Part shown: in pieces, positions 1 through 64,000 of the stretch
Layout: each line of letters opens with the position of its first letter
Position numbering within the stretch: position 1 is the first letter of the stretch
Assembly: GCA_018399255.1 (NCBI GenBank)
Contig: JAGYPA010000002.1
Span: forward strand, 1 to 64,000
DNA from: Spirochaetales bacterium
GTDB lineage: Bacteria > Spirochaetota > Spirochaetia > JABMQR01
DNA: 64,000 nucleotides
Reading direction: 5' to 3'
Notes under the pieces: generated by a model
The model's database searches: none
What the model was told of the DNA's origin: nothing
What the model saw: the letters and a program-made list of their open reading frames with translations, nothing else
Translations under genes and position numbers: made by a program

Positions 1-27
1 GATGTAGCAATTGTTAGAATTTTTGTG

Positions 28-456
28 CTAAAACTGAAGCTCCATAATGTCACCGTCAAAAGCCGCAGGATAGAGATAATGATGGTCGGCCGCCGCGGTA
101 CAGCCGGTCTTGAGCAGTTCCCCCATTGCCAGCATGGAAGAATAATAGACGGCATCAGCATCAATATGCTTCCATATATCATATAGATAGACCAGCCAGT
201 CAAAAAGCTTTGCATCCTGAACTGCCGGCAAGTTTCGCGTCAAAGTCTGATAAAAATGATGGTGGGTGTTTACCAGTCCGGGAATCACTACATGGTGAGA
301 ACAGTCGATGGTTCGGCAGCATCCTTGCGGCTTATCAATAGTTTCGGCCACTTCCGCAACAATCCCGTCCTTTATAAACATATCATACCCCGTAAGACCG
401 GGAGCATCGGCGGAAGTCATCAGCCGGTAAATATTCTTCAATAATATTGCAGACAT
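28..456 (-). pseudogene. Truncated 8-oxoguanine/guanine-type aminohydrolase (N-terminal fragment)
   Basis: The 142-residue reading frame has the N-terminus of a COG0402 amidohydrolase of the 8-oxoguanine deaminase/TrzN/SsnA type: a leading beta-sandwich strand, the metal-binding NTHHHFYQTL motif near residue 63, and ADHHYLYP near residue 123. Family members are about 440-460 residues, so about two thirds is absent. A TAG stop at 28-30 ends the frame, and none of the three frames downstream to the window edge resembles the expected continuation, which points to truncation or rearrangement more than a single nonsense change. The ATG overlaps the stop of the xdhB-like gene (TGATG), so it is the last cistron of the purine operon. 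The intact protein would deaminate a purine-type base. A sequencing error cannot be excluded because only 27 bases remain. Confidence 0.6.
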
Positions 457-1310
457 CAGGAAAGCTCCTTTTCTATCAGCATAAAAAACTCATCAATCAA
501 GTTGAGAGTTGTCTCCTTCCGATATTCGGCGGTTGAGCGCTGATCATCGATCGGTGTAACCAGTTCAGCATACTGTTTCCTCAGGTCTGGCTTGAAATTA
601 CTGAACTGATTCAAGTCCATGCCGATACATTGGGACTCGAGTTCAGCTGAACGGACGACCATGGGTCCGACGGCACCGAGTGCAAGCCGCATATCGACTA
701 TGCGATTCTCTGTAACGGTAATAAACCCGGTACAGGAGAGCTTGCTGAGCGCATTTGCCTTGCGCGTACCGACTTTCCGGTAAAAAGAAGCTGAATCAGA
801 ATGGAGCGGTATCCTGACGGCAGTCATAAGCTCGTCATCCTTCAGGACAGTTCTGCCGGGTCCGGTTATAAAATGCTCAATGGGCATCCGGCGCATACGG
901 CTGGAAGAGGTCAGCTCTACTTCCGCCCCAAGAGCATACAAAACACAGACGGCATCGCCGGCAGGAGAAGCATTGCAGATATTTCCTGACAGAGTACCAA
1001 GATTTCTCAACGCTGGAGCAGCCATCTGACGTACAGCTTCCCGCAGAACCGGGTGCACAATTTCAGAATGTTCTATTACTGCCAGTTCGGTTCCTGCCTT
1101 TATTACCAGCTCAGCCCCTTCCAGAAACAGTCCTTTCATCTCTTTCAGGCCGCTGATAAACATTACCGGCCAGGGGAAATCCGGAAGGGTACCTGCCGGA
1201 CTCCGGTAACGAACCATCAAGTCTGTTCCCCCGGCAACAGGAACTGCTCCAGTTTCCCGACGAATCCGAACGGCCTCTTCAAATGTTGCAGGAACATAAC
1301 TTACTGCCAT
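456..1310 (-). CDS. xdhB: Xanthine dehydrogenase-type FAD-binding subunit
   Basis: This 284-residue protein belongs to the CoxM/XdhB family, the FAD subunit of molybdenum hydroxylases. It passes electrons from the 2Fe-2S subunit to the final acceptor. The FAD-contact signature [10 protein letters not shown] lies near residue 22, and [20 protein letters not shown] near residue 100 is the second conserved flavin-binding region. A longer frame reaches 1490, but I chose ATG 1310 because GGAGAAAGG lies 5 nt upstream and the family starts at this point. The start overlaps the end of the 2Fe-2S gene by 10 nt, so the two are translationally coupled. It may act on xanthine, hypoxanthine or another purine; the substrate cannot be fixed from this subunit. 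Confidence 0.9.
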
Positions 1311-1783
1311 ATACCTTTCTCCTTCCCACGTTCTGAGGCCAGAGTAACGCCTTTTACCAGCAAATTGTATCCAGTACAACGGCATAAGTTTCCTGAAAGA
1401 GCTTCTCTGATCTCCTGCTCGTCGGGTTCCGGATTCTCCCTCAGAAGAGCTGCCGCAGCCATTACCATGCCGGGAGTACAGAAACCGCACTGCACTGCAC
1501 CGCTGTCAGCATAGGCTGAAATTATATTCTCACCCTCCGCAGTATCACGCAGCCCTTCCAGGGTGGTTATTTCGGCTCCATCCACACTTCCCATAGGTAC
1601 GATACATGAATTAACGAGCTTGCCGTCCTTCAGGACTGAACAGGCTCCGCATTCACCTTCGCCGCATCCCTCTTTTACAGCTGTCAGACCAAGGGTATCG
1701 CGCAGGATATCAAGCAATCTGCTTGATGGATCGGCGCTCACAACCTGTTTTTCTCCATTCAAAATAAATGTTATCTGCTGCAT
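1301..1783 (-). CDS. xdhC: Xanthine dehydrogenase-type 2Fe-2S subunit
   Basis: The 160-residue protein is the small iron-sulfur subunit of a molybdenum hydroxylase (CoxS/XdhC family). The N-terminal plant-type ferredoxin domain carries [12 protein letters not shown], with a further Cys about 20 residues on. The C-terminal four-helix domain carries [11 protein letters not shown] and [11 protein letters not shown], binding the second cluster. All eight expected cysteines are visible. Length is normal for the family. The gene starts 1 nt after the stop of the molybdenum subunit and overlaps the FAD subunit, giving the order Mo, Fe-S, FAD within a single operon. It relays electrons from the molybdopterin centre to FAD in the cytoplasm. 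Confidence 0.93.
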
Positions 1784-1784
1784 T

Positions 1785-3950
1785 TCAGGCCTGCCTTAAC
1801 TTCATGATTAATTCCGGATTAACAGGAATACTGCAGATGTCACGATCTACAGCCTTTTGCACAGCCGCAGCGTAGGCTGCTGCCGCACCATCAAACACCA
1901 GTTCTCCCATGCCTTTCGCCCCGAAAGGACCATATTCATAGGGATTTTCTACCAGATCACTTTCTACAGCAGGAAAATCCATTGTCGTAGGTATGATATA
2001 ATCTGCAAAAGTGTTCTGCAGAAAAGCGCCGTTTTTCACTTCCAGTTTCTCCAGGCTGCCGTAACCGAGAGCTTGTATTACTCCGCCGTGCACCTGTCCA
2101 TGAACAATAAGATCGTCGATGGGAACTCCGATATCGTGCACGGTCCATATACCTTTCGTTTCAACTTCCGCTGTGGCTGGATCTACGGCTACTTCAACAG
2201 CACAGATTCCCCACCCGAAAGCCGGATAGGCATCGCCCTGAAAGGTGGTGCTGTTCCACTCGATTCCCGGAGGCTGCACATAGTCTTCCTCTGCATCGAC
2301 TGCTCCCTGATCATTCCAGGAGTTTTTTAATTGACGGGCAGCCCGTTCAACCAGTTTTCCGACAATCATCATGGAACGAGACGCAACTGTCGGACCGGAA
2401 TTAGGAACAACTGATGTATCCGGATTCTGAAAGAAAACATCCTGAAGCGGTATGCCGAGAACTTTGGCTGCCACTTTACAGGCAGTGGTTTGAAAGCCCT
2501 GACCCATTTCAACATTTGACACATAAATGGTTACTTTATGATTCTGATCCCGGGAAACCCTCACCCGGGCTTTAATAATCTCTTTTTCACCGTCACCGGT
2601 AAACCCGCCGCCATGGTTGTAAAAAGAAATCCCCACAGCTTTTGCGGCTCCTTCCCCGGCATACAAGCGGTTTTTTTCTATATATCCGGATGACTCAAGT
2701 ACTTTTTCAAGCATTTCCGGCAGCTTGACCTCTTCATGAATCATTCCGTTGGTTACGGTAGTCCCGCCGGTCTGGACAAAATACTGCTGCTTGAATTCGG
2801 CATCATCCATTTCAAGGGCACGGGCCAGATGCGACATGTGCATTTCACAGGCAAATATTCCCTGCGGCGCACCGAAGCCGCGAAACGCATCGGAGGGGAA
2901 CGTGTTTGTTGCAACGGCCCTTCCCCGGATGCGGATATTCGGCAGATCGTAGACACTGTTAACTGAAAACATCGCCCGCTGCAGCACAATATGGGAACAG
3001 CTCTGATACCCGCCCCCATTGATTGCTATATCAATATCCATACCGACTATGCGGTTGTTCTCATCAATAGCAGTTCGGAAACGGGTTCGACTTGGATGCC
3101 TTTTGGCAGTAAAGCTGATGTCTTCATGTCGATCAAAAACAATCTGGACAGGCTTGCGGATAACATGCACTGCTACAACCAATGGTCCTGCTATCACATC
3201 GGGAAAATGTTCTTTACCGCCGAAAGCCCCTCCGGTTATTGCCTGAGAAACAACTATATCTTCCTGATCGACAGCAAGTATGCCCGCCACTGCCTTTCGC
3301 ATATAATATGGACACTGGCAGGAAGCGGTTATTACATATTTGCCGTTTTTGTACTCACCAACCATCCCCTGAGGCTCCATATAGGCATGCTCCTGAAACC
3401 CGGTAAGTATCTCATCTTCGACTATTCTGTATGAACCGGAAAAAATCGAATCCGGATCCCCTTTTTTAAGATTGTATTCGGCAAAGATGTTATCTTCCCC
3501 GTGAATTGGCCCGCCTTTGACTGCCAACCCCTCATCTATAGTAAATGCCGGTTCAAGATCTTCATAGCTGATTTTGATCTCCCGCTCCAGATCTCTGAGA
3601 ACATTACGATCGGGCCCAACAAGAAGCCCGATTGTTTCTCCAATATAGCGGACCGTATCTTCAGCAAAAACCCGCCAGTCATTCGTGATCATGTAAAGCC
3701 GGTTTTCTCCCCCTTCAGGTATGTCGTTACTGCTGATATAGTAATATCCTTCCGGAAGGGCTGGGACAGCAACATGCAGCAGCCGTGCCCGTGCCCGGCT
3801 GGACCGAATCATCCTGGCATACAATAGCCCGTCAAATTTCATATCTGCTATGTATTTTGCCCGTCCGCTGGCTTTATCCAGGGCATCGAGCCGCCGGACA
3901 GGGGTGCCGATGGCTTTCTGCAGAAAATCATTATTGATAGATTGGTGCAT
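1785..3950 (-). CDS. xdhA: Xanthine dehydrogenase-type molybdopterin subunit
   Basis: The 721-residue protein is the catalytic molybdenum-cofactor subunit of a xanthine dehydrogenase-family enzyme, which hydroxylates purine rings with water as oxygen donor. An N-terminal aldehyde oxidase/xanthine dehydrogenase hammerhead domain starts at IGTPVRRLDALDKASGRAKY. GGAFGGKE (about residue 239) and the arginine-bearing AFRGFGAPQG (about residue 352) are cofactor-pocket motifs. The conserved catalytic Glu lies in GAKGMGE near the C-terminus, although the residues after it (LVFDG) differ from the usual Pro-containing segment. Length is close to E. coli XdhA. The start ATG follows a duplicated AGAGG ribosome-binding segment. 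Gene context (ygfK, ssnA, ygeY) argues for purine catabolism rather than aldehyde or CO oxidation. Confidence 0.92.
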   Translation of the reverse strand: MHQSINNDFLQKAIGTPVRRLDALDKASGRAKYIADMKFDGLLYARMIRSSRARARLLHVAVPALPEGYYYISSNDIPEGGENRLYMITNDWRVFAEDTVRYIGETIGLLVGPDRNVLRDLEREIKISYEDLEPAFTIDEGLAVKGGPIHGEDNIFAEYNLKKGDPDSIFSGSYRIVEDEILTGFQEHAYMEPQGMVGEYKNGKYVITASCQCPYYMRKAVAGILAVDQEDIVVSQAITGGAFGGKEHFPDVIAGPLVVAVHVIRKPVQIVFDRHEDISFTAKRHPSRTRFRTAIDENNRIVGMDIDIAINGGGYQSCSHIVLQRAMFSVNSVYDLPNIRIRGRAVATNTFPSDAFRGFGAPQGIFACEMHMSHLARALEMDDAEFKQQYFVQTGGTTVTNGMIHEEVKLPEMLEKVLESSGYIEKNRLYAGEGAAKAVGISFYNHGGGFTGDGEKEIIKARVRVSRDQNHKVTIYVSNVEMGQGFQTTACKVAAKVLGIPLQDVFFQNPDTSVVPNSGPTVASRSMMIVGKLVERAARQLKNSWNDQGAVDAEEDYVQPPGIEWNSTTFQGDAYPAFGWGICAVEVAVDPATAEVETKGIWTVHDIGVPIDDLIVHGQVHGGVIQALGYGSLEKLEVKNGAFLQNTFADYIIPTTMDFPAVESDLVENPYEYGPFGAKGMGELVFDGAAAAYAAAVQKAVDRDICSIPVNPELIMKLRQA

Positions 3951-3954
3951 ACAA

Positions 3955-3986
3955 AAACCTCTTGATTAATAAACCTCTTGATTAAA
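3955..3986. repeat. 16-bp tandem duplication carrying a ribosome-binding site
   Basis: The unit AAACCTCTTGATTAAT occurs twice head to tail (3955-3970 and 3971-3986, with a mismatch only in the last base). Read on the minus strand each copy holds AGAGG, so the xdhA start is preceded by two Shine-Dalgarno-like sites. The inner copy is at normal spacing to ATG 3950; the outer copy lies 16 nt further upstream. Confidence 0.85.
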
Positions 3987-4018
3987 TGTAATCATAGCCG
4001 GCGGCTTTCATCAATACT

Positions 4019-5233
4019 TTATTTTTTCAGGCTGTACGGCAGCATGGCATAGAATGCAGAACAAATTTCAAGATCATCAATTCTGTTGGACTCGTTAGGC
4101 GCATGGGCCTCGCTTTCATCACCGGGACCGAACCCTATCGCGGGAATATTATGCCGGCCTGATGTTGCAACACAATTGGTGGAAAAGGTCCATTTATCTA
4201 TAACCGGCTCCTCATTGAAAAGGTTTCGATAGGCTTCGGCACCGGACTGAACCAGCTCATGGGTTTCGGGATATTTCCAGGTCGGGAAATAGAGCTCCTG
4301 ACCATATTCCGTATTCTTCCAGCCGCGTTTTGAATAGAAGGGCATTTCAACCGATACTTCGGATTCCGGTTCACCGATAGCCTCAGCTATATAGGCTTTC
4401 ACCTGATTAATTGCAAGTTCTGCATCCTCTCCCCAGGTCAGTCGTCGATCCAGGTAAAGCATAGCCTGATCGGGAACCGCACACTGTGAGGGGCCGCTCA
4501 CCTGGATCTGGGAGACCACAATTGTTCCTTTTCCAAGAAAGTTATCGGCATCGGGCTGGAGATCGCTGTTCAGCTTTTCCATAGCCAGAGCTGCTTTAGC
4601 TGCTTTGTAAGCTGCACTTACCCCTCTCTCAGGGGCCGAACCATGGGATGACACGCCTTTCAGCAGCACCTGCATTTCCATTCTGCCTCGATGGCCGCGA
4701 TATATCCTGCAGCTTGTAGGTTCTGTAGATACGACAAAATCAGGAACCAGGTTTTCTTCTTCAATCAGGTATTTCCAACACATGCCGTCGCAATCCTCTT
4801 CCATAACGGTAAAGGTAAAATAGACGGAAAACTCATCATCATAACCGAGCTCTTTGAGAATCCTTCCGGCGGTAATCATCGAGGCTGCACCCCCTTTCTG
4901 GTCTGAAGCTCCCCGACCCCAGACCCTGCCGTCGTGAATATCACCTGAAAATGGATCAAACTTCCACTGATCGGGATCTCCCACCTCAACGGTATCAATG
5001 TGAGCATCAAATGCTATTTTCTTGGGTCCGCTGCCGACTCGTCCTACCACACTCCCCAGATCATCAAAATAGACCTCATCAAAGCCTGCCTCCCGGCACA
5101 AGTCTGCTATTAAGCGGCACACGTCCTCTTCCTTGCTGCTGTAGGACTTCTTCTGGATCATTTTTGCCAGGTTTTCCGCAGTGTAGTCACGATAAGCTTC
5201 AGCCATTTCCCGTATTTTTGCGTGCAGTTCCAT
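4019..5233 (-). CDS. ygeY: YgeY family M20 metallohydrolase
   Basis: The 404-residue protein is a zinc amidohydrolase/peptidase of the M20 (ArgE/DapE/CPG2) family, closest in pattern to E. coli YgeY. Metal and catalytic residues are visible in order: DAHIDT (about residue 77), RGASDQKGG (about 110), MEEDCDG (about 145), STEPT and a C-terminal SEAHAPNE. A lid/dimerisation domain sits between residues 180 and 300. YgeY-type proteins act on ureido or carbamoyl intermediates of purine breakdown, so a role cleaving an opened purine fragment is inferred. SD AGGAG lies 8 nt before the ATG. It is preceded in the operon by ssnA with an 85-nt hairpin-bearing spacer. Confidence 0.88.
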   Translation of the reverse strand: MELHAKIREMAEAYRDYTAENLAKMIQKKSYSSKEEDVCRLIADLCREAGFDEVYFDDLGSVVGRVGSGPKKIAFDAHIDTVEVGDPDQWKFDPFSGDIHDGRVWGRGASDQKGGAASMITAGRILKELGYDDEFSVYFTFTVMEEDCDGMCWKYLIEEENLVPDFVVSTEPTSCRIYRGHRGRMEMQVLLKGVSSHGSAPERGVSAAYKAAKAALAMEKLNSDLQPDADNFLGKGTIVVSQIQVSGPSQCAVPDQAMLYLDRRLTWGEDAELAINQVKAYIAEAIGEPESEVSVEMPFYSKRGWKNTEYGQELYFPTWKYPETHELVQSGAEAYRNLFNEEPVIDKWTFSTNCVATSGRHNIPAIGFGPGDESEAHAPNESNRIDDLEICSAFYAMLPYSLKK

Positions 5234-5271
5234 TCTCTTTTCTCCTAATTAAATACATTTCGATCCTGTAT

Positions 5272-5322
5272 AAGGATTATTTCTGAATAATCCTTGTTAT
5301 TCCGGCTGACAGTACCTGTCAG
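5272..5322 (-). promoter_or_regulatory. Two tandem hairpins in the ssnA-ygeY spacer
   Basis: A perfect 7-bp stem with a 3-nt loop (CTGACAG tac CTGTCAG, 5306-5322) overlaps the ssnA stop. It is followed by a perfect 10-bp stem with a 4-nt loop (AAGGATTATT tctg AATAATCCTT, 5272-5295). No U-run follows either on the minus strand, so simple termination is unlikely. mRNA protection, partial attenuation or a processing site is possible. Confidence 0.5.
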
Positions 5323-6701
5323 ATTATTGAATTCATTCTTTTCCAGACTTTTTCGGCGTGCAGTGCCGCCCGGGCATACATACGTTCAGCATCGAAGGGA
5401 AATTTACGATTTTCCAGAACCAACCTGCCATTGATTACTACCGTTTTAACACTGCTGGAATTAAGCCCGAAGGCTAAATGTCCGGCTAAATTAGCATCAG
5501 TCAGGGGTGTCGGGCTCATGTAGTCGGCCAGCACAAGGTCAGCCTTATACCCCTTTTTCAGTTTACCGAACAGCTGAGGTTCGGCGGGTTTCCCTTCCTG
5601 TCTGACAACTGCGGGGAAATTCCGCTCAAGAATTCTGTTACCATTCGAGAGGGCTTTCATATAGTCTGGCGGCCAGAAGCTGCCTCCGGCATCCCGATTC
5701 TTAAAATATGCAAATTTCAGTTCTTCAAACATATCTGCTCCAATCCCGTCGGTCCCCAGAGCCAGATTCCTGAACGAAGGCAGTTCGGTATTGTACCCGA
5801 CATGATTGTTCATGTTTGAGCGGGCATTATGGACGAGAAACGCATCGGCGCTGTTGATAATCTTAATATCTTCCGGGGAGAGATAAATACCATGGACAAG
5901 GATTGACTTGGCATTTATCAATCCAAAATCATTGAGTCTGACAACCAGATCTTTCCGATATTGGTGATGGGATACTGAAACATCGTAAAGATCTTCTGCA
6001 AGATGGATATGAATGCCCCGCCCTGTCTCCTGCATGGCTTCCGCCATCAGCTTCAGTCCCCGGTCAGATATTGTGAACGGGGCATGACCGCCAATAGAAG
6101 CTTCCATCAGGCTGTTTTCGATTTTCTCCCCCGACTTCCTTTCCGTATCAAGCTGTTTTGCAAAGCGGATATTCTCTTCCAGCCCTTTTTCAAGCTCTGC
6201 TTCACCGCCGTTTCGATTTGTCATTTCGTAGCAGGTCATGCCTCGGAGACCGGTTTCGATAAATCCGCGCCGGATAGCATCGAGAGACCCGTTAATAAAT
6301 GACGGGCTGGAATGGTGGTCAATTACTGCCGTAGTTCCTGCTTTTATTGCATCCATCGAGCAGATAAGGCTTGAATAATAGACTGACTCGTCATCAAGCG
6401 CACGGTCGATTCTCCACCAAAGCTGCTGAAGGGTGGAAATAAAATCGGGAGTGGGACCTATATCCGCCGTGACCCCGCGGGAAAGTCCCGAATAATAGTG
6501 ATGATGCGAACAGACGAGCCCCGGATACACGATACTGCCGGCGGCATCGATAACTTTATCAGCAGCAGCATCGCGGCCGACATCCGGACCTATATCGGTG
6601 ATCCGGTCATCAGTTATAACGATATCCACTCCTGACTGGATTTCGGGCGTGCCGAAATCCAGAATTGCCTTGCCGATATTTTTAACTATAGTTACTGCCA
6701 T
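5319..6701 (-). CDS. ssnA: SsnA-like aminohydrolase
   Basis: The 460-residue protein is a COG0402 amidohydrolase of the SsnA family. VYPGLVCSHHHYYSGL (about residue 60) holds the metal-binding histidines, AVIDHHSSPS follows near 130, HIHLAED near 220 supplies the next histidine, and LGTDGIGADM near 305 the catalytic Asp. E. coli SsnA lies beside ygfK in the xdh-yge-ygf region, as here. ATG 6701 was chosen over an upstream ATG because AGGAG lies 8 nt before it and the extra residues are not family-like. It is thought to hydrolyse a ring or amidine bond of a purine-derived intermediate, but the exact substrate is not established by sequence. It is an intact paralogue of the truncated aminohydrolase at 28-456. 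Confidence 0.88.
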   Translation of the reverse strand: MAVTIVKNIGKAILDFGTPEIQSGVDIVITDDRITDIGPDVGRDAAADKVIDAAGSIVYPGLVCSHHHYYSGLSRGVTADIGPTPDFISTLQQLWWRIDRALDDESVYYSSLICSMDAIKAGTTAVIDHHSSPSFINGSLDAIRRGFIETGLRGMTCYEMTNRNGGEAELEKGLEENIRFAKQLDTERKSGEKIENSLMEASIGGHAPFTISDRGLKLMAEAMQETGRGIHIHLAEDLYDVSVSHHQYRKDLVVRLNDFGLINAKSILVHGIYLSPEDIKIINSADAFLVHNARSNMNNHVGYNTELPSFRNLALGTDGIGADMFEELKFAYFKNRDAGGSFWPPDYMKALSNGNRILERNFPAVVRQEGKPAEPQLFGKLKKGYKADLVLADYMSPTPLTDANLAGHLAFGLNSSSVKTVVINGRLVLENRKFPFDAERMYARAALHAEKVWKRMNSII

Positions 6702-6710
6702 ACAATTTCT

Positions 6711-6736
6711 CCTATGCATCAATCCTATGCATCAAT
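6711..6736. repeat. 13-bp tandem duplication at the ygfK-ssnA junction
   Basis: CCTATGCATCAAT is repeated exactly at 6711-6723 and 6724-6736. On the minus strand the unit ATTGATGCATAGG encodes the last residues and stop of ygfK in the first copy. In the second copy it provides the AGG of the ssnA ribosome-binding site. Confidence 0.85.
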
Positions 6737-9700
6737 CCGCTGAGCTGGGGAAAACAGATAGGCATAATCATTGATAACGAGCTGGATCAATTCAGCAATT
6801 TCCAGATCCAGATCACCCTGAGGAAAGCCATTTTCCAGGGGCATCTCAATGATATCCTTCCCGATTCTGATAAAAGCATGTGTCCCTTCAGGATCAAGGG
6901 ATAATCCAGGATTGGTGGAATTCTCCATAGCCTTTCTGGAAGTGAATATCGTTAATTTATCTTTATACGGTTTTCCATCCCAGGGACAAAAAGTTGCGCA
7001 GTTCCCGCATTCATTGCAGAAGCTGTCGATATGAACAATCTGGTAGGGATTATCAAAAAACCTCAGGCTTCGAACGTCTATAGCCACGTTCGCCCGATTG
7101 GGACATACTTCCACGCATTTATTGCATATGTAGGAACATTCAAGGCAACGGCTCGCTTCTTGGGCAGCAAAATCCGCGTCTCCGATCCCGTGGAGAGCAG
7201 GAAATTTCCAACTGTTTTTCTTGGACCGGACTTCCGAGAAGAATGCGTCTTCTGCAAGCTTCAGGTCCTCTGTCGAAATATCGTCATGGTCATGGTCATG
7301 GTCGTCACCATGGGAGTGTTCTTCGTCCGATTCCGGATCGAAAGCTTCACCCTGTTCAACTTCCTCATCCTGTTCAATTTCCTTGTCCAGTATGGCCTCC
7401 GATGCCTTACGGGCACTGGCAATGCAGCGGACAATAGTTGAGGGTCCAGTCTGTGCATCTCCTATGAGATACACACCATCAACGGAAGTCTCCAGAGTCT
7501 CATCATTAACGGAAGCCCTGCCCCTGCCGTCAAGAGGAATACCCACCTTCTCCAGAAGGGATTCATCAACATGCTCACCGATAGCAGTAATGATGGTATC
7601 TGCCTGAATAGTAAATATTTCGTCTGTCGGAATCGGCCGTTGTCTTCCGCTCTCGTCCGGCTCGCCCAGTTTCATTTTTCTGCAAAGCAGACGACCTGAC
7701 TGGTCGATACGTTCGGGATTGGCCAGAAACAGGAACGCTGCTCCTTCTTTTACCGCATTGTCATATTCCTCGAGATCAGCAGGCATTTCCTTTTTTGTTC
7801 GCCGGTAAAGAACCTTCACGCTTTTTACCCCGGGGAGAGTCATTGCAGAACGGGCACCGTCCATTGCGGTATTTCCCCCGCCCACAACTACGACATGCTC
7901 TCCTGGATTGAGCGATTCTCGTTCACGATTGTATTTGCCGAGAAACTCGAGGGCCGGGATAATCCGTTTTTCAGCACCCGTTCCCTCAAGCTGCAGCGGA
8001 TTATCCTTCTCGGCTCCGACTCCGTAGAGGATATAGGAATACCCTTCCGACTTCAGCTTCTTTATGGTTATATCATCAGAAGATGTGTTAAATACAAACT
8101 CCACCCCCTGGGCGGCAGTAAAATCTATATCAGCCTGAATAGCGGCTGCCGGCAGTCTATATTCCGGGATAACATTCTTTACAACTCCGCCGGCATGCTC
8201 TTCACGTTCGAACACGGTAACCGTAAAACCCGATCGAGCCAGAAAGAAAGCAGCCGCAAGTCCTGCAGGACCGGCTCCGATAACCGCAGCCTTCACCGGA
8301 GCATGATCAGTCTCTTCCCATATCTCTTTTTTGTACTCCTCAAATCCATTCTCCGAGGCTATCCGCTTGACTTCACGAATATCAACCGGTCCTTCGTAGT
8401 CTATACGGGTACAGTTATACATACACTGATGATCGCAGATATAGCCGGTAATATTCGGCAACGGGTTTTTTTCGTAGATGAGTTCAAGCGCTTCGGCATA
8501 ACGGCCTGTCCCTGTGAGATGAATATATTCCGGAACATCCTGATGGATGGGGCAAGCCTGAACGCAGGGGGCAATGTAGCAATCGATTATCGGGAGCTTT
8601 CCTGGAACTGAGACGAAATCAAATCCACGCTTCTCTTTCTGACATTCCGGATCTTTTTGCGTTTCCGCAGCAAGGAGGTCCAGTTTATCCACATCGATTT
8701 TCGTCATCATCCACGTATCTGAACCGGAATTTTCACAGATATCCGCCATGATCCCGAGTCTCCCATACCCGCCTGGCTTCAGCAGATCAGTTGCAGCAGT
8801 TATAGGTTTTATACCGGTTTCAAATATTTTCCCGATATTTGAAGCATTGGCCCCCCCCGAATAGGAGATGGGCAATGTTCCCCCGAACTCACGTGAAAGG
8901 AGTGCAGCCAGACGTATTGTGAGGGGAAAGAGCGCCCGTCCTGACATATACATTTCCGTTCCGGGCAGAACTCCCTGATCATTCACGGTACCCAGAGTGT
9001 TGGAAAGCTTGATGCCGAAACCCCTTCCCTTTTCTTCAGCCAGGCTTGCAAGCCGCTTCAGCATAGCAGCCGCATCGGTATACTGCAAATCATGATCGAA
9101 TGAGTCTCTGTTCAGATGCGTATAGGTAAAGCCAAGGCCGTCGAGGGCTTCGCGGACAGCATCATAGCCAAGGAGCGTCGGGTTGAGCTTGACATAGGTA
9201 TCGATCCCTTTTTCCGCCAGCATATAGGTACAGATGGCTTCGATTTCATCAGGCGGACAGCCGTGCATGGTTGAAAGCGTTACTGAAGGAGTTATCTGAC
9301 CAGGTATTGCTGCAGCAGCTGCTGCCAGTTCTGGACCGATGTTTTCGAATGGGGTATCTGACAGAAAGCTGCTGTCATTGGCAAAACTTGTAAGCTCCTG
9401 AATATAGGCAGCATAAAGGGGATGTTCATCCGAATTCATCATTTTGTTTATGAAAGTCTGCATCCGATCGGTTTTAATCCCTGCCAGATCATATCCCACA
9501 CTCATATTGAAAATGCAGGAATAATCCGACGCCCCCTGGTAACCGGATGGAAACAGGGTTTCAAGCACATGGATGAGAATCCAGGCCTTGAGATACTCAT
9601 CATACGCCTGCTCCAAGGTAAATTCTGTCGACCATTCAACATTATACCCCTCATCCCGGGCATCGATGCAGGGCTTGTCAATTTCCAGCGTGTCAAGAAT

Positions 9701-9958
9701 CTGGACCGTCTTCAGCTCTATAAACCGTCCGCCCGAAAGATACGATGCAAGTATGTTTTGCGCCAGCTGCGTATGGGGTCCGGCTGCCGGTCCTACGGAA
9801 GTACCGCAGGGCTGATCGAAAAAGGAGGCCTTGAAGCTGCTGCTTTTTTTAAAAAACTGGTCTTTGTGAATGCCGAATATGGTTGAATCGGCGGTATATT
9901 CGGTTACTATTCTTTCAAGCATATCTCTGAATGGGATTGGAATCATCTTGTCGCCCAT
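6725..9958 (-). CDS. ygfK: YgfK family FAD/Fe-S oxidoreductase
   Basis: The 1077-residue protein matches YgfK (putative selenate reductase subunit; about 1030 residues in E. coli). Residues 1-430 resemble a dihydroorotate/dihydropyrimidine dehydrogenase barrel, with STMHGCPPDEIEAI and FGIKLSNTLGT. Residues 440-860 form a GltD-like flavoprotein: a cysteine segment (CVQACPIHQDVPEY, CDHQCMYNCTR), the FAD fold AVIGAGPAGLAAAFFL and the NAD(P) fold VVVVGGGNTAMDGARSA. The C-terminus has ferredoxin motifs CSYICNKCVEVCPN and CNECGNCATFCPWDGKPY. A His/Asp-rich insertion lies near residues 878-895. AGGAG sits 6 nt before ATG 9958. It is first in the operon. The family is implicated in reductive steps of anaerobic purine degradation; the electron donor is unknown. 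A run of eight G codes for glycines near residue 367. Confidence 0.9.
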   Translation of the reverse strand: MGDKMIPIPFRDMLERIVTEYTADSTIFGIHKDQFFKKSSSFKASFFDQPCGTSVGPAAGPHTQLAQNILASYLSGGRFIELKTVQILDTLEIDKPCIDARDEGYNVEWSTEFTLEQAYDEYLKAWILIHVLETLFPSGYQGASDYSCIFNMSVGYDLAGIKTDRMQTFINKMMNSDEHPLYAAYIQELTSFANDSSFLSDTPFENIGPELAAAAAAIPGQITPSVTLSTMHGCPPDEIEAICTYMLAEKGIDTYVKLNPTLLGYDAVREALDGLGFTYTHLNRDSFDHDLQYTDAAAMLKRLASLAEEKGRGFGIKLSNTLGTVNDQGVLPGTEMYMSGRALFPLTIRLAALLSREFGGTLPISYSGGANASNIGKIFETGIKPITAATDLLKPGGYGRLGIMADICENSGSDTWMMTKIDVDKLDLLAAETQKDPECQKEKRGFDFVSVPGKLPIIDCYIAPCVQACPIHQDVPEYIHLTGTGRYAEALELIYEKNPLPNITGYICDHQCMYNCTRIDYEGPVDIREVKRIASENGFEEYKKEIWEETDHAPVKAAVIGAGPAGLAAAFFLARSGFTVTVFEREEHAGGVVKNVIPEYRLPAAAIQADIDFTAAQGVEFVFNTSSDDITIKKLKSEGYSYILYGVGAEKDNPLQLEGTGAEKRIIPALEFLGKYNRERESLNPGEHVVVVGGGNTAMDGARSAMTLPGVKSVKVLYRRTKKEMPADLEEYDNAVKEGAAFLFLANPERIDQSGRLLCRKMKLGEPDESGRQRPIPTDEIFTIQADTIITAIGEHVDESLLEKVGIPLDGRGRASVNDETLETSVDGVYLIGDAQTGPSTIVRCIASARKASEAILDKEIEQDEEVEQGEAFDPESDEEHSHGDDHDHDHDDISTEDLKLAEDAFFSEVRSKKNSWKFPALHGIGDADFAAQEASRCLECSYICNKCVEVCPNRANVAIDVRSLRFFDNPYQIVHIDSFCNECGNCATFCPWDGKPYKDKLTIFTSRKAMENSTNPGLSLDPEGTHAFIRIGKDIIEMPLENGFPQGDLDLEIAELIQLVINDYAYLFSPAQRIDA

Positions 9959-10282
9959 GCTTACTCCTTTTTCATTTCATCTGACAATGAGCCTTCCATC
10001 ATGGGAATAATAACTTTGGGAAAATCTCACTGTTATCATGATTATTGTAACCTCTAATCAGCATCTGTCAACATATATTGCAACAGATTGCAACATATTT
10101 ATTTTTGTGCTAAAGTTTTCCAACCGCCTGCAAATGCTTTTTGAAGACAGAAGAATATTTTTGTATTATTATCATTTACGCAATAGTTAAAAATATTTTT
10201 TATGTTTTGATGAATTTGTTTGCAATATTTTTATTTATATTGTATTTTATTATATAACCAAAAAACGAAAGGGGAGAACCGA
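9959..10282. promoter_or_regulatory. Divergent AT-rich control region between ygfK and the PLP gene pair
   Basis: This 324-nt gap holds no gene. Toward the plus strand TTGCAA (10220-10225), 17 nt and TATTTT (10243-10248) form a plausible promoter, about 35 nt before ATG 10283. Direct repeats related to TTGCAACA occur around 10076-10100 (ATTGCAACAGATTGCAACAT), and TTGCAA recurs at the -35, suggesting a regulator site shared by both operons. The minus-strand promoter is not clear. Confidence 0.45.
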
Positions 10283-11749
10283 ATGATAGATTTGACCATG
10301 AACGAATCAATTAGAGACAAGAACGCTGAAAGGTGCAGAGAAAAGAATATTATCCTGCCGACCTTTGAACAAATGAAGGATCCGTCCAAGATTCCTGCCG
10401 CTATAGAAAAAAGGCTGGATTCTACAGGCCTTTGGGATGTTGACCCGGTTAATTTATTTCGCATTACCTGGAAAAACGAGCCTGTCGAAACTGGCGGTGA
10501 GCACAGCGGCGTCAATTATATCGAACTCCCCTCCTCCCTTACCGGAAGCAAAGCAAGAATCATCGCCTTGGTGGGAAAGTGGTTTCCAACAGGAGCTCAT
10601 AAGGTCGGTGCTACCTACGGATGTCTCGCCCCGGCGCTTGCGACTGGAAACTTTGACTCAACTTCTCAGAAGGCAGTCTGGCCGTCGACAGGCAACTATT
10701 GCCGCGGAGGAGCCTACAATTCCCAGCTGCTTGGATGCGACTCAATTGCAATTCTTCCAGAGGAAATGAGTGAGGAACGCTTTAACTGGCTGAAGCAGGT
10801 TGCCGGTGAAGTCATCGCCACTCCCGGGTGCGAAAGCAATGTCAAGGAAATCTTTGATAAATGTCATGAACTTACCGAAGAGCGGGGAACAGATATTGAA
10901 ATTTTCAATCAGTTTGACCAGTTCGGCAACTACCTGTGGCATTTTGAAGTTACCGGCAGCGCCCTGGAAGAAGTGCTCACCAATCTTGGCGTCAAGCCCG
11001 AAGAGCTCAAAGGCTACTTCTCATCAACCGGTTCCGGCGGTACGCTTGCAGCAGGAGATTATCTCAAGCAGAAGTACCCCGAGGTCAAAATTGCTGCGGG
11101 AGAAGCCCTGCAGTGTCCAACCCTTCTCAGAAACGGCTTCGGCGGTCACAGAATTGAAGGAATAGGCGACAAGCACGTCCCCTGGATTCATAATGTAAAA
11201 AATACCGATATGGTAGTCGCAGTTGATGACAATGACTGCATGGATCTGTTCAGACTCTTCAATGAAGACAACGGAAAAGCCTATCTTCTGGAAAAGGGAG
11301 TTCCTGCTGAAACTATAGAACAGCTAGATCTTTTCGGTATATCCGGAATCGGCAATGTCCTCGGCGCCATAAAAATGGCTAAATATTACGAAATGGAAGA
11401 AGGCGATGTAATCTTGACCATCCTTACCGACTCAGCCGAAATGTACCATTCCAGAACCCGGGAAATGCAGGAAACCAGTCGTGAATATGAAAAAGTAGAA
11501 GCTGCGGCAGCATTTGCCAAATCCATGCTGGGACAAGCAATCGACAACACGCTTGAGCTGAGCTACTATGACCGTCTGAGAATTCACAATATGAAATACT
11601 ACACCTGGATTGAGCAGCAGGGGAAAAACCTTGAAGAGTTGAATGCCCAATGGTATGACCGCAGCTACTGGACCAATATCCAGGCACTGACGCCGCAAAT
11701 TGATGAACTTATTGTGCAGTTCAATGAAAAAACGGGGCTGCTGAAGTGA
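10283..11749 (+). CDS. PLP-dependent fold-type-II enzyme (cysteine synthase/lyase-like), purine-locus type
   Basis: The 488-residue protein has a tryptophan-synthase-beta/cysteine-synthase fold. The probable Schiff-base lysine is in FPTGAHKVGA (about residue 105), a substrate loop is PSTGNYCRGG, and the phosphate-binding glycine loop is STGSGGTL (about 252). It is longer than ordinary cysteine synthases (about 310) and differs in sequence from E. coli DpaL/YgeX. The start ATG 10283 is preceded by AAAGGGGAGAA; a longer upstream frame lacks an RBS. It overlaps the next gene by 4 nt and faces ygfK across a shared control region. I infer a lyase or beta-replacement on an amino acid formed during purine or amino-acid catabolism, possibly replacing the diaminopropionate ammonia-lyase seen in the E. 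coli locus. The substrate is unknown. Confidence 0.75.
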   Translation: MIDLTMNESIRDKNAERCREKNIILPTFEQMKDPSKIPAAIEKRLDSTGLWDVDPVNLFRITWKNEPVETGGEHSGVNYIELPSSLTGSKARIIALVGKWFPTGAHKVGATYGCLAPALATGNFDSTSQKAVWPSTGNYCRGGAYNSQLLGCDSIAILPEEMSEERFNWLKQVAGEVIATPGCESNVKEIFDKCHELTEERGTDIEIFNQFDQFGNYLWHFEVTGSALEEVLTNLGVKPEELKGYFSSTGSGGTLAAGDYLKQKYPEVKIAAGEALQCPTLLRNGFGGHRIEGIGDKHVPWIHNVKNTDMVVAVDDNDCMDLFRLFNEDNGKAYLLEKGVPAETIEQLDLFGISGIGNVLGAIKMAKYYEMEEGDVILTILTDSAEMYHSRTREMQETSREYEKVEAAAAFAKSMLGQAIDNTLELSYYDRLRIHNMKYYTWIEQQGKNLEELNAQWYDRSYWTNIQALTPQIDELIVQFNEKTGLLK

Positions 11750-12972
11750 AATTTTCCTATGTATGCATTGACTGCGGCAAAGAGTATTCTGCAGAGAACC
11801 TGAAGTATCGCTGTAGTGCTTGTTCTGATGACACATCCGGTTTTCAGGCCGGAAATCTCACCGTACGCATTGATGCGGAGGAACTGATCCGACTCGGGGA
11901 GAGACCGTCTGTCTCTCCCTTTGACTTCTTCCCATATAAGGTTCCCTCACTAGATGCCTTCCCGGTCGGCAATACTCCCCTTGCCCATTCTCCGAGGCTC
12001 AGCAAAGCCCTTGGCCTGAGAAATCTCAGATTCAAGTTAGACGGGGCCAACCCTTCGGGTTCCTTCAAGGATCGGGCTTCTCAACTGGTTGCCGCCCAGG
12101 CCCTCGCCGCAGGTGAAGATACGATTGTTCTAGCCTCAACAGGCAATGCCGGTTCTTCCATGGCATGCGCCGGAGCTGCCTACGGCTTGAACATAGTTCT
12201 TTTTGTTCCGGCAGCCGCACCGGTCAATAAGCTCATGCAGTCTATTCTCTATGGGGCTTCAGTAATTCCTGTAAAAGGAAGCTATGATGATGCTTTCTCC
12301 CTTTCCCTCCAGTATTCTGCCGCAGTGGGCGGTATTAACAGGAATACGGCGTACAATCCTATGACAACTGAAGGCAAAAAAAGTGTCTCAATTGAACTCT
12401 ACAATCAGCTTGGACGAAGAGCTCCCGATATTGTCTACATTCCGGTTGGTGACGGGGTTATTATTTCCGGTGTGTACAAAGGATTTTCCGACCTGTATGA
12501 AGCTGGCCTGATTCCCCGGATCCCCAAACTTGTCGCTGTGCAGTCTGAAGGAAGTGCTGCCATAGCCCGGGCATTTGAGAGCGGTCTGGAAAAAGTGCTG
12601 TCCGGAACAACCACTCTGGCCGATTCTATTTCGGTATCCTCGCCGGCTGGAGGAAGAACAGCCTTGGCAGCTTTGAGAAAATCCAAAGGATGGGCAACGA
12701 TTGTAAGTGACGATGAGATACTTTCCGCCCAGCTTGATTTGTCTTCCGAGGCAGGTTTTTTTGCAGAACCGGCAGCAGCTGCAGCATGGGCCGGGGCTCG
12801 TAAGGATGCCCGTAAAGTTATTAATGAGTTCGGAACGGAAGCCGAAGTTACGGTTCTCCTGACCGGAATCGGATTCAAGGACATGGCTGTTTTCAACAAC
12901 CGGGTAACTATTCCCGACCCTATAGATTTGAATCTGGAAGCAGCACATGCCTTCATGAAGCGGAAACTGTAG
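11746..12972 (+). CDS. Threonine synthase-like PLP enzyme with N-terminal zinc ribbon
   Basis: The 408-residue protein resembles threonine synthase. An N-terminal Cys4 ribbon (CIDCGKEY then CSAC, residues 5-25) is followed by the PLP lysine motif NPSGSFKDRAS (about residue 103), the STGNAGSS loop (about 128) and a glycine-rich phosphate site VGDGV (about 231). It starts with GTG overlapping the preceding stop (GTGA, 11746-11749), so the two PLP proteins are translationally coupled and may form a hetero-complex. True threonine synthase would normally be near hom/thrB; the purine context suggests a recruited paralogue. It could still be housekeeping ThrC. A weak poly-T stretch follows at 12990-13007 without a clear stem. 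Confidence 0.75.
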   Translation: MKFSYVCIDCGKEYSAENLKYRCSACSDDTSGFQAGNLTVRIDAEELIRLGERPSVSPFDFFPYKVPSLDAFPVGNTPLAHSPRLSKALGLRNLRFKLDGANPSGSFKDRASQLVAAQALAAGEDTIVLASTGNAGSSMACAGAAYGLNIVLFVPAAAPVNKLMQSILYGASVIPVKGSYDDAFSLSLQYSAAVGGINRNTAYNPMTTEGKKSVSIELYNQLGRRAPDIVYIPVGDGVIISGVYKGFSDLYEAGLIPRIPKLVAVQSEGSAAIARAFESGLEKVLSGTTTLADSISVSSPAGGRTALAALRKSKGWATIVSDDEILSAQLDLSSEAGFFAEPAAAAAWAGARKDARKVINEFGTEAEVTVLLTGIGFKDMAVFNNRVTIPDPIDLNLEAAHAFMKRKL

Positions 12973-13083
12973 AATTGGGCTGCTCTTAAAATTTTTTATG
13001 TTTTTTTGAAATAGCTCCATACTTCTGTACCAGTTTTATGCATCATGCTATAGTATGACTACATTTGTTATCTGGAGGAATTC

Positions 13084-13563
13084 ATGGAGCTGTTTCTTAT
13101 TGGACTGGGCGCCGGTCTGGTTTTTTTCATTATTGCTGTTATCAACAACCTCCGGCTGCGAAGAAAGCACAAAAAAGAAATTCTGAGAATAAAGTCCATT
13201 GTCACCCAGAAAATGGATTTAGAATCTGATTCCTATACCCGACTGCGTGATGAGAATACCGAATTGAAAAGGCTGAATGAAAACCTGCGCATCACCGCAA
13301 GAACCCTGGCTCAGAAGCCGCATCGTAAGGAAGTTGCCAGACTGCAGGTCTATCAGCGGGCAATTGAAATAATGTCCCTCCGTGCCCCGGGATTCTCTCC
13401 AGCCTGGCAGACGGCCCTCTCCGAGAGCGAAGCTGAATACGAAAAAGTGTATACTGGTCTGGAACCTCTTGTAAGAAAGGTTGTTCCTTCAAAGCTTATT
13501 GATTTATTTGATTCCACCCCGCGCTCGATTCCTGAACTGGAAGATGATACAGATAGAGACTAA
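13084..13563 (+). CDS. Membrane-anchored coiled-coil protein of unknown function
   Basis: This 159-residue protein is not recognised. Residues 2-22 form one hydrophobic membrane segment, followed by a basic patch (RLRRKHKK) that places the rest in the cytoplasm. Residues 30-85 have heptad-like charge and leucine spacing consistent with a coiled coil. The C-terminus is acidic (ELEDDTDRD). GGAGG lies 5 nt before the ATG. A promoter is likely in the 111-nt gap after the PLP pair (TATAGT near 13050). The PAP2 phosphatase gene follows 41 nt downstream, so the two may be co-transcribed. Confidence 0.7.
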   Translation: MELFLIGLGAGLVFFIIAVINNLRLRRKHKKEILRIKSIVTQKMDLESDSYTRLRDENTELKRLNENLRITARTLAQKPHRKEVARLQVYQRAIEIMSLRAPGFSPAWQTALSESEAEYEKVYTGLEPLVRKVVPSKLIDLFDSTPRSIPELEDDTDRD

Positions 13564-13604
13564 CTTGCTGCGCTATCCAAGCCAGATAAGGAAAACTGCC
13601 AGCC

Positions 13605-14261
13605 ATGAAAAAATCCAAACTGCGAATCCGTATAGTTGCTGCCATTTTGATCATGCTTTTTTCGGGCTTGACGCTGTTTGCTGCGCCTTTTGAGTCTGAT
13701 CGACAAGAGTCACTTGCGAACGCAATTGACAGCCTGTTCATACCGTCATCATTCAGCCCGCAGCTTGATACGCTTTCTACAGTTACCGGGGCGGCGGCGG
13801 TTGCCCTGCCGCTTTTTCCCATTTCGCTCCCCCTCCTGGATTCATTTCCCTATCTATCGCAAAAGAGCACTGAAGATCTTGTATGGTATGCTGCTGCCAG
13901 CGGTACGGTATATGCTGTGTCAGAAATCATAAAGCGAAGCGTATCTCGAACCCGCCCTTTCCCTGATTCAGCAGACGACCCGAACAAGTCTTTCCCTTCC
14001 CGTCATACGGCCCTGAGCTTTGCTTCTGCCGCTTTTTTGTCTGCCTATCTCTGGACATCTCCTGAGGGCATCTTTGAGAGCGGCAGCGAAGGGAAGCTGG
14101 AAACCATATGCTACTCCTCAGTGGCCTGGGGGCTGGCTGTTGGAACGGGCCTCCTGCGCACCGCTTCCGGAGCCCATTTCATGACCGATGTTCTTGCCGG
14201 GGCCGCTGTAGGTATTCTCCTGGGGGCAGCCGGAGGGCTCTCTGCAGCGCTCCTGGATTGA
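13605..14261 (+). CDS. PAP2 superfamily membrane phosphatase
   Basis: The 218-residue protein carries the three PAP2 acid-phosphatase motifs: KRSVSRTRP (about residue 109), FPSRHTALSF (about 131) and RTASGAHFMTDVLAG (about 186), with the catalytic histidines present. An N-terminal signal peptide or membrane segment spans residues 7-26, and further hydrophobic helices flank the motifs. Such enzymes hydrolyse lipid phosphates such as undecaprenyl diphosphate or phosphatidic acid at the periplasmic face. Which lipid is used cannot be told. The ATG lies 41 nt after the coiled-coil protein gene, with only a weak AAGGA upstream. It converges on the oxidoreductase gene ending at 14296. Confidence 0.85.
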   Translation: MKKSKLRIRIVAAILIMLFSGLTLFAAPFESDRQESLANAIDSLFIPSSFSPQLDTLSTVTGAAAVALPLFPISLPLLDSFPYLSQKSTEDLVWYAAASGTVYAVSEIIKRSVSRTRPFPDSADDPNKSFPSRHTALSFASAAFLSAYLWTSPEGIFESGSEGKLETICYSSVAWGLAVGTGLLRTASGAHFMTDVLAGAAVGILLGAAGGLSAALLD

Positions 14262-14295
14262 AATACCAGCTGATACAGACCGGGTATACATCCAG

Positions 14296-15936
14296 TCAGA
14301 AGGCACCTTTCCCTTTCTTGAATTCTTTTATTATTTTATCGGCCGCAATCTTACCGGTAAATATTGAAATCGGCAGCCCTGACGGGCTGAACGCCCACTG
14401 ACCTGCCTGAAATATGTGAGGCAGCGGGGTATAAACTGATGAGAAAATTTTCTGCATCCGAGATTCAACGGGAAGCGGTCCTTCGTTGAAAGCCCAACCT
14501 GTTATGGCTCCTTCTGAATTACCCGTCCTCCGCTCCAGGGTAAGCGGTGAAGAGGAAAAAGAAAACAGTTGAGCTTTCTCAAAGCCTGGAAATATGGACG
14601 CGTCCAGCACCTTGATTATTTTTTGTTCAGCAATCTGCTTGAACTCATCATACCAGCCCATCAATTCAATTTTTTTAACAGTCATGTAATCCAGCAGCAG
14701 ACTGATAATCAAACCGGTTTTTCCCGGCGGAGCCAGTGACTCGTCTCTCAATGCGGGTATAGATATTTCATAGGTTGTAAAGCTGAGCAGCTTCTCCACC
14801 CAATCCATTATTATCTGCCTTCCCTGTTCTGGTTTTTCATCGTATTCTCCCCTCAAAAATTCATCCTTGAGGGCTCCGTCAATTACAGAAAGCCCCTTTT
14901 TTTCGGGGGTATAAAACAGATGGGCATGGGTCTTTTCTTCAAAATAGGAGGGCGGAAGATCAACTGCTGAAAAGAGGGTAAATACTGAATCACCGCCATG
15001 ATGTGCCAGTACGGATTCCCGTTGTCTGGTTGCCAGAACCTTCTGCTTTCCTGACGGAAGCATATCGATATCGGCTGCAGTATAGAGCGTCTTGAGGTCT
15101 GCTGCCCAAAGCAGCGCTGCATACTTGCAGCTTGCTGTCTTTCCATCAGAATCTATCATGGAAACACTCTGCCTCTGCAGGTCAACGGCTGTAATGCTGG
15201 TTCCGGTACGTATTTCAGCGCCTTTCCTCAAGGCCAGGTCACGAACAGCCTCTATCAGTTTTCCAGTTCCGCCGCGCGGATAGCTGTAGTCGAGGTAGAG
15301 ACTGAAGTAGCTCATTGCAAAAAAAGTTGGTGTATCGGTAAAAAAATGCTGAGCAATCATGTCGATCAACTGCTGATTCGATGTGAGTTTTTCCAGAAAC
15401 AGATTCACTGGCTGATTGAGCTTCATAATTTTCTTTATGGTAAAAATATAGCGTACCAGCCAGGGCAGGATGGTTTTAATTACATAGCCGGGTTTGCTGG
15501 ACAGATCAAGAAATACCGGATTATCGATCCCATAAAGAACATCCATGTATTTCATGATTTTTCGAATCTCCCGGATGATGGCGGCTGCATCTGTACGGTT
15601 TTCAGGAAACTGCCGTTCGAGAAATTGCTGGTAGTCGTCAAGACTCGCTTTGCTGTCAACATTTACGATATCATCGCTTAATCCTATAGAAACACTGCTT
15701 TTTATAAAGTCGACAGAAATACCCAGGTCAGCAAGCATCGGAAAAAGAATCCCGGAATTCTCCATCGCGCGGATACCGCCGTCAAACAGGAATTCTTCAC
15801 GATAAAAAGAGTTCACATGGCCGCCGACCTTTCCATCTTTTTCACACAGCAGTACCGACAAGCCTGAACGAGAAAGGAAGGCGGCGGCTGTCAATCCTGC
15901 TATTCCACCGCCCGCAATTATTACATCATAGTTCAT
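14296..15936 (-). CDS. CrtI/RetSat-like FAD-dependent oxidoreductase
   Basis: The 546-residue protein has an N-terminal FAD-binding motif (IAGGGIAGLTAAAFL, residues 7-21), the second dinucleotide motif (KVGGHVNSF, about 36) and a phytoene desaturase/carotenoid isomerase/retinol saturase layout. A C-terminal FAD segment (FQAGQWAFSPSGLP) is present. These enzymes desaturate, saturate or isomerise polyene or isoprenoid chains. ATG 15936 was preferred over one six codons upstream because AAGGA precedes it. An SDR gene lies just upstream (57 nt) on the same strand. No phytoene synthase or other carotenoid gene is in view, so the substrate is open. Confidence 0.8.
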   Translation of the reverse strand: MNYDVIIAGGGIAGLTAAAFLSRSGLSVLLCEKDGKVGGHVNSFYREEFLFDGGIRAMENSGILFPMLADLGISVDFIKSSVSIGLSDDIVNVDSKASLDDYQQFLERQFPENRTDAAAIIREIRKIMKYMDVLYGIDNPVFLDLSSKPGYVIKTILPWLVRYIFTIKKIMKLNQPVNLFLEKLTSNQQLIDMIAQHFFTDTPTFFAMSYFSLYLDYSYPRGGTGKLIEAVRDLALRKGAEIRTGTSITAVDLQRQSVSMIDSDGKTASCKYAALLWAADLKTLYTAADIDMLPSGKQKVLATRQRESVLAHHGGDSVFTLFSAVDLPPSYFEEKTHAHLFYTPEKKGLSVIDGALKDEFLRGEYDEKPEQGRQIIMDWVEKLLSFTTYEISIPALRDESLAPPGKTGLIISLLLDYMTVKKIELMGWYDEFKQIAEQKIIKVLDASIFPGFEKAQLFSFSSSPLTLERRTGNSEGAITGWAFNEGPLPVESRMQKIFSSVYTPLPHIFQAGQWAFSPSGLPISIFTGKIAADKIIKEFKKGKGAF

Positions 15937-15993
15937 AACGTTATTTTCCTTCATAAATAAAAATCTCTGATCTTTTTAATAAGGCCTCATGTT

Positions 15994-16932
15994 TCATACA
16001 TCATAATCAGCCAGATCTTCCGGCAGCCCGACAAGGCTGCTGCTTATCTTCCAGGTTTCCTCAATAAGGCTGCTTCCCAGTGATGCGTGGTTGGCGGGCA
16101 GTTCTTCGGTGGTCAGGTTAAAGTAGTATCCGCTGACTGTTTCAAGCTCCGGGGCCGCTGCGAGATAATGCAGAGCCTGGGCAGAAATAATCGGATCCTT
16201 AAGAAATGGAGTGATGAAAGCCTTCGAGAACAAGGAATACAGCAGACCACTGGAACGCCCGATATTGCTTTTCACAGCACCGGGATGCATCGCAGTTATG
16301 GTTATGCCGGTGCCGCTGAGCAGCTGATCAAATTTCCATACCGTCAGCAGCTGAGCCGTTTTTGAAGACCCGTAGCTCCGATAGCCTGAATAGCGATGGT
16401 GCTTCCATTGAAGATCATCATAAATGAACTTGCTGAATCGATGTCCTTCAGAATTGACTTGTATGATTCTTGCGGGGGCACTTTCTGCCATCCTTGGAAT
16501 CAGCAGTCTGGTCATCAAAAAAGAGGCCAGATGATTAACAGCCAGCATCGTATCAATTCCTTCTTCATTCAGAAGCAGACGGGTAGAAAAAACACCCGCA
16601 TTATTAATCAGAATGTCAATTCTGGGACAGATAGCCAAAATCTCACCAGCGGCCCGGCGTACTTCCTCCAGACTGTGGAAATCGGCCAGAATCATATCCG
16701 GTTCGATACCCGACAAGCTGTGCAGCTCGGATTTCACCCTCTCGCCTTTTTCTCTGTTTCGGCAGACCATAACAATCTTAGCCGTATCCTTGGAAAAATA
16801 CTTTGCAGCAGCATACCCTACTCCGGAAGTTGTTCCGGTAATGACGCAGACCTTACCTGCCAGTGAAGCTCCTGTACGTTTCTGTTTTGCATGCGCATTT
16901 GCTATAAACTGGAGCCGATCAGGTAGTTTCAT
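15994..16932 (-). CDS. Short-chain dehydrogenase/reductase, retinol dehydrogenase-like
   Basis: The 312-residue classical SDR has the NAD(P) motif TGTTSGVG (about residue 33), the NNAG motif (about 109) and the catalytic Ser-Tyr-Lys set (VNSEG and SYGSSK, Tyr about 185). The pattern and length match the retinol dehydrogenase/WW-domain oxidoreductase subgroup. GGAGAA lies 5 nt before the ATG. It is the first gene of a probable two-gene unit with the CrtI/RetSat-like enzyme, suggesting alcohol/ketone and double-bond chemistry on the same lipid or isoprenoid. The true substrate is unknown. Confidence 0.85.
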   Translation of the reverse strand: MKLPDRLQFIANAHAKQKRTGASLAGKVCVITGTTSGVGYAAAKYFSKDTAKIVMVCRNREKGERVKSELHSLSGIEPDMILADFHSLEEVRRAAGEILAICPRIDILINNAGVFSTRLLLNEEGIDTMLAVNHLASFLMTRLLIPRMAESAPARIIQVNSEGHRFSKFIYDDLQWKHHRYSGYRSYGSSKTAQLLTVWKFDQLLSGTGITITAMHPGAVKSNIGRSSGLLYSLFSKAFITPFLKDPIISAQALHYLAAAPELETVSGYYFNLTTEELPANHASLGSSLIEETWKISSSLVGLPEDLADYDV

Positions 16933-17109
16933 AAATTCTCCGGGGTAAGGGTAAGGGAGAGCTGGTTGCTGCTGTCTGCATTATTTACAACTTCGGTTGA
17001 TGAAATCATGATAGGATTTATCATATCACGAAACCGACAGAGTGCAATAAATGATTACCGACTGATGTGATTTTTTTCGGGATGCATTCCCTTGAGTTTA
17101 ATCGAATAT

Positions 17110-17194
17110 TGCCGAAGACGAGACTTGAACTCGTATAGCCATAACAGCCGGGGGATTTTAAGTCCCCTGTGTCTACCAATTCCACCACTTCGGC
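17110..17194 (-). tRNA. tRNA-Leu (anticodon UAA)
   Basis: The minus strand folds as an 85-nt class II tRNA. The acceptor stem GCCGAAG/CTTCGGC is followed by discriminator A at 17110. The anticodon stem GGGGA/TCCCC encloses loop CTTAAAA with anticodon TAA at 17158-17160. A long variable arm is present and the T arm contains GTTCAAGTC. The 3' CCA is not encoded. Confidence 0.95.
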
Positions 17195-17306
17195 TAATCA
17201 GGATACCCGCAGCAGCGCTTTTCCGGCAGCCGCCCGCATCCTGAATATATCCGGGTGTCATAGTACCGTTGAACTCGCTGTTGGTCAACTCGCAAAGCCC
17301 GGCTAA

Positions 17307-17341
17307 TTGCATAAATTGTCTCTTTACGCTACCTTTTTGCT
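17307..17341 (+). promoter_or_regulatory. Putative promoter of a leaderless tatD transcript
   Basis: TTGCAT (17307-17312), 17 nt, TACCTT (17330-17335), then 6 nt to ATG 17342. No Shine-Dalgarno is present. The -10 is a weak match, so this is the least certain of the leaderless set. Confidence 0.4.
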
Positions 17342-18130
17342 ATGAACAACTTGATAGACTCCCACTTCCACACCCTGTGCATGCAGGACAGAGGCATGGA
17401 TACTGATTCCCTTCTGAAATCCCTTTTTGCTGATGGTTTTGCCGGTGGAATCGACATTGGTCTTGACCCCGGAGACATGGCTGAACGATATGCCCTGCTC
17501 AAAGCTTTTCCCGGGATCCGCCTGGCAGCCGGAATATACCCGGGATTCGCTCAGGATATGAAGGAAGGAGCTCCACTGAAGCCGGAACTCGATAAACTGC
17601 TGGAAGATATCGAGACTTTCCACCCGGCTGCCGTAGGTGAGATCGGGCTCGACTGGTATTGGGACTACGGCACCAGAATCCTCCAGAAGGAACTGCTGAG
17701 AGCTCAAATAGAAATTGCCAATCGGTTCGGGCTGCCGGTTATTATTCATAATCGCGATGCTGACGGGGATATAGTAGAGCAGCTGACCGAGTTCCCTTCC
17801 AGAGCCGGCGGCATAATTCACTGCTTTTCCGCTGACTGGGAGAGTGCAGAAAAACTGCTTGATCTCGGTTATATGATCTCATTTGCTGGAAATATAACCT
17901 ACCGGAATAATCACGCCCTGCGGGATGTGCTTGAAAAAGTACCTGCAGACAGGCTTCTGCTGGAAACCGACAGCCCCTATCTTGCTCCGGTTCCGGTAAG
18001 GGGAAAACTGAATTCACCGGGAAATATGCAGTATATCTATCGCACCGCTGCAGAAGTATGCAGTACGGATTTTGCGAAGATGGCCGCCCAGATTGAAATG
18101 AACCTGCGCGTAATTCTGGGAGAAATCTGA
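17342..18130 (+). CDS. tatD: TatD family metal-dependent hydrolase
   Basis: The 262-residue TIM-barrel protein is a TatD-type Mg-dependent DNase/hydrolase. The metal ligands appear in order: DSHFHT (residues 6-11), GEIGLDWYW (about 97), VIIHNRDAD (about 135), IIHCFS (about 159) and ETDSPYL (about 207). Length is typical. TatD proteins act on 3' ends of DNA/RNA or as D-aminoacyl-tRNA deacylase-like hydrolases; the role is not settled. The start has no ribosome-binding site but does have a promoter ending 6 nt upstream. It is divergent from tRNA-Leu and converges on the envelope gene at 18188. Confidence 0.92.
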   Translation: MNNLIDSHFHTLCMQDRGMDTDSLLKSLFADGFAGGIDIGLDPGDMAERYALLKAFPGIRLAAGIYPGFAQDMKEGAPLKPELDKLLEDIETFHPAAVGEIGLDWYWDYGTRILQKELLRAQIEIANRFGLPVIIHNRDADGDIVEQLTEFPSRAGGIIHCFSADWESAEKLLDLGYMISFAGNITYRNNHALRDVLEKVPADRLLLETDSPYLAPVPVRGKLNSPGNMQYIYRTAAEVCSTDFAKMAAQIEMNLRVILGEI

Positions 18131-18143
18131 CTGGCAGATTACT

Positions 18144-18174
18144 GAAGCAGATTTTTTTGATGTACAGCTGCTTC
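18144..18174. terminator. Possible bidirectional terminator between tatD and the 18188 gene
   Basis: GAAGCAG (18144-18150) and CTGCTTC (18168-18174) can pair around a 17-nt loop that holds a T7 run (18152-18158). It sits between two convergent genes. The large loop makes it a weak terminator candidate. Confidence 0.3.
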
Positions 18175-18187
18175 CTGTCCTCCTGAT

Positions 18188-18751
18188 CTACTGCATCAGT
18201 CCTACCCCGAGTTTCACCCGGGAACCTCCCATCTTTACTGGGCTGTATTCAATATCAAATTCTATTTCTGCAAAAACCTGCAGGGGGTAAAGCTGATATG
18301 CTGTACCCAGCAGATAATGCATGAGAGAATCATCGGCAGGAGTTGTAAAAGTTCCCGTACCAGGCATTACGTAGATGCTGGTTCCCGGACCGGTATAGAA
18401 GGTAAGATCACCATAGAAAATTGAAGCCTGGAGGAGACCGAAACTCGAAACCAGTATAATATCGCCGGCAGTCCCGTTGTTGTATCCCCGATAATTCGCC
18501 GGGAGATAATCTGCAGAAAGTTTAGACCCTAAAAGACCTCTGCCGCCGATAACCCGTAAATCAATCCCGGGTACTACTTTCAATTTGTTTGTCGTCTGAT
18601 CCAGTTCGAAGCCCAGACGCGCAGCGGTAGAAAAGTCAGCTGCATATAAGCCGCCTCCACTTTCTGATACAAAACCGCTCCCGGCGCCGACTGCCAGCAC
18701 AGCAGCAAAGATACAAGCAAAAAGCCTCACATGTTTCCCTATTCTTTTCAT
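18188..18751 (-). CDS. Secreted/outer-envelope protein of unknown function
   Basis: The 187-residue protein is not recognised. A signal peptide is clear: KRIGKHVR followed by a hydrophobic stretch (residues 10-24), with likely cleavage near YAA-DF (about residue 38). The mature part is glycine- and tyrosine-rich with alternating hydrophobic segments (for example FAEIEFDIEY), compatible with a small beta-barrel or beta-rich outer-membrane protein. It starts 2 nt after the stop of the lipoprotein gene with AAGGAGAG upstream, so the two form an operon and may work together in the envelope. Confidence 0.7.
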   Translation of the reverse strand: MKRIGKHVRLFACIFAAVLAVGAGSGFVSESGGGLYAADFSTAARLGFELDQTTNKLKVVPGIDLRVIGGRGLLGSKLSADYLPANYRGYNNGTAGDIILVSSFGLLQASIFYGDLTFYTGPGTSIYVMPGTGTFTTPADDSLMHYLLGTAYQLYPLQVFAEIEFDIEYSPVKMGGSRVKLGVGLMQ

Positions 18752-18753
18752 AA

Positions 18754-19896
18754 CTACTCTCCTTCAGCCCCAGTCCCAGCCCCAGTCCCAGTCCCGAAAA
18801 CCAGTTCCCAGACCGCGGGCACGGTCAGGACCGGCTCATCAGCTTCTTTCAATTGCCGGAAAGCAATCTGATCCAGCAGCTTTTTCGCTGTTCCGGCATA
18901 ATCTTCCCGAATGCTTACAACCAGCTCCCGTTTGCTGCCAGCCAGCCAGTCAGCCTCCTCGGTAATAACGGTAATCCTGTTATTCACGGCTGACTGCAGT
19001 ATATCCGGAGTTCGTGCTCCTGCATAGATACCGACAACTTCTGTTTTTGATTCGCGTGCACCCTGGATTATTTCCCGATTCTCAGCTGAAGAACCGTCCT
19101 GACTCAGGGTAAAAACCTGCACAGCAGCATCAGCGTTTTGCCAGGCTGCTGCCGCCTGAAATGCTGCGGCATAGGCTTCTCCTTCACTGTCACCGTCAAT
19201 ATAGATAAACCCCAGGTTTTCTGCCGTGCCTGCAGCATATTCTCCAGCAGCCTGCCATGCCGGGGTCATATCCCTTTCTATCCGGATGAAGCCGCCAGAA
19301 AACCGGGTATAATCTTCAGGACTGCCATTTCCAGAGGGCAAATCACTTGATGCCTCTTCCTGTACATGCCGTGACGGAATCCAAACTATAACCTGCCTTT
19401 GCGGCAGCTGCCTGATGGCTTCAAGAACTGGATCAATAACCGGCGAATCAGATACATACAGGGAAGAAACCCGGGGAGAAAGCAGAACCAGATCCCGGGG
19501 ATCGTCAATTCCTGACAGCGCGTCAAGTATTCGCTGATTGGCAGAGAGCTCCCCGCTTTTTCCAGCGGCGTTAAGGATTGAAGCATTATCAACTTGATTG
19601 CTTTCAACTTGATTGCTTTCAACTTGATTGCTTTCAACTTGATTGCTTTCAACTTGATTGCTTTCAACTTGATCACTGTACACCGTAAAAGAGACCGTAT
19701 AGCCGAATTCCCGGACTGCCTTCCGCACTTCCTGCTTATTCTCTTCAATGAACTCTGCATAAACAGGGTCTAAAACAAAAAGTATTTTGTCATTTGCACA
19801 AGAAATAACCAAGATGGAAAAACAAAGAATATAGAATGATGCTGCGAAAAGTTTTCCGGGAGATGTTTTTGTATAAGTAGAAATGTGCTTTCCCAT
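18754..19896 (-). CDS. Periplasmic-binding-protein-like lipoprotein with VESNQ repeat
   Basis: The 380-residue protein has a type II signal sequence ending in LVISC (Cys about residue 33), so it should be lipidated. The mature part alternates strands and helices like a periplasmic binding protein/BMP-type fold (for example VVGIYAGARTPDILQSAVNN). A five-residue unit, VESNQ, repeats five times near residues 75-100. The C-terminus is a Gly/Thr/Ala tail encoded by 6-bp repeats. An upstream TTG frame exists, but its TTG is the -35 box of a promoter whose -10 ends 7 nt before ATG 19896, so I chose the ATG. The ligand is unknown. It forms an operon with the 18188-18751 gene. Confidence 0.7.
   Translation of the reverse strand: MGKHISTYTKTSPGKLFAASFYILCFSILVISCANDKILFVLDPVYAEFIEENKQEVRKAVREFGYTVSFTVYSDQVESNQVESNQVESNQVESNQVESNQVDNASILNAAGKSGELSANQRILDALSGIDDPRDLVLLSPRVSSLYVSDSPVIDPVLEAIRQLPQRQVIVWIPSRHVQEEASSDLPSGNGSPEDYTRFSGGFIRIERDMTPAWQAAGEYAAGTAENLGFIYIDGDSEGEAYAAAFQAAAAWQNADAAVQVFTLSQDGSSAENREIIQGARESKTEVVGIYAGARTPDILQSAVNNRITVITEEADWLAGSKRELVVSIREDYAGTAKKLLDQIAFRQLKEADEPVLTVPAVWELVFGTGTGAGTGAEGE
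19590..19673. repeat. 15-bp coding tandem repeat, 5.6 copies
   Basis: The unit CAACTTGATTGCTTT is repeated exactly at 19590, 19605, 19620, 19635 and 19650, with a partial sixth copy at 19665-19673. Being 15 bp it preserves frame and encodes VESNQ on the minus strand. Perfect identity points to recent expansion. Confidence 0.95.
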
Positions 19897-19903
19897 GGAG
19901 TGA

Positions 19904-19932
19904 ATAGTAGCAGGCAGACGATCAGTGGTCAA
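19904..19932 (-). promoter_or_regulatory. Putative promoter of a leaderless lipoprotein mRNA
   Basis: Read on the minus strand: TTGACC (19932-19927), 17 nt, TACTAT (19909-19904), then 7 nt to ATG 19896. No Shine-Dalgarno precedes the ATG, so transcription should begin at or next to the start codon. Confidence 0.6.
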
Positions 19933-20049
19933 TCAGCATTGCTGATATAGAGCAGCAGGCTCTTGATACTTATACGTCTTAACTTACAAATAGAGTTATA
20001 CTTTGTAGGATTGTGTGTGTTTTACACAAATTGATACCATTCCAACTTG

Positions 20050-20084
20050 GTAATACTTGCTTTTTCCTGAGTATTACGTATATT
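20050..20084 (+). promoter_or_regulatory. Promoter with overlapping inverted repeat upstream of the LruC-type gene
   Basis: TTGCTT (20057-20062), 16 nt and TATATT (20079-20084) form a promoter. A perfect 8-bp inverted repeat, GTAATACT (20050-20057) and AGTATTAC (20070-20077) with a 12-nt spacer, overlaps the -35 and spacer, a position expected for a repressor operator. A second inverted repeat, TTGTGT/ACACAA, lies near 20011-20030. Confidence 0.45.
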
Positions 20085-20123
20085 ACTAACCATAACATTT
20101 TTCTGCCTGTTAGGAGAAGTATA

Positions 20124-22302
20124 ATGAAAAAAGTAACCATAACAAAAAAAGTGATTGCAGGAATCTTTGCAGCAGCACTCATCTCTTTGTCCGGCTGTCA
20201 GTTTACGACACAGCCCCCGGTGATTACAGATATCAGCGAGCTGGAGGTTTCTGACAGCTTCAACTTCAGTACCGTTCGCATGGTGAACATCGATCTTGAT
20301 TTTTCACCGTACAAAACCATGCCGGTGGTTCTCTATGGGGCTGACTCCCTCAGCGAGGATTCATTCAGCAACTCTGAGGAACCGACTCTCCTGAAAGATT
20401 TTGAGAAGCTGGCCACAGTCATGGTGCAAGATGACGGAACCTACACCGGAAGCATTTCGGTTCCGCGTACCTATAATCAGCTCATTGTTTCCCCTCTGCA
20501 GCTGGGCCTGCCGAACAATATCATTATTGATATAAACAACGATTCCCCCGTTTCAGAAGCCGGGTTTGTCTACAACCTATCCCGATCAGCACTTCCGTCA
20601 AGCAGATCGCTCAGCAGGGACCCAGACCAATCCGATCCGCCAAAAACAGATTCTATCTACGAGGAGTACGGCTACAGCTACATATCGAGCGCAGCAGATT
20701 TCAAACCGTTTGACGATGACGGGCTTTCCCTGAACATCTATCCGATCAGCCCTGAGGTAACGGTTGACATGCTGGAAAACATCTCAGCCGCTCTTCCTGA
20801 GTATATTGATAATTCAGATAAAGTCAAAGATTCTATCCTGAAGTTCACAGATGAGGCCGAAGTAACCGTAACTTTTATCCACGAAGGCGCAGGATTCCGT
20901 AACACCTTAGGCTTTTTTGTTAACGATGGCCCGTCCGGGGAGCTCCCTGAAGAGGCGCCGTCCATTGAGGATATCAGGATTATCTTTCCCAATGCTTCCA
21001 TGCTGTACAGCGGAGGATCCATGAAGACCGGCGACACGGTCCACCTGGGAACCTTTTCTGAAGGTCAAGAGATAGTCTGGAACCTGGTGGCTAAAGGCTG
21101 GTCACAGAGTTCAAGCCGCAATGACTTCGAAGAAAAACTATCGTACTTCTCCTACAGAGATTGGAATCCCGAGAAGGATACGGATTATAATCAGCATACG
21201 GCAGTGCTCCTCGATACAACATACGCTGACGGTTCGGCAACCTTTGTAATCGGTATGGAAGATCTTCAACGGCCCTGGGGGGATGATGACTTCAACGATC
21301 TCGTCTTCATGGTTCAGGTCACACCAGAGACTGCGGTTGAAAATATTGAATCATTTGTGACCCTTGACGAAGCTAAGGATTCCGACAGCGACGGAGTTGC
21401 GGATGTCTTTGATGACTATCCCGACAACCCTGACCTTTCAGCGGTAACCGAGTATACAGGAACCATCGCCTTTGAAGATAATTGGCCGATGAAAGGTGAT
21501 TATGACTTCAATGACTTTGTTGCCGGATACCGTTATACCATCCGAACAGATGCCGAGAATTATATTCGCTCGATAACTACCGAGATCGAAGTCCTGGCTC
21601 TTGGAGGAGGTTTTAAAAACGGTCTCTATCTCAAGCTCCCGGCTGCATATGACAGCATTATTCTGGATGAAAATGATTACAGAGACCTTCGCATCGAAGA
21701 CGGCGAGCAGCCTGACGGGCTGGCTCTCCCCAATTATGCCAGGCAGGTTGTACCGGTTGATGACGGATCAGCATTAGTTGTCAAGCTTTTAAAAAACGCA
21801 AACCATTCTGTTCTTTGGACAGAGACAACCATAATCAATACTATCCCCATAGGAATGAAAATTGGCGACATTGAAGGGGATGAATCCAGAACCAAGGAGC
21901 CTGCTCTTGATCAGCGGCACGCTTTATTTTAAAGAAGGAACTCACCCTTGCAGATCTCGGAGAGGCGCCGTTCGACCTTCTTCCTGCTCAGAGAAGGCGA
22001 CGAAGAATATGAGATTCACCTGCCTGATCTCCCTCTCCTCAGGTCTGGTTGATCAGCCATATCTCGGCGAAAATGATGATGACTCTATTGAGGAGATCAG
22101 AAGGTACTACAAGACCAGCAGCAATCTGCCTCTGCATGTTCCGTCAATCTGGGACTATCCGGTGGAAAAGGGACAGATCATCAAAGCCTATCCGTATTTT
22201 GCCGACTGGGCTCTCAGCGAGGGAAAAAAATACCAGGACTGGTATCTCGACACTGAAGGTAACCGTAATAACAAGTACATTTATGCAGAGCTGATAAAGT
22301 AA
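20124..22302 (+). pseudogene. LruC-domain lipoprotein gene, frameshifted in its 3' part
   Basis: The first 602 codons (20124-21932) encode a lipoprotein (lipobox ending LSGC, Cys at about residue 27) with a calcium-like DSDSDGVADVFDDYPDNP segment. An LruC/DUF4842-type domain follows (GDYDFNDFVAGYRY, LALGGGFKNGLYLKLP). The expected C-terminus continues in other frames: LKKELTLADLGEAPFD in frame 2 (about 21926-21975), FLLREGDEEYEIHLPDLP in frame 0 (about 21978-22031), and GLVDQPYLGENDDDS through WDYPVEKGQIIKAYPYFADW to the stop at 22302 in frame 1. At least three frameshifts are therefore needed. The 5' start is sound (TAGGAGAAG before ATG 20124). The gene is either decaying or carries clustered sequence errors; a truncated product may still be made. 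Confidence 0.75.
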
Positions 22303-22356
22303 GACCTTTGAAAATAAGAAATACCTCCGTATGCCGTCGTTATGGTCCTCACAGGC

Positions 22357-22383
22357 TTGACCATCAGGCGGGAATGCGATAAT
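22357..22383 (+). promoter_or_regulatory. Putative promoter of the aldolase gene
   Basis: TTGACC (22357-22362), a short 15-nt spacer and GATAAT (22378-22383), giving a leader of about 40 nt with AAGGGG before ATG 22430. The short spacer makes this tentative. Confidence 0.35.
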
Positions 22384-22429
22384 TTCACACTAGAAAACAG
22401 ATTATGGATTATATTACAAGGGGTATTTT

Positions 22430-23422
22430 ATGACATCCTACAAAGAACTGGGTCTTGTTAACACAACTGATATGTTTAAAAAAGCTATTGACGGCGGTTA
22501 TGCAATACCTGCCTACAATTTTAACAACATGGAGCAGCTGCAGGCTATTATACAAGCCTGCGTAGAAACCAGATCCCCGGTAATTCTCCAGGTTTCCAAA
22601 GGAGCCCGGGATTACGCAAATATCAACCTGCTGAGAAATATGGCACGGGGTGCTGTAGAATATGCCAAGGAACTGGGATTTGAGATCCCCATCACCCTGC
22701 ATCTTGACCATGGAGACAGTTTTGAGACCTGCAAAGAATGCATAGACAACGGGTTTTCTTCAGTCATGATAGACGGATCCCATTTCCCATACGATGAAAA
22801 TGTCGCTCTCACCCGAAAGGTTGTGGAATACGCCCATGCCAGAAACGTAACGGTTGAGGGGGAACTCGGGGTCCTTGCCGGTATCGAAGATGATGTGGTT
22901 GCTGAAAAGTCCACCTATACAAAACCTGAGGAAGTTGAGGATTTTGTCGGAAAAACCGGGGTTGACTCACTGGCTATTTCGATAGGCACCAGTCATGGGG
23001 CCAATAAATTCAAGCCGGAACAGTGTACTAGAAATGCCGACGGCGTGCTCATTCCGCCGCCTCTCAGATTTGACATCCTGGAAGAAATCGAGAAGCGTCT
23101 CCCCGGCTTTCCTATAGTTCTTCATGGATCTTCTTCCGTTCCAGCTGAATATGTTGCTAAAATCCAGCAGTACGGCGGATCGCTCAAGGACTCTGTCGGT
23201 ATTCCGGAAGAACAGCTTCGCAAAGCTGCCAAATTGGCTGTCTGCAAAATTAACATCGATTCTGACGGACGTCTTGCCATGACAGCCTCGATCAGAGAAA
23301 CCTTGGCAAACAAGCCGGGAGAATTCGATCCGAGAAAATATTTGGGACCGGCTCGCGAAACCCTTAAAGAAATGTATAAAAAGAAGAATATTGATGTTCT
23401 CGGTTCTGCCGGCAATGCTTAA
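22430..23422 (+). CDS. fba: Class II fructose-bisphosphate aldolase
   Basis: The 330-residue protein is a zinc-dependent class II aldolase that cleaves fructose 1,6-bisphosphate to dihydroxyacetone phosphate and glyceraldehyde 3-phosphate in glycolysis and gluconeogenesis. LHLDHGDS (about residue 88) holds the zinc histidine and catalytic Asp, VEGELG (about 143) a second ligand region, GTSHG (about 187) and VLHGSSS (about 227) further histidines and the phosphate loop. Length is close to the TIGR01859-like group of about 310-330 residues. It has its own promoter-like sequence and a terminator hairpin, so it appears monocistronic. AAGGGG lies 8 nt before the ATG. Confidence 0.95.
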   Translation: MTSYKELGLVNTTDMFKKAIDGGYAIPAYNFNNMEQLQAIIQACVETRSPVILQVSKGARDYANINLLRNMARGAVEYAKELGFEIPITLHLDHGDSFETCKECIDNGFSSVMIDGSHFPYDENVALTRKVVEYAHARNVTVEGELGVLAGIEDDVVAEKSTYTKPEEVEDFVGKTGVDSLAISIGTSHGANKFKPEQCTRNADGVLIPPPLRFDILEEIEKRLPGFPIVLHGSSSVPAEYVAKIQQYGGSLKDSVGIPEEQLRKAAKLAVCKINIDSDGRLAMTASIRETLANKPGEFDPRKYLGPARETLKEMYKKKNIDVLGSAGNA

Positions 23423-23434
23423 ATTGATTTTTTC

Positions 23435-23457
23435 GGGGCTGTCCCTGCAGCCCCTTT
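23435..23457 (+). terminator. Terminator hairpin after fba
   Basis: GGGGCTG (23435-23441), loop TCCCTG, CAGCCCC (23448-23454), then TTT. This is a 7-bp GC-rich stem just after the aldolase stop. A T-run also precedes it, as expected if read on either strand. Confidence 0.6.
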
Positions 23458-23571
23458 GACTCATTGCATTCTTCGTGATATATTTTGCTGATATGAAAAT
23501 GCAGAGACCGTATTTCTGCATACCCAGTTTATAGTGGCAATGTTTTGGTAAAGAAAACAGTAGGAGGAAGA

Positions 23572-24105
23572 TTGGCTGCGAAAAAACAGAGAATCAACAA
23601 TCAGATCAGAATACCTGAAGTACGTCTGATTGATGAACTTGGTGAACAACGGGGGGTGGTACCTACCCAGGAGGCATTGCGTATCGCCATGGAAGCTGGT
23701 CTTGACCTGGTGGAAGTTGCACCGAATGCAAATCCGCCTGTTTGCAAGATCCTTGATTTCGGCAAGTTTAAATATGAACAGGAAAAAAAATTGCGGGAAG
23801 CCCGCAAGAACCAGACACAGATAAAGCTTAAAGAAATTCGCATGCAGCCAAAAATAGAAAAACACGATCTTGAATTCAAGACAAAACATATAACAGACTT
23901 CCTGGCTGAAGGCAACAAAGTTAAAGTGACGATACGATTTCGCGGTCGTGAACTGGCTCACACGGAGCTCGGTCGGGCAGTGCTCGAAAGGGTGCTCGAC
24001 ATGCTCAGCACCAATGAGGTCGGTTTCAACCTTGATCGGAGCCCGCTTATGGAAGGAAGGTTCATGTCAATGATCATAAGTCCGGCAAAAAGTACTAAAA
24101 AATAG
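23572..24105 (+). CDS. infC: Translation initiation factor IF-3
   Basis: The 177-residue protein is IF-3, which binds the 30S subunit and checks start-codon pairing. The N-domain opens with [15 protein letters not shown], the linker is rich in Lys/Glu, and the C-domain runs through [12 protein letters not shown] to the end. The first in-frame candidate is TTG 23545. I prefer TTG 23572 because AGGAGG (23562-23567) lies 4 nt upstream and the family N-terminus begins there. No ATG is available. A non-AUG start is the hallmark of infC autoregulation in E. coli (AUU), so the same control is likely. It heads infC-rpmI-rplT. Confidence 0.95.
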
Positions 24106-24166
24106 CCGGATACTTACTTTATCATACAGAGAATATTGAACATTGAGAATCCTGTCATAGAAAGAC

Positions 24167-24205
24167 ATTCTATGTGGAAAAATATAGAATCCGCAGTCTG
24201 CGGAT
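24167..24205 (+). promoter_or_regulatory. Two overlapping hairpins in the rpmI leader (candidate L20 control)
   Basis: The 160-nt infC-rpmI gap holds ATTCTAT (24167-24173) paired with ATAGAAT (24184-24190), and ATCCGCA (24189-24195) paired with TGCGGAT (24199-24205). The stems share two bases, so they compete. L20 autoregulates rpmI-rplT in several bacteria through structures in this region, so control here is inferred by position. Confidence 0.4.
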
Positions 24206-24265
24206 ACATACAATGCAGTTCCAGGGGTGAATCTTGTTCCCTGAGAACGCAAAGGAAAGGTATTT

Positions 24266-24466
24266 ATGCCAAAAATGAAAACAAGAAAAGCCGCCGCAAA
24301 GAGGTACAAGGTAACCGGTACCGGGAAAGTCCTGTACAAAAAGCAAGGCACACGGCACATTCTCACCAAGAAGAGCTCGAAAAGGAAGCGAAGTCTTCGT
24401 CACTCGGATGTTTTAAGTGATCCTGAAACAAAAAAAGTGAAAAAACTGCTTCCATACAAGTTCTAA
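24266..24466 (+). CDS. rpmI: Ribosomal protein bL35
   Basis: The 66-residue basic protein matches bL35: [20 protein letters not shown] at the start, [14 protein letters not shown] in the middle and KLLPYKF at the end. It is part of the large ribosomal subunit. GGAAAGG precedes the ATG. It lies between infC and rplT in the order conserved across bacteria. Confidence 0.97.
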
Positions 24467-24485
24467 AAAGGAGAGGATATCCACC

Positions 24486-24845
24486 ATGCCAAGAGCAGTA
24501 GACGGTACAAGAAGAAAAGACAGACGAAAGAAAATCCTTCAGGATGCTAAAGGATTTTATGGAAGAAGAAGCACCAATTTCAGGACAGCAAAGGATGCTG
24601 TAACAAAAGCCGGTCAGTATGCCTACCGGGATAGAAAAAGAAAGAAAAGAGACTTTCGCAGATTGTGGATAACAAGGATTTCTGCTGCAGTACAGTCAGA
24701 AGGCCTGAACTATTCTCAATTTATGCACGGTTTGAAAATAGCCAACATTGAAATCAACAGAAAAGCACTCTCTAATATGGCAATAGAAGACAAGCAGTCT
24801 TTCTCTGTTCTTGTTACTCAGGCAAAAAAAGTATTAGAGGTGTAA
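24486..24845 (+). CDS. rplT: Ribosomal protein bL20
   Basis: The 119-residue protein matches bL20, an early 50S assembly protein that binds 23S rRNA and usually represses its own operon. [20 protein letters not shown] (residues 20-39) and [20 protein letters not shown] (residues 46-65) are characteristic. AAAGGAGAGG lies upstream of the ATG, 19 nt after rpmI. The stop is 1 nt before the ZapB-like gene, linking ribosome and division functions on one mRNA. Confidence 0.97.
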
Positions 24846-24846
24846 T

Positions 24847-25245
24847 ATGCTAACTTTAGATAAGGTTCAGCTCCTTGAAGAACGGATAAAAAAAGCTGTA
24901 ACCCTTATCCACAAGCTTCGCGAGGAAAATGCTGCCTTGAGGGATGAGTTGGAAATGCTGAAAATGCATAATGATGAGCTTAAGGATTTTGCCAAGAGCC
25001 TTGGTAATGACACTCAGCTTATAGAAAAAACCATTTCAACCGCCCTTACCAATCTCGAAGAGGTTGGTGAAGGCTTTCAGGCAGCTATAGAACCTGCTGA
25101 TTCAGCCGAAATGGATTATGCAGAAGCAGATGTCTTCGCATCTCAGGACGGTGCAGTAATCGAGGATCTGGAATTACCGAAAGATGACCCGAATGATGAT
25201 ATTATCATCAATCTGGGCTTGGATGAGGATATACCCCTCTATTAG
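24847..25245 (+). CDS. ZapB-like coiled-coil division protein
   Basis: The 132-residue protein has a coiled-coil N-terminal half (residues 5-75, VQLLEERIKKAVTLIHKLRE and LRDELEMLKMHNDELKDF) and an acidic C-terminal half rich in Asp/Glu. The N-terminal half resembles cell-division ZapB/YiiU-type proteins, which bridge ZapA-FtsZ filaments. Its location directly before zapA supports a Z-ring role; this is inference from context and coiled coil. It starts 1 nt after the rplT stop with AGAGGTG upstream, so it is translationally coupled to rplT. Confidence 0.6.
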   Translation: MLTLDKVQLLEERIKKAVTLIHKLREENAALRDELEMLKMHNDELKDFAKSLGNDTQLIEKTISTALTNLEEVGEGFQAAIEPADSAEMDYAEADVFASQDGAVIEDLELPKDDPNDDIIINLGLDEDIPLY

Positions 25246-25268
25246 CCTCAGATATGGGAGAAACATGC

Positions 25269-25574
25269 ATGGATAGTCATGTAGTCAGGGTAACTGTTTT
25301 AGGGCATAAACTTTCAGTTCGTACTGATTCACCCCCTGAACAACTCTCCACTGCTATATCATATATTGAGGAGAAGGCGAAATTACTGAAAACTGCTTCC
25401 ATTACAGCAGATCCATTGAAACTCAGCATTCTCCTGAATATTATCCTTGCCGACGAACTAATAAAAACCAATAAAGAATTGGTTAAGATCAAGCAGACTG
25501 AATTTTCCGAGCTTGAAAAAGCCGACCAGCTGGCATCCGATTTGATTGAGTTGATATCACAAGAAATCGAATAG
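25269..25574 (+). CDS. zapA: Cell division protein ZapA
   Basis: The 101-residue protein matches ZapA: an N-terminal beta region (VVRVTVLGHKLSVRT) followed by a long helix that dimerises and bundles FtsZ filaments. Two ATGs are possible. ATG 25269 was chosen because GGGAGAAA precedes it, whereas ATG 25254 lacks an RBS. Immediately after the stop begins a 6S RNA, the same zapA-ssrS arrangement known from many proteobacteria. Confidence 0.85.
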   Translation: MDSHVVRVTVLGHKLSVRTDSPPEQLSTAISYIEEKAKLLKTASITADPLKLSILLNIILADELIKTNKELVKIKQTEFSELEKADQLASDLIELISQEIE

Positions 25575-25784
25575 CCGCTTATCTGATTGATCGCTGAAGA
25601 TTACAAGTTCCTGCGGTGTGCGGGCGAAACACAAATCTCTTGGGTCAACTATTATAAAAGGGACTTCAACGTTTTCCTGTTGAATTGATCCATGTATTTG
25701 GAACAGGATGCAGGTTACAGAAGACCCACTTGAACCTAAGAAGTTCAAGAGATTACGTTTCAATCGGCATCGCGGGTTTTTTTT
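25575..25784 (+). ncRNA. ssrS: 6S RNA
   Basis: The 3' part contains CTTGAACCTAAGAAGTTCAAG followed by AGATTACG and CGGCATC, which closely parallels the E. coli 6S segment with its CUUGAAC/GUUCAAG hairpin. The ends pair (CCGC..AT..GATTG at 25575-25589 with CAATC..AT..GCGG at 25761-25775), giving the closing stem. Inside, GGGTCAA pairs with TTGATCC, capped by TTCAAC/GTTGAA, forming the long apical arm around the open central bubble. A T8 run (25777-25784) ends it. 6S RNA mimics an open promoter and binds sigma70-RNA polymerase. The ends are estimates; it could be processed from the zapA mRNA because no clear promoter is seen. Confidence 0.88.
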
Positions 25785-25845
25785 GCTGCCCATTCTTCGG
25801 TATCCAAGCTTACCGCCCCACCCCACCCCACGAGAGAGGTATTCT

Positions 25846-26979
25846 ATGGACATTAATAACAACCCCGACATTCCTGAGCAACTGAAAAACATTCTCTATA
25901 TTTCCCTTCCTGAAGGAACTGGACGAAAAATTGGTGATTTTATTATTGATGAAAATCATCTGATACCAGTTGAAATTCCGAAAGGACAGTCAGAACTTGA
26001 TTTGACTAATCTCTCCTGGGAAATGATTGTATCAGCCATGCTCAGAATTTTTGCCTATAAACCGGACCATAGTGATATCGAATACTACCGGAAATTTATT
26101 CATGCTGTGCAGCCCGACATTATTCCGGAATTGACCAAAACTGGAGTTATTAAGGCTGAGGACAAAGATTTTCTATTGGCAGAAGAAATATTTCTTGCTT
26201 TGAATCACTTTGCACCTGAAGAACCTTTCACATTTCTCAACCTTGCATTTCTCTACGAAGAGATGGCGGAAATCGCGAAGAAAACAGGCAGCTTTCTCAA
26301 CAAGCTCAAGGAAAACTATCTTAACAAGGCCTTTGAAACCTACACTGCAGGCGTAGAGGCCCATCCTGATCATCCGGATATGCACTTTTATTCAGGGTAT
26401 TTTTATCTCAAAAACCAGAATCCTTCAAAGACTCGCGAACATTTTGAGTTCTTCCTCGGTCTTGCCCCAGAAGATGAAAGAAGCAGTGAAATCCGGGAAA
26501 TAACTGAGCGGATCAGCATGCAGAGTCAGGATGACCAGCTGTTTACTGAAGCTTTCGATCTCATTAAGCTCGAAAATGAGCCAGAAGCTATAACTCGCAT
26601 AGATCAGTTCCTTCAAAGGAATCCCCAGGTCTGGAATGCCTGGTTTCTCAAGGGATGGGCGCACAGGAGACTGGGAGAGTATTCAAAAGGAAAAGATGCT
26701 CTGGAACAAAGTCTTGAGCTGGAGAAGTATACTACCGATATTTATAATGAACTGGCTATTTGCTGTATGGAAACTGGATTCTTGACTCAAGCGTATAATC
26801 ATTTAAAGGAAGCACTGGCAATTGAACCGGAAAACACGAAAATCATTTCTAACTTCGGGGTACTGGAGATGAAAAAAGGCAATCCTGATGAGGCTCTCCG
26901 CTTTTTTCTGACAGTTCAGGAACTTGATCCTGATGACCCCATAGCAGCGGACTACATTGCTAAGCTTTCCGGGGCCTGA
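25846..26979 (+). CDS. TPR-repeat protein
   Basis: The 377-residue cytoplasmic protein has an uncharacterised N-terminal half and about three tetratricopeptide repeats at the C-terminus (WNAWFLKGWAHRRLGEYSKG, then DIYNELAICCMETG, then TKIISNFGVLEMKKGNPDEA). There is no signal peptide. A longer frame begins inside the 6S RNA, but ATG 25846 has GAGAGAGG upstream. It lies 3 nt before tsaE and is probably co-transcribed with tsaEB. The binding partner is unknown. A short CCCCA repeat lies in its leader (about 25815-25830). Confidence 0.8.
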   Translation: MDINNNPDIPEQLKNILYISLPEGTGRKIGDFIIDENHLIPVEIPKGQSELDLTNLSWEMIVSAMLRIFAYKPDHSDIEYYRKFIHAVQPDIIPELTKTGVIKAEDKDFLLAEEIFLALNHFAPEEPFTFLNLAFLYEEMAEIAKKTGSFLNKLKENYLNKAFETYTAGVEAHPDHPDMHFYSGYFYLKNQNPSKTREHFEFFLGLAPEDERSSEIREITERISMQSQDDQLFTEAFDLIKLENEPEAITRIDQFLQRNPQVWNAWFLKGWAHRRLGEYSKGKDALEQSLELEKYTTDIYNELAICCMETGFLTQAYNHLKEALAIEPENTKIISNFGVLEMKKGNPDEALRFFLTVQELDPDDPIAADYIAKLSGA

Positions 26980-26982
26980 CTT

Positions 26983-27417
26983 ATGCCCCCCGATTTGCTA
27001 AGCATTATTTCTCATAGCGATCAGCAGACGCTCGAGATTGGGAAAAGATTGGGGAAAATCTGTCAGAAAGGAACGGTATTTTCTCTGAGGGGTCCGCTAG
27101 GATCCGGCAAAACAATACTTGCTAAAGGTATTGCGCTTTCCCTGGGAATAACAGAACCGGTCACCAGCCCGACTTTCACCATTATTCAGGAGTACAATGG
27201 AATTTACCCTCTGTTTCATATTGATTTATACCGCCTCGATAATCCTGAAGAATTTGAGCTGCTCGGGGGTGAAGAGCTGCTCTTTAATGAAACAGTTACC
27301 ATTATTGAATGGAGTGAAATCATAGACAGCCTGCTTCCTGATTCAACTATATCGATAAACATATCAATTGAAAAAAATCAGGACCGCAGAATAGTAATTC
27401 AGGGAGTCTCGATATGA
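26983..27417 (+). CDS. tsaE: tRNA threonylcarbamoyladenosine biosynthesis ATPase TsaE
   Basis: The 144-residue protein is the TsaE ATPase of the t6A37 tRNA-modification complex (TsaB-TsaD-TsaE). The Walker A motif is GPLGSGKT (about residue 37), then TSPTFTIIQEY (about 60), HIDLYRL (about 79) and IIEWSE (about 107). Length is normal. There is no clear RBS; it is coupled to the TPR gene 3 nt upstream. It overlaps tsaB by ATGA (27414-27417), matching a functional pairing. Confidence 0.93.
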   Translation: MPPDLLSIISHSDQQTLEIGKRLGKICQKGTVFSLRGPLGSGKTILAKGIALSLGITEPVTSPTFTIIQEYNGIYPLFHIDLYRLDNPEEFELLGGEELLFNETVTIIEWSEIIDSLLPDSTISINISIEKNQDRRIVIQGVSI

Positions 27418-28091
27418 ACATTTTAGCTTTCGACACATCCGGTGCCATGCTGGATATCGCATTAAAGACCCGAGGCAAACTCTATTCCCGCTACCATCAA
27501 ATCGGTTTGCAGCATTCTGAGCATATCATGCCGGCTATCATTGAACTCTGCAAAGAAGCATCAATTACTATTCAGCAGCTTGAGCTGGTAGTAATTACGC
27601 GAGGTCCAGGTTCTTTTACCGGTCTGAGGGTAGGAATGGCAACTGCGAAGGGGTTGGCTTTTGGATTGCAGATACCGCTCGTTTCGGTTCCCACTCTCGA
27701 TACTCTCGCTGCAGCAGCAAGACTTGCACATAGTAATCTTAAAAAGGAACAAAGAATCATTGTTCCGGTAATCGATGCCAGAAAACAGCGTTTTTATGCT
27801 GCTGTATATAAGTCCGGCAATCGAGTGAGCGAATATCTTGATATATCTCCTGAAGATTTACTGAACCACCATCTAATTCATTACAACGATATACTTCTTG
27901 CGGGACCAGACAGCGAACGGTTTCTTCAGCTCCTAAAGAAAACAGGAATCCCGACTTGTTCTCCTGCTGTTGCAGCATCAGTTCCTATGCCTGCAGCTCC
28001 AGTTCTCATAGAAGCTGGTTTAAGTCAGTATGAAACGATAGGAAGTGACAGTGCTGATCAGGGCCCGTTGTATATCAGAAACAGCACATAG
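27414..28091 (+). CDS. tsaB: tRNA threonylcarbamoyladenosine biosynthesis protein TsaB
   Basis: The 225-residue protein has the ASKHA fold of TsaB (YeaZ): ILAFDTSGAMLDIAL at the N-terminus, QHSEHIMPAI (about residue 34), RGPGSFTGLRVGMATAKGLA (about 63) and VPVIDARKQRFYAAVY (about 116). TsaB scaffolds TsaD for t6A formation on ANN-decoding tRNAs. It overlaps tsaE by four bases. tsaD is not in the window. Confidence 0.93.
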   Translation: MNILAFDTSGAMLDIALKTRGKLYSRYHQIGLQHSEHIMPAIIELCKEASITIQQLELVVITRGPGSFTGLRVGMATAKGLAFGLQIPLVSVPTLDTLAAAARLAHSNLKKEQRIIVPVIDARKQRFYAAVYKSGNRVSEYLDISPEDLLNHHLIHYNDILLAGPDSERFLQLLKKTGIPTCSPAVAASVPMPAAPVLIEAGLSQYETIGSDSADQGPLYIRNST

Positions 28092-28272
28092 CTCCACCCC
28101 TTTTCTATACATTACCTTTTTTGTAAGTTTTCAGGCTTTTCCTATAGTTTTTACTTTACTTTTTGCCGTTTTTTTACGATATATAAAGGTATACAAATGA
28201 GAAAAAATTGCTGAAAATCTTTGATTATTACAATTGCCTCAATAATTATGCTTTATATACGGAGGAAAAACT

Positions 28273-29220
28273 ATGAGCTTGGAAACACTTGATGCGGAAA
28301 TTATCGTGGTTGGCGGCGGCGCAGCCGGCTTAACCGCTTCTCAATATGGTGCAAGAGCTAATCTGAAAACATTACTGATAGAGGAAATGGCCCCCGGCGG
28401 ACAAGCCCTTATAATTGACGACCTGGAAAATTATCCCGGCTTTCCTGAAAAAATATCCGGCTTTGACTTCACCCAGCGATTTACCCAGCAGGCTTTGAAT
28501 TTCGGCGCAGAAATAATCAATGCAACGGTCAATTCTATAAAAAAAGAAGGTAATCTCTTTATTCTCGACACAACCAAAGGCGAAAAAAAGGCTTTTGCCG
28601 TCATTCTCGCTACCGGTGCAAAACATAGGAAGCTTGGTGTTCCCGGGGAAGAAACGTATTCAGGAAAAGGCGTCTCATATTGTGCAACGTGTGACGGTCC
28701 TTTTTTTCGCGGAAAGAAAATGCTTGTCGTCGGCGGTGGTGATGCAGCCTGTGATGAAGCGCTCTTTCTCTCTAAACTCAGTGACAACATAGTTATGGTT
28801 CATCGAAGAGATCGCTTCCGAGCCCAAAAAGCTTTAGCCGGACGCGTTCTGGATAATAAGCGGATTGATGTGCGTTTTAACCATGAAGTAATGGAAATTG
28901 GCGGCGACGGAAAGAAAGTAACCAGCGTCAAGCTGCTTAATAATGCAGATAATTCCCAATATGAAGAAGATTTCGATGCAGTTTTCATTTTTGTCGGCTC
29001 AATACCTCAGACAGATTTAGCTGAAAACCTGGAAAAGGACGAAGCTGGCTATTTGATTACTGATCAGGAAATGAGAACCTCCCTGCCGGGGTTTTATGTC
29101 GTTGGAGATGTGCGAGCTACTCCATTCCGCCAACTAATTGTAGCAGCTGGAGAAGGTGCCGTTGCCAGTCATAGTGCAGCCCATTATATTGATGCACTTG
29201 AAGGGAAAGCCTACGATTGA
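28273..29220 (+). CDS. trxB: Thioredoxin reductase
   Basis: The 315-residue flavoenzyme has the FAD motif VVGGGAAGLTASQYGARA (about residue 11), the redox-active CATC (about 137), the NADPH motif VVGGGDAACDEA (about 152) and the C-terminal GDVRATPFRQLIVAAGEGAVA. It reduces thioredoxin with NADPH in the cytoplasm. Length is typical. ACGGAGG lies 8 nt before the ATG. The 181-nt gap after tsaB is AT-rich and should hold its own promoter (TATATA near 28253). Confidence 0.95.
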   Translation: MSLETLDAEIIVVGGGAAGLTASQYGARANLKTLLIEEMAPGGQALIIDDLENYPGFPEKISGFDFTQRFTQQALNFGAEIINATVNSIKKEGNLFILDTTKGEKKAFAVILATGAKHRKLGVPGEETYSGKGVSYCATCDGPFFRGKKMLVVGGGDAACDEALFLSKLSDNIVMVHRRDRFRAQKALAGRVLDNKRIDVRFNHEVMEIGGDGKKVTSVKLLNNADNSQYEEDFDAVFIFVGSIPQTDLAENLEKDEAGYLITDQEMRTSLPGFYVVGDVRATPFRQLIVAAGEGAVASHSAAHYIDALEGKAYD

Positions 29221-29230
29221 AATAGTAATC

Positions 29231-29257
29231 AATTGAGTTAACCTACTATACTCAATT
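29231..29257 (+). terminator. Possible trxB terminator
   Basis: AATTGAGT (29231-29238) pairs perfectly with ACTCAATT (29250-29257) around an 11-nt loop, directly after trxB. The stem is AT-rich and the T-run is short. Confidence 0.4.
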
Positions 29258-29304
29258 TGGCATCAAGGACATATATTTAATTGAAACCTGTGTTTTTGAT
29301 GCCA
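29258..29304. other. Long-loop inverted repeat between trxB and glgA
   Basis: TGGCATCAA (29258-29266) and TTGATGCCA (29296-29304) form a perfect 9-bp inverted repeat separated by 29 nt, starting right after the trxB stem. It lies about 90 nt before the glgA -35. It could be an operator, a degraded element or chance. Confidence 0.35.
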
Positions 29305-29394
29305 GAATACTTTCCTGCCTGCGTATTTTTGACTGCCAATTTTCCTATTCTTTCCTTGATCTGTCAAATACTCTTAATTAGATTCTATAATTGA

Positions 29395-29423
29395 TTGACG
29401 GATTTTTGTTTACATGGTCTAAT
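29395..29423 (+). promoter_or_regulatory. Putative promoter of a leaderless glgAC mRNA
   Basis: TTGACG (29395-29400), 17 nt, TCTAAT (29418-29423), then 6 nt to ATG 29430. No Shine-Dalgarno is present in the 35 nt before the ATG. Confidence 0.6.
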
Positions 29424-29429
29424 TTAGAT

Positions 29430-30923
29430 ATGAAAATAATGATGATAACCAGTGAAGCAGTACCTTTTGCAAAAACCGGAGGTCTGGCTGACGTTGTAAC
29501 GGCATTATCTCAGGAATTAGCCCTGACAGGAAATGAGGTTAAAATAATTATTCCCTACTACGGGTTTATGCCGGCTGAGGGAATTGAAAATCTGCCCTGG
29601 AACATAAAACTCTCAGCAGAAACCTTCGATACAACCTTCAGAATATCTATATGCACTCTTGATGCAGTAGAATTCATATTTTTTCAGCACCCAGTGTTTA
29701 CTGACCGGTCCGGAATCTACGGTAATACAGGATCTTTGACATATTCAGACAACATGTTTCGATTTACCCTGTTTAATTATGCAGTTTTCGAAATCTGTCG
29801 AAGACTTAACTGGTATCCGGACATATTCCACTGCCATGACTGGCCAACAGGAATGGTTCCTCTTTTGTTGAAAAAATATAACAGCAGTCCAAGCTCTATG
29901 CCTTTTAAGAATTCTGCAAGTGTTATGACTATTCACAATCTCGGTTATCAGGGAAAATTTTCAAAGCACGATATTCATCTTTCAGGTCTGGACAGTGACT
30001 TTTTCATTTTCCCGGCTCATAATGATTCTACAGCAGGAAAAGAAATCAACTTCCTGGCAGCAGGAATACGGTTCAGCGATAAAATAACTACCGTCTCAGA
30101 AACCTATGCCGCAGAAATTCAATCCGAAGAATTTGGCGAAGGCCTCCATGAACTGCTGGCTTCAAGAAGTGATGACATCCTGGGTATTTTAAACGGCGTA
30201 GATTATTCTGAGTGGAATCCGGAAAAAGACTCGATGCTTCCGGTAAATTACTCATCTCAAGACCAGAAGAATAAAGGTCAGCTCAAGCTGCTTCTACAGC
30301 AGGAAATGAAGCTGAAAGAAGATCCTTCGATCCCACTTATAGGAATGGTATCGCGTCTTGCAGATCAAAAAGGATTTCGTGAACTCTGCGGCGGAAAGCC
30401 CTCTGCTCTTGAACGAATAATCATTGATTATCCGATTCAGATGGTGATTGTGGGTACAGGAGAGATGGCAATAGAGCAAGCGCTGACAGATTTATCCCGA
30501 AGATACCCGAACCTTGCAGTGAAAATCGCCTTCAGCAACCATCTTGCTCACTTGATTGAGGCGGGATCAGATTTTTTCCTTATGCCCAGCAGATACGAAC
30601 CTTGCGGTCTGAACCAGATCTACTCAATGCGGTATGGGACTATACCGATTGTACGCAGGACAGGAGGTCTTGCTGATACAGTTAAACAATTTTCAGATGA
30701 TTATTCTGAGGGAACCGGCATTGTTTTTGACTTAATGTCCGGTGAAGCAGTTTACCAGAGTATACAGGAAGTTATTCAGCTCTGGGAACAGCCGGAAAGA
30801 ATACTTCGGGATATTCGCAGCAGGGCAATGAAAAAGCGTTTTCTGTGGAAATCATCAGCCCAAAGCTATGTGCAGGTTTATGAAACCGCACTACAAACGA
30901 ATAAAGGAGTACAATATGACTAG
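29430..30923 (+). CDS. glgA: Glycogen synthase (ADP-glucose)
   Basis: The 497-residue GT5 glycosyltransferase transfers glucose from ADP-glucose to growing alpha-1,4-glucan. The N-terminal SEAVPFAKTGGLADV (residues 8-22) holds the ADP-binding KTGGL. HCHDWPTGMVPLL (about 139) is conserved, and the C-terminal domain has GMVSRLADQKG (about 306) and PSRYEPCGLNQIYSMRYG (about 389) with the catalytic Glu. ATG 29430 fits the family start. There is no RBS but a promoter ends just upstream. It overlaps glgC by 8 nt, so both storage-synthesis enzymes come from one mRNA. Confidence 0.95.
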   Translation: MKIMMITSEAVPFAKTGGLADVVTALSQELALTGNEVKIIIPYYGFMPAEGIENLPWNIKLSAETFDTTFRISICTLDAVEFIFFQHPVFTDRSGIYGNTGSLTYSDNMFRFTLFNYAVFEICRRLNWYPDIFHCHDWPTGMVPLLLKKYNSSPSSMPFKNSASVMTIHNLGYQGKFSKHDIHLSGLDSDFFIFPAHNDSTAGKEINFLAAGIRFSDKITTVSETYAAEIQSEEFGEGLHELLASRSDDILGILNGVDYSEWNPEKDSMLPVNYSSQDQKNKGQLKLLLQQEMKLKEDPSIPLIGMVSRLADQKGFRELCGGKPSALERIIIDYPIQMVIVGTGEMAIEQALTDLSRRYPNLAVKIAFSNHLAHLIEAGSDFFLMPSRYEPCGLNQIYSMRYGTIPIVRRTGGLADTVKQFSDDYSEGTGIVFDLMSGEAVYQSIQEVIQLWEQPERILRDIRSRAMKKRFLWKSSAQSYVQVYETALQTNKGVQYD

Positions 30924-32208
30924 ATCTATTCTTGCAATAGTACTTGGCGGCGGAAAAGGAACCAGGCTCCAACCGCTTACGAAAGACCGTGCAAAGCCGG
31001 CTGTTCCCTTTGGTGGGAAATACCGGCTAGTGGATATACCAATCTCAAACTGCATAAACAGTGACATTCGCAAGATTTTCATCCTGACCCAGTTTAATTC
31101 CGCATCCCTTCATAATCATATCTCAAATACCTATATCTTCGATACTTTTTCCCAGGGCTTTGTCGAAGTTCTTGCAGCAGAACAGACTCCTCAGAGCGAG
31201 GACTGGTATCAGGGTACTGCCGATGCGGTAAGAAAAAACTTCCGCCATTTCCGGGACCAGAAACCGTCTCACTATATAATTCTCTCCGGTGATCAGCTCT
31301 ACCGGATGGACTATCGTGAAATGCTTAAAGTTCATATGGATAATAATGCTGAACTAACGATTGCCGCAAAGCCCATAACCCGTGAAGAAGCAACAGGCTT
31401 TGGCATTGTCGGAGCTGATAAAACCGGGAGAGTCACTTCCTTCCTGGAAAAACCGCCGATAGAAAAAAACATCGAAGAGTACAAAGCTTCCCCTGAACTG
31501 CTTGCTGCAAACCGGATCAACCCGGAAAACGCTGCCGGGAAAGATTATCTGGCTTCAATGGGTATTTACATCTTTAATGCCGATGCCATGGAGAAAGCTC
31601 TTGACAATGATCAGACGGATTTCGGCAAGGAAATTTTCCCCAATACACTGGACAAATTCCATGTCCATACGTATGTATTTGATGATTTCTGGGAGGATAT
31701 CGGAACCATTAAATCATTTTACGATACAAACCTTAATTTGGCCTCCCTGACACCAGATTTTAATTTTTACAATGAACAAATGCCGATTTATACCCACAGA
31801 AGACATTTACCGGCGACTAAAGTAAATTTCTGTACAATCAGTCAGTCACTGACCAGTGAGGGCAGCATTATCACCAATGCTTCTATAGTCAATTCTGTTA
31901 TCGGTGTACGTACCCTGATAGAATCGGGAGCTAACCTTGACGGAGTCTACTGCATGGGTGCAAATCACTATGAATCGGATACACAGAAAGCTGAAAACAG
32001 ACGACGGGGAATACCGGATATCGGCATCGGCAGGGGTACCATAATTCGCCGGGCAATATTGGATATGAATGTTCACATCGGAGACGGGTGCCGGATTGGC
32101 ATTGATTCATTCGAACGACAGGACGGTGTATATAAAACCCATACCATTCGGGACGGGATCATCGTTATCCCAAAAAATGCAATCATTCCAAACGGAACTG
32201 TTATTTAA
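30916..32208 (+). CDS. glgC: Glucose-1-phosphate adenylyltransferase
   Basis: The 430-residue protein makes ADP-glucose from glucose-1-phosphate and ATP, the committed step of glycogen synthesis. VLGGGKGTRLQPLTKDRAKP (residues 9-28) is the nucleotidyl-transfer motif with PFGGKYRLVDIPISNC next. SGDQLYRMDY (about 132) holds the catalytic Asp and FLEKP (about 180) the glucose-binding loop. A C-terminal left-handed beta-helix carries hexapeptide-like turns (IRRAILDMNVHIGDG). AAAGGAGT precedes ATG 30916 inside the end of glgA. It converges on the Nudix gene with a 2-nt gap. Confidence 0.96.
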   Translation: MTRSILAIVLGGGKGTRLQPLTKDRAKPAVPFGGKYRLVDIPISNCINSDIRKIFILTQFNSASLHNHISNTYIFDTFSQGFVEVLAAEQTPQSEDWYQGTADAVRKNFRHFRDQKPSHYIILSGDQLYRMDYREMLKVHMDNNAELTIAAKPITREEATGFGIVGADKTGRVTSFLEKPPIEKNIEEYKASPELLAANRINPENAAGKDYLASMGIYIFNADAMEKALDNDQTDFGKEIFPNTLDKFHVHTYVFDDFWEDIGTIKSFYDTNLNLASLTPDFNFYNEQMPIYTHRRHLPATKVNFCTISQSLTSEGSIITNASIVNSVIGVRTLIESGANLDGVYCMGANHYESDTQKAENRRRGIPDIGIGRGTIIRRAILDMNVHIGDGCRIGIDSFERQDGVYKTHTIRDGIIVIPKNAIIPNGTVI

Positions 32209-32210
32209 AG

Positions 32211-32609
32211 TTACAATAAAGCCTGCATGATCTGGCGGTCAGACTCTGCCATCGCGCAGGCTTTCAGTTCTTCAATTGTTTTCCAGGCAGTGCATTGATG
32301 CTCAGTCAAAATTAAATCCTCATCAGCAGTGAGAATATCTATTTTCCATGCCTCAAGGGTATAATCAATATGCTTGTTTGTAAAGAATCCTTGGAATAAT
32401 TTGGAATTGACAATTATATCAGCCCCGAATTCTTCCTGAAATTCTCGTAAAAGCGTCTGCTCTGATGATTCCTCGATCCGGTTTTTTCCACCAGGAAATT
32501 CCCAGCTTTCTCCGATTGATGTACCAGGTTTTCGTAATGCCGTAAAAAAAGTATCACCACGCCTGGCGATACCTGCTACCGAGATTCTACTTTTATTTTT
32601 TTGCTGCAT
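32211..32609 (-). CDS. MutT-like Nudix hydrolase
   Basis: The 132-residue protein has a complete Nudix box, starting at GGKNRIEESSEQ and continuing LLREFQEEFGAD (about residues 41-64), including the REFQEE metal-binding core. Family members hydrolyse nucleoside diphosphates linked to a moiety X; size and layout suit an 8-oxo-dGTPase (MutT)-like sanitising enzyme, but specificity is not proven. ATG 32609 has AGGTGG very close upstream; GTG 32615 is an alternative start. It converges on glgC. Confidence 0.85.
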   Translation of the reverse strand: MQQKNKSRISVAGIARRGDTFFTALRKPGTSIGESWEFPGGKNRIEESSEQTLLREFQEEFGADIIVNSKLFQGFFTNKHIDYTLEAWKIDILTADEDLILTEHQCTAWKTIEELKACAMAESDRQIMQALL

Positions 32610-32632
32610 AGCCACCTGCCTGATAGTTATTG

Positions 32633-33097
32633 TTAGAGAAGGACCGCACCGGGGAAGAGAAAATGCAACAGTGCAACAACAAGGGTTGTATACCCCAGAA
32701 TTTTCTTATTTTTATAGTAAAAGGATTTTACTTTGTTCAGAGCATCCGAGTCGGTAAACAACTCTTCCCCATCTCCGCCGCCTGCATGCTGATCACCGCT
32801 GTCTTCAGCTTGTCTGGATCTCTTGACATCAAATGCAAAAAAAACTGCAAGAGCCAGCAGATTTATCGCAGGGAGAAAATCCCCGATAACAACCGGTCCG
32901 GGACTTGTGGGACCTATCAGCTTAAGCAGCCCGACAACAGCGGTAAGAACGATCATAACAATGGTAAATGTCTGATTTATGAGATGAAGTTCCTTGATTC
33001 TCCATAATATCTTAAACTTTTCCCCATACTCATCAGCCAACAAAATAGCGGCACCATAGAGCATGAAAGCCAGCGCCAGAACATAAAACTGTATCAT
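32633..33097 (-). CDS. Small multi-pass membrane protein of unknown function
   Basis: The 154-residue protein is not recognised. Four hydrophobic segments are visible: residues 2-20, about 42-62, about 69-90 and about 135-152. A charged loop rich in Asp/Gly/Gln (QAEDSGDQHAGGGDGEE) lies between the third and fourth. GGGAGAA lies 5 nt before the ATG. The Nudix gene follows 23 nt after its stop on the same strand, so the two probably share a transcript. Confidence 0.7.
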   Translation of the reverse strand: MIQFYVLALAFMLYGAAILLADEYGEKFKILWRIKELHLINQTFTIVMIVLTAVVGLLKLIGPTSPGPVVIGDFLPAINLLALAVFFAFDVKRSRQAEDSGDQHAGGGDGEELFTDSDALNKVKSFYYKNKKILGYTTLVVALLHFLFPGAVLL

Positions 33098-33242
33098 TTC
33101 GTTCTCCCATCATTAATAATACCAGCTTAATCCAAAGAGTGCCGCTGGTCAAGTAATACCATATTTCTCAAACACATGAAAAGCTGGAAAGGATACAACT
33201 CATAAAGCATTGCCAATTACGAATTACACGGTAAGCCCGATT

Positions 33243-34742
33243 TCAGCGGGCCAGTAAGGCAATTTCAGGAATAAGCTGATCCGCGGTAAAAATACCGGCT
33301 TTTTCATAGAGCTCTTTACCTGCTTTCTGGTGCATTACTGCTCCAGTACAGGCGGCAGCAAACGGATCCATACCTTGAGCTGCGAGACCGACAATGCATC
33401 CCGCCAGAACATCACCAGAACCTCCGGTACCCATTGCTGGATTCAGCCCCTCCAGTACAGCCAGTTTTCCTTCAGGTGAGGCTATATACAGCATATGGGC
33501 CTTATATGCTACCGTACAATGATTCACTACAGCAAAATTACGTACAGCCTCAGGAATTTTCTCAGGATTTTCCTTGTGCTTATGCCGGAAAGCCGCTCGA
33601 ACTCTCCAGGATGAGGAGTCAGTATCAGAGATCCTCCCTGAACCACTCCAATTGCTGGTAGCTGGCAGCTCTGTCTTCAATAAATCGCTGAAAGAGTCAG
33701 TGCATCGGCATCCAGAACAACCGGAACAGTACATTCAGAAGCTGCAGGAGCTGTTGGCGATTCTTCTCATTCAGGCCCCAGCCCGGTCGGCGAGAACCGC
33801 ATTATAAGATGCTGACAGCTCACCAGCCGTAATATAAGCATCGCTGCGTTTACGCGTTATATCGAGGATTGGCTGAAACAGCAGCAGGATAGACCTCTTC
33901 TTCTGTGTACAGGGTTACCAATCCTGCCCGTATATGCAGCGCCGCAGAGGCGGCAAGGCACTGCCGCTCCAGGAGTACTGGCAGATCCTGCAAACACTAC
34001 GGCAGTTCCCCTTGAATTCTTAAAGCAGATTTCCCCATCGGGCTCAGGGTAACTGCATCTGCTGTAAGCAGAAAAGCTGCTTCCTCAGCTTCCGAGCAGA
34101 TCGGGCGGGAAACTGGGATTAGTAACCTCAATGTGTCCACAGAGCTGTCGATTATGCGGCATATAGCAAGGTGTTTTAGGAAGTCCATGGTAATTGTCAC
34201 ATCTGCAGGAATTACCAGTGTCTCGTAGCTCCTCCGGCCTCATGCATACCGCTTGGTATATCAACTGCAATAATAAAAGCTTTAAGCAGCCCCCTGCTCT
34301 GCTGGTGAGAAAAACTCAATAATATCCTTTGCCGGGCCGCGAACAGCACCGGAAAGCCCCGTACCAGTAATACCGTCAACTACAACATCTGCAGACAGAA
34401 GGATTCGTGCAGCAGGCTCACCCCATACATAGACAGAAATCCCCAGTTTTCGGCATATTTCAACTGCATAGAGGCTATATCATTGAGTTTCTCCCGGATC
34501 AGAATTATTGAAATACTACGATACCCGGCAGTAACGGCTGCTCTGGCAGCAGTCATAGAATCCCCGCCATTATTCCCTGGACCTGCCAGAAAGACAATAG
34601 CGGCATTATGAGTGCAATGAGCCTGTACTGCTTTAAAGATCGCCGTTCCAGCCTGTTCCATAAGAAGGATGCCGGGTATACCGTACTGCTCCTGTGCTTT
34701 CTTATCCACCATGCTCATGGTATCGGGAGTCACAATTTTCAC
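33243..34742 (-). pseudogene. nnr: Decayed bifunctional NAD(P)HX epimerase/dehydratase (Nnr, YjeF-type)
   Basis: The N-terminal epimerase domain starts at GTG 34742 (GGDSM in GPGNNGGDSMTAAR) and runs to about 34440. The frame then shifts to ILLSADVVVDGITGTG, again near 34292 to LLKAFIIAVDIPSGM, again near 34220 to LVIPADVTITMDFLKHLA. Further breaks separate this from the C-terminal kinase-like dehydratase domain, which ends in frame with MGTGGSGDVLAGCIVGLAAQ and a stop at 33243. At least four frameshifts are needed, two at G-runs. The intact enzyme repairs hydrated NAD(P)H and is nearly universal, so its loss or a second copy elsewhere is notable. GAGGAGG precedes the start. It is divergent from secA. 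Confidence 0.85.
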
Positions 34743-34816
34743 TTCATCAGCCTCCTCTTATTGGCAGTTAATTCTACCAGTTGATTTTACCAGAGTCAAA
34801 CATACATCAGTTCAAG

Positions 34817-34845
34817 TTGCATTATTGCGATTCTTTCCGTAATCT
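34817..34845 (+). promoter_or_regulatory. Putative secA promoter
   Basis: TTGCAT (34817-34822), 17 nt, TAATCT (34840-34845), giving a leader of about 24 nt that contains AGAGGA before ATG 34876. Confidence 0.5.
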
Positions 34846-34875
34846 TATAGTATGGGAACTATACAGAGGAAATAG

Positions 34876-37596
34876 ATGGCTAAAAATATCATAATAAAGA
34901 AAATTTTCGGAACAAAGCAGGAAGCGGATCTGAAGAAACTTGTACCAGTTCTGCATGAGATTAATGCTAAGGAGAGCTGGGCGGCCGCCCTTCCTCCTGA
35001 GGATTTCCCCCGACAGACAATCCGCTTCAAGGAGCGTCTTTCCCAGGGAGAGCTGCTTGAAGATCTCTTACCTGAAGCTTTTGCTCTGGTCAGGGAAGCA
35101 GCCCGAAGGGTACTAGGCGAACGTCACTATGATGTCCAGCTTCTCGGTGCTATTGTACTTCATCAGGGAAAAATCATGGAAATGAAGACGGGAGAAGGGA
35201 AAACCCTCTCTTGTGTTCCGGCTGCTTATTTAAACGCTCTCACAGAAAAAGGTGTTCACATCGTTACGGTCAATGACTACCTGGCCGAACGTGATGCAGA
35301 CTGGATGCGCCCGGTATACAGGTATCTAGGAATGGAGGTCGGTACAATTCTTTCCTCAATGGAAAATGAAGAACGTCGGGCTGCCTATTCCCGGGATATT
35401 ACCTACGGGACAAATAATGAGTTTGGATTTGATTACCTCCGCGATAATATGAAACAGGATATCCGACAAAAAATTCAGCCTAAGCATTCTTACTCGATAA
35501 TTGATGAAATTGACTCGATTCTTATCGATGAGGCCCGAACTCCGCTGATTATTTCTGGTCAGGCTGAAGATGATACAAAAAAATTCTTTGATGTCAACCG
35601 TATTGTTGCCAGTTTGACTGAATGCAGCAAGGATCCGGAAACAAATGATTATCTTGAGGAGGCTGACGGTGATTATCAGCTTGATGAAAAAACGCGAAAG
35701 GTCACATTTTCCAACAGGGGGATGGACTCAATAGAGCGGCTGCTCAATTCGCACGGTATTATTAAAGGCTCAGTTTTCTCTGATGAAAATTTTGAATATA
35801 TTCATTATGCCACCCAGGCTGTTAAAGCCCTGAGATTATACCACAAGGATGTAGAATATGTAGTTGCAGACGGGCACGTCCAGATTGTCGATGAGTTTAC
35901 TGGAAGAATTCTCCATGGCAGACGATATTCCGACGGCCTCCACCAGGCAATCGAAGCAAAGGAAGGGATCAAGATAGCCCGACGAAATCGCACGCTGGCC
36001 ACTATCACTTTCCAGAATTTCTTCCGCATGTACGACAAAATATCCGGAATGACAGGAACCGCCGATACGGAAGCCTCAGAATTTTCAAAAATCTACAGTC
36101 TTGATGTAGTTGTCATACCCACTAACCGTCCGGTTATTCGTGATGACCAGCACGATCTGATCTATTTTAACGAAAAATTCAAGTATGAGGCAATCATCGA
36201 TGAAATTGACAGGGTGCACCAAAAGGGGCAGCCAATTCTCATCGGTACGGTCTCTATAGAATCTTCTGAACTGATTTCCAGACTTCTCACAAATCGCGGG
36301 CTCCGCCATGAAGTTCTCAATGCCAAAAACCACTCCCGAGAGGCTGCAATAATTGCTGAAGCTGGTTCAAAGGGCGCTATAACCATCGCAACGAATATGG
36401 CTGGACGCGGAACAGATATCAAACTTGGCGGTAATCCTGAATATCAGGCTCGCAAGCGGTGCGGTACCGAAGCCTCCCGGAAAGATTATGAGCAAGCCTA
36501 TGCCCTTGAGGTGATTAAGTGGAGAAAGGATTATCAGGAGGTAAAAGATCTCGGAGGGCTCTATATTCTTGGAACGGAAAGGCACGAATCCCGACGGATT
36601 GACAATCAGCTGCGCGGTCGTTCCGGGCGCCAGGGAGACCCCGGCTTTTCACGTTTTTACCTTTCCCTTGATGACAGCCTGATGCGCCTGTTCGCCAGGG
36701 ATAATCTGAAATCCATGCTCGGCAAGGTAATGGATACCGGCGAACCGATCTATCATTCCATGATTACCAAGGCCATTGAAAAAGCCCAGTCACGGGTAGA
36801 GGAGCGGAACTTCGACATACGAAAACATCTCCTTGATTATGATAATGTTCTCAACGAACAAAGAAATTTCATCTACAGCCAACGCGATGCAATCCTGGAA
36901 AACAATGACCTGATTCAGCGTATAATATCATCGGCTGCAGAAATGATAGATGATATTGTTGATGAATCAGCAGGATCGAAAACTCTTCAGGCCTCACAGG
37001 CTCAAATTGCTGCTGAAACCATTTTTGAGGCTTTTGGTCTCACCGTAGATGTTTCTGAATCGGACAATTCTGTCAGTGCAGAAAAACTTGCGAAGATTTT
37101 TTCCGATACGGTAACTTCCAACCTTGAAGAAAAAGCTGGAAAGGTTGGTCGTGATGTATTTAACGGTTTTCTGAGGTACCATTATCTTAAGCAAGTCGAT
37201 TCCCGCTGGCAGGATCACCTGGAAACGATGGAAGCCTTGCGTGAGGCCGTTTATCTGCGTTCCTATGCCCAGAAAAACCCGCTGCTGGAGTACAAACTGG
37301 AAGGTTTTGATATCTTTGACTCAATGCTGGGTGAAATCAAAAAAACAATGGCCAAGCTGGCGATACGGGTAGTTATCTCGGAGAAGCCGAAAGTTTCTGC
37401 AAGAAGAGCTCTGCCCACTAAAAATATTTCAGCACAGCATTCTGATATAGGCCTTTTCGGCAGCGGCGGCCCGAGAACCCAGGCTGCAGGGCAGCCCCCC
37501 TCCGGGCAAGTACGGAGAGTAACAGAAAAAGTAGGAAGAAATGATCCCTGTCCCTGCGGCAGCGGCAAAAAATACAAACACTGCTGCGGTTCATGA
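34876..37596 (+). CDS. secA: Protein translocase ATPase SecA
   Basis: The 906-residue protein is the SecA motor that drives preproteins through SecYEG. Walker A is MKTGEGKTL (about residue 100), the DEAD-like box is IDEIDSILIDEARTPL (about 209), and the second nucleotide domain has GRGTDIKLGGNPEY (about 511) and QLRGRSGRQGDPG (about 580). The preprotein cross-linking and helical scaffold domains follow. The C-terminus carries the zinc-binding CPCGSGKKYKHCC, which contacts SecB or lipids. Length is normal. AGAGGA precedes the ATG. It is convergent with the LysM/M23-like gene. Confidence 0.97.
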   Translation: MAKNIIIKKIFGTKQEADLKKLVPVLHEINAKESWAAALPPEDFPRQTIRFKERLSQGELLEDLLPEAFALVREAARRVLGERHYDVQLLGAIVLHQGKIMEMKTGEGKTLSCVPAAYLNALTEKGVHIVTVNDYLAERDADWMRPVYRYLGMEVGTILSSMENEERRAAYSRDITYGTNNEFGFDYLRDNMKQDIRQKIQPKHSYSIIDEIDSILIDEARTPLIISGQAEDDTKKFFDVNRIVASLTECSKDPETNDYLEEADGDYQLDEKTRKVTFSNRGMDSIERLLNSHGIIKGSVFSDENFEYIHYATQAVKALRLYHKDVEYVVADGHVQIVDEFTGRILHGRRYSDGLHQAIEAKEGIKIARRNRTLATITFQNFFRMYDKISGMTGTADTEASEFSKIYSLDVVVIPTNRPVIRDDQHDLIYFNEKFKYEAIIDEIDRVHQKGQPILIGTVSIESSELISRLLTNRGLRHEVLNAKNHSREAAIIAEAGSKGAITIATNMAGRGTDIKLGGNPEYQARKRCGTEASRKDYEQAYALEVIKWRKDYQEVKDLGGLYILGTERHESRRIDNQLRGRSGRQGDPGFSRFYLSLDDSLMRLFARDNLKSMLGKVMDTGEPIYHSMITKAIEKAQSRVEERNFDIRKHLLDYDNVLNEQRNFIYSQRDAILENNDLIQRIISSAAEMIDDIVDESAGSKTLQASQAQIAAETIFEAFGLTVDVSESDNSVSAEKLAKIFSDTVTSNLEEKAGKVGRDVFNGFLRYHYLKQVDSRWQDHLETMEALREAVYLRSYAQKNPLLEYKLEGFDIFDSMLGEIKKTMAKLAIRVVISEKPKVSARRALPTKNISAQHSDIGLFGSGGPRTQAAGQPPSGQVRRVTEKVGRNDPCPCGSGKKYKHCCGS

Positions 37597-37671
37597 TGAA
37601 ATCTCAGTGCGGACTACTATCTGGCTGTCAGCTAAGTATCCGGCTGCAGAGCCTCGGCTGTAAAGCCTGGT

Positions 37672-38943
37672 TTAAAAATACTGCTCAGGGTCAACAGGGA
37701 TTGAATCTTTGCGCAATTCAAAATAGAGCTGAGATTCGATAACGCTGCCTGTTCTGCCAATGGTGCCTATCGGGGCACCTTGCGGTATACGAGAGCCAGG
37801 AGTGATTCCCTCTGCAACAGCATCAAGGTGGGCATAAAGAGTCTGGTAGCCATTCTCATGTTCTATCAGTACATGTTTACCAGGACCGGTAGCCAGATTT
37901 GTTATTACTGTAGTTATAATGCCTTCCATCGCGGCCAGAACCGGTGTTCCGGTAGTGGCCAGGATGCTTATCCCCTTGGAAACAAAAAGCTCACCGGTAA
38001 TCAGATCTTCTCCCTCATCGCCGAAATGCACCTGAATCTGTCCTTCAGACGGTTTGATGAACAATGTCTTCATTACCATTCTGTAGGTTTCCTCACTGAT
38101 CAGCCGGCCGGGAACAAAAAGCTTATCGCCGGGTCTGATCAAATCGGAAGTGAGACCATTTACTTCAGCCAGAGGTATGTAGCCCATGCCAAAGGAATAA
38201 GCTATTAATGAAAGTGAGTCTCCTGATTTTACGGTATATATCAACCCGTCGCGATCCGGAATTTTGAGGGTCATGCCTGTGAAAATCTGGTTGACGTCAC
38301 GTATCTCATTCACGCTGATCAGCGTTCGTGGTTGAACCTCAAACCGGGATGCAATCTGATTCAGGGTATCACCCTGCTTAACGGTATAATCACGGTATAC
38401 TACAATATCCGAATCTGATTCTGCCGAATCCCTGTTCTCAGCGGCGATACTTGCTTCAGCAGACTCTTCAGAAACCTCAGGGCTTTCTGTTTCACCGTCA
38501 ACAGGAGCTGCTGCCGATTCAGCCGGAGATGTTTCTGCTGCTGCAGCCTCCCGCGCAGGTCTTTCAACGAAACCAGCCGCTGCTGTTTCAGAGGCGAGCG
38601 TCGCCGCCGCTTGCTGTTCTTCACTCAGAAGCCCTGCTATCACTGATTCAGCCTCAGCATCAAGCAGTATGTCAGTATCAGGCAGTATGGCTTCTTCAGG
38701 CAGCAGCCAGGCATCAAGTTTTTCTGAAGAAGATGATTCATTTTTTGAGGCAGCCGTCTGCGGAGATGCGCTTTTCTCAGGATTGGCCAAAAGAAAAACA
38801 ATTCCTGCAATAGATGCAGCAATAAAAAGAAATATGACAATTGAAACCAGGCGCTTCATGAAAATAAACTTTTTATCACTAAAGTCCTTTCCAAAGGCAC
38901 CGGGACTCATGTCATCATATGCATTTCGTTTATTTCCATCCAT
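37672..38943 (-). CDS. LysM and degenerate M23 (NlpD/EnvC-like) envelope protein
   Basis: The 423-residue protein has a cytoplasmic N-terminus, one membrane segment (about residues 31-51), a long Ala/Glu/Ser-rich linker (50-180), two LysM domains (DYTVKQGDTLNQIASRFEV and IYTVKSGDSLSLIAYSFGM) and a C-terminal M23 (LytM) domain. The zinc ligands are lost: the usual H-x-G-x-D becomes LFVSKGISI, and the final H-x-H becomes SQLYFEL. Only the YAHLD histidine remains. Catalysis is therefore unlikely, and it probably activates an amidase as NlpD/EnvC do. AAGGATC precedes the ATG. It is divergent from the septal transpeptidase gene. Confidence 0.85.
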   Translation of the reverse strand: MDGNKRNAYDDMSPGAFGKDFSDKKFIFMKRLVSIVIFLFIAASIAGIVFLLANPEKSASPQTAASKNESSSSEKLDAWLLPEEAILPDTDILLDAEAESVIAGLLSEEQQAAATLASETAAAGFVERPAREAAAAETSPAESAAAPVDGETESPEVSEESAEASIAAENRDSAESDSDIVVYRDYTVKQGDTLNQIASRFEVQPRTLISVNEIRDVNQIFTGMTLKIPDRDGLIYTVKSGDSLSLIAYSFGMGYIPLAEVNGLTSDLIRPGDKLFVPGRLISEETYRMVMKTLFIKPSEGQIQVHFGDEGEDLITGELFVSKGISILATTGTPVLAAMEGIITTVITNLATGPGKHVLIEHENGYQTLYAHLDAVAEGITPGSRIPQGAPIGTIGRTGSVIESQLYFELRKDSIPVDPEQYF

Positions 38944-39008
38944 GTAATAAGATCCTTGCCAGCTCGTTTCCGGCTGATTCAGAAAGAGCGCTTACCTCTG
39001 AATTACTA

Positions 39009-39040
39009 TCGACAATTGTTACGGTAAATACTAATATATT
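39009..39040 (+). promoter_or_regulatory. Putative promoter of a near-leaderless transpeptidase mRNA
   Basis: TCGACA (39009-39014), 17 nt, TAATAT (39032-39037), with an overlapping TATATT (39035-39040) that ends 6 nt before ATG 39047. No Shine-Dalgarno is present. Confidence 0.45.
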
Positions 39041-39046
39041 TTTTCT

Positions 39047-40759
39047 ATGGGTACCAGTGGGAAAAAACCGATTGTTCCATTATTCATTCTCCTGACCATG
39101 ATTCTTCTCCTGATACTTGTCTGGAGATTGGGACAGCTCACAATTTCCAGGGATATGAAGTCTTCACCATTAACTGGTTACACAGCCCCTCAAATAGCCT
39201 CCAGAGTGGAAAGAGGTACCATCTACGACAGAAACGGCACCATTCTAGCATTGGAGATACCTTACTATACCTGCGCAGTAATGCTCAAGTCGGTGGAATC
39301 GCTCGAAAAAACCGCGGAAAATCTTTCTCCAATCCTTTTTATGACAAAATCGGAAATCCTGCAGAAAATGGAAGGTAAAACGACTTACGCAATGATAAAA
39401 CAGCGTGTGAGCAGAGATGAGAGGGAATCACTTCAGGCAAAAATATCAGGAGGTCTGCTTCCGGGCGTTATTATTGAAAAACGCTATGGAAGATTCTACC
39501 CTCAGGAATATCATGCGTCACAGCTTATCGGGTTTACCGGTATTGACAATGTGGGGCTGGAAGGCCTGGAATACTACTTTAATGATATTCTCTCACCGCT
39601 TCCTCAGCCGAATGAAACGGTAACAACCGGTAACGATATCTATCTGACCATCGATATGCGCATCCAGTTCTTTACCGACCGCCAGGTTGAAAAGATTGCC
39701 GAGGAGCATGATCCTGATTCGATTTCCGCTCTGGTCATGAACTCCGACACCGGTGAAATACTCGCATGGACTTCCTACCCCTGGTACGACATCAACAGGT
39801 ATTCTTTGACGGCTCCAGAAGAACGCCTCAATCGCCCGGCTGTATCGATGTATGAACCCGGATCAGTTTTCAAAATTTATTCACTCGCTGCCATTCTCGA
39901 TCTGGAAGAAGCTCAGACTGATGAAAACTTTATCTGTGACGGCTCCTATACCTTTACCATGCCCAACGGAAAACAGTCCGTTATCAGCTGTGTTGCGGCG
40001 CATGGCGAAGTTGGGCCGCGAGAGATCCTTAAATACTCCTGCAATGGGGCCATTGCCCACTATGCCCTGCAGACAGATGCAGACAACTTTTACCGTAAAC
40101 TCCTGGATTTCGGCTTTTCAAGTTCTTTCAGCCTTCCTGTTCCGGGAGAGACCGCTGGATTTCTGGCAGCTCCGGAGAACTGGTCAGGAAGAACCCTGCC
40201 GACAATTGCTTTTGGTCAGGAAATAGGGGTTTCAGCCCTGCAGATGGCTGCAGCAGCAACACCATTTGACAATGGGGGAATGCTTCTTAAGCCTTCAGTA
40301 ATTTCTAGAATTGCAGCCCCCGATGGAAAAATACTGGAGTCGTTCAGGAGAAAAGAAATACGCCAAGTTATCAGTGCCGATACAGCAAAAGCTGTACTCG
40401 AGATGATGACAGCGGCGACAGAACAAGGAGGAACGGCCGTCCAGGCTCAAGCTGAAGATGTTGCTACTGCCGCTAAAACCGGTACAGCGCAGATACTGGA
40501 TCCGGGCACCCGTACCTATTCAGCCAATCATGTACTTGCCAGCTGCATTGCTCTGCTCCCCGCTGCAGACCCTGAATACATCATCTATATTGCCGTTGAT
40601 AATCCCAAATCAGGTCAATTATACGGAAGCACCGTTGCGGCTCCGGCAGTCGGTCAAATCGCTGAGGATCTTGTATCAGCAGGTCTGGCTGCCAGCAGCA
40701 GAACCAATTTTCTTGTCATTCCAGGCGAGCGGCTTAATGCAGAGATTGAGGTTCCTTAA
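39047..40759 (+). CDS. ftsI: Peptidoglycan D,D-transpeptidase (FtsI/PBP2-type class B PBP)
   Basis: The 570-residue protein has a short cytoplasmic tail, one membrane segment (about residues 8-28), the class B dimerisation domain (VERGTIYDRNGTILALE, about 54) and a transpeptidase domain. The active-site motifs are SVFK (about residue 272), SCN (about 329) and KTGTAQ (about 476). It cross-links septal or elongation peptidoglycan. Its location outside the ftsL-murF gap, where ftsI usually sits, and its divergence from the NlpD-like gene are notable. Elongation-type PBP2 is the alternative identity. The last 26 nt overlap the end of flhF on the other strand. Confidence 0.85.
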   Translation: MGTSGKKPIVPLFILLTMILLLILVWRLGQLTISRDMKSSPLTGYTAPQIASRVERGTIYDRNGTILALEIPYYTCAVMLKSVESLEKTAENLSPILFMTKSEILQKMEGKTTYAMIKQRVSRDERESLQAKISGGLLPGVIIEKRYGRFYPQEYHASQLIGFTGIDNVGLEGLEYYFNDILSPLPQPNETVTTGNDIYLTIDMRIQFFTDRQVEKIAEEHDPDSISALVMNSDTGEILAWTSYPWYDINRYSLTAPEERLNRPAVSMYEPGSVFKIYSLAAILDLEEAQTDENFICDGSYTFTMPNGKQSVISCVAAHGEVGPREILKYSCNGAIAHYALQTDADNFYRKLLDFGFSSSFSLPVPGETAGFLAAPENWSGRTLPTIAFGQEIGVSALQMAAAATPFDNGGMLLKPSVISRIAAPDGKILESFRRKEIRQVISADTAKAVLEMMTAATEQGGTAVQAQAEDVATAAKTGTAQILDPGTRTYSANHVLASCIALLPAADPEYIIYIAVDNPKSGQLYGSTVAAPAVGQIAEDLVSAGLAASSRTNFLVIPGERLNAEIEVP

Positions 40760-42056
40760 AGCCGCCGAAATTCAGATGTTCCAGATCTACAGTAAAACCT
40801 TTCAGCTTTCGCATAAAAAAACCAACAGAAGCAGACTCCATATCTTGCGGCACCTTTTGCCCGGTGGAAAGAAAGGCTATCGGAAGCCGGCTGTCCGAAG
40901 CCGCCGAAAGTATATTACCCATAAGTTCCGTCTCATCCAATTTGGTTACAATCAGCGATGATACTCTGAAAGGAATAAAACGGTCTACAGTTTTCAGCAT
41001 ATCGGCTGTTTTCATGGAAGCTGAAAGGGTCAGAAAAAAGCGGGGTTTAACCTTAGTACCGCTGCCTTTATAGCCCATCCTGCCGCCGCATACTGATAAA
41101 ATTCTCTGCATTTCATCAAAAATATCCTGATCCCGGGGACTTTTCCCGATAGTATCGATCAAGATAAGATCATCATGACTGTTATCCTGCAAATATCTGT
41201 CCAGCTCTAGCGGAGAATTGATTTGGGTTACTGGAACTGAAAGGATTTCACCAAATGTTTCAATTTGGTTAACAGCACCTATCCGGTAGTTATCAATTGA
41301 TACAATTGAGACGGAATTCTTTTCCCGACGGTTTCCTGCCTGTAATGGGGCAGTTTTTTTACCGGCAGGTTTATAGAGGTAATGAGCTGCAATTTTTGCT
41401 ATCGTGGTTGTCTTCCCTACTCCGGTCGGGCCCATGAGCACAACTATTCGGGGAAGCTCGTCCTGAGCATCCCTGTCTATCTGAAAGGATTCTGCAATAA
41501 AGCCGAGAGCACGGGATTCAAGCAGCAAACGATCACGAAGCTGGTCACTTGTCAGATCTTTGAAGACCGATGCTGTCAGGCGATCTATATAGCTTCGGGA
41601 GAAATCATTTTCAAGCAGTATATCCTTCAGGGCTGAAGCGGCATCCTCCTGCTGCTTGTTTATTTTCCGTTCTCGGGCTAGCTCCTTCCTGACCCTTTTC
41701 AGTTCCTCGAGGGCTTTTCGGGCTGCAGCATCCTGGACAGAGGAAAGTCCTGAAGAGGATTCTGTCGTCGGGGATGATACGGTTTCACCTGCCTCATCAC
41801 TGAAGTTTCGAGAATCTGCATCTTCTGCAGCTGCTTTAACTGCAGGGATTTTTCCTTCCGTTCGGGAGACTGGCGATGAGGGGGCAAAAAGATAGCCGGC
41901 TACTTCAACCAGATCCGGGGAAGCGCGCCTGAACAGTCCCTTACTCTTGCCTTTGACTGTTTTTCGACTATGAATACGTGCTTGTGAACCATAAAGCTCT
42001 CTGATTTTTTTTACGGCAGCTTCATAGCTTCCCGCTGTTACGGTAAAGTATTCCAT
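40734..42056 (-). CDS. flhF: Flagellar biosynthesis SRP-like GTPase FlhF
   Basis: The 440-residue protein is FlhF, the SRP-family GTPase that sets flagellar number and pole position. The N-terminal B domain begins MEYFTVTAGSYEAAVKKI and is followed by an acidic linker. The N-G GTPase domain has GPTGVGKTTTIAKI (about residue 207), SIDNYRIGA (about 249), LILIDTIGKSPRDQ (about 292) and IVTKLDET (about 366). It indicates a flagellated cell. It starts 11 nt after hslU on the same strand and is the last gene of the division/proteolysis block. No other flagellar gene is in the window. Its 3' end overlaps the transpeptidase gene. Confidence 0.93.
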   Translation of the reverse strand: MEYFTVTAGSYEAAVKKIRELYGSQARIHSRKTVKGKSKGLFRRASPDLVEVAGYLFAPSSPVSRTEGKIPAVKAAAEDADSRNFSDEAGETVSSPTTESSSGLSSVQDAAARKALEELKRVRKELARERKINKQQEDAASALKDILLENDFSRSYIDRLTASVFKDLTSDQLRDRLLLESRALGFIAESFQIDRDAQDELPRIVVLMGPTGVGKTTTIAKIAAHYLYKPAGKKTAPLQAGNRREKNSVSIVSIDNYRIGAVNQIETFGEILSVPVTQINSPLELDRYLQDNSHDDLILIDTIGKSPRDQDIFDEMQRILSVCGGRMGYKGSGTKVKPRFFLTLSASMKTADMLKTVDRFIPFRVSSLIVTKLDETELMGNILSAASDSRLPIAFLSTGQKVPQDMESASVGFFMRKLKGFTVDLEHLNFGGFKEPQSLH

Positions 42057-42067
42057 GGGTCTTCCTG

Positions 42068-43504
42068 TTAAAGAATGTACCGGCTCAAATCCTGATTCAT
42101 TACAATACCGGCTAGTCTCTCATCAACATATTCACTCGTTACAGTTACCGTCTGGCCTGATAAATCTGATGCTGTAAAGGATACTTCATCAAGCAGAAGT
42201 TCCATAATTGTCTGCAGTCTCCGGGCTCCTATATTTTCAGTCCGGGAATTCACCTCTGCAGCTATCGAACCCAGACGCTGAATTGCCCCTTCAGTAAAAA
42301 CCAGCTCAACATCCTCGGTTCTCAGCAGTTCAACATACTGCCGGGTGATGGCATTCTCAGGCTCAGTAAGGATCCGGCAGAAATCAGCACTGGTCAGGTC
42401 TTCAAGTTCAACTCTGATAGGAAATCTCCCTTGAAGTTCAGGAATCAGATCGGACGGCTTGCTTATATGGAATGCTCCTGCAGCAATGAATAATATATGT
42501 GATGTGTCAATTATACCATACTTAGTACTGACTTTCGATCCTTCCACAATCGGCAGGATATCACGCTGGACACCTTCACGGGATATATCGGGACCGCTTC
42601 CTCCTCCACGGCTGCCGGAAGTCACTTTGTCAATCTCATCAATAAAGATAATGCCCATCTGCTCGACCCGCTCCCGGGCTATGTCAGACGCGCTGTCAGT
42701 ATCAATCAGCTTTTCCATTTCCTCATCCAGAATGATCTGTCTGGCCTGTTTTACCGTAACATGCTTTTTCTTTTTTTTCGAGCCAAAGATGCTCCCCAGG
42801 CTGTTCAGCGCATTCTGCATATCTTCCATATTCCCGCCTGCAAAAAGCTCTATCCCCTTGGGGCCTCTTTGAGAAATACTTACATCAATCTCACGACTGT
42901 CAAGCTTGCCATCTCTAAGCATTTTGCGAAATTTATCCCGTGTCGTAGACTCTCCTCCCGAAGCAGCATCTCCAACTGCCGATTCTCTGGCTGCCTGTCC
43001 GCGGTCATCTACCACAATTACATTGCGGCTGCTCTCTTTGCCGGCTTGTTCAGTATTTTCCTGCTTCCCGACCCCAGGCAGCAGCAGGTCAAGAATATGT
43101 TCCTCAGTATTTCTCTCTGCTGCTTCACGGACATTTTCGGCCAACTCACTTTTTACCATCGAAACAGCTACACTCATAAGGTCACGTACCATAGATTCGA
43201 CATCGCGCCCGACATATCCTACTTCGGTAAATTTTGTCGCTTCCACTTTTATAAACGGAGCTCCGCTCAATTTCGAGAGTCTTCTGGCAATTTCAGTTTT
43301 ACCGACCCCGGTAGGCCCGATCATTATGATATTTTTCGGTGATACTTCGTCTCTGATATCGTCAGGAAGCTTTTTACGGCGAATCCGGCTTCTCAGTGCA
43401 ATGGCAACAGCCCGTTTTGCCTTATCCTGGCTGATGATATACTTGTCGAGTTCCTCAACTATTTCAGCCGGGGTCATGGTATCAAGATCTTTTCTGTTGG
43501 TCAT
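42068..43504 (-). CDS. hslU: ATP-dependent protease ATPase subunit HslU
   Basis: The 478-residue AAA+ unfoldase has TPAEIVEELDKYIISQDKAK at the N-terminus, Walker A GPTGVGKTEIARRL (about residue 63), the pore-loop GYVGRDV (about 94), an I-domain (about 110-260) and Walker B IIFIDEIDK (about 276). The conserved C-terminal tail (DLSRYIL) inserts into HslV. It feeds unfolded substrates to HslV. Its ATG overlaps the hslV stop (TGATG), so the subunits are coupled. Confidence 0.96.
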   Translation of the reverse strand: MTNRKDLDTMTPAEIVEELDKYIISQDKAKRAVAIALRSRIRRKKLPDDIRDEVSPKNIIMIGPTGVGKTEIARRLSKLSGAPFIKVEATKFTEVGYVGRDVESMVRDLMSVAVSMVKSELAENVREAAERNTEEHILDLLLPGVGKQENTEQAGKESSRNVIVVDDRGQAARESAVGDAASGGESTTRDKFRKMLRDGKLDSREIDVSISQRGPKGIELFAGGNMEDMQNALNSLGSIFGSKKKKKHVTVKQARQIILDEEMEKLIDTDSASDIARERVEQMGIIFIDEIDKVTSGSRGGGSGPDISREGVQRDILPIVEGSKVSTKYGIIDTSHILFIAAGAFHISKPSDLIPELQGRFPIRVELEDLTSADFCRILTEPENAITRQYVELLRTEDVELVFTEGAIQRLGSIAAEVNSRTENIGARRLQTIMELLLDEVSFTASDLSGQTVTVTSEYVDERLAGIVMNQDLSRYIL

Positions 43505-44034
43505 CAGACTTCCTCCACAATAATCTTATCATTGGTGTAAATACAAATTTCCGAGGCAATCTGCAATGACCGCTGTGCTATTTCACCTGCAGGAAGATCA
43601 GAACCGTCAAGAAATGCCCGAGCCGCCGCATAAGCGTAATTCCCCCCGGAGCCTATAGCAATTGCTCCGTATTCAGGCTCAATGACATCTCCAGTACCTG
43701 ATATCAGGTATATTTTTTCCAAATCGGCTACAAGCATCATAGCTTCCAACCGGCGCAATGTTCTATCTGTCCTCCACTCTTTCGCCATCTCCACTGCCGA
43801 CCGGGTCAGGTCGCCGTTAAACTGATTCAACTTCTTATCAAACAGATCAAACAAGGTAAAAGCATCAGCAGTAGCCCCGGCAAAACCGGTTATAATTCTG
43901 TCATGATACATCCGCCGCACTTTACGGGCATTGCCTTTCATAACAGCCTCACCGAGAGTAACCTGCCCATCGCCTGCTATTGCTGTTTTACCATCTCTTT
44001 TTACCGCGAGAATTGTAGTTCCCCTGAAACTCAT
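43504..44034 (-). CDS. hslV: ATP-dependent protease peptidase subunit HslV
   Basis: The 176-residue protein is the HslV threonine peptidase. ATG 44034 (SD AAGGAGC) gives [11 protein letters not shown], so a five-residue propeptide would be removed to expose the catalytic Thr; the conserved GDGQVTLG and [17 protein letters not shown] follow. A longer frame overlaps the xerC stop but encodes a non-family extension. It forms double hexamers with HslU to degrade regulators and misfolded proteins. It lies 56 nt after xerC. Confidence 0.95.
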
Positions 44035-44090
44035 ATATATTTGCTCCTTGTGTATTCGGGAGGCATCCCCTGTTGATGAACAATTGTTCA

Positions 44091-44984
44091 TCAACCATGC
44101 GGATGACTTTTCCGATAGACTTCCTTTAACCGTTTCGAACTGACATGGGAATAGATCTGTGTTGTTGATATATGCTCATGTCCTAACAGTTCCTGAACTA
44201 CCCTGATGCCGGCATCGTTTTCCATAATGTGGGTTGCAAAGGTATGTCTGAATGTATGCGGCGTAATATGCTTCGGTATTCCCAGCTCGGCTGTATATTT
44301 CTTGAAAATATAATGCACTCCCTGAGAAGTCATTCTCCGGCCCCGATTATTGATAAGGAGGGCCTGTCGGTCTTCCTGGCTGACTGGCCTTGTCTCCTGT
44401 CTTCTCCCCCGAAGCGGCAGATACACATCCAGTATTTCATGGGCTGAGGGGGTAATAAATACAAATCTGTCCTTCCCTCCCTTACCATGAACCAGAACCG
44501 CATTTTCAGACAAATTCAGCTCTTTCAGATTCATACCTGTTAATTCCGACAATCTGCAGCCGGTTGAATAGAGTATCTCGAAAATCAACCTGTCGCGTAT
44601 GCCGGAAAAATCATTACCTGCAGCATCAATCATGCGCTGAACTTCTTCCCGGGTCAGGACCGACGGCAGCCGTCGTCCCCCGCCTAAACTGTTTATCCTG
44701 GCAAAAGGATCAGCCGTGAAGTAGTCGAATTTTATGCAATACAAGAAAAAACCCTTAATTCCCGAAAGGATTCTATTGACACTGCTCGGTCGGTACCCCT
44801 CCTTTATCAGTTTTGCAATAAACCTGCGGGCCTGTTCATTTGACATCCGGGCAGCGTCAATCTCATTTTCAACACAAAATCGGGAGAGCTTACTCAAATC
44901 CTGAGCATATGCCGCCAGCGTTTTTTCAGAAACGCCCCTGATATCCTCGAGATAGTTGAGATAAAGCTTCATCATTTCATTCAT
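44091..44984 (-). CDS. xerC: Tyrosine recombinase XerC-like
   Basis: The 297-residue protein is a Xer-type tyrosine recombinase. The N-terminal core-binding SAM-like domain (1-90) is followed by the catalytic domain with Arg in [12 protein letters not shown] (about residue 145), [11 protein letters not shown] (about 237), [13 protein letters not shown] with the nucleophile Tyr (about 276). Position directly before hslVU matches codV/xerC in Bacillus (xerC-hslV-hslU order), supporting a chromosome-dimer-resolution role at dif with the second Xer protein at 46099-47022. It starts 8 nt after dprA. Confidence 0.9.
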
Positions 44985-44992
44985 TATTCAAT

Positions 44993-46006
44993 TCAACCTG
45001 AGCAGTGTACTTTGTACCAGGTATTCTGAAAACGACAGTAATTTCCGTCGCACTTTCCCGATGCCAATAATCTTATTCTGCGCAGTTCCGGCCCCCAAGT
45101 GACTATTTGATTCAGTTCAGGTACACGACCCGGGTCCCAACCCCAATCACTGCACACCTTATGCATTGAAGATAGTACGGGAGCCCCTTCTTCGGCAAGT
45201 CTTTTCGTACCGCCCGATAACGGAGATTTCAGCCCGACACGATGAATGTAAACATCCCGCCCCTGTTCGAGGGCATAGTCTGCAGTAATAAGCGATCCTG
45301 ATCGTTCTGGGGCTTCAATAATACACACAGCTCTGCTCAAGCCGCTGATGATTCGGTTTCGAGAAGGAAAGTGCCACCGTAACGGGGGTTCCATAGGCGG
45401 AAACTCACTGATAACACCGCCGCCGTTGGCCACTATGCGTCGTGCCAGCCCGCTGGATGCCGCTGGATAAATCCGACCGATACCGCTTCCAAGAATACTC
45501 CAGGTACCCCCGAACGCTTCGGCTGCGGCAGCACCGGTCTGGGCTGCGAAATCTATTCCAGCCGCAAGGCCGGATATTACCGGTATTCCCAGCCGGGCAG
45601 CTTCAAAACCCATTCTGAATGCCGCCTGCTCGGAATTATGCAATGCCTTACGGGTCCCGACGATGCCAATGGCAGGAACCGATACCGAGGGCAGGGTACC
45701 GGAATAATAGAGAACATAGGGCGGGTCGAAAATCTCTCTCAACATAGCCGGATAGACCAGGTTATCGAGACATACCGCTGATGCATGATGACCTTCGATC
45801 CATCGAATAATATCCTCAGCTTCTTTGAGAATTTGAGGAGGATCATAATGCTTGATCCTGATTGGTCGACGCAGAAGTATCTGCAGCTCATATTGACTGA
45901 TCTTTCTGAGCGCATAGGCATCGGGCAGTTCTGAAGCTAGCACTGAACGTTCAGAACTTTTCAGATTCGGAATTCTACTTACAGTTAACTGAATTAATGA
46001 AATCAT
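44993..46006 (-). CDS. dprA: DNA-processing protein DprA/Smf
   Basis: The 337-residue protein has the DprA Rossmann core: GIVGTRKALHNSEQAA (about residue 114), ISGLAAGIDFAAQTGA (about 144), LGSGIGRIYPAA (about 171) and FPSRNRIISGLSRA (about 214), then EAPERSGSLITADYALEQGRD split by short turns. DprA loads RecA on incoming single-stranded DNA. AAGGAGAAAATC precedes the ATG. In Bacillus and Treponema dprA is near topA and xerC; here topA is absent between dprA and xerC. Confidence 0.93.
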   Translation of the reverse strand: MISLIQLTVSRIPNLKSSERSVLASELPDAYALRKISQYELQILLRRPIRIKHYDPPQILKEAEDIIRWIEGHHASAVCLDNLVYPAMLREIFDPPYVLYYSGTLPSVSVPAIGIVGTRKALHNSEQAAFRMGFEAARLGIPVISGLAAGIDFAAQTGAAAAEAFGGTWSILGSGIGRIYPAASSGLARRIVANGGGVISEFPPMEPPLRWHFPSRNRIISGLSRAVCIIEAPERSGSLITADYALEQGRDVYIHRVGLKSPLSGGTKRLAEEGAPVLSSMHKVCSDWGWDPGRVPELNQIVTWGPELRRIRLLASGKCDGNYCRFQNTWYKVHCSG

Positions 46007-46098
46007 GATTTTCTCCTTGCAAAAAAATAAGCCTCATATATAAAGACTCAGAAAAAAGGAGAAAAAATTCAATTCTTCAGAAATTTCTTGAAAACTAT

Positions 46099-47022
46099 TC
46101 AGTTTTTTTTTAATTTTTCGCTGTTGGCACCGGGATGAAATACGTTAAATTGGTTTTGCAGGTGACTTCGATCGATATGGGTGTATATCTGTGTAGTACT
46201 GATGGAAGAGTGTCCCAGCAGCTCCTGGACAATCCGTAAATCCGCTCCTCCGGAAAGAAGGTGTGTGGCATACGAATGTCGCAGAGTATGAACTTTTGCT
46301 GATAACCCTGCATCTCCGGCATATTTTTTAAATCTGACCCAAAGGCTCTTCCTGTTAAGCGGTTTTCCCAGTAAAGACAGAAATACCACATCGTTTACGT
46401 TTTCCTTTTTAGTGAGCAGCGGCCTGGATTCCTTGAGATATACCTTCAATTCTGCTGCAGCTCGCCTGCCCAGAGGCAGCAGCCGCTCCTTATCACGCTT
46501 ACCAATAACCCGGATGAGCTCCTCCTCCATAAAAATGTCACCCATGCGCAGGCCTACTGCCTCTGAAGCACGGAGCCCGGCAGAATAAATCAGTTCAATT
46601 AAAGCCTTGTCACGAATACCGAGAACGTTTCCTGATGGAATCACATTCAGTATACGTTCAACTTCATCCAGCTCCAGAACATCAGGAATATTTCTGCCTG
46701 ACTTTGGAGACTCAAGCTTATCTGCCGGATTGTCGTTTCTAATCCTCTCTTCGATGAGAAACAGGCAATAAGAATGGATAATTGAGAGAAGTTTGGCAGT
46801 TGTCCGCCGGGCTGTCTTCCCACGTGTGCGTTCTGAAACATACTGTATCAGGGTAACCGAATCAAAGGATTCCGAAGAAACAGTCCTGTTATCAAGATAA
46901 TTGACGAATCTACGGGTCTCTTGAGTATACATACGTATCGTTGAAGGAGAAAGACGCCGCTCAAGGGTCAGGTAATCTTCATAGGCTTCCAGCAGACTGC
47001 TGCTCATCGTAACCGACGGCAT
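46099..47022 (-). CDS. Second Xer-type tyrosine recombinase (XerD-like)
   Basis: The 307-residue protein is a complete tyrosine recombinase: Arg in YSAGLRASEAVG (about residue 154), Lys in VIGKRDKERLLPLG, HTLRHSYATHLL (about 247) and GHSSISTTQIYTH with the nucleophile Tyr (about 280). It follows ftsZ with a 3-nt gap, and dprA follows after 92 nt. Two different Xer proteins 1.1 kb apart suggest the XerC/XerD pair for dif, both placed inside the division cluster. Which partner is XerD is inferred from position. Confidence 0.9.
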   Translation of the reverse strand: MPSVTMSSSLLEAYEDYLTLERRLSPSTIRMYTQETRRFVNYLDNRTVSSESFDSVTLIQYVSERTRGKTARRTTAKLLSIIHSYCLFLIEERIRNDNPADKLESPKSGRNIPDVLELDEVERILNVIPSGNVLGIRDKALIELIYSAGLRASEAVGLRMGDIFMEEELIRVIGKRDKERLLPLGRRAAAELKVYLKESRPLLTKKENVNDVVFLSLLGKPLNRKSLWVRFKKYAGDAGLSAKVHTLRHSYATHLLSGGADLRIVQELLGHSSISTTQIYTHIDRSHLQNQFNVFHPGANSEKLKKN

Positions 47023-47025
47023 GCG

Positions 47026-48258
47026 CTAGGTATCCGATCCGCTGTCCTGTTTATAGCGCAATACCGCAGGATACGAATAATCTTCCGGCAGATCTTCATT
47101 ATTGCCCAATTTCCTCTGCAGATCCTCCCAGCGATCTATGGATATTACTTCATCCCGCTGGTGCCCGGGTACTGCCGATTGGGGCGCAACCGCTTCTCGC
47201 AGACGCGGCGACGGGGTTACTCCCAACTCCTTTTTTCTGCTCTTTTCAGTTGCTGCTGTCTCCGACAGGTCTTTCTGACGGTTAAAACCTGTGGCAACAA
47301 CGGTTACTTTGAGACGGTCGCCAAGTTCGGGATTATAGGCCTGTCCGGCTATTATCAGGGCATCATCGTCAGCATTCTGGGTAATGATTTCGACCACATC
47401 CTGGTACTCTTTCAAGGTAAGGTCATCCCCCCCCGCTAAATTCACCAGAATTCCCTTGGCTCCTTCTATCCGTGCATTTTCGAGCAGCGGATTATTTATT
47501 GCCGAATTTGCGGCATCCACAGCACGGTTCTCCCCTTCACCAATTCCAATCCCCATCAAAGCGTCCCCGCGCCCCTTCATTACGGTTCGAACATCGGCAA
47601 AGTCAATATTTATTTCACCCGGCTCTGTTATAAGCTCACTGATACCCTGCACCCCCTGCCGAAGCACATCATCTGCAATCTGAAATGCCTGTTTAATCGG
47701 CGTGTTGTTTTCTACAATTTTGAGGAGATACTGATTAGGAATTATTATGAGCGTATCAACACTCTTTCTGAGTTTTTCAATGCCTTCAGAGGCCAGCAGC
47801 AATTTTTTCTTACCCTCAAAAGTAAACGGAGTTGTTACAACTGCAACTGTCAGGGCATTTATCTCCTTGGCAATTTCTGCAATGATCGGAGCAGCACCAG
47901 TTCCGGTTCCTCCTCCCATACCTGCGGTTATGAAAACCATATCGGTTCCTTCAAGCAGCTCTTTTATCTCCTCGGCGGATTCTTTGGCAGCCTGTTCTCC
48001 TATCTCGGGAATCCCCCCCGCTCCAAGCCCGTTGGTGAGCTTTGAACCTATCGGCATCCTGGTGTGGGCATTTGAGCGCTGCAATGCCTGCATATCGGTA
48101 TTAAGAACTACATAATGAACCTTTTTCAGCCCTGCTGCTATCATGCGATTGACAGCATTTCCGCCGCCGCCGCCAATACCGATCACCTTAATGTCAGTCG
48201 GGGTAGACCGATCGTTCTCTTCCGCATCTCCAATACCTTCAAATATCTCAATATTCAT
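47026..48258 (-). CDS. ftsZ: Cell division GTPase FtsZ
   Basis: The 410-residue tubulin homologue polymerises at midcell to form the Z-ring. The N-terminal [14 protein letters not shown] (about residue 27) is followed by the GTP signature [16 protein letters not shown] (about 116). A T7 loop ([11 protein letters not shown], about 218) and a variable linker (about 330-385) lead to a C-terminal peptide around [11 protein letters not shown] that would bind FtsA. GGAGGAATC precedes the ATG. A run of eight G at 47427-47434 codes for glycine in LAGGDD. It is followed closely by the XerD-like gene. Confidence 0.97.
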
Positions 48259-48383
48259 GATTCCTCCGATAGGTTTTCATGGAAACCTCATTTTTCCCCT
48301 TAAGGTATTCCAACTTTTTGTTCTCCGCAGCCAGAGCCCGCTTCAGCAGCTTCTGTATGATCCGCTCTTGAAGACTTTCTTCA
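48248..48383 (-). other. Open +1 frame after ftsA, in the ftsA-ftsZ gap
   Basis: The 122-nt gap is unusually coding-like in the frame reached from ftsA by skipping one T in the T6 run at its stop. That frame adds 44 residues, opening EESLQERIIQKLLKRALAAE, then basic and helical, and ends at a TGA inside ftsZ (48250-48248). There is no start codon with RBS inside it. It could be a frameshift-extended FtsA tail, a remnant or chance. Confidence 0.35.
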
Positions 48384-49634
48384 AAAAAGCACATCAAATA
48401 TATCTTTCATCCGTTTTATCAGCGGATTCTTCTTTTCTGATGCCGAGGCTCCCCGGCCGCGGGCAGTTTTCTGCTGTCCGAAATCGCCTTTTCGCTTCGC
48501 TTCATGAAGAACCAGACCAATTGCTGTAGCATACTGAGGATCGATATAACGGCTTTCCATTCCCTCTACGGGCTTGGGCAGACCCAGCCGCGCAGGAAGC
48601 CCGAAAATTTCCGCAGCCAGCTCAACGGTTCCCGGCAGCATTGCCCCTCCGCCAGTGATTACTATACCCCCCCCATATGAGCTGGATCCCGTTGTTCGGT
48701 TTTTTGACAGAATTCCCTTCAAGATTGAGAAAATTTCAGCCATCCGGGGTTCTACTATGCGGCAGATCTCCCGCTTAGGCATTTTTATTGAAGGCCAGCC
48801 GCCAATCTGAGGTATTATTATATCCTCATGCTTGCCGATAAGTGGGCCATAGCAGCAGCCATGTTCACATTTCAGCTCTTCGGCAAGGCCTTTCGGTTTG
48901 TTCAGAATATATGCTAAATCAGCAGTGACCTGTTCCCCTCCCATATTGATGCCTCCGGCATAATAGGGGGAACCACCGATAAACCCGATCATATTAGTCA
49001 TTCCACCGCCAATATTGATAAGGAGCGAACCCATCTCTTTTTCTTCCTGGGAAAGGACTGCTTCCGAATCTGCCAGTTGGTGAAGAATAAGACGCTGAAC
49101 CTGAAATCCAGCTCGTTCAATGCATTTTCTGATATTCCGGGAAACCGAAAGGGCACCAGTTACAATCATTACCCGCGTCTCAAGTCTGTGACCAAGCATG
49201 TCTACAGGATCCTTGATTCCGCCTCTTCCGTCTACTCGAAAATCCTGCACAAGAGTATGCAGGATTTCACGATCCAATGGGAGATCAAAAGCCCGTGCCA
49301 CTTCCATTGAGCGATAGATATCTTCTTTGCGAATTTCCTGGTTCTGTCCGCTTATGCCGACAACTCCCTGGGAATTGTGGCCGGATATATGCTGTCCACC
49401 AATACCGGCCACCAAATGCTGCAGCTCACGTCCTGTCCGCAGTTCCACTTCTTCTATTACCGAAGCTACAACCTTCAAGGCTGTCTCAATGTTTTCAACT
49501 GAACCTGCCCGGATGCCTTCTGAAGGTCTTTCGCTGACACTCTCGATACGAACTTCGCCTTCACGTCCGACACTTCCGGCTACGGCACAAATTTTTGAGT
49601 TTCCAATGTCGAGACCTACAATGTGATTTTCCAC
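48381..49634 (-). CDS. ftsA: Cell division protein FtsA
   Basis: The 417-residue actin-like protein tethers FtsZ to the membrane. VGLDIGNSKICAVAG (residues 6-20) is the phosphate-1 loop, LLINIGGGMTNMIGF (about 202) phosphate-2 and GGIVITGGGAMLPG (about 317) the adenosine site. The SHS2/1C domain lies about residues 85-165. The C-terminal NPLIKRMKDIFDVLF is the expected amphipathic membrane helix. Translation starts at GTG 49634 with GAGGG upstream. A run of eight G (48667-48674) codes for glycines in the adenosine site. Confidence 0.95.
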   Translation of the reverse strand: MENHIVGLDIGNSKICAVAGSVGREGEVRIESVSERPSEGIRAGSVENIETALKVVASVIEEVELRTGRELQHLVAGIGGQHISGHNSQGVVGISGQNQEIRKEDIYRSMEVARAFDLPLDREILHTLVQDFRVDGRGGIKDPVDMLGHRLETRVMIVTGALSVSRNIRKCIERAGFQVQRLILHQLADSEAVLSQEEKEMGSLLINIGGGMTNMIGFIGGSPYYAGGINMGGEQVTADLAYILNKPKGLAEELKCEHGCCYGPLIGKHEDIIIPQIGGWPSIKMPKREICRIVEPRMAEIFSILKGILSKNRTTGSSSYGGGIVITGGGAMLPGTVELAAEIFGLPARLGLPKPVEGMESRYIDPQYATAIGLVLHEAKRKGDFGQQKTARGRGASASEKKNPLIKRMKDIFDVLF

Positions 49635-49681
49635 GCTGCCCTCATCTCCCCGTCAACTAATCAAATTCCCCGGATACATAC

Positions 49682-50518
49682 TTACAGCCTGCAGACCGCC
49701 GAATTTCCATAAATTGACACTACGCCGAATTCATGCCCACCTTCCCAGCTGTCGGCAATACCGGCAACCGCCTGCAGATAGGCCAGCAGCGGGGCAAATT
49801 CCAAATCATGGCTGAACTGAAACTCAATTTGCGCCTCTGCAATAGTAACAAATAGCGAAGCTGTTTCTTGATTACTATTATTATCGTATTTTACCCTTGT
49901 TATCAAGCTGAAGGTTTCTGAATCTTCTGCCTGAAGCCGACTCAGGAGTCCGGCAGTTTGCAGCAAGCCTTCAGATGCCTGCCATTCCGTATCTGTAAAG
50001 GCACGCTGATCTATCAACGTTATAATCGGCACTCGCGTGATAAAATATTCCATATAGTTATCAGATGCAGTAAAGGGCCGTCCATTCCGGTCGACAGGCA
50101 AGCGAAGAATGATCCCTGAACTGGTTTCGCTCCATGTTTCAAGAATAAAGTATGCCTGTCTGGGATACAGCGACACTGACAGTTTCCCGTTCCAGGTCCG
50201 GATTACTTCCGCCGCCAGAATCTCATCCAGAGCACTGAAGGCAGTCTCCAAAGCTCCCGGGCTGGCCTCACTGAATGATATCCCCTTCAGGCGTTCCCCC
50301 AGCTGGTATATTTCTTCTGGAAAGGGTATCTGAGCCCCGCTGACACTGATAACAACTTCTTTAATTTCCATATTCGGCTTAATAATAAATTGAAACACCA
50401 GATAAACAATCAAGGAAAGTACAGCAGTTCCTATAATAATGTTAACAAGCAAGTAAAGCGGCCGTTTTTTTATTTCCTGCTGCTTATGTTTTTTCCGCAA
50501 AAAAAACAGGTTACTCAT
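49682..50518 (-). CDS. ftsQ: Cell division protein FtsQ/DivIB
   Basis: The 278-residue bitopic protein has a short basic cytoplasmic tail (FFLRKKHKQQEIKKR), one membrane segment (about residues 25-45) and a periplasmic region starting with a POTRA-like stretch (KEVVISVSGAQIPFPEEIYQ). Sequence conservation of FtsQ is low, so the call rests on topology and position between ftsW and ftsA. ATG 50518 has AGGAGGTG upstream and overlaps the ftsW stop by 8 nt. It scaffolds the FtsQLB complex. Confidence 0.85.
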   Translation of the reverse strand: MSNLFFLRKKHKQQEIKKRPLYLLVNIIIGTAVLSLIVYLVFQFIIKPNMEIKEVVISVSGAQIPFPEEIYQLGERLKGISFSEASPGALETAFSALDEILAAEVIRTWNGKLSVSLYPRQAYFILETWSETSSGIILRLPVDRNGRPFTASDNYMEYFITRVPIITLIDQRAFTDTEWQASEGLLQTAGLLSRLQAEDSETFSLITRVKYDNNSNQETASLFVTIAEAQIEFQFSHDLEFAPLLAYLQAVAGIADSWEGGHEFGVVSIYGNSAVCRL

Positions 50519-51704
50519 AGAGCACCTCCTGAAAGTCCCTATCGGAATCCAGAGGTTGGTAAGCAATAGAATTTCGATACTTACCTGAAGCTGCAAGAAC
50601 TTTGCTCAGCAGTCCTCCCATCCCCAGATTAACTATAAGACTTGTCAGCCCTTGAGAGAAAAACGGCAGCGGAATACCTGTCGGCGGAAAAACCCCGATA
50701 ACTACTCCAATATTCATATATGCTTGAAATACTATTAAGCTGGTTACCCCTATTCCCAGAAAATATAGAAACAAATCATGCTCTCTTAAACGGGCAGCTC
50801 CAAAAAATCCAACGGCAGCAATCATCCCGAAAAGCAGCAGGACAAAAAGTCCCCCGAGGAATCCTGTTTCTTCCACAAAAGATGCAAAAACAAAATCAGA
50901 CTGGACTTCGGGCAGCAGACCGTACTTGTAATCACCGTTTCCCCACCCTTTTCCCATAAGTCCGCCTGAGCTGACTGCCATCAGTGACGCATTAACCTGA
51001 TAGTTTATACCGGAAGGGTCAAAATCCTTAAAAAGAAAACCAATGAGACGACGAACCCGGTAAGGCTCTGTGAAAAGCAGCAGTATTCCGGGAATACCGA
51101 CAAGAGCAGCCAGGTAGGCAAGGTAGGATATTTTTGTTCCGGATGCTGCAAATAGCGAAAAACTTACAAACAGAAAAATAACTGTAGTAGAAAAATCGCG
51201 CTGCATGAAAATCATGAGGGCAAAGACTCCCACAACAGCAGCCGGATAGACGGTATATGAGAATTGCCTGAGCTGGTCCCGATGCTTATCAAAGTAATTG
51301 GCAAGAAACAGAATAGTAGAAACCTTAACCAGTTCTGACGGCTGGAATCCAATCGAACCAATAGTAATCCACCTTCTAGCCCCCAGCTGCGTTTCTCCCA
51401 GACTGGTAAACAACGTGAGCAGCATCAGGATTATGCTGCCAACCAGCAGAAGAGGAATTAACAGCCGGATCACCCGAATCGGGAGAAAGTAGATTACTGC
51501 TGCAGCGGCTATACCGGCCAGGGAAAAAAGAAACTGTCGACGGAAAAAATAGTTACTCTGCAGCCCCAGACGCATAGCCTTATCATAAGATGCAGAGTAG
51601 AGAGAAGACAAACCGGTTGCAAGCAGCAGCAGAAGAACGGTTATCAGCACAAAAAGCAGCATATATGTGGATAATTTATTTTCTGCCGGCTGATTTTCCA
51701 ACAT
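50511..51704 (-). CDS. ftsW: Septal peptidoglycan polymerase FtsW (SEDS)
   Basis: The 397-residue SEDS-family protein has about ten membrane segments. Conserved features are GARRWITIGSIGFQPSELVK (about residue 108), QRDFSTTVIF (about 167) with the catalytic-region Asp, GWGNGDYKYGLLPEVQSDF (about 254) and GVFPPTGIPLPFFSQG (about 338). It polymerises lipid II glycan strands with a class B PBP, probably the one at 39047. AAAAGGA precedes the ATG. RodA is the alternative but the division context favours FtsW. Confidence 0.93.
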   Translation of the reverse strand: MLENQPAENKLSTYMLLFVLITVLLLLLATGLSSLYSASYDKAMRLGLQSNYFFRRQFLFSLAGIAAAAVIYFLPIRVIRLLIPLLLVGSIILMLLTLFTSLGETQLGARRWITIGSIGFQPSELVKVSTILFLANYFDKHRDQLRQFSYTVYPAAVVGVFALMIFMQRDFSTTVIFLFVSFSLFAASGTKISYLAYLAALVGIPGILLLFTEPYRVRRLIGFLFKDFDPSGINYQVNASLMAVSSGGLMGKGWGNGDYKYGLLPEVQSDFVFASFVEETGFLGGLFVLLLFGMIAAVGFFGAARLREHDLFLYFLGIGVTSLIVFQAYMNIGVVIGVFPPTGIPLPFFSQGLTSLIVNLGMGGLLSKVLAASGKYRNSIAYQPLDSDRDFQEVLYE

Positions 51705-51787
51705 TCAAGCAATCCTTTTCTATTAAAGTTTTAATAATTCCTGTCCAAAAGCTATTCATCCCTGAATACCCCGATCCATTGATTCTG

Positions 51788-52834
51788 CTACAGCAGGAAA
51801 AATGCATATATAATAAAGGCACAGCAAGTACTTACAGCTCCCGCTGCCCAGAATCCGACAACAATTTTTTTTTCTGCCATGCCCTTCATTTCAAAATGAT
51901 GATGAAGAGGCGCCATCCTGAAAATCCGTTTCCCGAAAAGTTTAAATGATGCAACCTGAAGAACTACCGACAGCGACTCTGCAAGAAAGACCGCACCGGC
52001 TGCCAGAACCAGCAGCTCTGCATGAAGCAATATCGCCGATACAGCCAGGATGCCGCCTAAGCTCTGACTGCCGACATCGCCCATAAATAATTTAGCTGGT
52101 TTCATATTCAACTGCAGAAAACCTCCCAGACCTCCCGCCAAACCCAGAAGAAGCACCAGGAATTCTGATCGGAAAGATTTTTCGGAAGCCCCAGCTGTGC
52201 CCATTCCCAGCTGCAGCAGTACGATCAGAAAAGCAACCAAAAGGATTACCAAACCTCCGGCAAGTCCATCAAGGCCATCTGATAAATTAACAGAATTAAC
52301 AAAGAAGATTATGAATATTCCCGCAAGGGGGTAATACCATCCTCCCAGTTCAACAGCGATACCAGCCCTCCATGGCAAATACAGCAGCGTCGGATCTGAA
52401 ACCGCAGTACTTTTTATGCTTATTAGCACGGCTGCAGCGGCTATGGCCTGCAAGATTATTTTTTCCGCTGCGGACAACCCCCCGGAGTTCTTCCGGAGCT
52501 GTTTCAGCCTGTCATCAATTAAGCCAACCAGTCCAAACAGGACCAGCCCCAGCAGCAGGGGAAGTATCCGTGCCTGCAGCCAATCAACCATAAAAAGCGT
52601 TACAATTAAGAGCCCTGCTATAAAAATCAGCCCTCCCATTGTCGGAGTACCTTGTTTGACGTTATGGGTCTTAGGACCTTCCTCGCGAATATATTGTCCC
52701 AGATCCCGCCTCAAAGAAAAGTGAATAAACGGGTTGGCAATGAGTCGGGTTATTATCCAGGCTCCAGCAAATGCAGCCAATCCGCGCTGTATGACGAATT
52801 GGCTCATTTCTGCCCGCAATAATAGTACCACCAT
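51788..52834 (-). CDS. mraY: Phospho-N-acetylmuramoyl-pentapeptide-transferase MraY
   Basis: The 348-residue integral membrane enzyme makes lipid I from UDP-MurNAc-pentapeptide and undecaprenyl phosphate. GTPTMGGLIF (about residue 60), GLIDDRLKQLRKNSGG (about 98), NSVNLSDGLDGLAGG (about 176) and APLHHHFEMKG (about 309) are the family motifs with catalytic Asp/His residues. About ten membrane helices are visible. ATG 52834 was chosen for its GGGAGGG SD; an upstream frame overlaps murF without family similarity. Confidence 0.95.
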   Translation of the reverse strand: MVVLLLRAEMSQFVIQRGLAAFAGAWIITRLIANPFIHFSLRRDLGQYIREEGPKTHNVKQGTPTMGGLIFIAGLLIVTLFMVDWLQARILPLLLGLVLFGLVGLIDDRLKQLRKNSGGLSAAEKIILQAIAAAAVLISIKSTAVSDPTLLYLPWRAGIAVELGGWYYPLAGIFIIFFVNSVNLSDGLDGLAGGLVILLVAFLIVLLQLGMGTAGASEKSFRSEFLVLLLGLAGGLGGFLQLNMKPAKLFMGDVGSQSLGGILAVSAILLHAELLVLAAGAVFLAESLSVVLQVASFKLFGKRIFRMAPLHHHFEMKGMAEKKIVVGFWAAGAVSTCCAFIIYAFFLL

Positions 52835-52856
52835 CTTTACCCTCCCATAGCACCTC

Positions 52857-54245
52857 TCAGGAAACCAGGCCCAGCGGCACAAGCAGCCGTTCCATCTGCA
52901 TTGCCCGGGAGCCTTTTAACAGCAGTAAATCTCCGTCATGCACAAATGACGAAACAGCATGCTCAAGTTCATCATACGACTCGGTAAAAAGCAGCTGCTG
53001 AACAGAATTTGAGTTCTTCAGAACTTTATAGGCCGATTCCATCTCCTTACCATAAAGAAATGCCGCAGAGGGAGACAGGTTTTTCACTTTAACCCCCAGA
53101 CGCGCATGCGCAGCCTGTGTTATTTCACCTAAATCCTTCATCGAGCCAAGGACAACCGCTTTACGCCCTTTCCATTCGAGGTTTCTCATATAATCAAGAA
53201 TTTTTCCTGATGAGTCTGTATTTGCATTGTAGCTGTCTTCAATTACCGTAACCTTTCCAGGCATTACCCGGCTCCGGCCGGGAAGAGGATTGAGAGATTC
53301 CAGACCATGAGCTATATGCGATGGTTCGGCACCGATATCCCGAGTCAGCGCGATCGCCCCTAAAGCATTGAGCAGATTGTGGAGACCGACATGCTTGAGG
53401 TGGAATTTTCGATTTTCGTATGTAATTCGCCATCCCTGCAGACCAAGTGATTCCGCCCCCTGAAAACCTCTGGTACCCTCTCGACCGAATTCACGAAAGT
53501 CCAGACTTCGAAGATCTTGCAGGAACTCCTTCCAAACGTTGTTTTCGTTAATATATCCATGGCGCACCTCTGTATGAAATATTTTGCTTTTTTCGCGTGC
53601 GATTGCCTCCATACTTCCGAAGTTAGCCATATGCGCCGTCCCGACATTGGTCATCATGCTGTATTCAGGAGAATAGACTTCCAGCATTCTATCCATTTCA
53701 CCAGCAGCGCTGATTCCCATTTCAAACACACCAAATTGGTGATGCGATTCAATATGAAACAGAGATAAAGGCAGTCCTATTTCCGAGTTGTAGTTTCCCG
53801 GAGTTTTTACGGTACTGCCCAGTTCAGAAAGAATGGCACTGATCATCTCTTTTGTGGTTGTTTTTCCGCTGCTGCCGGTTATAGCAATGCGCGTCAGAGA
53901 ATTGTTGTTTGCAACCCATGCCGATGCGAGCTGCTGCAAAGCTTTCAGGGTGTTGCCTACAACAACAACAGCAGCTTTTTGCAGTGCCAGCTGTGTTCCA
54001 GAGTCCCTGGGAATATGCTGCAATTCAACCAGCAATACACTGGCACCCGCATTTACCGCTGATTTGAGGTGTTTATGCCCGTCTGTTCTCTCACCATGAA
54101 GCGCTGCAAAGAGGGACCCATCTTTAACGGCTCTCGAATCAACGACAACATCAGAAACCCATTTACTCGAGAGGGAACTTCCATAGAGCAGCCTGCCGCC
54201 GGTAATGGCTGCTATTTCCGATGCAGTAAAAATTTTTCTGTTCAT
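52857..54245 (-). CDS. murF: UDP-MurNAc-tripeptide--D-Ala-D-Ala ligase MurF
   Basis: The 462-residue Mur ligase adds D-Ala-D-Ala to complete the pentapeptide precursor. The N-terminal UDP-binding domain includes VVDSRAVKDGSLFAAL (about residue 38). The ATP loop is ITGSSGKTTTKEMI (about 121), TNVGTAHMANFGS (about 201) binds metal, and EDSYNANTDS (about 336) lies in the C-terminal domain. ATG 54245 comes 1 nt after the ftsL stop with AAGGAGC upstream; a GAGAGGG-preceded ATG at 54275 is a less likely alternative. It is the only Mur ligase in this cluster. Confidence 0.94.
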   Translation of the reverse strand: MNRKIFTASEIAAITGGRLLYGSSLSSKWVSDVVVDSRAVKDGSLFAALHGERTDGHKHLKSAVNAGASVLLVELQHIPRDSGTQLALQKAAVVVVGNTLKALQQLASAWVANNNSLTRIAITGSSGKTTTKEMISAILSELGSTVKTPGNYNSEIGLPLSLFHIESHHQFGVFEMGISAAGEMDRMLEVYSPEYSMMTNVGTAHMANFGSMEAIAREKSKIFHTEVRHGYINENNVWKEFLQDLRSLDFREFGREGTRGFQGAESLGLQGWRITYENRKFHLKHVGLHNLLNALGAIALTRDIGAEPSHIAHGLESLNPLPGRSRVMPGKVTVIEDSYNANTDSSGKILDYMRNLEWKGRKAVVLGSMKDLGEITQAAHARLGVKVKNLSPSAAFLYGKEMESAYKVLKNSNSVQQLLFTESYDELEHAVSSFVHDGDLLLLKGSRAMQMERLLVPLGLVS

Positions 54246-54246
54246 A

Positions 54247-54561
54247 TCAGCTGCCGCTCCTTTTTCCTGCCTCATCCCTCTCAGGTACTTGTATTATTGC
54301 TAAATTTTCTTCAGAGGCTTTTTTCATGCTGAGCACATATTCAGCAATTCTCGCTATCCTGTCCGGGGTTGCGAGTTCGGCTTTTTCTGCAGTCAGTATC
54401 CGATTGTCTTCATACAGCTGCTGTATTTCAATTTCCAAGCTTTCAATTTCCAGCTGTAAATGTCGGTTCACGGCAGCCTGATGAATAGGAAAGAGACTCA
54501 AGGCAGGCAGAACTCCTGCCAGAACCAGCACAAAAACTCTCCTTAATGGCCTATTATTCAT
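54247..54561 (-). CDS. ftsL: FtsL-like cell division protein
   Basis: The 104-residue bitopic protein has a basic N-terminus, one membrane segment (about residues 8-27) and a leucine-zipper-like coiled coil (LQLEIESLEIEIQQLYEDN, about 36-54), ending in the DRIARIAEYVL helix typical of FtsL/DivIC. Primary sequence is poorly conserved in this family, so the call depends on topology and position directly after rsmH, which it overlaps by 8 nt. It would pair with FtsB and FtsQ to activate FtsWI. Confidence 0.82.
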   Translation of the reverse strand: MNNRPLRRVFVLVLAGVLPALSLFPIHQAAVNRHLQLEIESLEIEIQQLYEDNRILTAEKAELATPDRIARIAEYVLSMKKASEENLAIIQVPERDEAGKRSGS

Positions 54562-55558
54562 TATTTACCCCAATATCAGCTGGCAGTTTTTCAGCGCAGC
54601 GAAAGCGGGCACTCCGCGAAGCAGGATTTTCCAAGACCTCCTCTTCTGCAGGCCTGACGGGTTTTTTAGTAAGCAGCTTCACCAGAGGGGTTCCTCCGCA
54701 AACACACTGGGGAGCATCAGGGGGACAGACGCAGCCGACAGCCAACTTTTTCAGCATCTGCTTTACCCGTCTGTCTTCCAGAGAATGAAAGCTGATTATC
54801 CCGATCCTTCCTCCAGGCGTCAGACTGTTGACTGCCTTTTCGAGAACTCTGTCAATTCTGTCGAGCTCTCCATTCACTTCAATTCGCAATGCCTGAAAGG
54901 TCCTTGTCGCCGGATGTATCCGCCCATAACGATAATTCCGAGGCACAGATCCTTTTATAATGTCTGCCAGGTCAGCAGATGTTGATACGGCTTTCACCTT
55001 TCTTCTTTTTGCTACAGCAGCTGCAATTCTTCGTGAGTACCGCTCTTCTCCATATTGATAGATCACATCCGCCAGTCGATCCTGAGCATAGGTGTTCACG
55101 ATGTATTCCGCATTTATCGAACTATCGTGATCGAGCCGCATGTCGAGAGGTTCATCTTTACTGAAGCTGAATCCCCGTCCTGATGCTTCATAATGGTAAA
55201 TAGAAATACCAAAATCGAAGAGAACTGCATTCGGCGCTTTCGCAGCTCCATAGCGCTCCGGTTCGGAAAAAAAATCGTCAAACCACACATTAACTGCCGT
55301 AAAGCGGGAGCTGTAGGGTTCCAGACGTTTTTCTGCGCGGTTTAAAATTTCGCAGTCTCTATCTAGCCCGATTACTTGCAGTTGAGGATACTCTTTCAGG
55401 AAAATCTCACTATGACCGCCTTCTCCAAGAGTACCGTCAATTAATAAAGGAGGATTAATTATCTGACTGCTTTCTGCATTTTTCAGGGCAGGGCCTAAAT
55501 AGCCCAGCACCTCGCGCGGCAGCACGGAATAATGCAGTACATCGCTATCCATCATCAT
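54554..55558 (-). CDS. rsmH: 16S rRNA (cytosine-1402-N4)-methyltransferase RsmH
   Basis: The 334-residue SAM-dependent methyltransferase modifies C1402 in the 16S decoding centre. The SAM motif is DGTLGEGGHSEIFL (about residue 42), and the family motifs DMRLD (about 138), IHPATRTFQALRIEVN (about 215) and ISFHSLEDRRVK (about 254) are present. The C-terminal CVCPPDAPQCVCGG is the usual cysteine-rich segment. Its ATG overlaps the mraZ stop (TAATG). It is the second gene of the division cluster as in most bacteria. Confidence 0.96.
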   Translation of the reverse strand: MMMDSDVLHYSVLPREVLGYLGPALKNAESSQIINPPLLIDGTLGEGGHSEIFLKEYPQLQVIGLDRDCEILNRAEKRLEPYSSRFTAVNVWFDDFFSEPERYGAAKAPNAVLFDFGISIYHYEASGRGFSFSKDEPLDMRLDHDSSINAEYIVNTYAQDRLADVIYQYGEERYSRRIAAAVAKRRKVKAVSTSADLADIIKGSVPRNYRYGRIHPATRTFQALRIEVNGELDRIDRVLEKAVNSLTPGGRIGIISFHSLEDRRVKQMLKKLAVGCVCPPDAPQCVCGGTPLVKLLTKKPVRPAEEEVLENPASRSARFRCAEKLPADIGVNNE

Positions 55559-56022
55559 TATTTTCCCATTCCTGAGGTGTATAGCATATTGCCAAGGGCT
55601 TCTGCTGCAGCCTCAAATTCGTCCTCGCTATGTTCGAGGAACATATTGTATTGCTCTGTACTCCACAATTCCAGATAGCTTTCTATGCCAAGGATAACAG
55701 CTTCCTCTTTGGGATGCAGATTGACTGAATCCCTGAGGAGAGGCGGGATATTGATTCGACCTGCCTTATCAATTTCACAGAGTTGAGCCGGTGCAATTAT
55801 TCTGCGTTGAAGAATGCGGTTCTGGGCATTGAACATAGCCCCAGGTCCGCTCATTATCTGGTTTTTCAGATTGTTCCACATATCGGGCAGCATCATCCAG
55901 AGACTTTTTTCTATACTTCGAGTAATTATAAGAGCATTTCCTGCTATGGAACTGCGAAGACGGGAGGGGATAAGGATGCGCCCCTTTTCGTCAATCATGT
56001 TCCTGTATTCTCCCGTAAGCAT
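55558..56022 (-). CDS. mraZ: Transcriptional regulator MraZ
   Basis: The 154-residue protein has two SpoVT-AbrB-like halves: LTGEYRNMIDEKGRILIPSR (residues 2-21) and a second copy near residue 85 (EIDKAGRINIPPLLRD), the DKxGRxxIP motif being diagnostic. MraZ represses the dcw promoter by binding direct repeats, which are present just upstream. ATG 56022 gives the standard MLTGEY start; GTG 56031 is a less likely alternative. It heads the division operon. Confidence 0.96.
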   Translation of the reverse strand: MLTGEYRNMIDEKGRILIPSRLRSSIAGNALIITRSIEKSLWMMLPDMWNNLKNQIMSGPGAMFNAQNRILQRRIIAPAQLCEIDKAGRINIPPLLRDSVNLHPKEEAVILGIESYLELWSTEQYNMFLEHSEDEFEAAAEALGNMLYTSGMGK

Positions 56023-56045
56023 TACTCCCACCTTGAAAACTTGTT

Positions 56046-56124
56046 TCCCACTTATCTGAATAATTCTACCACTTTCTACTACTTTCTCCCACTAATATAC
56101 TAATCTATCCTCCGTCAAAGTCAA
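56046..56124 (-). promoter_or_regulatory. dcw promoter with MraZ-box direct repeats
   Basis: On the minus strand GTGGGA (56092-56087), GTAGTA (56082-56077) and GTGGTA (56072-56067) recur at exactly 10-bp steps with GAAA spacers. A further GTGGGA sits at 56051-56046. This matches known MraZ operators of 10-bp-phased GTGGG repeats. A promoter TTGACT (56124-56119), 16 nt, TAGTAT (56102-56097) lies just upstream, so MraZ would bind at the transcription start. The rest of the 56032-56315 gap shows nothing else clear. Confidence 0.75.
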
Positions 56125-56315
56125 GACAGGGTTATTTAAAATACCGTAGGGAAAGAAGATATTCGATTCACGCACTATACACCCGTTAACCTGTAAGGGG
56201 TATCAGAAAGAGAAACAGCTGGATAGAGAGCTCTAGTAAGGAGATTATTCAGGTAATGATGATTTCAGACTATCCCCACAGATACAGGGGCAGTCCATTA
56301 AGCTTCACTGCAGTT

Positions 56316-57899
56316 TCAGTCGCGTGAGAAAATTCTATAATCAATATCGGGGAATAGATTAGTCTTTTTTTCTGTCCGCGTCAGCCACTCTGTGTTAACT
56401 GAATTTCTGCACATATTCTCATACACCAGATTGAAGTTATGAATATGTTCCTTCAGTCGGTGCTGAGCATATCCGACTGATGTGCCATTACTGATTACAA
56501 ATGGCCAGTCTGAGGCCATGGCAAGCAGAATTTCTCTGGCGGCATGCTTCAGAAAGCGGCCTTTAAGTGAAACCTGATCTGGAAACCGTTCCACCAGCTC
56601 CGTCATTCTATCAATGGAACGATGAATATGACGATAAATCCAGTCATTGGAACCGTCAACCCATACCGAAGAATACCCTTTTGTTCCCCAACTTGAATAG
56701 GCGGGAAGAGCTTGCTGATTCTCCGGAAACCGGCGAAGGTAGTCTTCCGAAGTAATCAATTCTATATGATTATTATCTGCCAGCAGCCTGATAACTTCCT
56801 CAAGCCATGAGACCCCTTCAAACCACCAGTGACCAAACAGTTCGGCATCAAAAGGCAGGGTAAATAGCGGGGGACGATCCAGGATCCTGCTGATATTCCT
56901 GGTTTTTCTCTCAATCATATAAATAAAATTACCTGCATGCTCAGAGACCCGTTTTTGCGCAACCTCCGGATTATAGACCTTCTTAAAATCAGATTTTGAC
57001 GTTACTGCCCAGTACTTGAATCCGGTAAAGGAACGAATCTTTTTATCATGCAGATAGGGCTGCAGATACTCTTCATCAAGATCATACCCTATATCCCGGT
57101 AAAAATCACGGTATACCCGGTCGACCGGATACCCGTCATCTTCAGACCAGACAGCCTGAGAAAGACCATAGTCCCGGGCAAAAGCTGATATATCATGCCC
57201 GCAGTCGACAGGAGCAAAAATCCCCCGCTTAACTTTCTTGTTGGCAAGCGTCAGGGCATGTGTGGCAGTAAAAAAGTATTTGATATCGTACGATGACAGA
57301 ATCTTTTCAAGTCCGGGATAATAACCGCATTCAGGAAGCCAGAAACCTTTGGGCTTTTTACGAAAATGCGAAATATGCGATTCTATGGCGAGTTCCACCT
57401 GAGCTTTAACAGCTTGGGGATAATCCTGGTACAGGGGAAGAAAAGCATGCGTTGCCGCTGAGGTAATCAGAACAAGATGCCCGGTTTCCTCAAGACTGCG
57501 AAAACCCGCCAGAATATTTTGTTTATACAGTTCGTTAAAATCCTCCAGATTCTGCTGATGCATATTGCAGTACATTTTTGCAAGACGATGAAAATCAGGC
57601 TGATCCGCGGTTCTTTTCATCTCTTTTTGCCCAAGATCGAGCATCCTGTCAGCATATTCAGCATAACGCGACTGGAGCAAATGATCTGAAAGCATAGAAG
57701 AAAGGGTTGGAGAGATGGACAAGGTCAGTTTATAGGGAACTCCGTCAGCTCTGAGCCGGTTAAATACGCGGAGCATCGGTAAATATGTTTCGGATATGGC
57801 CTCATACAGCCAGTCTTCTTCCAGAAAGCGATTGAATTCCGGGTTGCGCACAAATGGCAAATGAGCATGCAGTGTCAGTCCGATATAACCTTTATCCAT
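56316..57899 (-). CDS. GH57 1,4-alpha-glucan branching enzyme
   Basis: The 527-residue protein is a glycoside hydrolase family 57 member of the branching-enzyme type. LTLHAHLPFVRNPEF (residues 8-22) is the N-terminal barrel motif, KGFWLPECGYYPG (about 184) holds the catalytic Glu, and LPFDAELFGHWWFEG (about 349) the catalytic Asp. A DUF1957-like C-terminal helical domain follows. It would introduce alpha-1,6 branches into glycogen, replacing GH13 GlgB, which is not seen here. It starts 5 nt after the DUF4912 gene, forming an operon with it; glgAC lie 25 kb away. Confidence 0.88.
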   Translation of the reverse strand: MDKGYIGLTLHAHLPFVRNPEFNRFLEEDWLYEAISETYLPMLRVFNRLRADGVPYKLTLSISPTLSSMLSDHLLQSRYAEYADRMLDLGQKEMKRTADQPDFHRLAKMYCNMHQQNLEDFNELYKQNILAGFRSLEETGHLVLITSAATHAFLPLYQDYPQAVKAQVELAIESHISHFRKKPKGFWLPECGYYPGLEKILSSYDIKYFFTATHALTLANKKVKRGIFAPVDCGHDISAFARDYGLSQAVWSEDDGYPVDRVYRDFYRDIGYDLDEEYLQPYLHDKKIRSFTGFKYWAVTSKSDFKKVYNPEVAQKRVSEHAGNFIYMIERKTRNISRILDRPPLFTLPFDAELFGHWWFEGVSWLEEVIRLLADNNHIELITSEDYLRRFPENQQALPAYSSWGTKGYSSVWVDGSNDWIYRHIHRSIDRMTELVERFPDQVSLKGRFLKHAAREILLAMASDWPFVISNGTSVGYAQHRLKEHIHNFNLVYENMCRNSVNTEWLTRTEKKTNLFPDIDYRIFSRD

Positions 57900-57904
57900 A
57901 ATAT

Positions 57905-58648
57905 TTATTCTTTACTCCTCGAATCCTGCTTAGAATCTTCCAAATCAGCTAAAATTCTTTGAATCAGAATATTGGCAGTCATGTGATCCGATCCGTTGGA
58001 ATAACCGGCAAGAAACAATTTAAAATCGTCAGAATTGTGACGCAGTTCATCAGGATTATTCAGCCAGTAACCTCCGGGACTCTCCAGCATGGTTGAACGA
58101 CACAACTGCTTGAGTTCTCCATCAACATTTTCACTGATTAAATCCACTTGATACACCCTGCCGGGATTAGGTAGATTTATATACCAACTGGAATCTTCAA
58201 CTTTTATGGGAATATCAAAACTTCCGAGAATGTTTTCCGGGTCGGCACAGCATTGTGTCATCTCATAGACCCGTAAATAAAACTGGGCATTCGGATGCCT
58301 GGTAAGGATAACCTGGAGTTCAAACTGATTAATGTCCCAATAGGCATACGCCCAGAAAGGATCCCGAAGAAGAAGCTGAATCGATGTTTTAGGATAATTT
58401 TCAGGAATTACATATTCAGTTTCGCGGTAAGTTCCTTTGAGATCTTCCCGATAAATATCATACTTTTTACCTTTCAGTCGCATGATATCGTTATTCAGCT
58501 TGCGATCAGCAATTTTCTCTTCCCATATTTCTTCGAGCAGGTCAATGAGCTCTTCCCTATCGTAGGGGTCTACATTTTTCACACCTTCACGCTCTGCTAA
58601 AAACCGCAGTTCTGTTAAAGAAAGTGATTTATAGATATCTTCTGCCAT
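57905..58648 (-). CDS. DUF4912 domain protein
   Basis: The 247-residue protein has an N-terminal Rho-N/SAP-like helical segment (LTELRFLAEREGVKNVDPYD, about residues 10-29) and a DUF4912 core. The core includes IQLLLRDPFWAYAYWDIN (about 90), LRVYEMT and a WYINLPNPGRVYQVDL stretch, resembling a sugar-binding beta-sandwich. Such genes are often next to GH57 branching enzymes, as here, so a role in alpha-glucan binding or enzyme targeting is inferred. ATG 58648 has GGAG 7 nt upstream, with a good promoter before it. Confidence 0.75.
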   Translation of the reverse strand: MAEDIYKSLSLTELRFLAEREGVKNVDPYDREELIDLLEEIWEEKIADRKLNNDIMRLKGKKYDIYREDLKGTYRETEYVIPENYPKTSIQLLLRDPFWAYAYWDINQFELQVILTRHPNAQFYLRVYEMTQCCADPENILGSFDIPIKVEDSSWYINLPNPGRVYQVDLISENVDGELKQLCRSTMLESPGGYWLNNPDELRHNSDDFKLFLAGYSNGSDHMTANILIQRILADLEDSKQDSRSKE

Positions 58649-58668
58649 AGACACTCCATTTTCCTGCA

Positions 58669-58697
58669 ATCGTAGATAAAAGGATTGTTTTAGTCAA
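58669..58697 (-). promoter_or_regulatory. Putative promoter of the DUF4912-GH57 operon
   Basis: On the minus strand TTGACT (58697-58692), 17 nt, TACGAT (58674-58669), with transcription expected near 58662 and a leader of about 14 nt containing GGAG. Confidence 0.6.
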
Positions 58698-58730
58698 CTG
58701 CTGAAGTTTGAAGATGAAATCTGCTTCTCT

Positions 58731-58760
58731 GCGGATCTCTGCGGATCTCTGCGGATCTCT
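58731..58760. repeat. Three 10-bp tandem repeats between divergent GH57 promoters
   Basis: GCGGATCTCT occurs exactly three times in a row (58731, 58741, 58751), with a partial copy (CTCT) before. One helical turn per unit and the position between two divergent promoters suit a regulator-binding array, though replication slippage would also give perfect copies. Confidence 0.7.
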
Positions 58761-58824
58761 GTTGAGAAGAAATCGGTATTTTAAGGCGTCCATGCCCCCG
58801 GATGGATTCATAACCCGTATAATA

Positions 58825-58854
58825 TTGCACACAGACTGACTTTCCCGGTATACT
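58825..58854 (+). promoter_or_regulatory. Putative promoter of a leaderless GH57 mRNA
   Basis: TTGCAC (58825-58830), 18 nt, TATACT (58849-58854), then 6 nt to ATG 58861. No Shine-Dalgarno is present. Confidence 0.6.
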
Positions 58855-58860
58855 GCCCTG

Positions 58861-61311
58861 ATGACTACTAACATTATTCTTCATGGCCACTTCTATCAGC
58901 CGCCGCGGGAGAATCCTGCAACCGGAAAAATACCTCTGCAGGAATCAGCACTTCCCTATTCAGATTGGAATAAAAGAATTTCTTGCGAATGCTACCGGGC
59001 AAACGCATTCTCCCGCTTCCTCTCATATGATGGCAGAATTACGGACATAACCAATAACTATCGAAGAATTTCGTTCAATTTCGGACCGACCCTCCTCAAG
59101 TGGCTGAGAAGTGAATCTGAAGAAACCTATTGGCAAATTATTGATGCTGACCGGGAAAGTTATGCAAGACTAAACCGGCACGGAAATGCCCTCGCACAAA
59201 GCTATAACCATACAATACTTCCCCTCGATACCCCTGAGGATGCCGTAACCCAGCTCATGTGGGGGCTTGAGGATTTCCGCTTTCATTTCAACCGGGACCC
59301 CGAAGGGCTCTGGCTTCCGGAAACGGCAATCAGTCCCCGGCTAATTGATTTGCTTGCCTCAAGCAATATTTCATTTGTAATTCTCTCTCCCTGGCAGGCT
59401 GAGAAGATTGTCCGCGATACTGGGAGAACTATTGATCTTAATGGGCTGCCTGCTCCCTTTGATGAACCTTTCCGGCTTGAAGGAAAAACTGGAGCTATTA
59501 CTGCTTTCTTCTATCATCCCGAGCTGGCATCAGGAATAAGCTTCGGCCATTTTCTTCGTGATGCAGATGCACTGCATGCAAAAATAGCAGAATTTGCCGG
59601 AATTGGGAAAACCAGGGCCCGAATTGATCCCCAAACCCACCGGTATTCTCCAACTCACCAGTACCCACTTTTACACACAGCAACAGACGGTGAAATTTAT
59701 GGCCATCATGAACCATTCGGTGATATGGGCCTTGCCGCCCTGATAAAAAAAATTGATGACGATCCTGCCCTGGCTCTGACCAATTACGGAGCCTACCTTG
59801 AGAATCATCCTCCGACAGCTTCTGCTGTGCTGAAAGCTGGTGAAGACAATCGGGGAACATCATGGAGCTGTTCTCATGGTGTTTCCCGCTGGTACAAGGA
59901 CTGCGGATGCGCAACAGGAGGAAAAAGTGACTGGAACCAAAAATGGCGAACTCCCCTGAGGGAGGGATTTGATAATCTCCGTAAGGACATCTCCGAAATT
60001 TACAAACGGGAAGCAGCTGAAATCTCGGAGATGGATCCGGAAAAAATTTTACATCTTTATGGAAAGGTCGTTGTTGGATATCTCACGCCAGAGCAGTTTA
60101 TTGGAAAGATTTTCAGCCGCAATGAAGCCGGACCGCAAGGAAAGTATTCAGAGCGGGATAAAAGCCGCTTGCTGACCCTTCTTGAGGGGGCGAAGTTCAG
60201 TCTGTTCATGTTCACATCTTGCGGTTGGTTCTTTTCTGATATCTCAGGGATAGAACCCATGCAAAATATGAGGTATGCGGTGCATGCAATCAAACTGTAT
60301 GCGCCTTTCACTAATAAGAAACTCCTGCATAAACTTGAACAGGATCTTGACAAGGCTCAAAGCAACATTCTTGAGATGCCAAGCGGTAAAGTTCAGCTGC
60401 GCAGCTTAGTTCCAGAGGTGAGCGGTACTGCGGAAACTGCCGTTTTTTTTGCGCTTAACCTCATTTTCGCTGAGCAGCCTCAAGATAAAAAGACAATTTA
60501 CGGGCTTTATCAGCTTAGAGATTCTGCTGACTATGGCGGAAACTGCCGTCAAGTAACCATACGTAACTCAACATTGCTCATCGAGCATACGTGCCAGGTA
60601 ACTCTATATATTGATAATAATAATGATTTAATATTCTCAATCTCCATCGAAAATGATGCCGATGCTCCCCTGGAAATCTCAGCATCTCATCTGCCTCCCC
60701 ATCTCCTTCTCGAGGCAGCTGCCTGGATTCAAAAGAGTATTTCGCTGGCGATTGAATCAAGCTATTGTAAAACCCGTCTGGCTTTTAAAGTGCTCTCATC
60801 TATCCATCGAACAGCCCCCTCCGCAGTTACCGCAAGAATGATGCCGGATGCTGTTCTGTTAGGCAGAAGCATCCTTCAGGCCGCTCATTTACTGAAGGAA
60901 TTGCCCCTCAGCTGTCCAGAGGAGACCAGCAAGGGCAGGGAAGATCCTGACGAACTTCTTTTTCTGATCAATTTTATTCTGGAATTCGGTTCAGACCAGG
61001 ATGCTGAAACGTTAAGACAGCTGACAGATAATTATTTCCAGCACAAAACGAAAATTCTCAGCTCACCTGAACCAGTTGAAGTAAATACCATAAAAAACAT
61101 GCTCGCAGAAGTACGTCAGATTATTAAAAGCAGTCTGACAACTGACACAACAGAGTTGCAGGAAGCAGTTTTCATGCGTCTGCATGAGAACAATCAAATA
61201 ATCGAAAATAGACATTCAGGACACCATTCACAAGCTGAGTATTCTTCACAAGCAGAAAGTGCAGTTCTCTTTCAGCTCGCAGAATTAATTAATATAGCCG
61301 GGCAGCAGTAA
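58861..61311 (+). CDS. GH57 glycoside hydrolase with DUF3536
   Basis: The 816-residue protein has an N-terminal GH57 barrel (ILHGHFYQPPRENPATG, residues 6-22; LWLPETAISPR, about 143, with the probable catalytic Glu; TATDGEIYGHHEPFGD, about 275). A long C-terminal DUF3536 region (about 390-810) includes HLYGKVVVGYLTPEQF. DUF3536 GH57 proteins are thought to act on alpha-glucans, but the reaction is not established. There is no signal peptide, so it is cytoplasmic. It is divergent from the DUF4912-branching-enzyme pair and probably works on the same glycogen. It converges on recN. Confidence 0.85.
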   Translation: MTTNIILHGHFYQPPRENPATGKIPLQESALPYSDWNKRISCECYRANAFSRFLSYDGRITDITNNYRRISFNFGPTLLKWLRSESEETYWQIIDADRESYARLNRHGNALAQSYNHTILPLDTPEDAVTQLMWGLEDFRFHFNRDPEGLWLPETAISPRLIDLLASSNISFVILSPWQAEKIVRDTGRTIDLNGLPAPFDEPFRLEGKTGAITAFFYHPELASGISFGHFLRDADALHAKIAEFAGIGKTRARIDPQTHRYSPTHQYPLLHTATDGEIYGHHEPFGDMGLAALIKKIDDDPALALTNYGAYLENHPPTASAVLKAGEDNRGTSWSCSHGVSRWYKDCGCATGGKSDWNQKWRTPLREGFDNLRKDISEIYKREAAEISEMDPEKILHLYGKVVVGYLTPEQFIGKIFSRNEAGPQGKYSERDKSRLLTLLEGAKFSLFMFTSCGWFFSDISGIEPMQNMRYAVHAIKLYAPFTNKKLLHKLEQDLDKAQSNILEMPSGKVQLRSLVPEVSGTAETAVFFALNLIFAEQPQDKKTIYGLYQLRDSADYGGNCRQVTIRNSTLLIEHTCQVTLYIDNNNDLIFSISIENDADAPLEISASHLPPHLLLEAAAWIQKSISLAIESSYCKTRLAFKVLSSIHRTAPSAVTARMMPDAVLLGRSILQAAHLLKELPLSCPEETSKGREDPDELLFLINFILEFGSDQDAETLRQLTDNYFQHKTKILSSPEPVEVNTIKNMLAEVRQIIKSSLTTDTTELQEAVFMRLHENNQIIENRHSGHHSQAEYSSQAESAVLFQLAELINIAGQQ

Positions 61312-61354
61312 CCCGGCTGCGGTTCTCCGATTTTCGAGTGTAACTATTCGGGTT

Positions 61355-63046
61355 CTATCTTTTAAGAAGTTCCCTGGCATGGGCGACTGCTGCATCTCCA
61401 GAAGAGTCTCCTGAAAGCATCCGGGCAAGCTCTCCCACCCGATCATCCTCATCGAGCGCTTTAACCAGAGTAAGCGTACGCCCATCCTCCTCCTTTTTCA
61501 TGACGATAAAGTGGGTATCAGCCTGGGCGGCAATCGATGCAAGATGGGTTATGCAGAGCACTTGACGTGACCGGGACAGGCTGCGCAAGTGTTTGCCGAC
61601 TGAAGCGGCAACCGATCCGCCGATTCCTGTATCAATTTCATCAAAGATTAACGTTTCTATGGCATCGTTATCAGAAAATTCAGTCTTTATTGCAAGCATT
61701 ATGCGTGACAGTTCTCCTCCTGAAGCTATGCTCTTCAATTCTTTTACTGGTTCGCCTGTATTCGGGGATATCATGAATTTTACCGAGTCTATTCCGAATG
61801 ACGGGGCATCAGCAATAGATTCAAACTGACGCAATGGGGCTATTCCGATGGAAAAATCCGCTTTGGGCATTCCCAGCCGCGCCAGATGGTCCTGTATTGC
61901 CGGTCCCAGCTTGCTTGCAGTTTCCTCTCTCCTTCCAGTAATCAAGGCAGCCTGTTTTTGCAAATCATCTTCCAACTTGCCGCAGCGAATTTCAAGTTTT
62001 TCCCGGTTTTCTGTACGGTTTTCAAAATTCTGCAGTTTCTCGTAAGCCTGATTTCTATAGTTCAGGATTTCTCCTACGCCGCTTTCGCCATATTTTCTTT
62101 TAAGGCTGCTGATAAGAAGCAGGCGCTCATGTATCTGATCTATTCGCTCCGGAGAAAAATCTATTGAATCTCGATATGTCCTTATTTTATCGTATGCATC
62201 TTCCAATTCAAAGAGAGAATTTTCAATTTGTATAAGCCCATCTTCCAGCCGGGGATCAATTCCGGCAGCTTTGGATAGTGCCCGCTGAGCTGTTTTCAAA
62301 CGGTCAAGCACGCCTTGTTCTGTTCCGCTGCCCTGCAGCATGGCTGCAGACTCTTCGAGCATTGCGGTAAGCTGTTCAGATTTGCTCAGTATTGTCAGCT
62401 CAGTCTGCAGCAGCCCATCCTCATCCGGCTGAAGCTTAGCCTGATCTATCTCCTGAACGGCATACTCAAGCATATCTTTTTCACGAAGGAGGTTTTTTTC
62501 AGAAGAAAAGTAATCGGCAAGCTGCTCTTTATACTGCTTAAGAAGGGCATGCTGTTCTGCAAAAGCTGCGACCTGTTCTTCAAGGGCTCCGTAGGCATCA
62601 AGCAACCGTCTCTGGTTTGATTCATAGAGGATCGACTGATGCTCATGCTGGCCGTGAAGATCGATCAGATAGCGGGAAACTTGCTGCAGATCCTTTACCG
62701 TTACCGGCTCAGACTGAATATAGATATTCCCACGGCCGCTGGTTCGCAAGATTCTTTTAATGATAAGGGTATGGTCGTCGGCTTCTATGCCATGTTCCTG
62801 CAGCCATGGAGACAGCTCCGCCTCCCCGGCTGCAGACAATCGCACCTCGGCGGTAACCGATGTTTCGCTGCTGCCGGTCCGGATCATGGAGCTGTCGCCT
62901 CTGCCTCCAACAATCAGATTAATGGCTCCAACTAAAATAGATTTACCGGCTCCAGTCTCACCGGATAGAATATTCAAGCCCTGAGAAAAATTCAATGAGA
63001 GCTTATCTATGAGAGCGAAATTTTTTATATGGAGGCTTTCAAGCAT
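61355..63046 (-). CDS. recN: DNA repair protein RecN
   Basis: The 563-residue SMC-like ATPase aids double-strand-break repair. The N-terminal LHIKNFALIDKLSLNF and Walker A GETGAGKSILVGAI (about residue 30) are followed by a coiled-coil middle (about 160-370). The ABC signature SGGELSRIMLAIK (about 443) and Walker B IFDEIDTGIGG (about 468) come next. The start ATG 63046 lies inside the end of nadK (8-nt overlap), an arrangement common in bacteria. It converges on the GH57 gene with a 43-nt gap. Confidence 0.95.
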   Translation of the reverse strand: MLESLHIKNFALIDKLSLNFSQGLNILSGETGAGKSILVGAINLIVGGRGDSSMIRTGSSETSVTAEVRLSAAGEAELSPWLQEHGIEADDHTLIIKRILRTSGRGNIYIQSEPVTVKDLQQVSRYLIDLHGQHEHQSILYESNQRRLLDAYGALEEQVAAFAEQHALLKQYKEQLADYFSSEKNLLREKDMLEYAVQEIDQAKLQPDEDGLLQTELTILSKSEQLTAMLEESAAMLQGSGTEQGVLDRLKTAQRALSKAAGIDPRLEDGLIQIENSLFELEDAYDKIRTYRDSIDFSPERIDQIHERLLLISSLKRKYGESGVGEILNYRNQAYEKLQNFENRTENREKLEIRCGKLEDDLQKQAALITGRREETASKLGPAIQDHLARLGMPKADFSIGIAPLRQFESIADAPSFGIDSVKFMISPNTGEPVKELKSIASGGELSRIMLAIKTEFSDNDAIETLIFDEIDTGIGGSVAASVGKHLRSLSRSRQVLCITHLASIAAQADTHFIVMKKEEDGRTLTLVKALDEDDRVGELARMLSGDSSGDAAVAHARELLKR

Positions 63047-63893
63047 CGACTTCTCCTGACCAGTTCAGTTTTGCCCTGACAACTTCGTAGAAATTTCTTT
63101 TACTCGAAAGCACGAGCAAGGCTCTTCCCCGTGAACGCTCAACAGTTATGATGTCTCCTTCGCAGAGAGGCAGCATTTCCTGACCGTCAAGAGAAAGATT
63201 GAGAGAGGTTCGCTGGTGCTTCAGAACTTCTATCTGGATAATATCTTCACCGGATACAACAATGGGACGATTCGACAGAGTAAAGGGACAGATTGGCGTT
63301 ACTATGAGGGCATCCATTTCGGAATCCAGGATGGGGCCGCCGGCGGCAAGGCTGTATGCTGTTGAACCGGTTGGTGTAGCTACGATTATTCCATCTGCCC
63401 TGAAGGTTCCCAGACGCGTCTCATTAAGATGCAGCTTGAGGCTGACGATATTGGAAACACCGTTGGCTTTCACTACCAGGTCATTCAGACACTGGTTGAG
63501 AAAGATTTTCTCTCCGTCACGAGTTACAGCAGCCCGTATCATCAAGCGATGGGACAGACCCGTTTTTCCATCTCTGAAAGATTCAAAGGCCTCTTTCCAT
63601 TCATTCTGGGATACTTCGGTGATAAACCCGAAGGTGCCGAGATTTACCGCAAGAATGGGTACGCCTGCAGTACGCAGCAGTCTCGAACAGAACAAAACCG
63701 TGCCGTCTCCTCCAAGGCTGAAAACCAGGTCAATATTCTCGAAAACCGGCGGTTCTACCCGGCCGGACAGACGAAATATTTCAACATGAATCTGCTGTTT
63801 TTCCAGGTAGCTGCTTATTTCGGAAACGAGATTCTCGGCCTGCGGTTTATTCATATTAGCTACAATTAGGACTTGCTTGATTGAAAGCTTCAT
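63039..63893 (-). CDS. nadK: NAD kinase
   Basis: The 284-residue protein phosphorylates NAD to NADP. LGGDGTVLFCSRLL (about residue 60) is the diphosphate-binding motif, NDLVVKAN (about 137) contacts NAD, and ATPTGSTAYSLAAGGPI (about 173) is the conserved substrate loop. Length is normal. GAGG lies 4 nt before the ATG. It is the first gene of the nadK-recN pair; the 107 nt upstream to the window end hold no gene. Confidence 0.96.
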   Translation of the reverse strand: MKLSIKQVLIVANMNKPQAENLVSEISSYLEKQQIHVEIFRLSGRVEPPVFENIDLVFSLGGDGTVLFCSRLLRTAGVPILAVNLGTFGFITEVSQNEWKEAFESFRDGKTGLSHRLMIRAAVTRDGEKIFLNQCLNDLVVKANGVSNIVSLKLHLNETRLGTFRADGIIVATPTGSTAYSLAAGGPILDSEMDALIVTPICPFTLSNRPIVVSGEDIIQIEVLKHQRTSLNLSLDGQEMLPLCEGDIITVERSRGRALLVLSSKRNFYEVVRAKLNWSGEVDA

Positions 63894-63913
63894 AATTCCT
63901 CATTTTAATAAAC

Positions 63914-63928
63914 ACTTATCAAATAAGT
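63914..63928. other. Short inverted repeat upstream of nadK
   Basis: ACTTAT (63914-63919), loop CAA, ATAAGT (63923-63928), about 20 nt before the nadK start. It is AT-rich and could be an operator or part of the promoter. Nothing else is clear in 63894-64000. Confidence 0.3.
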
Positions 63929-64000
63929 ATTTGTTATCAGGTCGGATAACCTTGCTCCGGCCAGTCAGAAATGATCAGTTATCCCCTCTCCGTCAGGGCA

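Follow-up and report, generated by a model that had tools for sequence, protein, structure and literature searches.

The window, a 64-kb stretch of DNA from an uncultured spirochaete lineage, contains directly downstream of zapA a gene that by its identity, structure, conservation and location is the single 6S RNA gene (ssrS) of its genome; by analogy with known 6S RNAs, its product would hold RNA polymerase and release it through pRNA synthesis. This reading as a whole has a probability of about 0.96. The Rfam match, the covariation and the conservation in relatives all agree with the identity given in the original prediction. The 6S RNA is genuine and ordinary, it occupies a position that is common in its lineage, and nothing in it falls outside the known 6S family.

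Identity and fold of the RNA

The Rfam covariance-model search that had been proposed as a check gave a match to RF00013 (6S RNA, SsrS) with an E value of 1.8e-10 and a score above the curated cut-off of 46.4 bits (Table 1). The match covers model positions 1-187 of 187, the full length, and is one of two Rfam matches at gathering thresholds in the window, the other being a tRNA. The window sequence shares with the family the closing stem, the central bubble, the apical arm, the CUUGAAC/GUUCAAG motif and the U-rich 3' end. The Rfam score is moderate; R1, a spirochaete-specific covariance model built from 11 class sequences, scores such sequences far higher, in the window by construction because it is among those 11 training sequences. 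The minimum free energy (MFE) fold of positions 25604-25784 (-55.9 kcal/mol) is a rod with closing stem, central bubble and apical stem-loop, and has a z of -3.69 against dinucleotide shuffles, of which one in 200 folds as well.

The start at 25575 did not hold up, as this base directly follows the zapA stop codon and the modelled 5' end lies 30 nt later. The predicted T8 tail is present at 25777-25784. A simple terminator scan with a loop limit of 8 nt did not list this 3' end, because its loop exceeds that limit.

Table 1. Features of the 6S RNA locus, in window coordinates
Feature	Position	Strand	Basis
infC, rpmI, rplT	23545..24845	+	PF05198, PF00707, PF00453
zapB-like gene	24847..25245	+	PF06005, 34.2 bits (cut-off 31.5)
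zapA, directly upstream of 6S	25254..25574	+	ZapA PF05164, 33.3 bits (cut-off 23.8)
6S RNA (ssrS), modelled mature region	25605..25782	+	RF00013, 64.5 bits; spirochaete model R1, 179.4 bits (window in training)
Closing stem, 5' arm	25610..25624	+	Fold; helix 1
Central region, 5' strand: TCTCTTGGGTCAAC and A/T-rich bubble; putative pRNA template by analogy	25634..25661	+	CTTGG core conserved in 38-row alignment
Apical arm, GGGAC...AGACCC	25660..25727	+	Helices 4-6
Alternative hairpin CTTGAAC-ctaagaa-GTTCAAG, 3' strand	25729..25749	+	Sequence; 97.4% of cells paired
Closing stem, 3' arm, and T8; terminator-like 3' end	25766..25784	+	Sequence, fold
TPR protein gene, corrected start	25846..26979	+	TPR families; start by comparison with the relatives G003, G002 and G001
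tsaE and tsaB	26983..28091	+	PF02367, PF00814

Covariation was analysed in an alignment of 38 spirochaete 6S sequences fitted to the R1 structure (A5). Pairing holds in 92.5% of its base-pair cells, and both sides have changed in 26 of the 40 pairs. The covariation score is 0.403 against 0.166 for shuffles, none of 500 shuffles reaching it, and structures slid along the alignment score at most 0.123 with 36-55% of cells paired. The figures lean towards the structure because the alignment is model-fitted and 11 of the 38 sequences trained R1, but both the slid and the shuffled controls fall far short of them. RNAalifold on a mixed alignment of 15 sequences (A1) gave a weak consensus because A1 aligns poorly outside the class; A3 and A5 were used instead. 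The paired ends and the apical arm of the original prediction are both borne out: helix 1 has 98.4% of cells paired and changes on both sides in 9 of 12 pairs, and in helices 4-6 such changes occur in 11 of 13 pairs.

The CUUGAAC/GUUCAAG hairpin is present as predicted, not as an addition to the rod but as an alternative to it. The MFE fold places GTTCAAGAG opposite the CTCTTGG side of the 5' strand, and 93.5% of the cells in this helix are paired. Because the two structures draw on shared 3' bases, hairpin and helix are mutually exclusive. Being almost invariant, the hairpin has no covariation support of its own (42 of 500 shuffles reach its score). In known 6S RNAs such a hairpin is the conformer that forms on pRNA synthesis and releases the enzyme, and the mutual exclusion seen here matches what would be expected of that switch.

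Gene neighbourhood in the window and across Spirochaetia

The gene order in the window is infC, rpmI, rplT, zapB-like, zapA, 6S, TPR gene, tsaE, tsaB and trxB-like. The ORF at 24266-24466 is conserved in relatives and is presumably rpmI, judging from gene order; from its length of 225 amino acids the PF00814 gene is inferred to be tsaB rather than tsaD. The position next to zapA, as originally described, is upheld by the PF05164 match. The setting from infC to tsaB, with no folate cyclo-ligase gene (ygfA/fau) adjoining the 6S gene, is also correct by domain matches, but not as an oddity, since the block with 6S is shared among many Spirochaetia and the setting is therefore common in the lineage.

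Elsewhere in the window, the tRNA gene (17110-17194, reverse strand; RF00005, 58.4 bits) has a long variable arm and is read as Leu type from its anticodon. An ORF at 18754-19932 on the reverse strand contains a run of identical five-residue QVESN repeats, that is a 15-nt tandem repeat, and an overlapping ORF at 19386-19760 reads the same repeat as KLKAI.

In a tblastn search of the neighbouring proteins against 60 loci, the block was found whole or in part in most loci of the class. The 80 loci found with the TPR protein belong almost entirely to metagenome-assembled genomes of Spirochaetia/Spirochaetales, the closest (JAIPFR010000007.1) with 94% identity. Rfam gave 6S over the cut-off in 22 of 38 of these loci (15/20 and 7/18), and with R1, 25 of all 80 have a 6S on the plus strand ahead of the TPR gene at E below 1e-16; of the 13 remaining R1 rows, 12 mirror these 6S genes on the opposite strand and one is marginal. 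One of the loci, L160 (JAIOTT010000201.1), is filed as a Bacteroidales metagenome-assembled genome and carries a spirochaete zapA-6S-TPR block (TPR 60% identity, 6S 69.9 bits); the contig is probably mis-binned. In L158 (3782-3963) and L159 (3776-3952) the 6S immediately precedes the TPR gene and is itself preceded at short distance by an inverted repeat; zapA was not detected in the locus, and the zapA-6S linkage seems to have been lost.

A further 43 class loci around rplT were hand-picked from genomes without a strict Rfam 6S match in the phylum sample. R1 identified 6S in seven of them at E below 1e-7 (L129, L123, L122, L117, L108, L115 and L116) and in L133 at 1.3e-4, with weak matches in L147, L144, L134 and L132. 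In six of the first seven loci, all but L129, the 6S immediately precedes the TPR gene and ZapA was not detected. A lenient Rfam scan of the 43 loci found 6S only in L129 (over the cut-off) and L132 (under it), the other rows being ribosomal RNA genes in L125 and otherwise matches of the kind expected by chance. No 6S was found by R1 at E up to 5 in 31 of the 43 loci, and the arrangement is therefore not universal in the class. At this place 6S was not found in most of the loci with the working label Treponema-like and in several others. The infC-to-tsaB slot with 6S is thus common in the class but not universal. Loci with zapA and no 6S by Rfam or R1 are L105-L107, L109-L114, L118-L121, L125-L128, L130, L131 and L135-L143; in these the 6S is either absent, moved or too diverged.

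A 6S RNA of Borrelia burgdorferi (Bb6S) was reportedly predicted in Barrick 2005. Later work describes Bb6S (ssrS) as upregulated by the stringent response (PMC6041397), and as an RNA that co-sediments with RNA polymerase subunits (PMC13285594). A genome with the working label Borrelia-like has a weak 6S candidate (26.7 bits, under the Rfam cut-off) in the equivalent slot between rplT and tsaE; in contrast to the window, zapA was not found beside it and its sequence is more diverged. Outside the spirochaetes, PMC9788540 describes the order zapA-6S-ygfA in Alcanivorax and, with reference to Wehner 2014, in other Gammaproteobacteria. In that proteobacterial locus the 6S is directly downstream of zapA, as in the window, whereas the window has TPR, tsaE and tsaB after the 6S instead of a folate cyclo-ligase gene, and infC-rpmI-rplT-zapB upstream. 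Our literature search found no description of a spirochaete zapA-6S locus, from which we claim no absence from print.

An overlap of the 6S with the leader of the TPR gene had also been suggested. The TPR gene starts at ATG 25846, about 62 nt after the end of the 6S, and its homology to relatives begins only after the 6S; TPR transcripts may begin within or after the 6S, and the overlap is no more than a suggestion. Instead of acting freely in trans, the 6S could still serve the TPR gene in cis as a leader or attenuator, with the closing stem and T8 terminating transcription or allowing read-through. This would fit the terminator-like 3' end shortly before the start codon and the adjoining of the two genes in the genomes of the family and in the f12 genomes, but it is very improbable given a complete 6S anatomy in which the central region and the apical arm are conserved, the distance of about 0.8-0.9 kb between the 6S and the TPR gene in L173, L179 and L185, and the Borrelia-like loci, which have tsaE next. 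Even less probable is that protein is encoded here in place of an RNA, the TPR gene being extended to a 423-aa ORF that is open in the window from ATG 25708 and runs into the 6S: G003 has stops in this frame before ATG 25846, and G002 and G001 have stops upstream of the homologous start. The upstream part is therefore spurious, as originally proposed, and a coding reading of 25708-25845 is rejected.

Conservation, copy number and distribution

Between the window and its sister genome G003 the 6S is identical at 176 of 178 positions, and both changes are at unpaired positions of the window fold. The gap between the 6S and the TPR gene is identical in 51 of 108 aligned columns (47%), the gap between zapA and the 6S in 27 of 30 and zapA itself in 288 of 321. 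Identity of the window 6S is 79.9% to G002 and 77.3% to G001, with 10-37% in the flanking gaps. The 6S is an island of conservation between diverged flanks in the four family genomes.

The source genome (4.4 Mb, 246 contigs, 90.5% complete) contains one 6S copy by both Rfam and R1 searches, with no second copy of the 6S-1/6S-2 type found by either. A decayed, non-functional copy, for which the score of 64.5 bits, modest beside the 102.2 of the best genome of the phylum sample, might speak, has next to no probability, as this sole copy has an intact T8 tail and has hardly changed between the sister species, in contrast to the diverged flanking gap.

The 6S gene is found in 4 of 4 family genomes examined, which also make up the whole order as sampled. 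In the phylum sample of 296 genomes, 96 have an RF00013 match at E up to 0.001 and 84 are over the cut-off, and R1 finds 6S in 80 of 198 class genomes, both with strict filters. One class genome (G385) has two partial R1 matches (C137:1-119 and C29:16426-16538), either a second copy or contamination, which is given as 7% for this genome.

Distance to zapA and proposed function

Distances were obtained from 42 loci with 6S coordinates, and 134 loci were scanned for ZapA. zapA lies upstream on the same strand in 29 of the 42 (28 distinct, as L098 and L175 are the same) and ZapA was not detected in 13. In 24 of the 29 the 6S model start falls between 5 nt inside and 14 nt after the zapA stop, seven overlapping the stop; longer gaps were found in the window (30 nt), L155 (29), L156 (63), L160 (94) and L157 (228). 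Among the matches listed, at least 10 genomes of other classes were seen by eye to have the 6S tail-to-tail with an opposite-strand zapA at up to about 350 nt, so that the two genes are again close neighbours, in a different orientation.

Because so many starts lie at or overlap the zapA stop, the 6S may be cut from, or terminate, the transcript of the ribosomal-protein operon. The Spirochaetia 6S would then be the 3'-end product of an infC-rpmI-rplT-zapB-zapA transcript, with the stem and U-tract terminating the operon, the 5' end cut at the zapA stop, and supply tied to operon expression. This is unlikely, though well short of negligible. Two observations count against it, one being the longer gaps of 29-228 nt in the window's own family. 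The other is a modestly raised paired -35/-10 score just upstream of the 6S (7.33 of 12 against 6.77 +/- 0.16 in Markov resamplings, 0/200 as high, with related sequences that are not independent and a resampling that keeps dinucleotides only approximately), which fits a promoter of the 6S itself inside zapA. No fixed -10 hexamer stands out upstream of CCTG.

6S RNA is a small promoter-mimicking RNA that holds RNA polymerase. It is typically an abundant RNA of about 200 nt, usually rising in stationary phase, and binding to the housekeeping holoenzyme is known for other 6S RNAs. By analogy, the window 6S would fold into a long rod whose central bubble resembles an open promoter, bind the housekeeping sigma-RNA polymerase holoenzyme and hold the enzyme when nucleotides are scarce. 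Once nucleotides are available again, the enzyme would transcribe a short pRNA near TCTCTTGGGTCAAC, with the 5' strand of the bubble as template, a role that we take over from the 6S RNAs of E. coli and B. subtilis. The predicted pRNA start, as placed by alignment with these two RNAs, is presumably GUUGACCC. pRNA synthesis would free GUUCAAG, the CUUGAAC/GUUCAAG hairpin would form and the enzyme would be released.

The window thus adds a well-supported 6S gene from an uncultured spirochaete lineage. The zapA-6S linkage known from Proteobacteria is also found in many Spirochaetia, in a different gene block and among them genomes for which the Rfam model is insufficient. Processing of the 6S from the upstream operon would, if it occurs, tie its supply to genes of the ribosome and of division; otherwise the window 6S is an ordinary housekeeping RNA.
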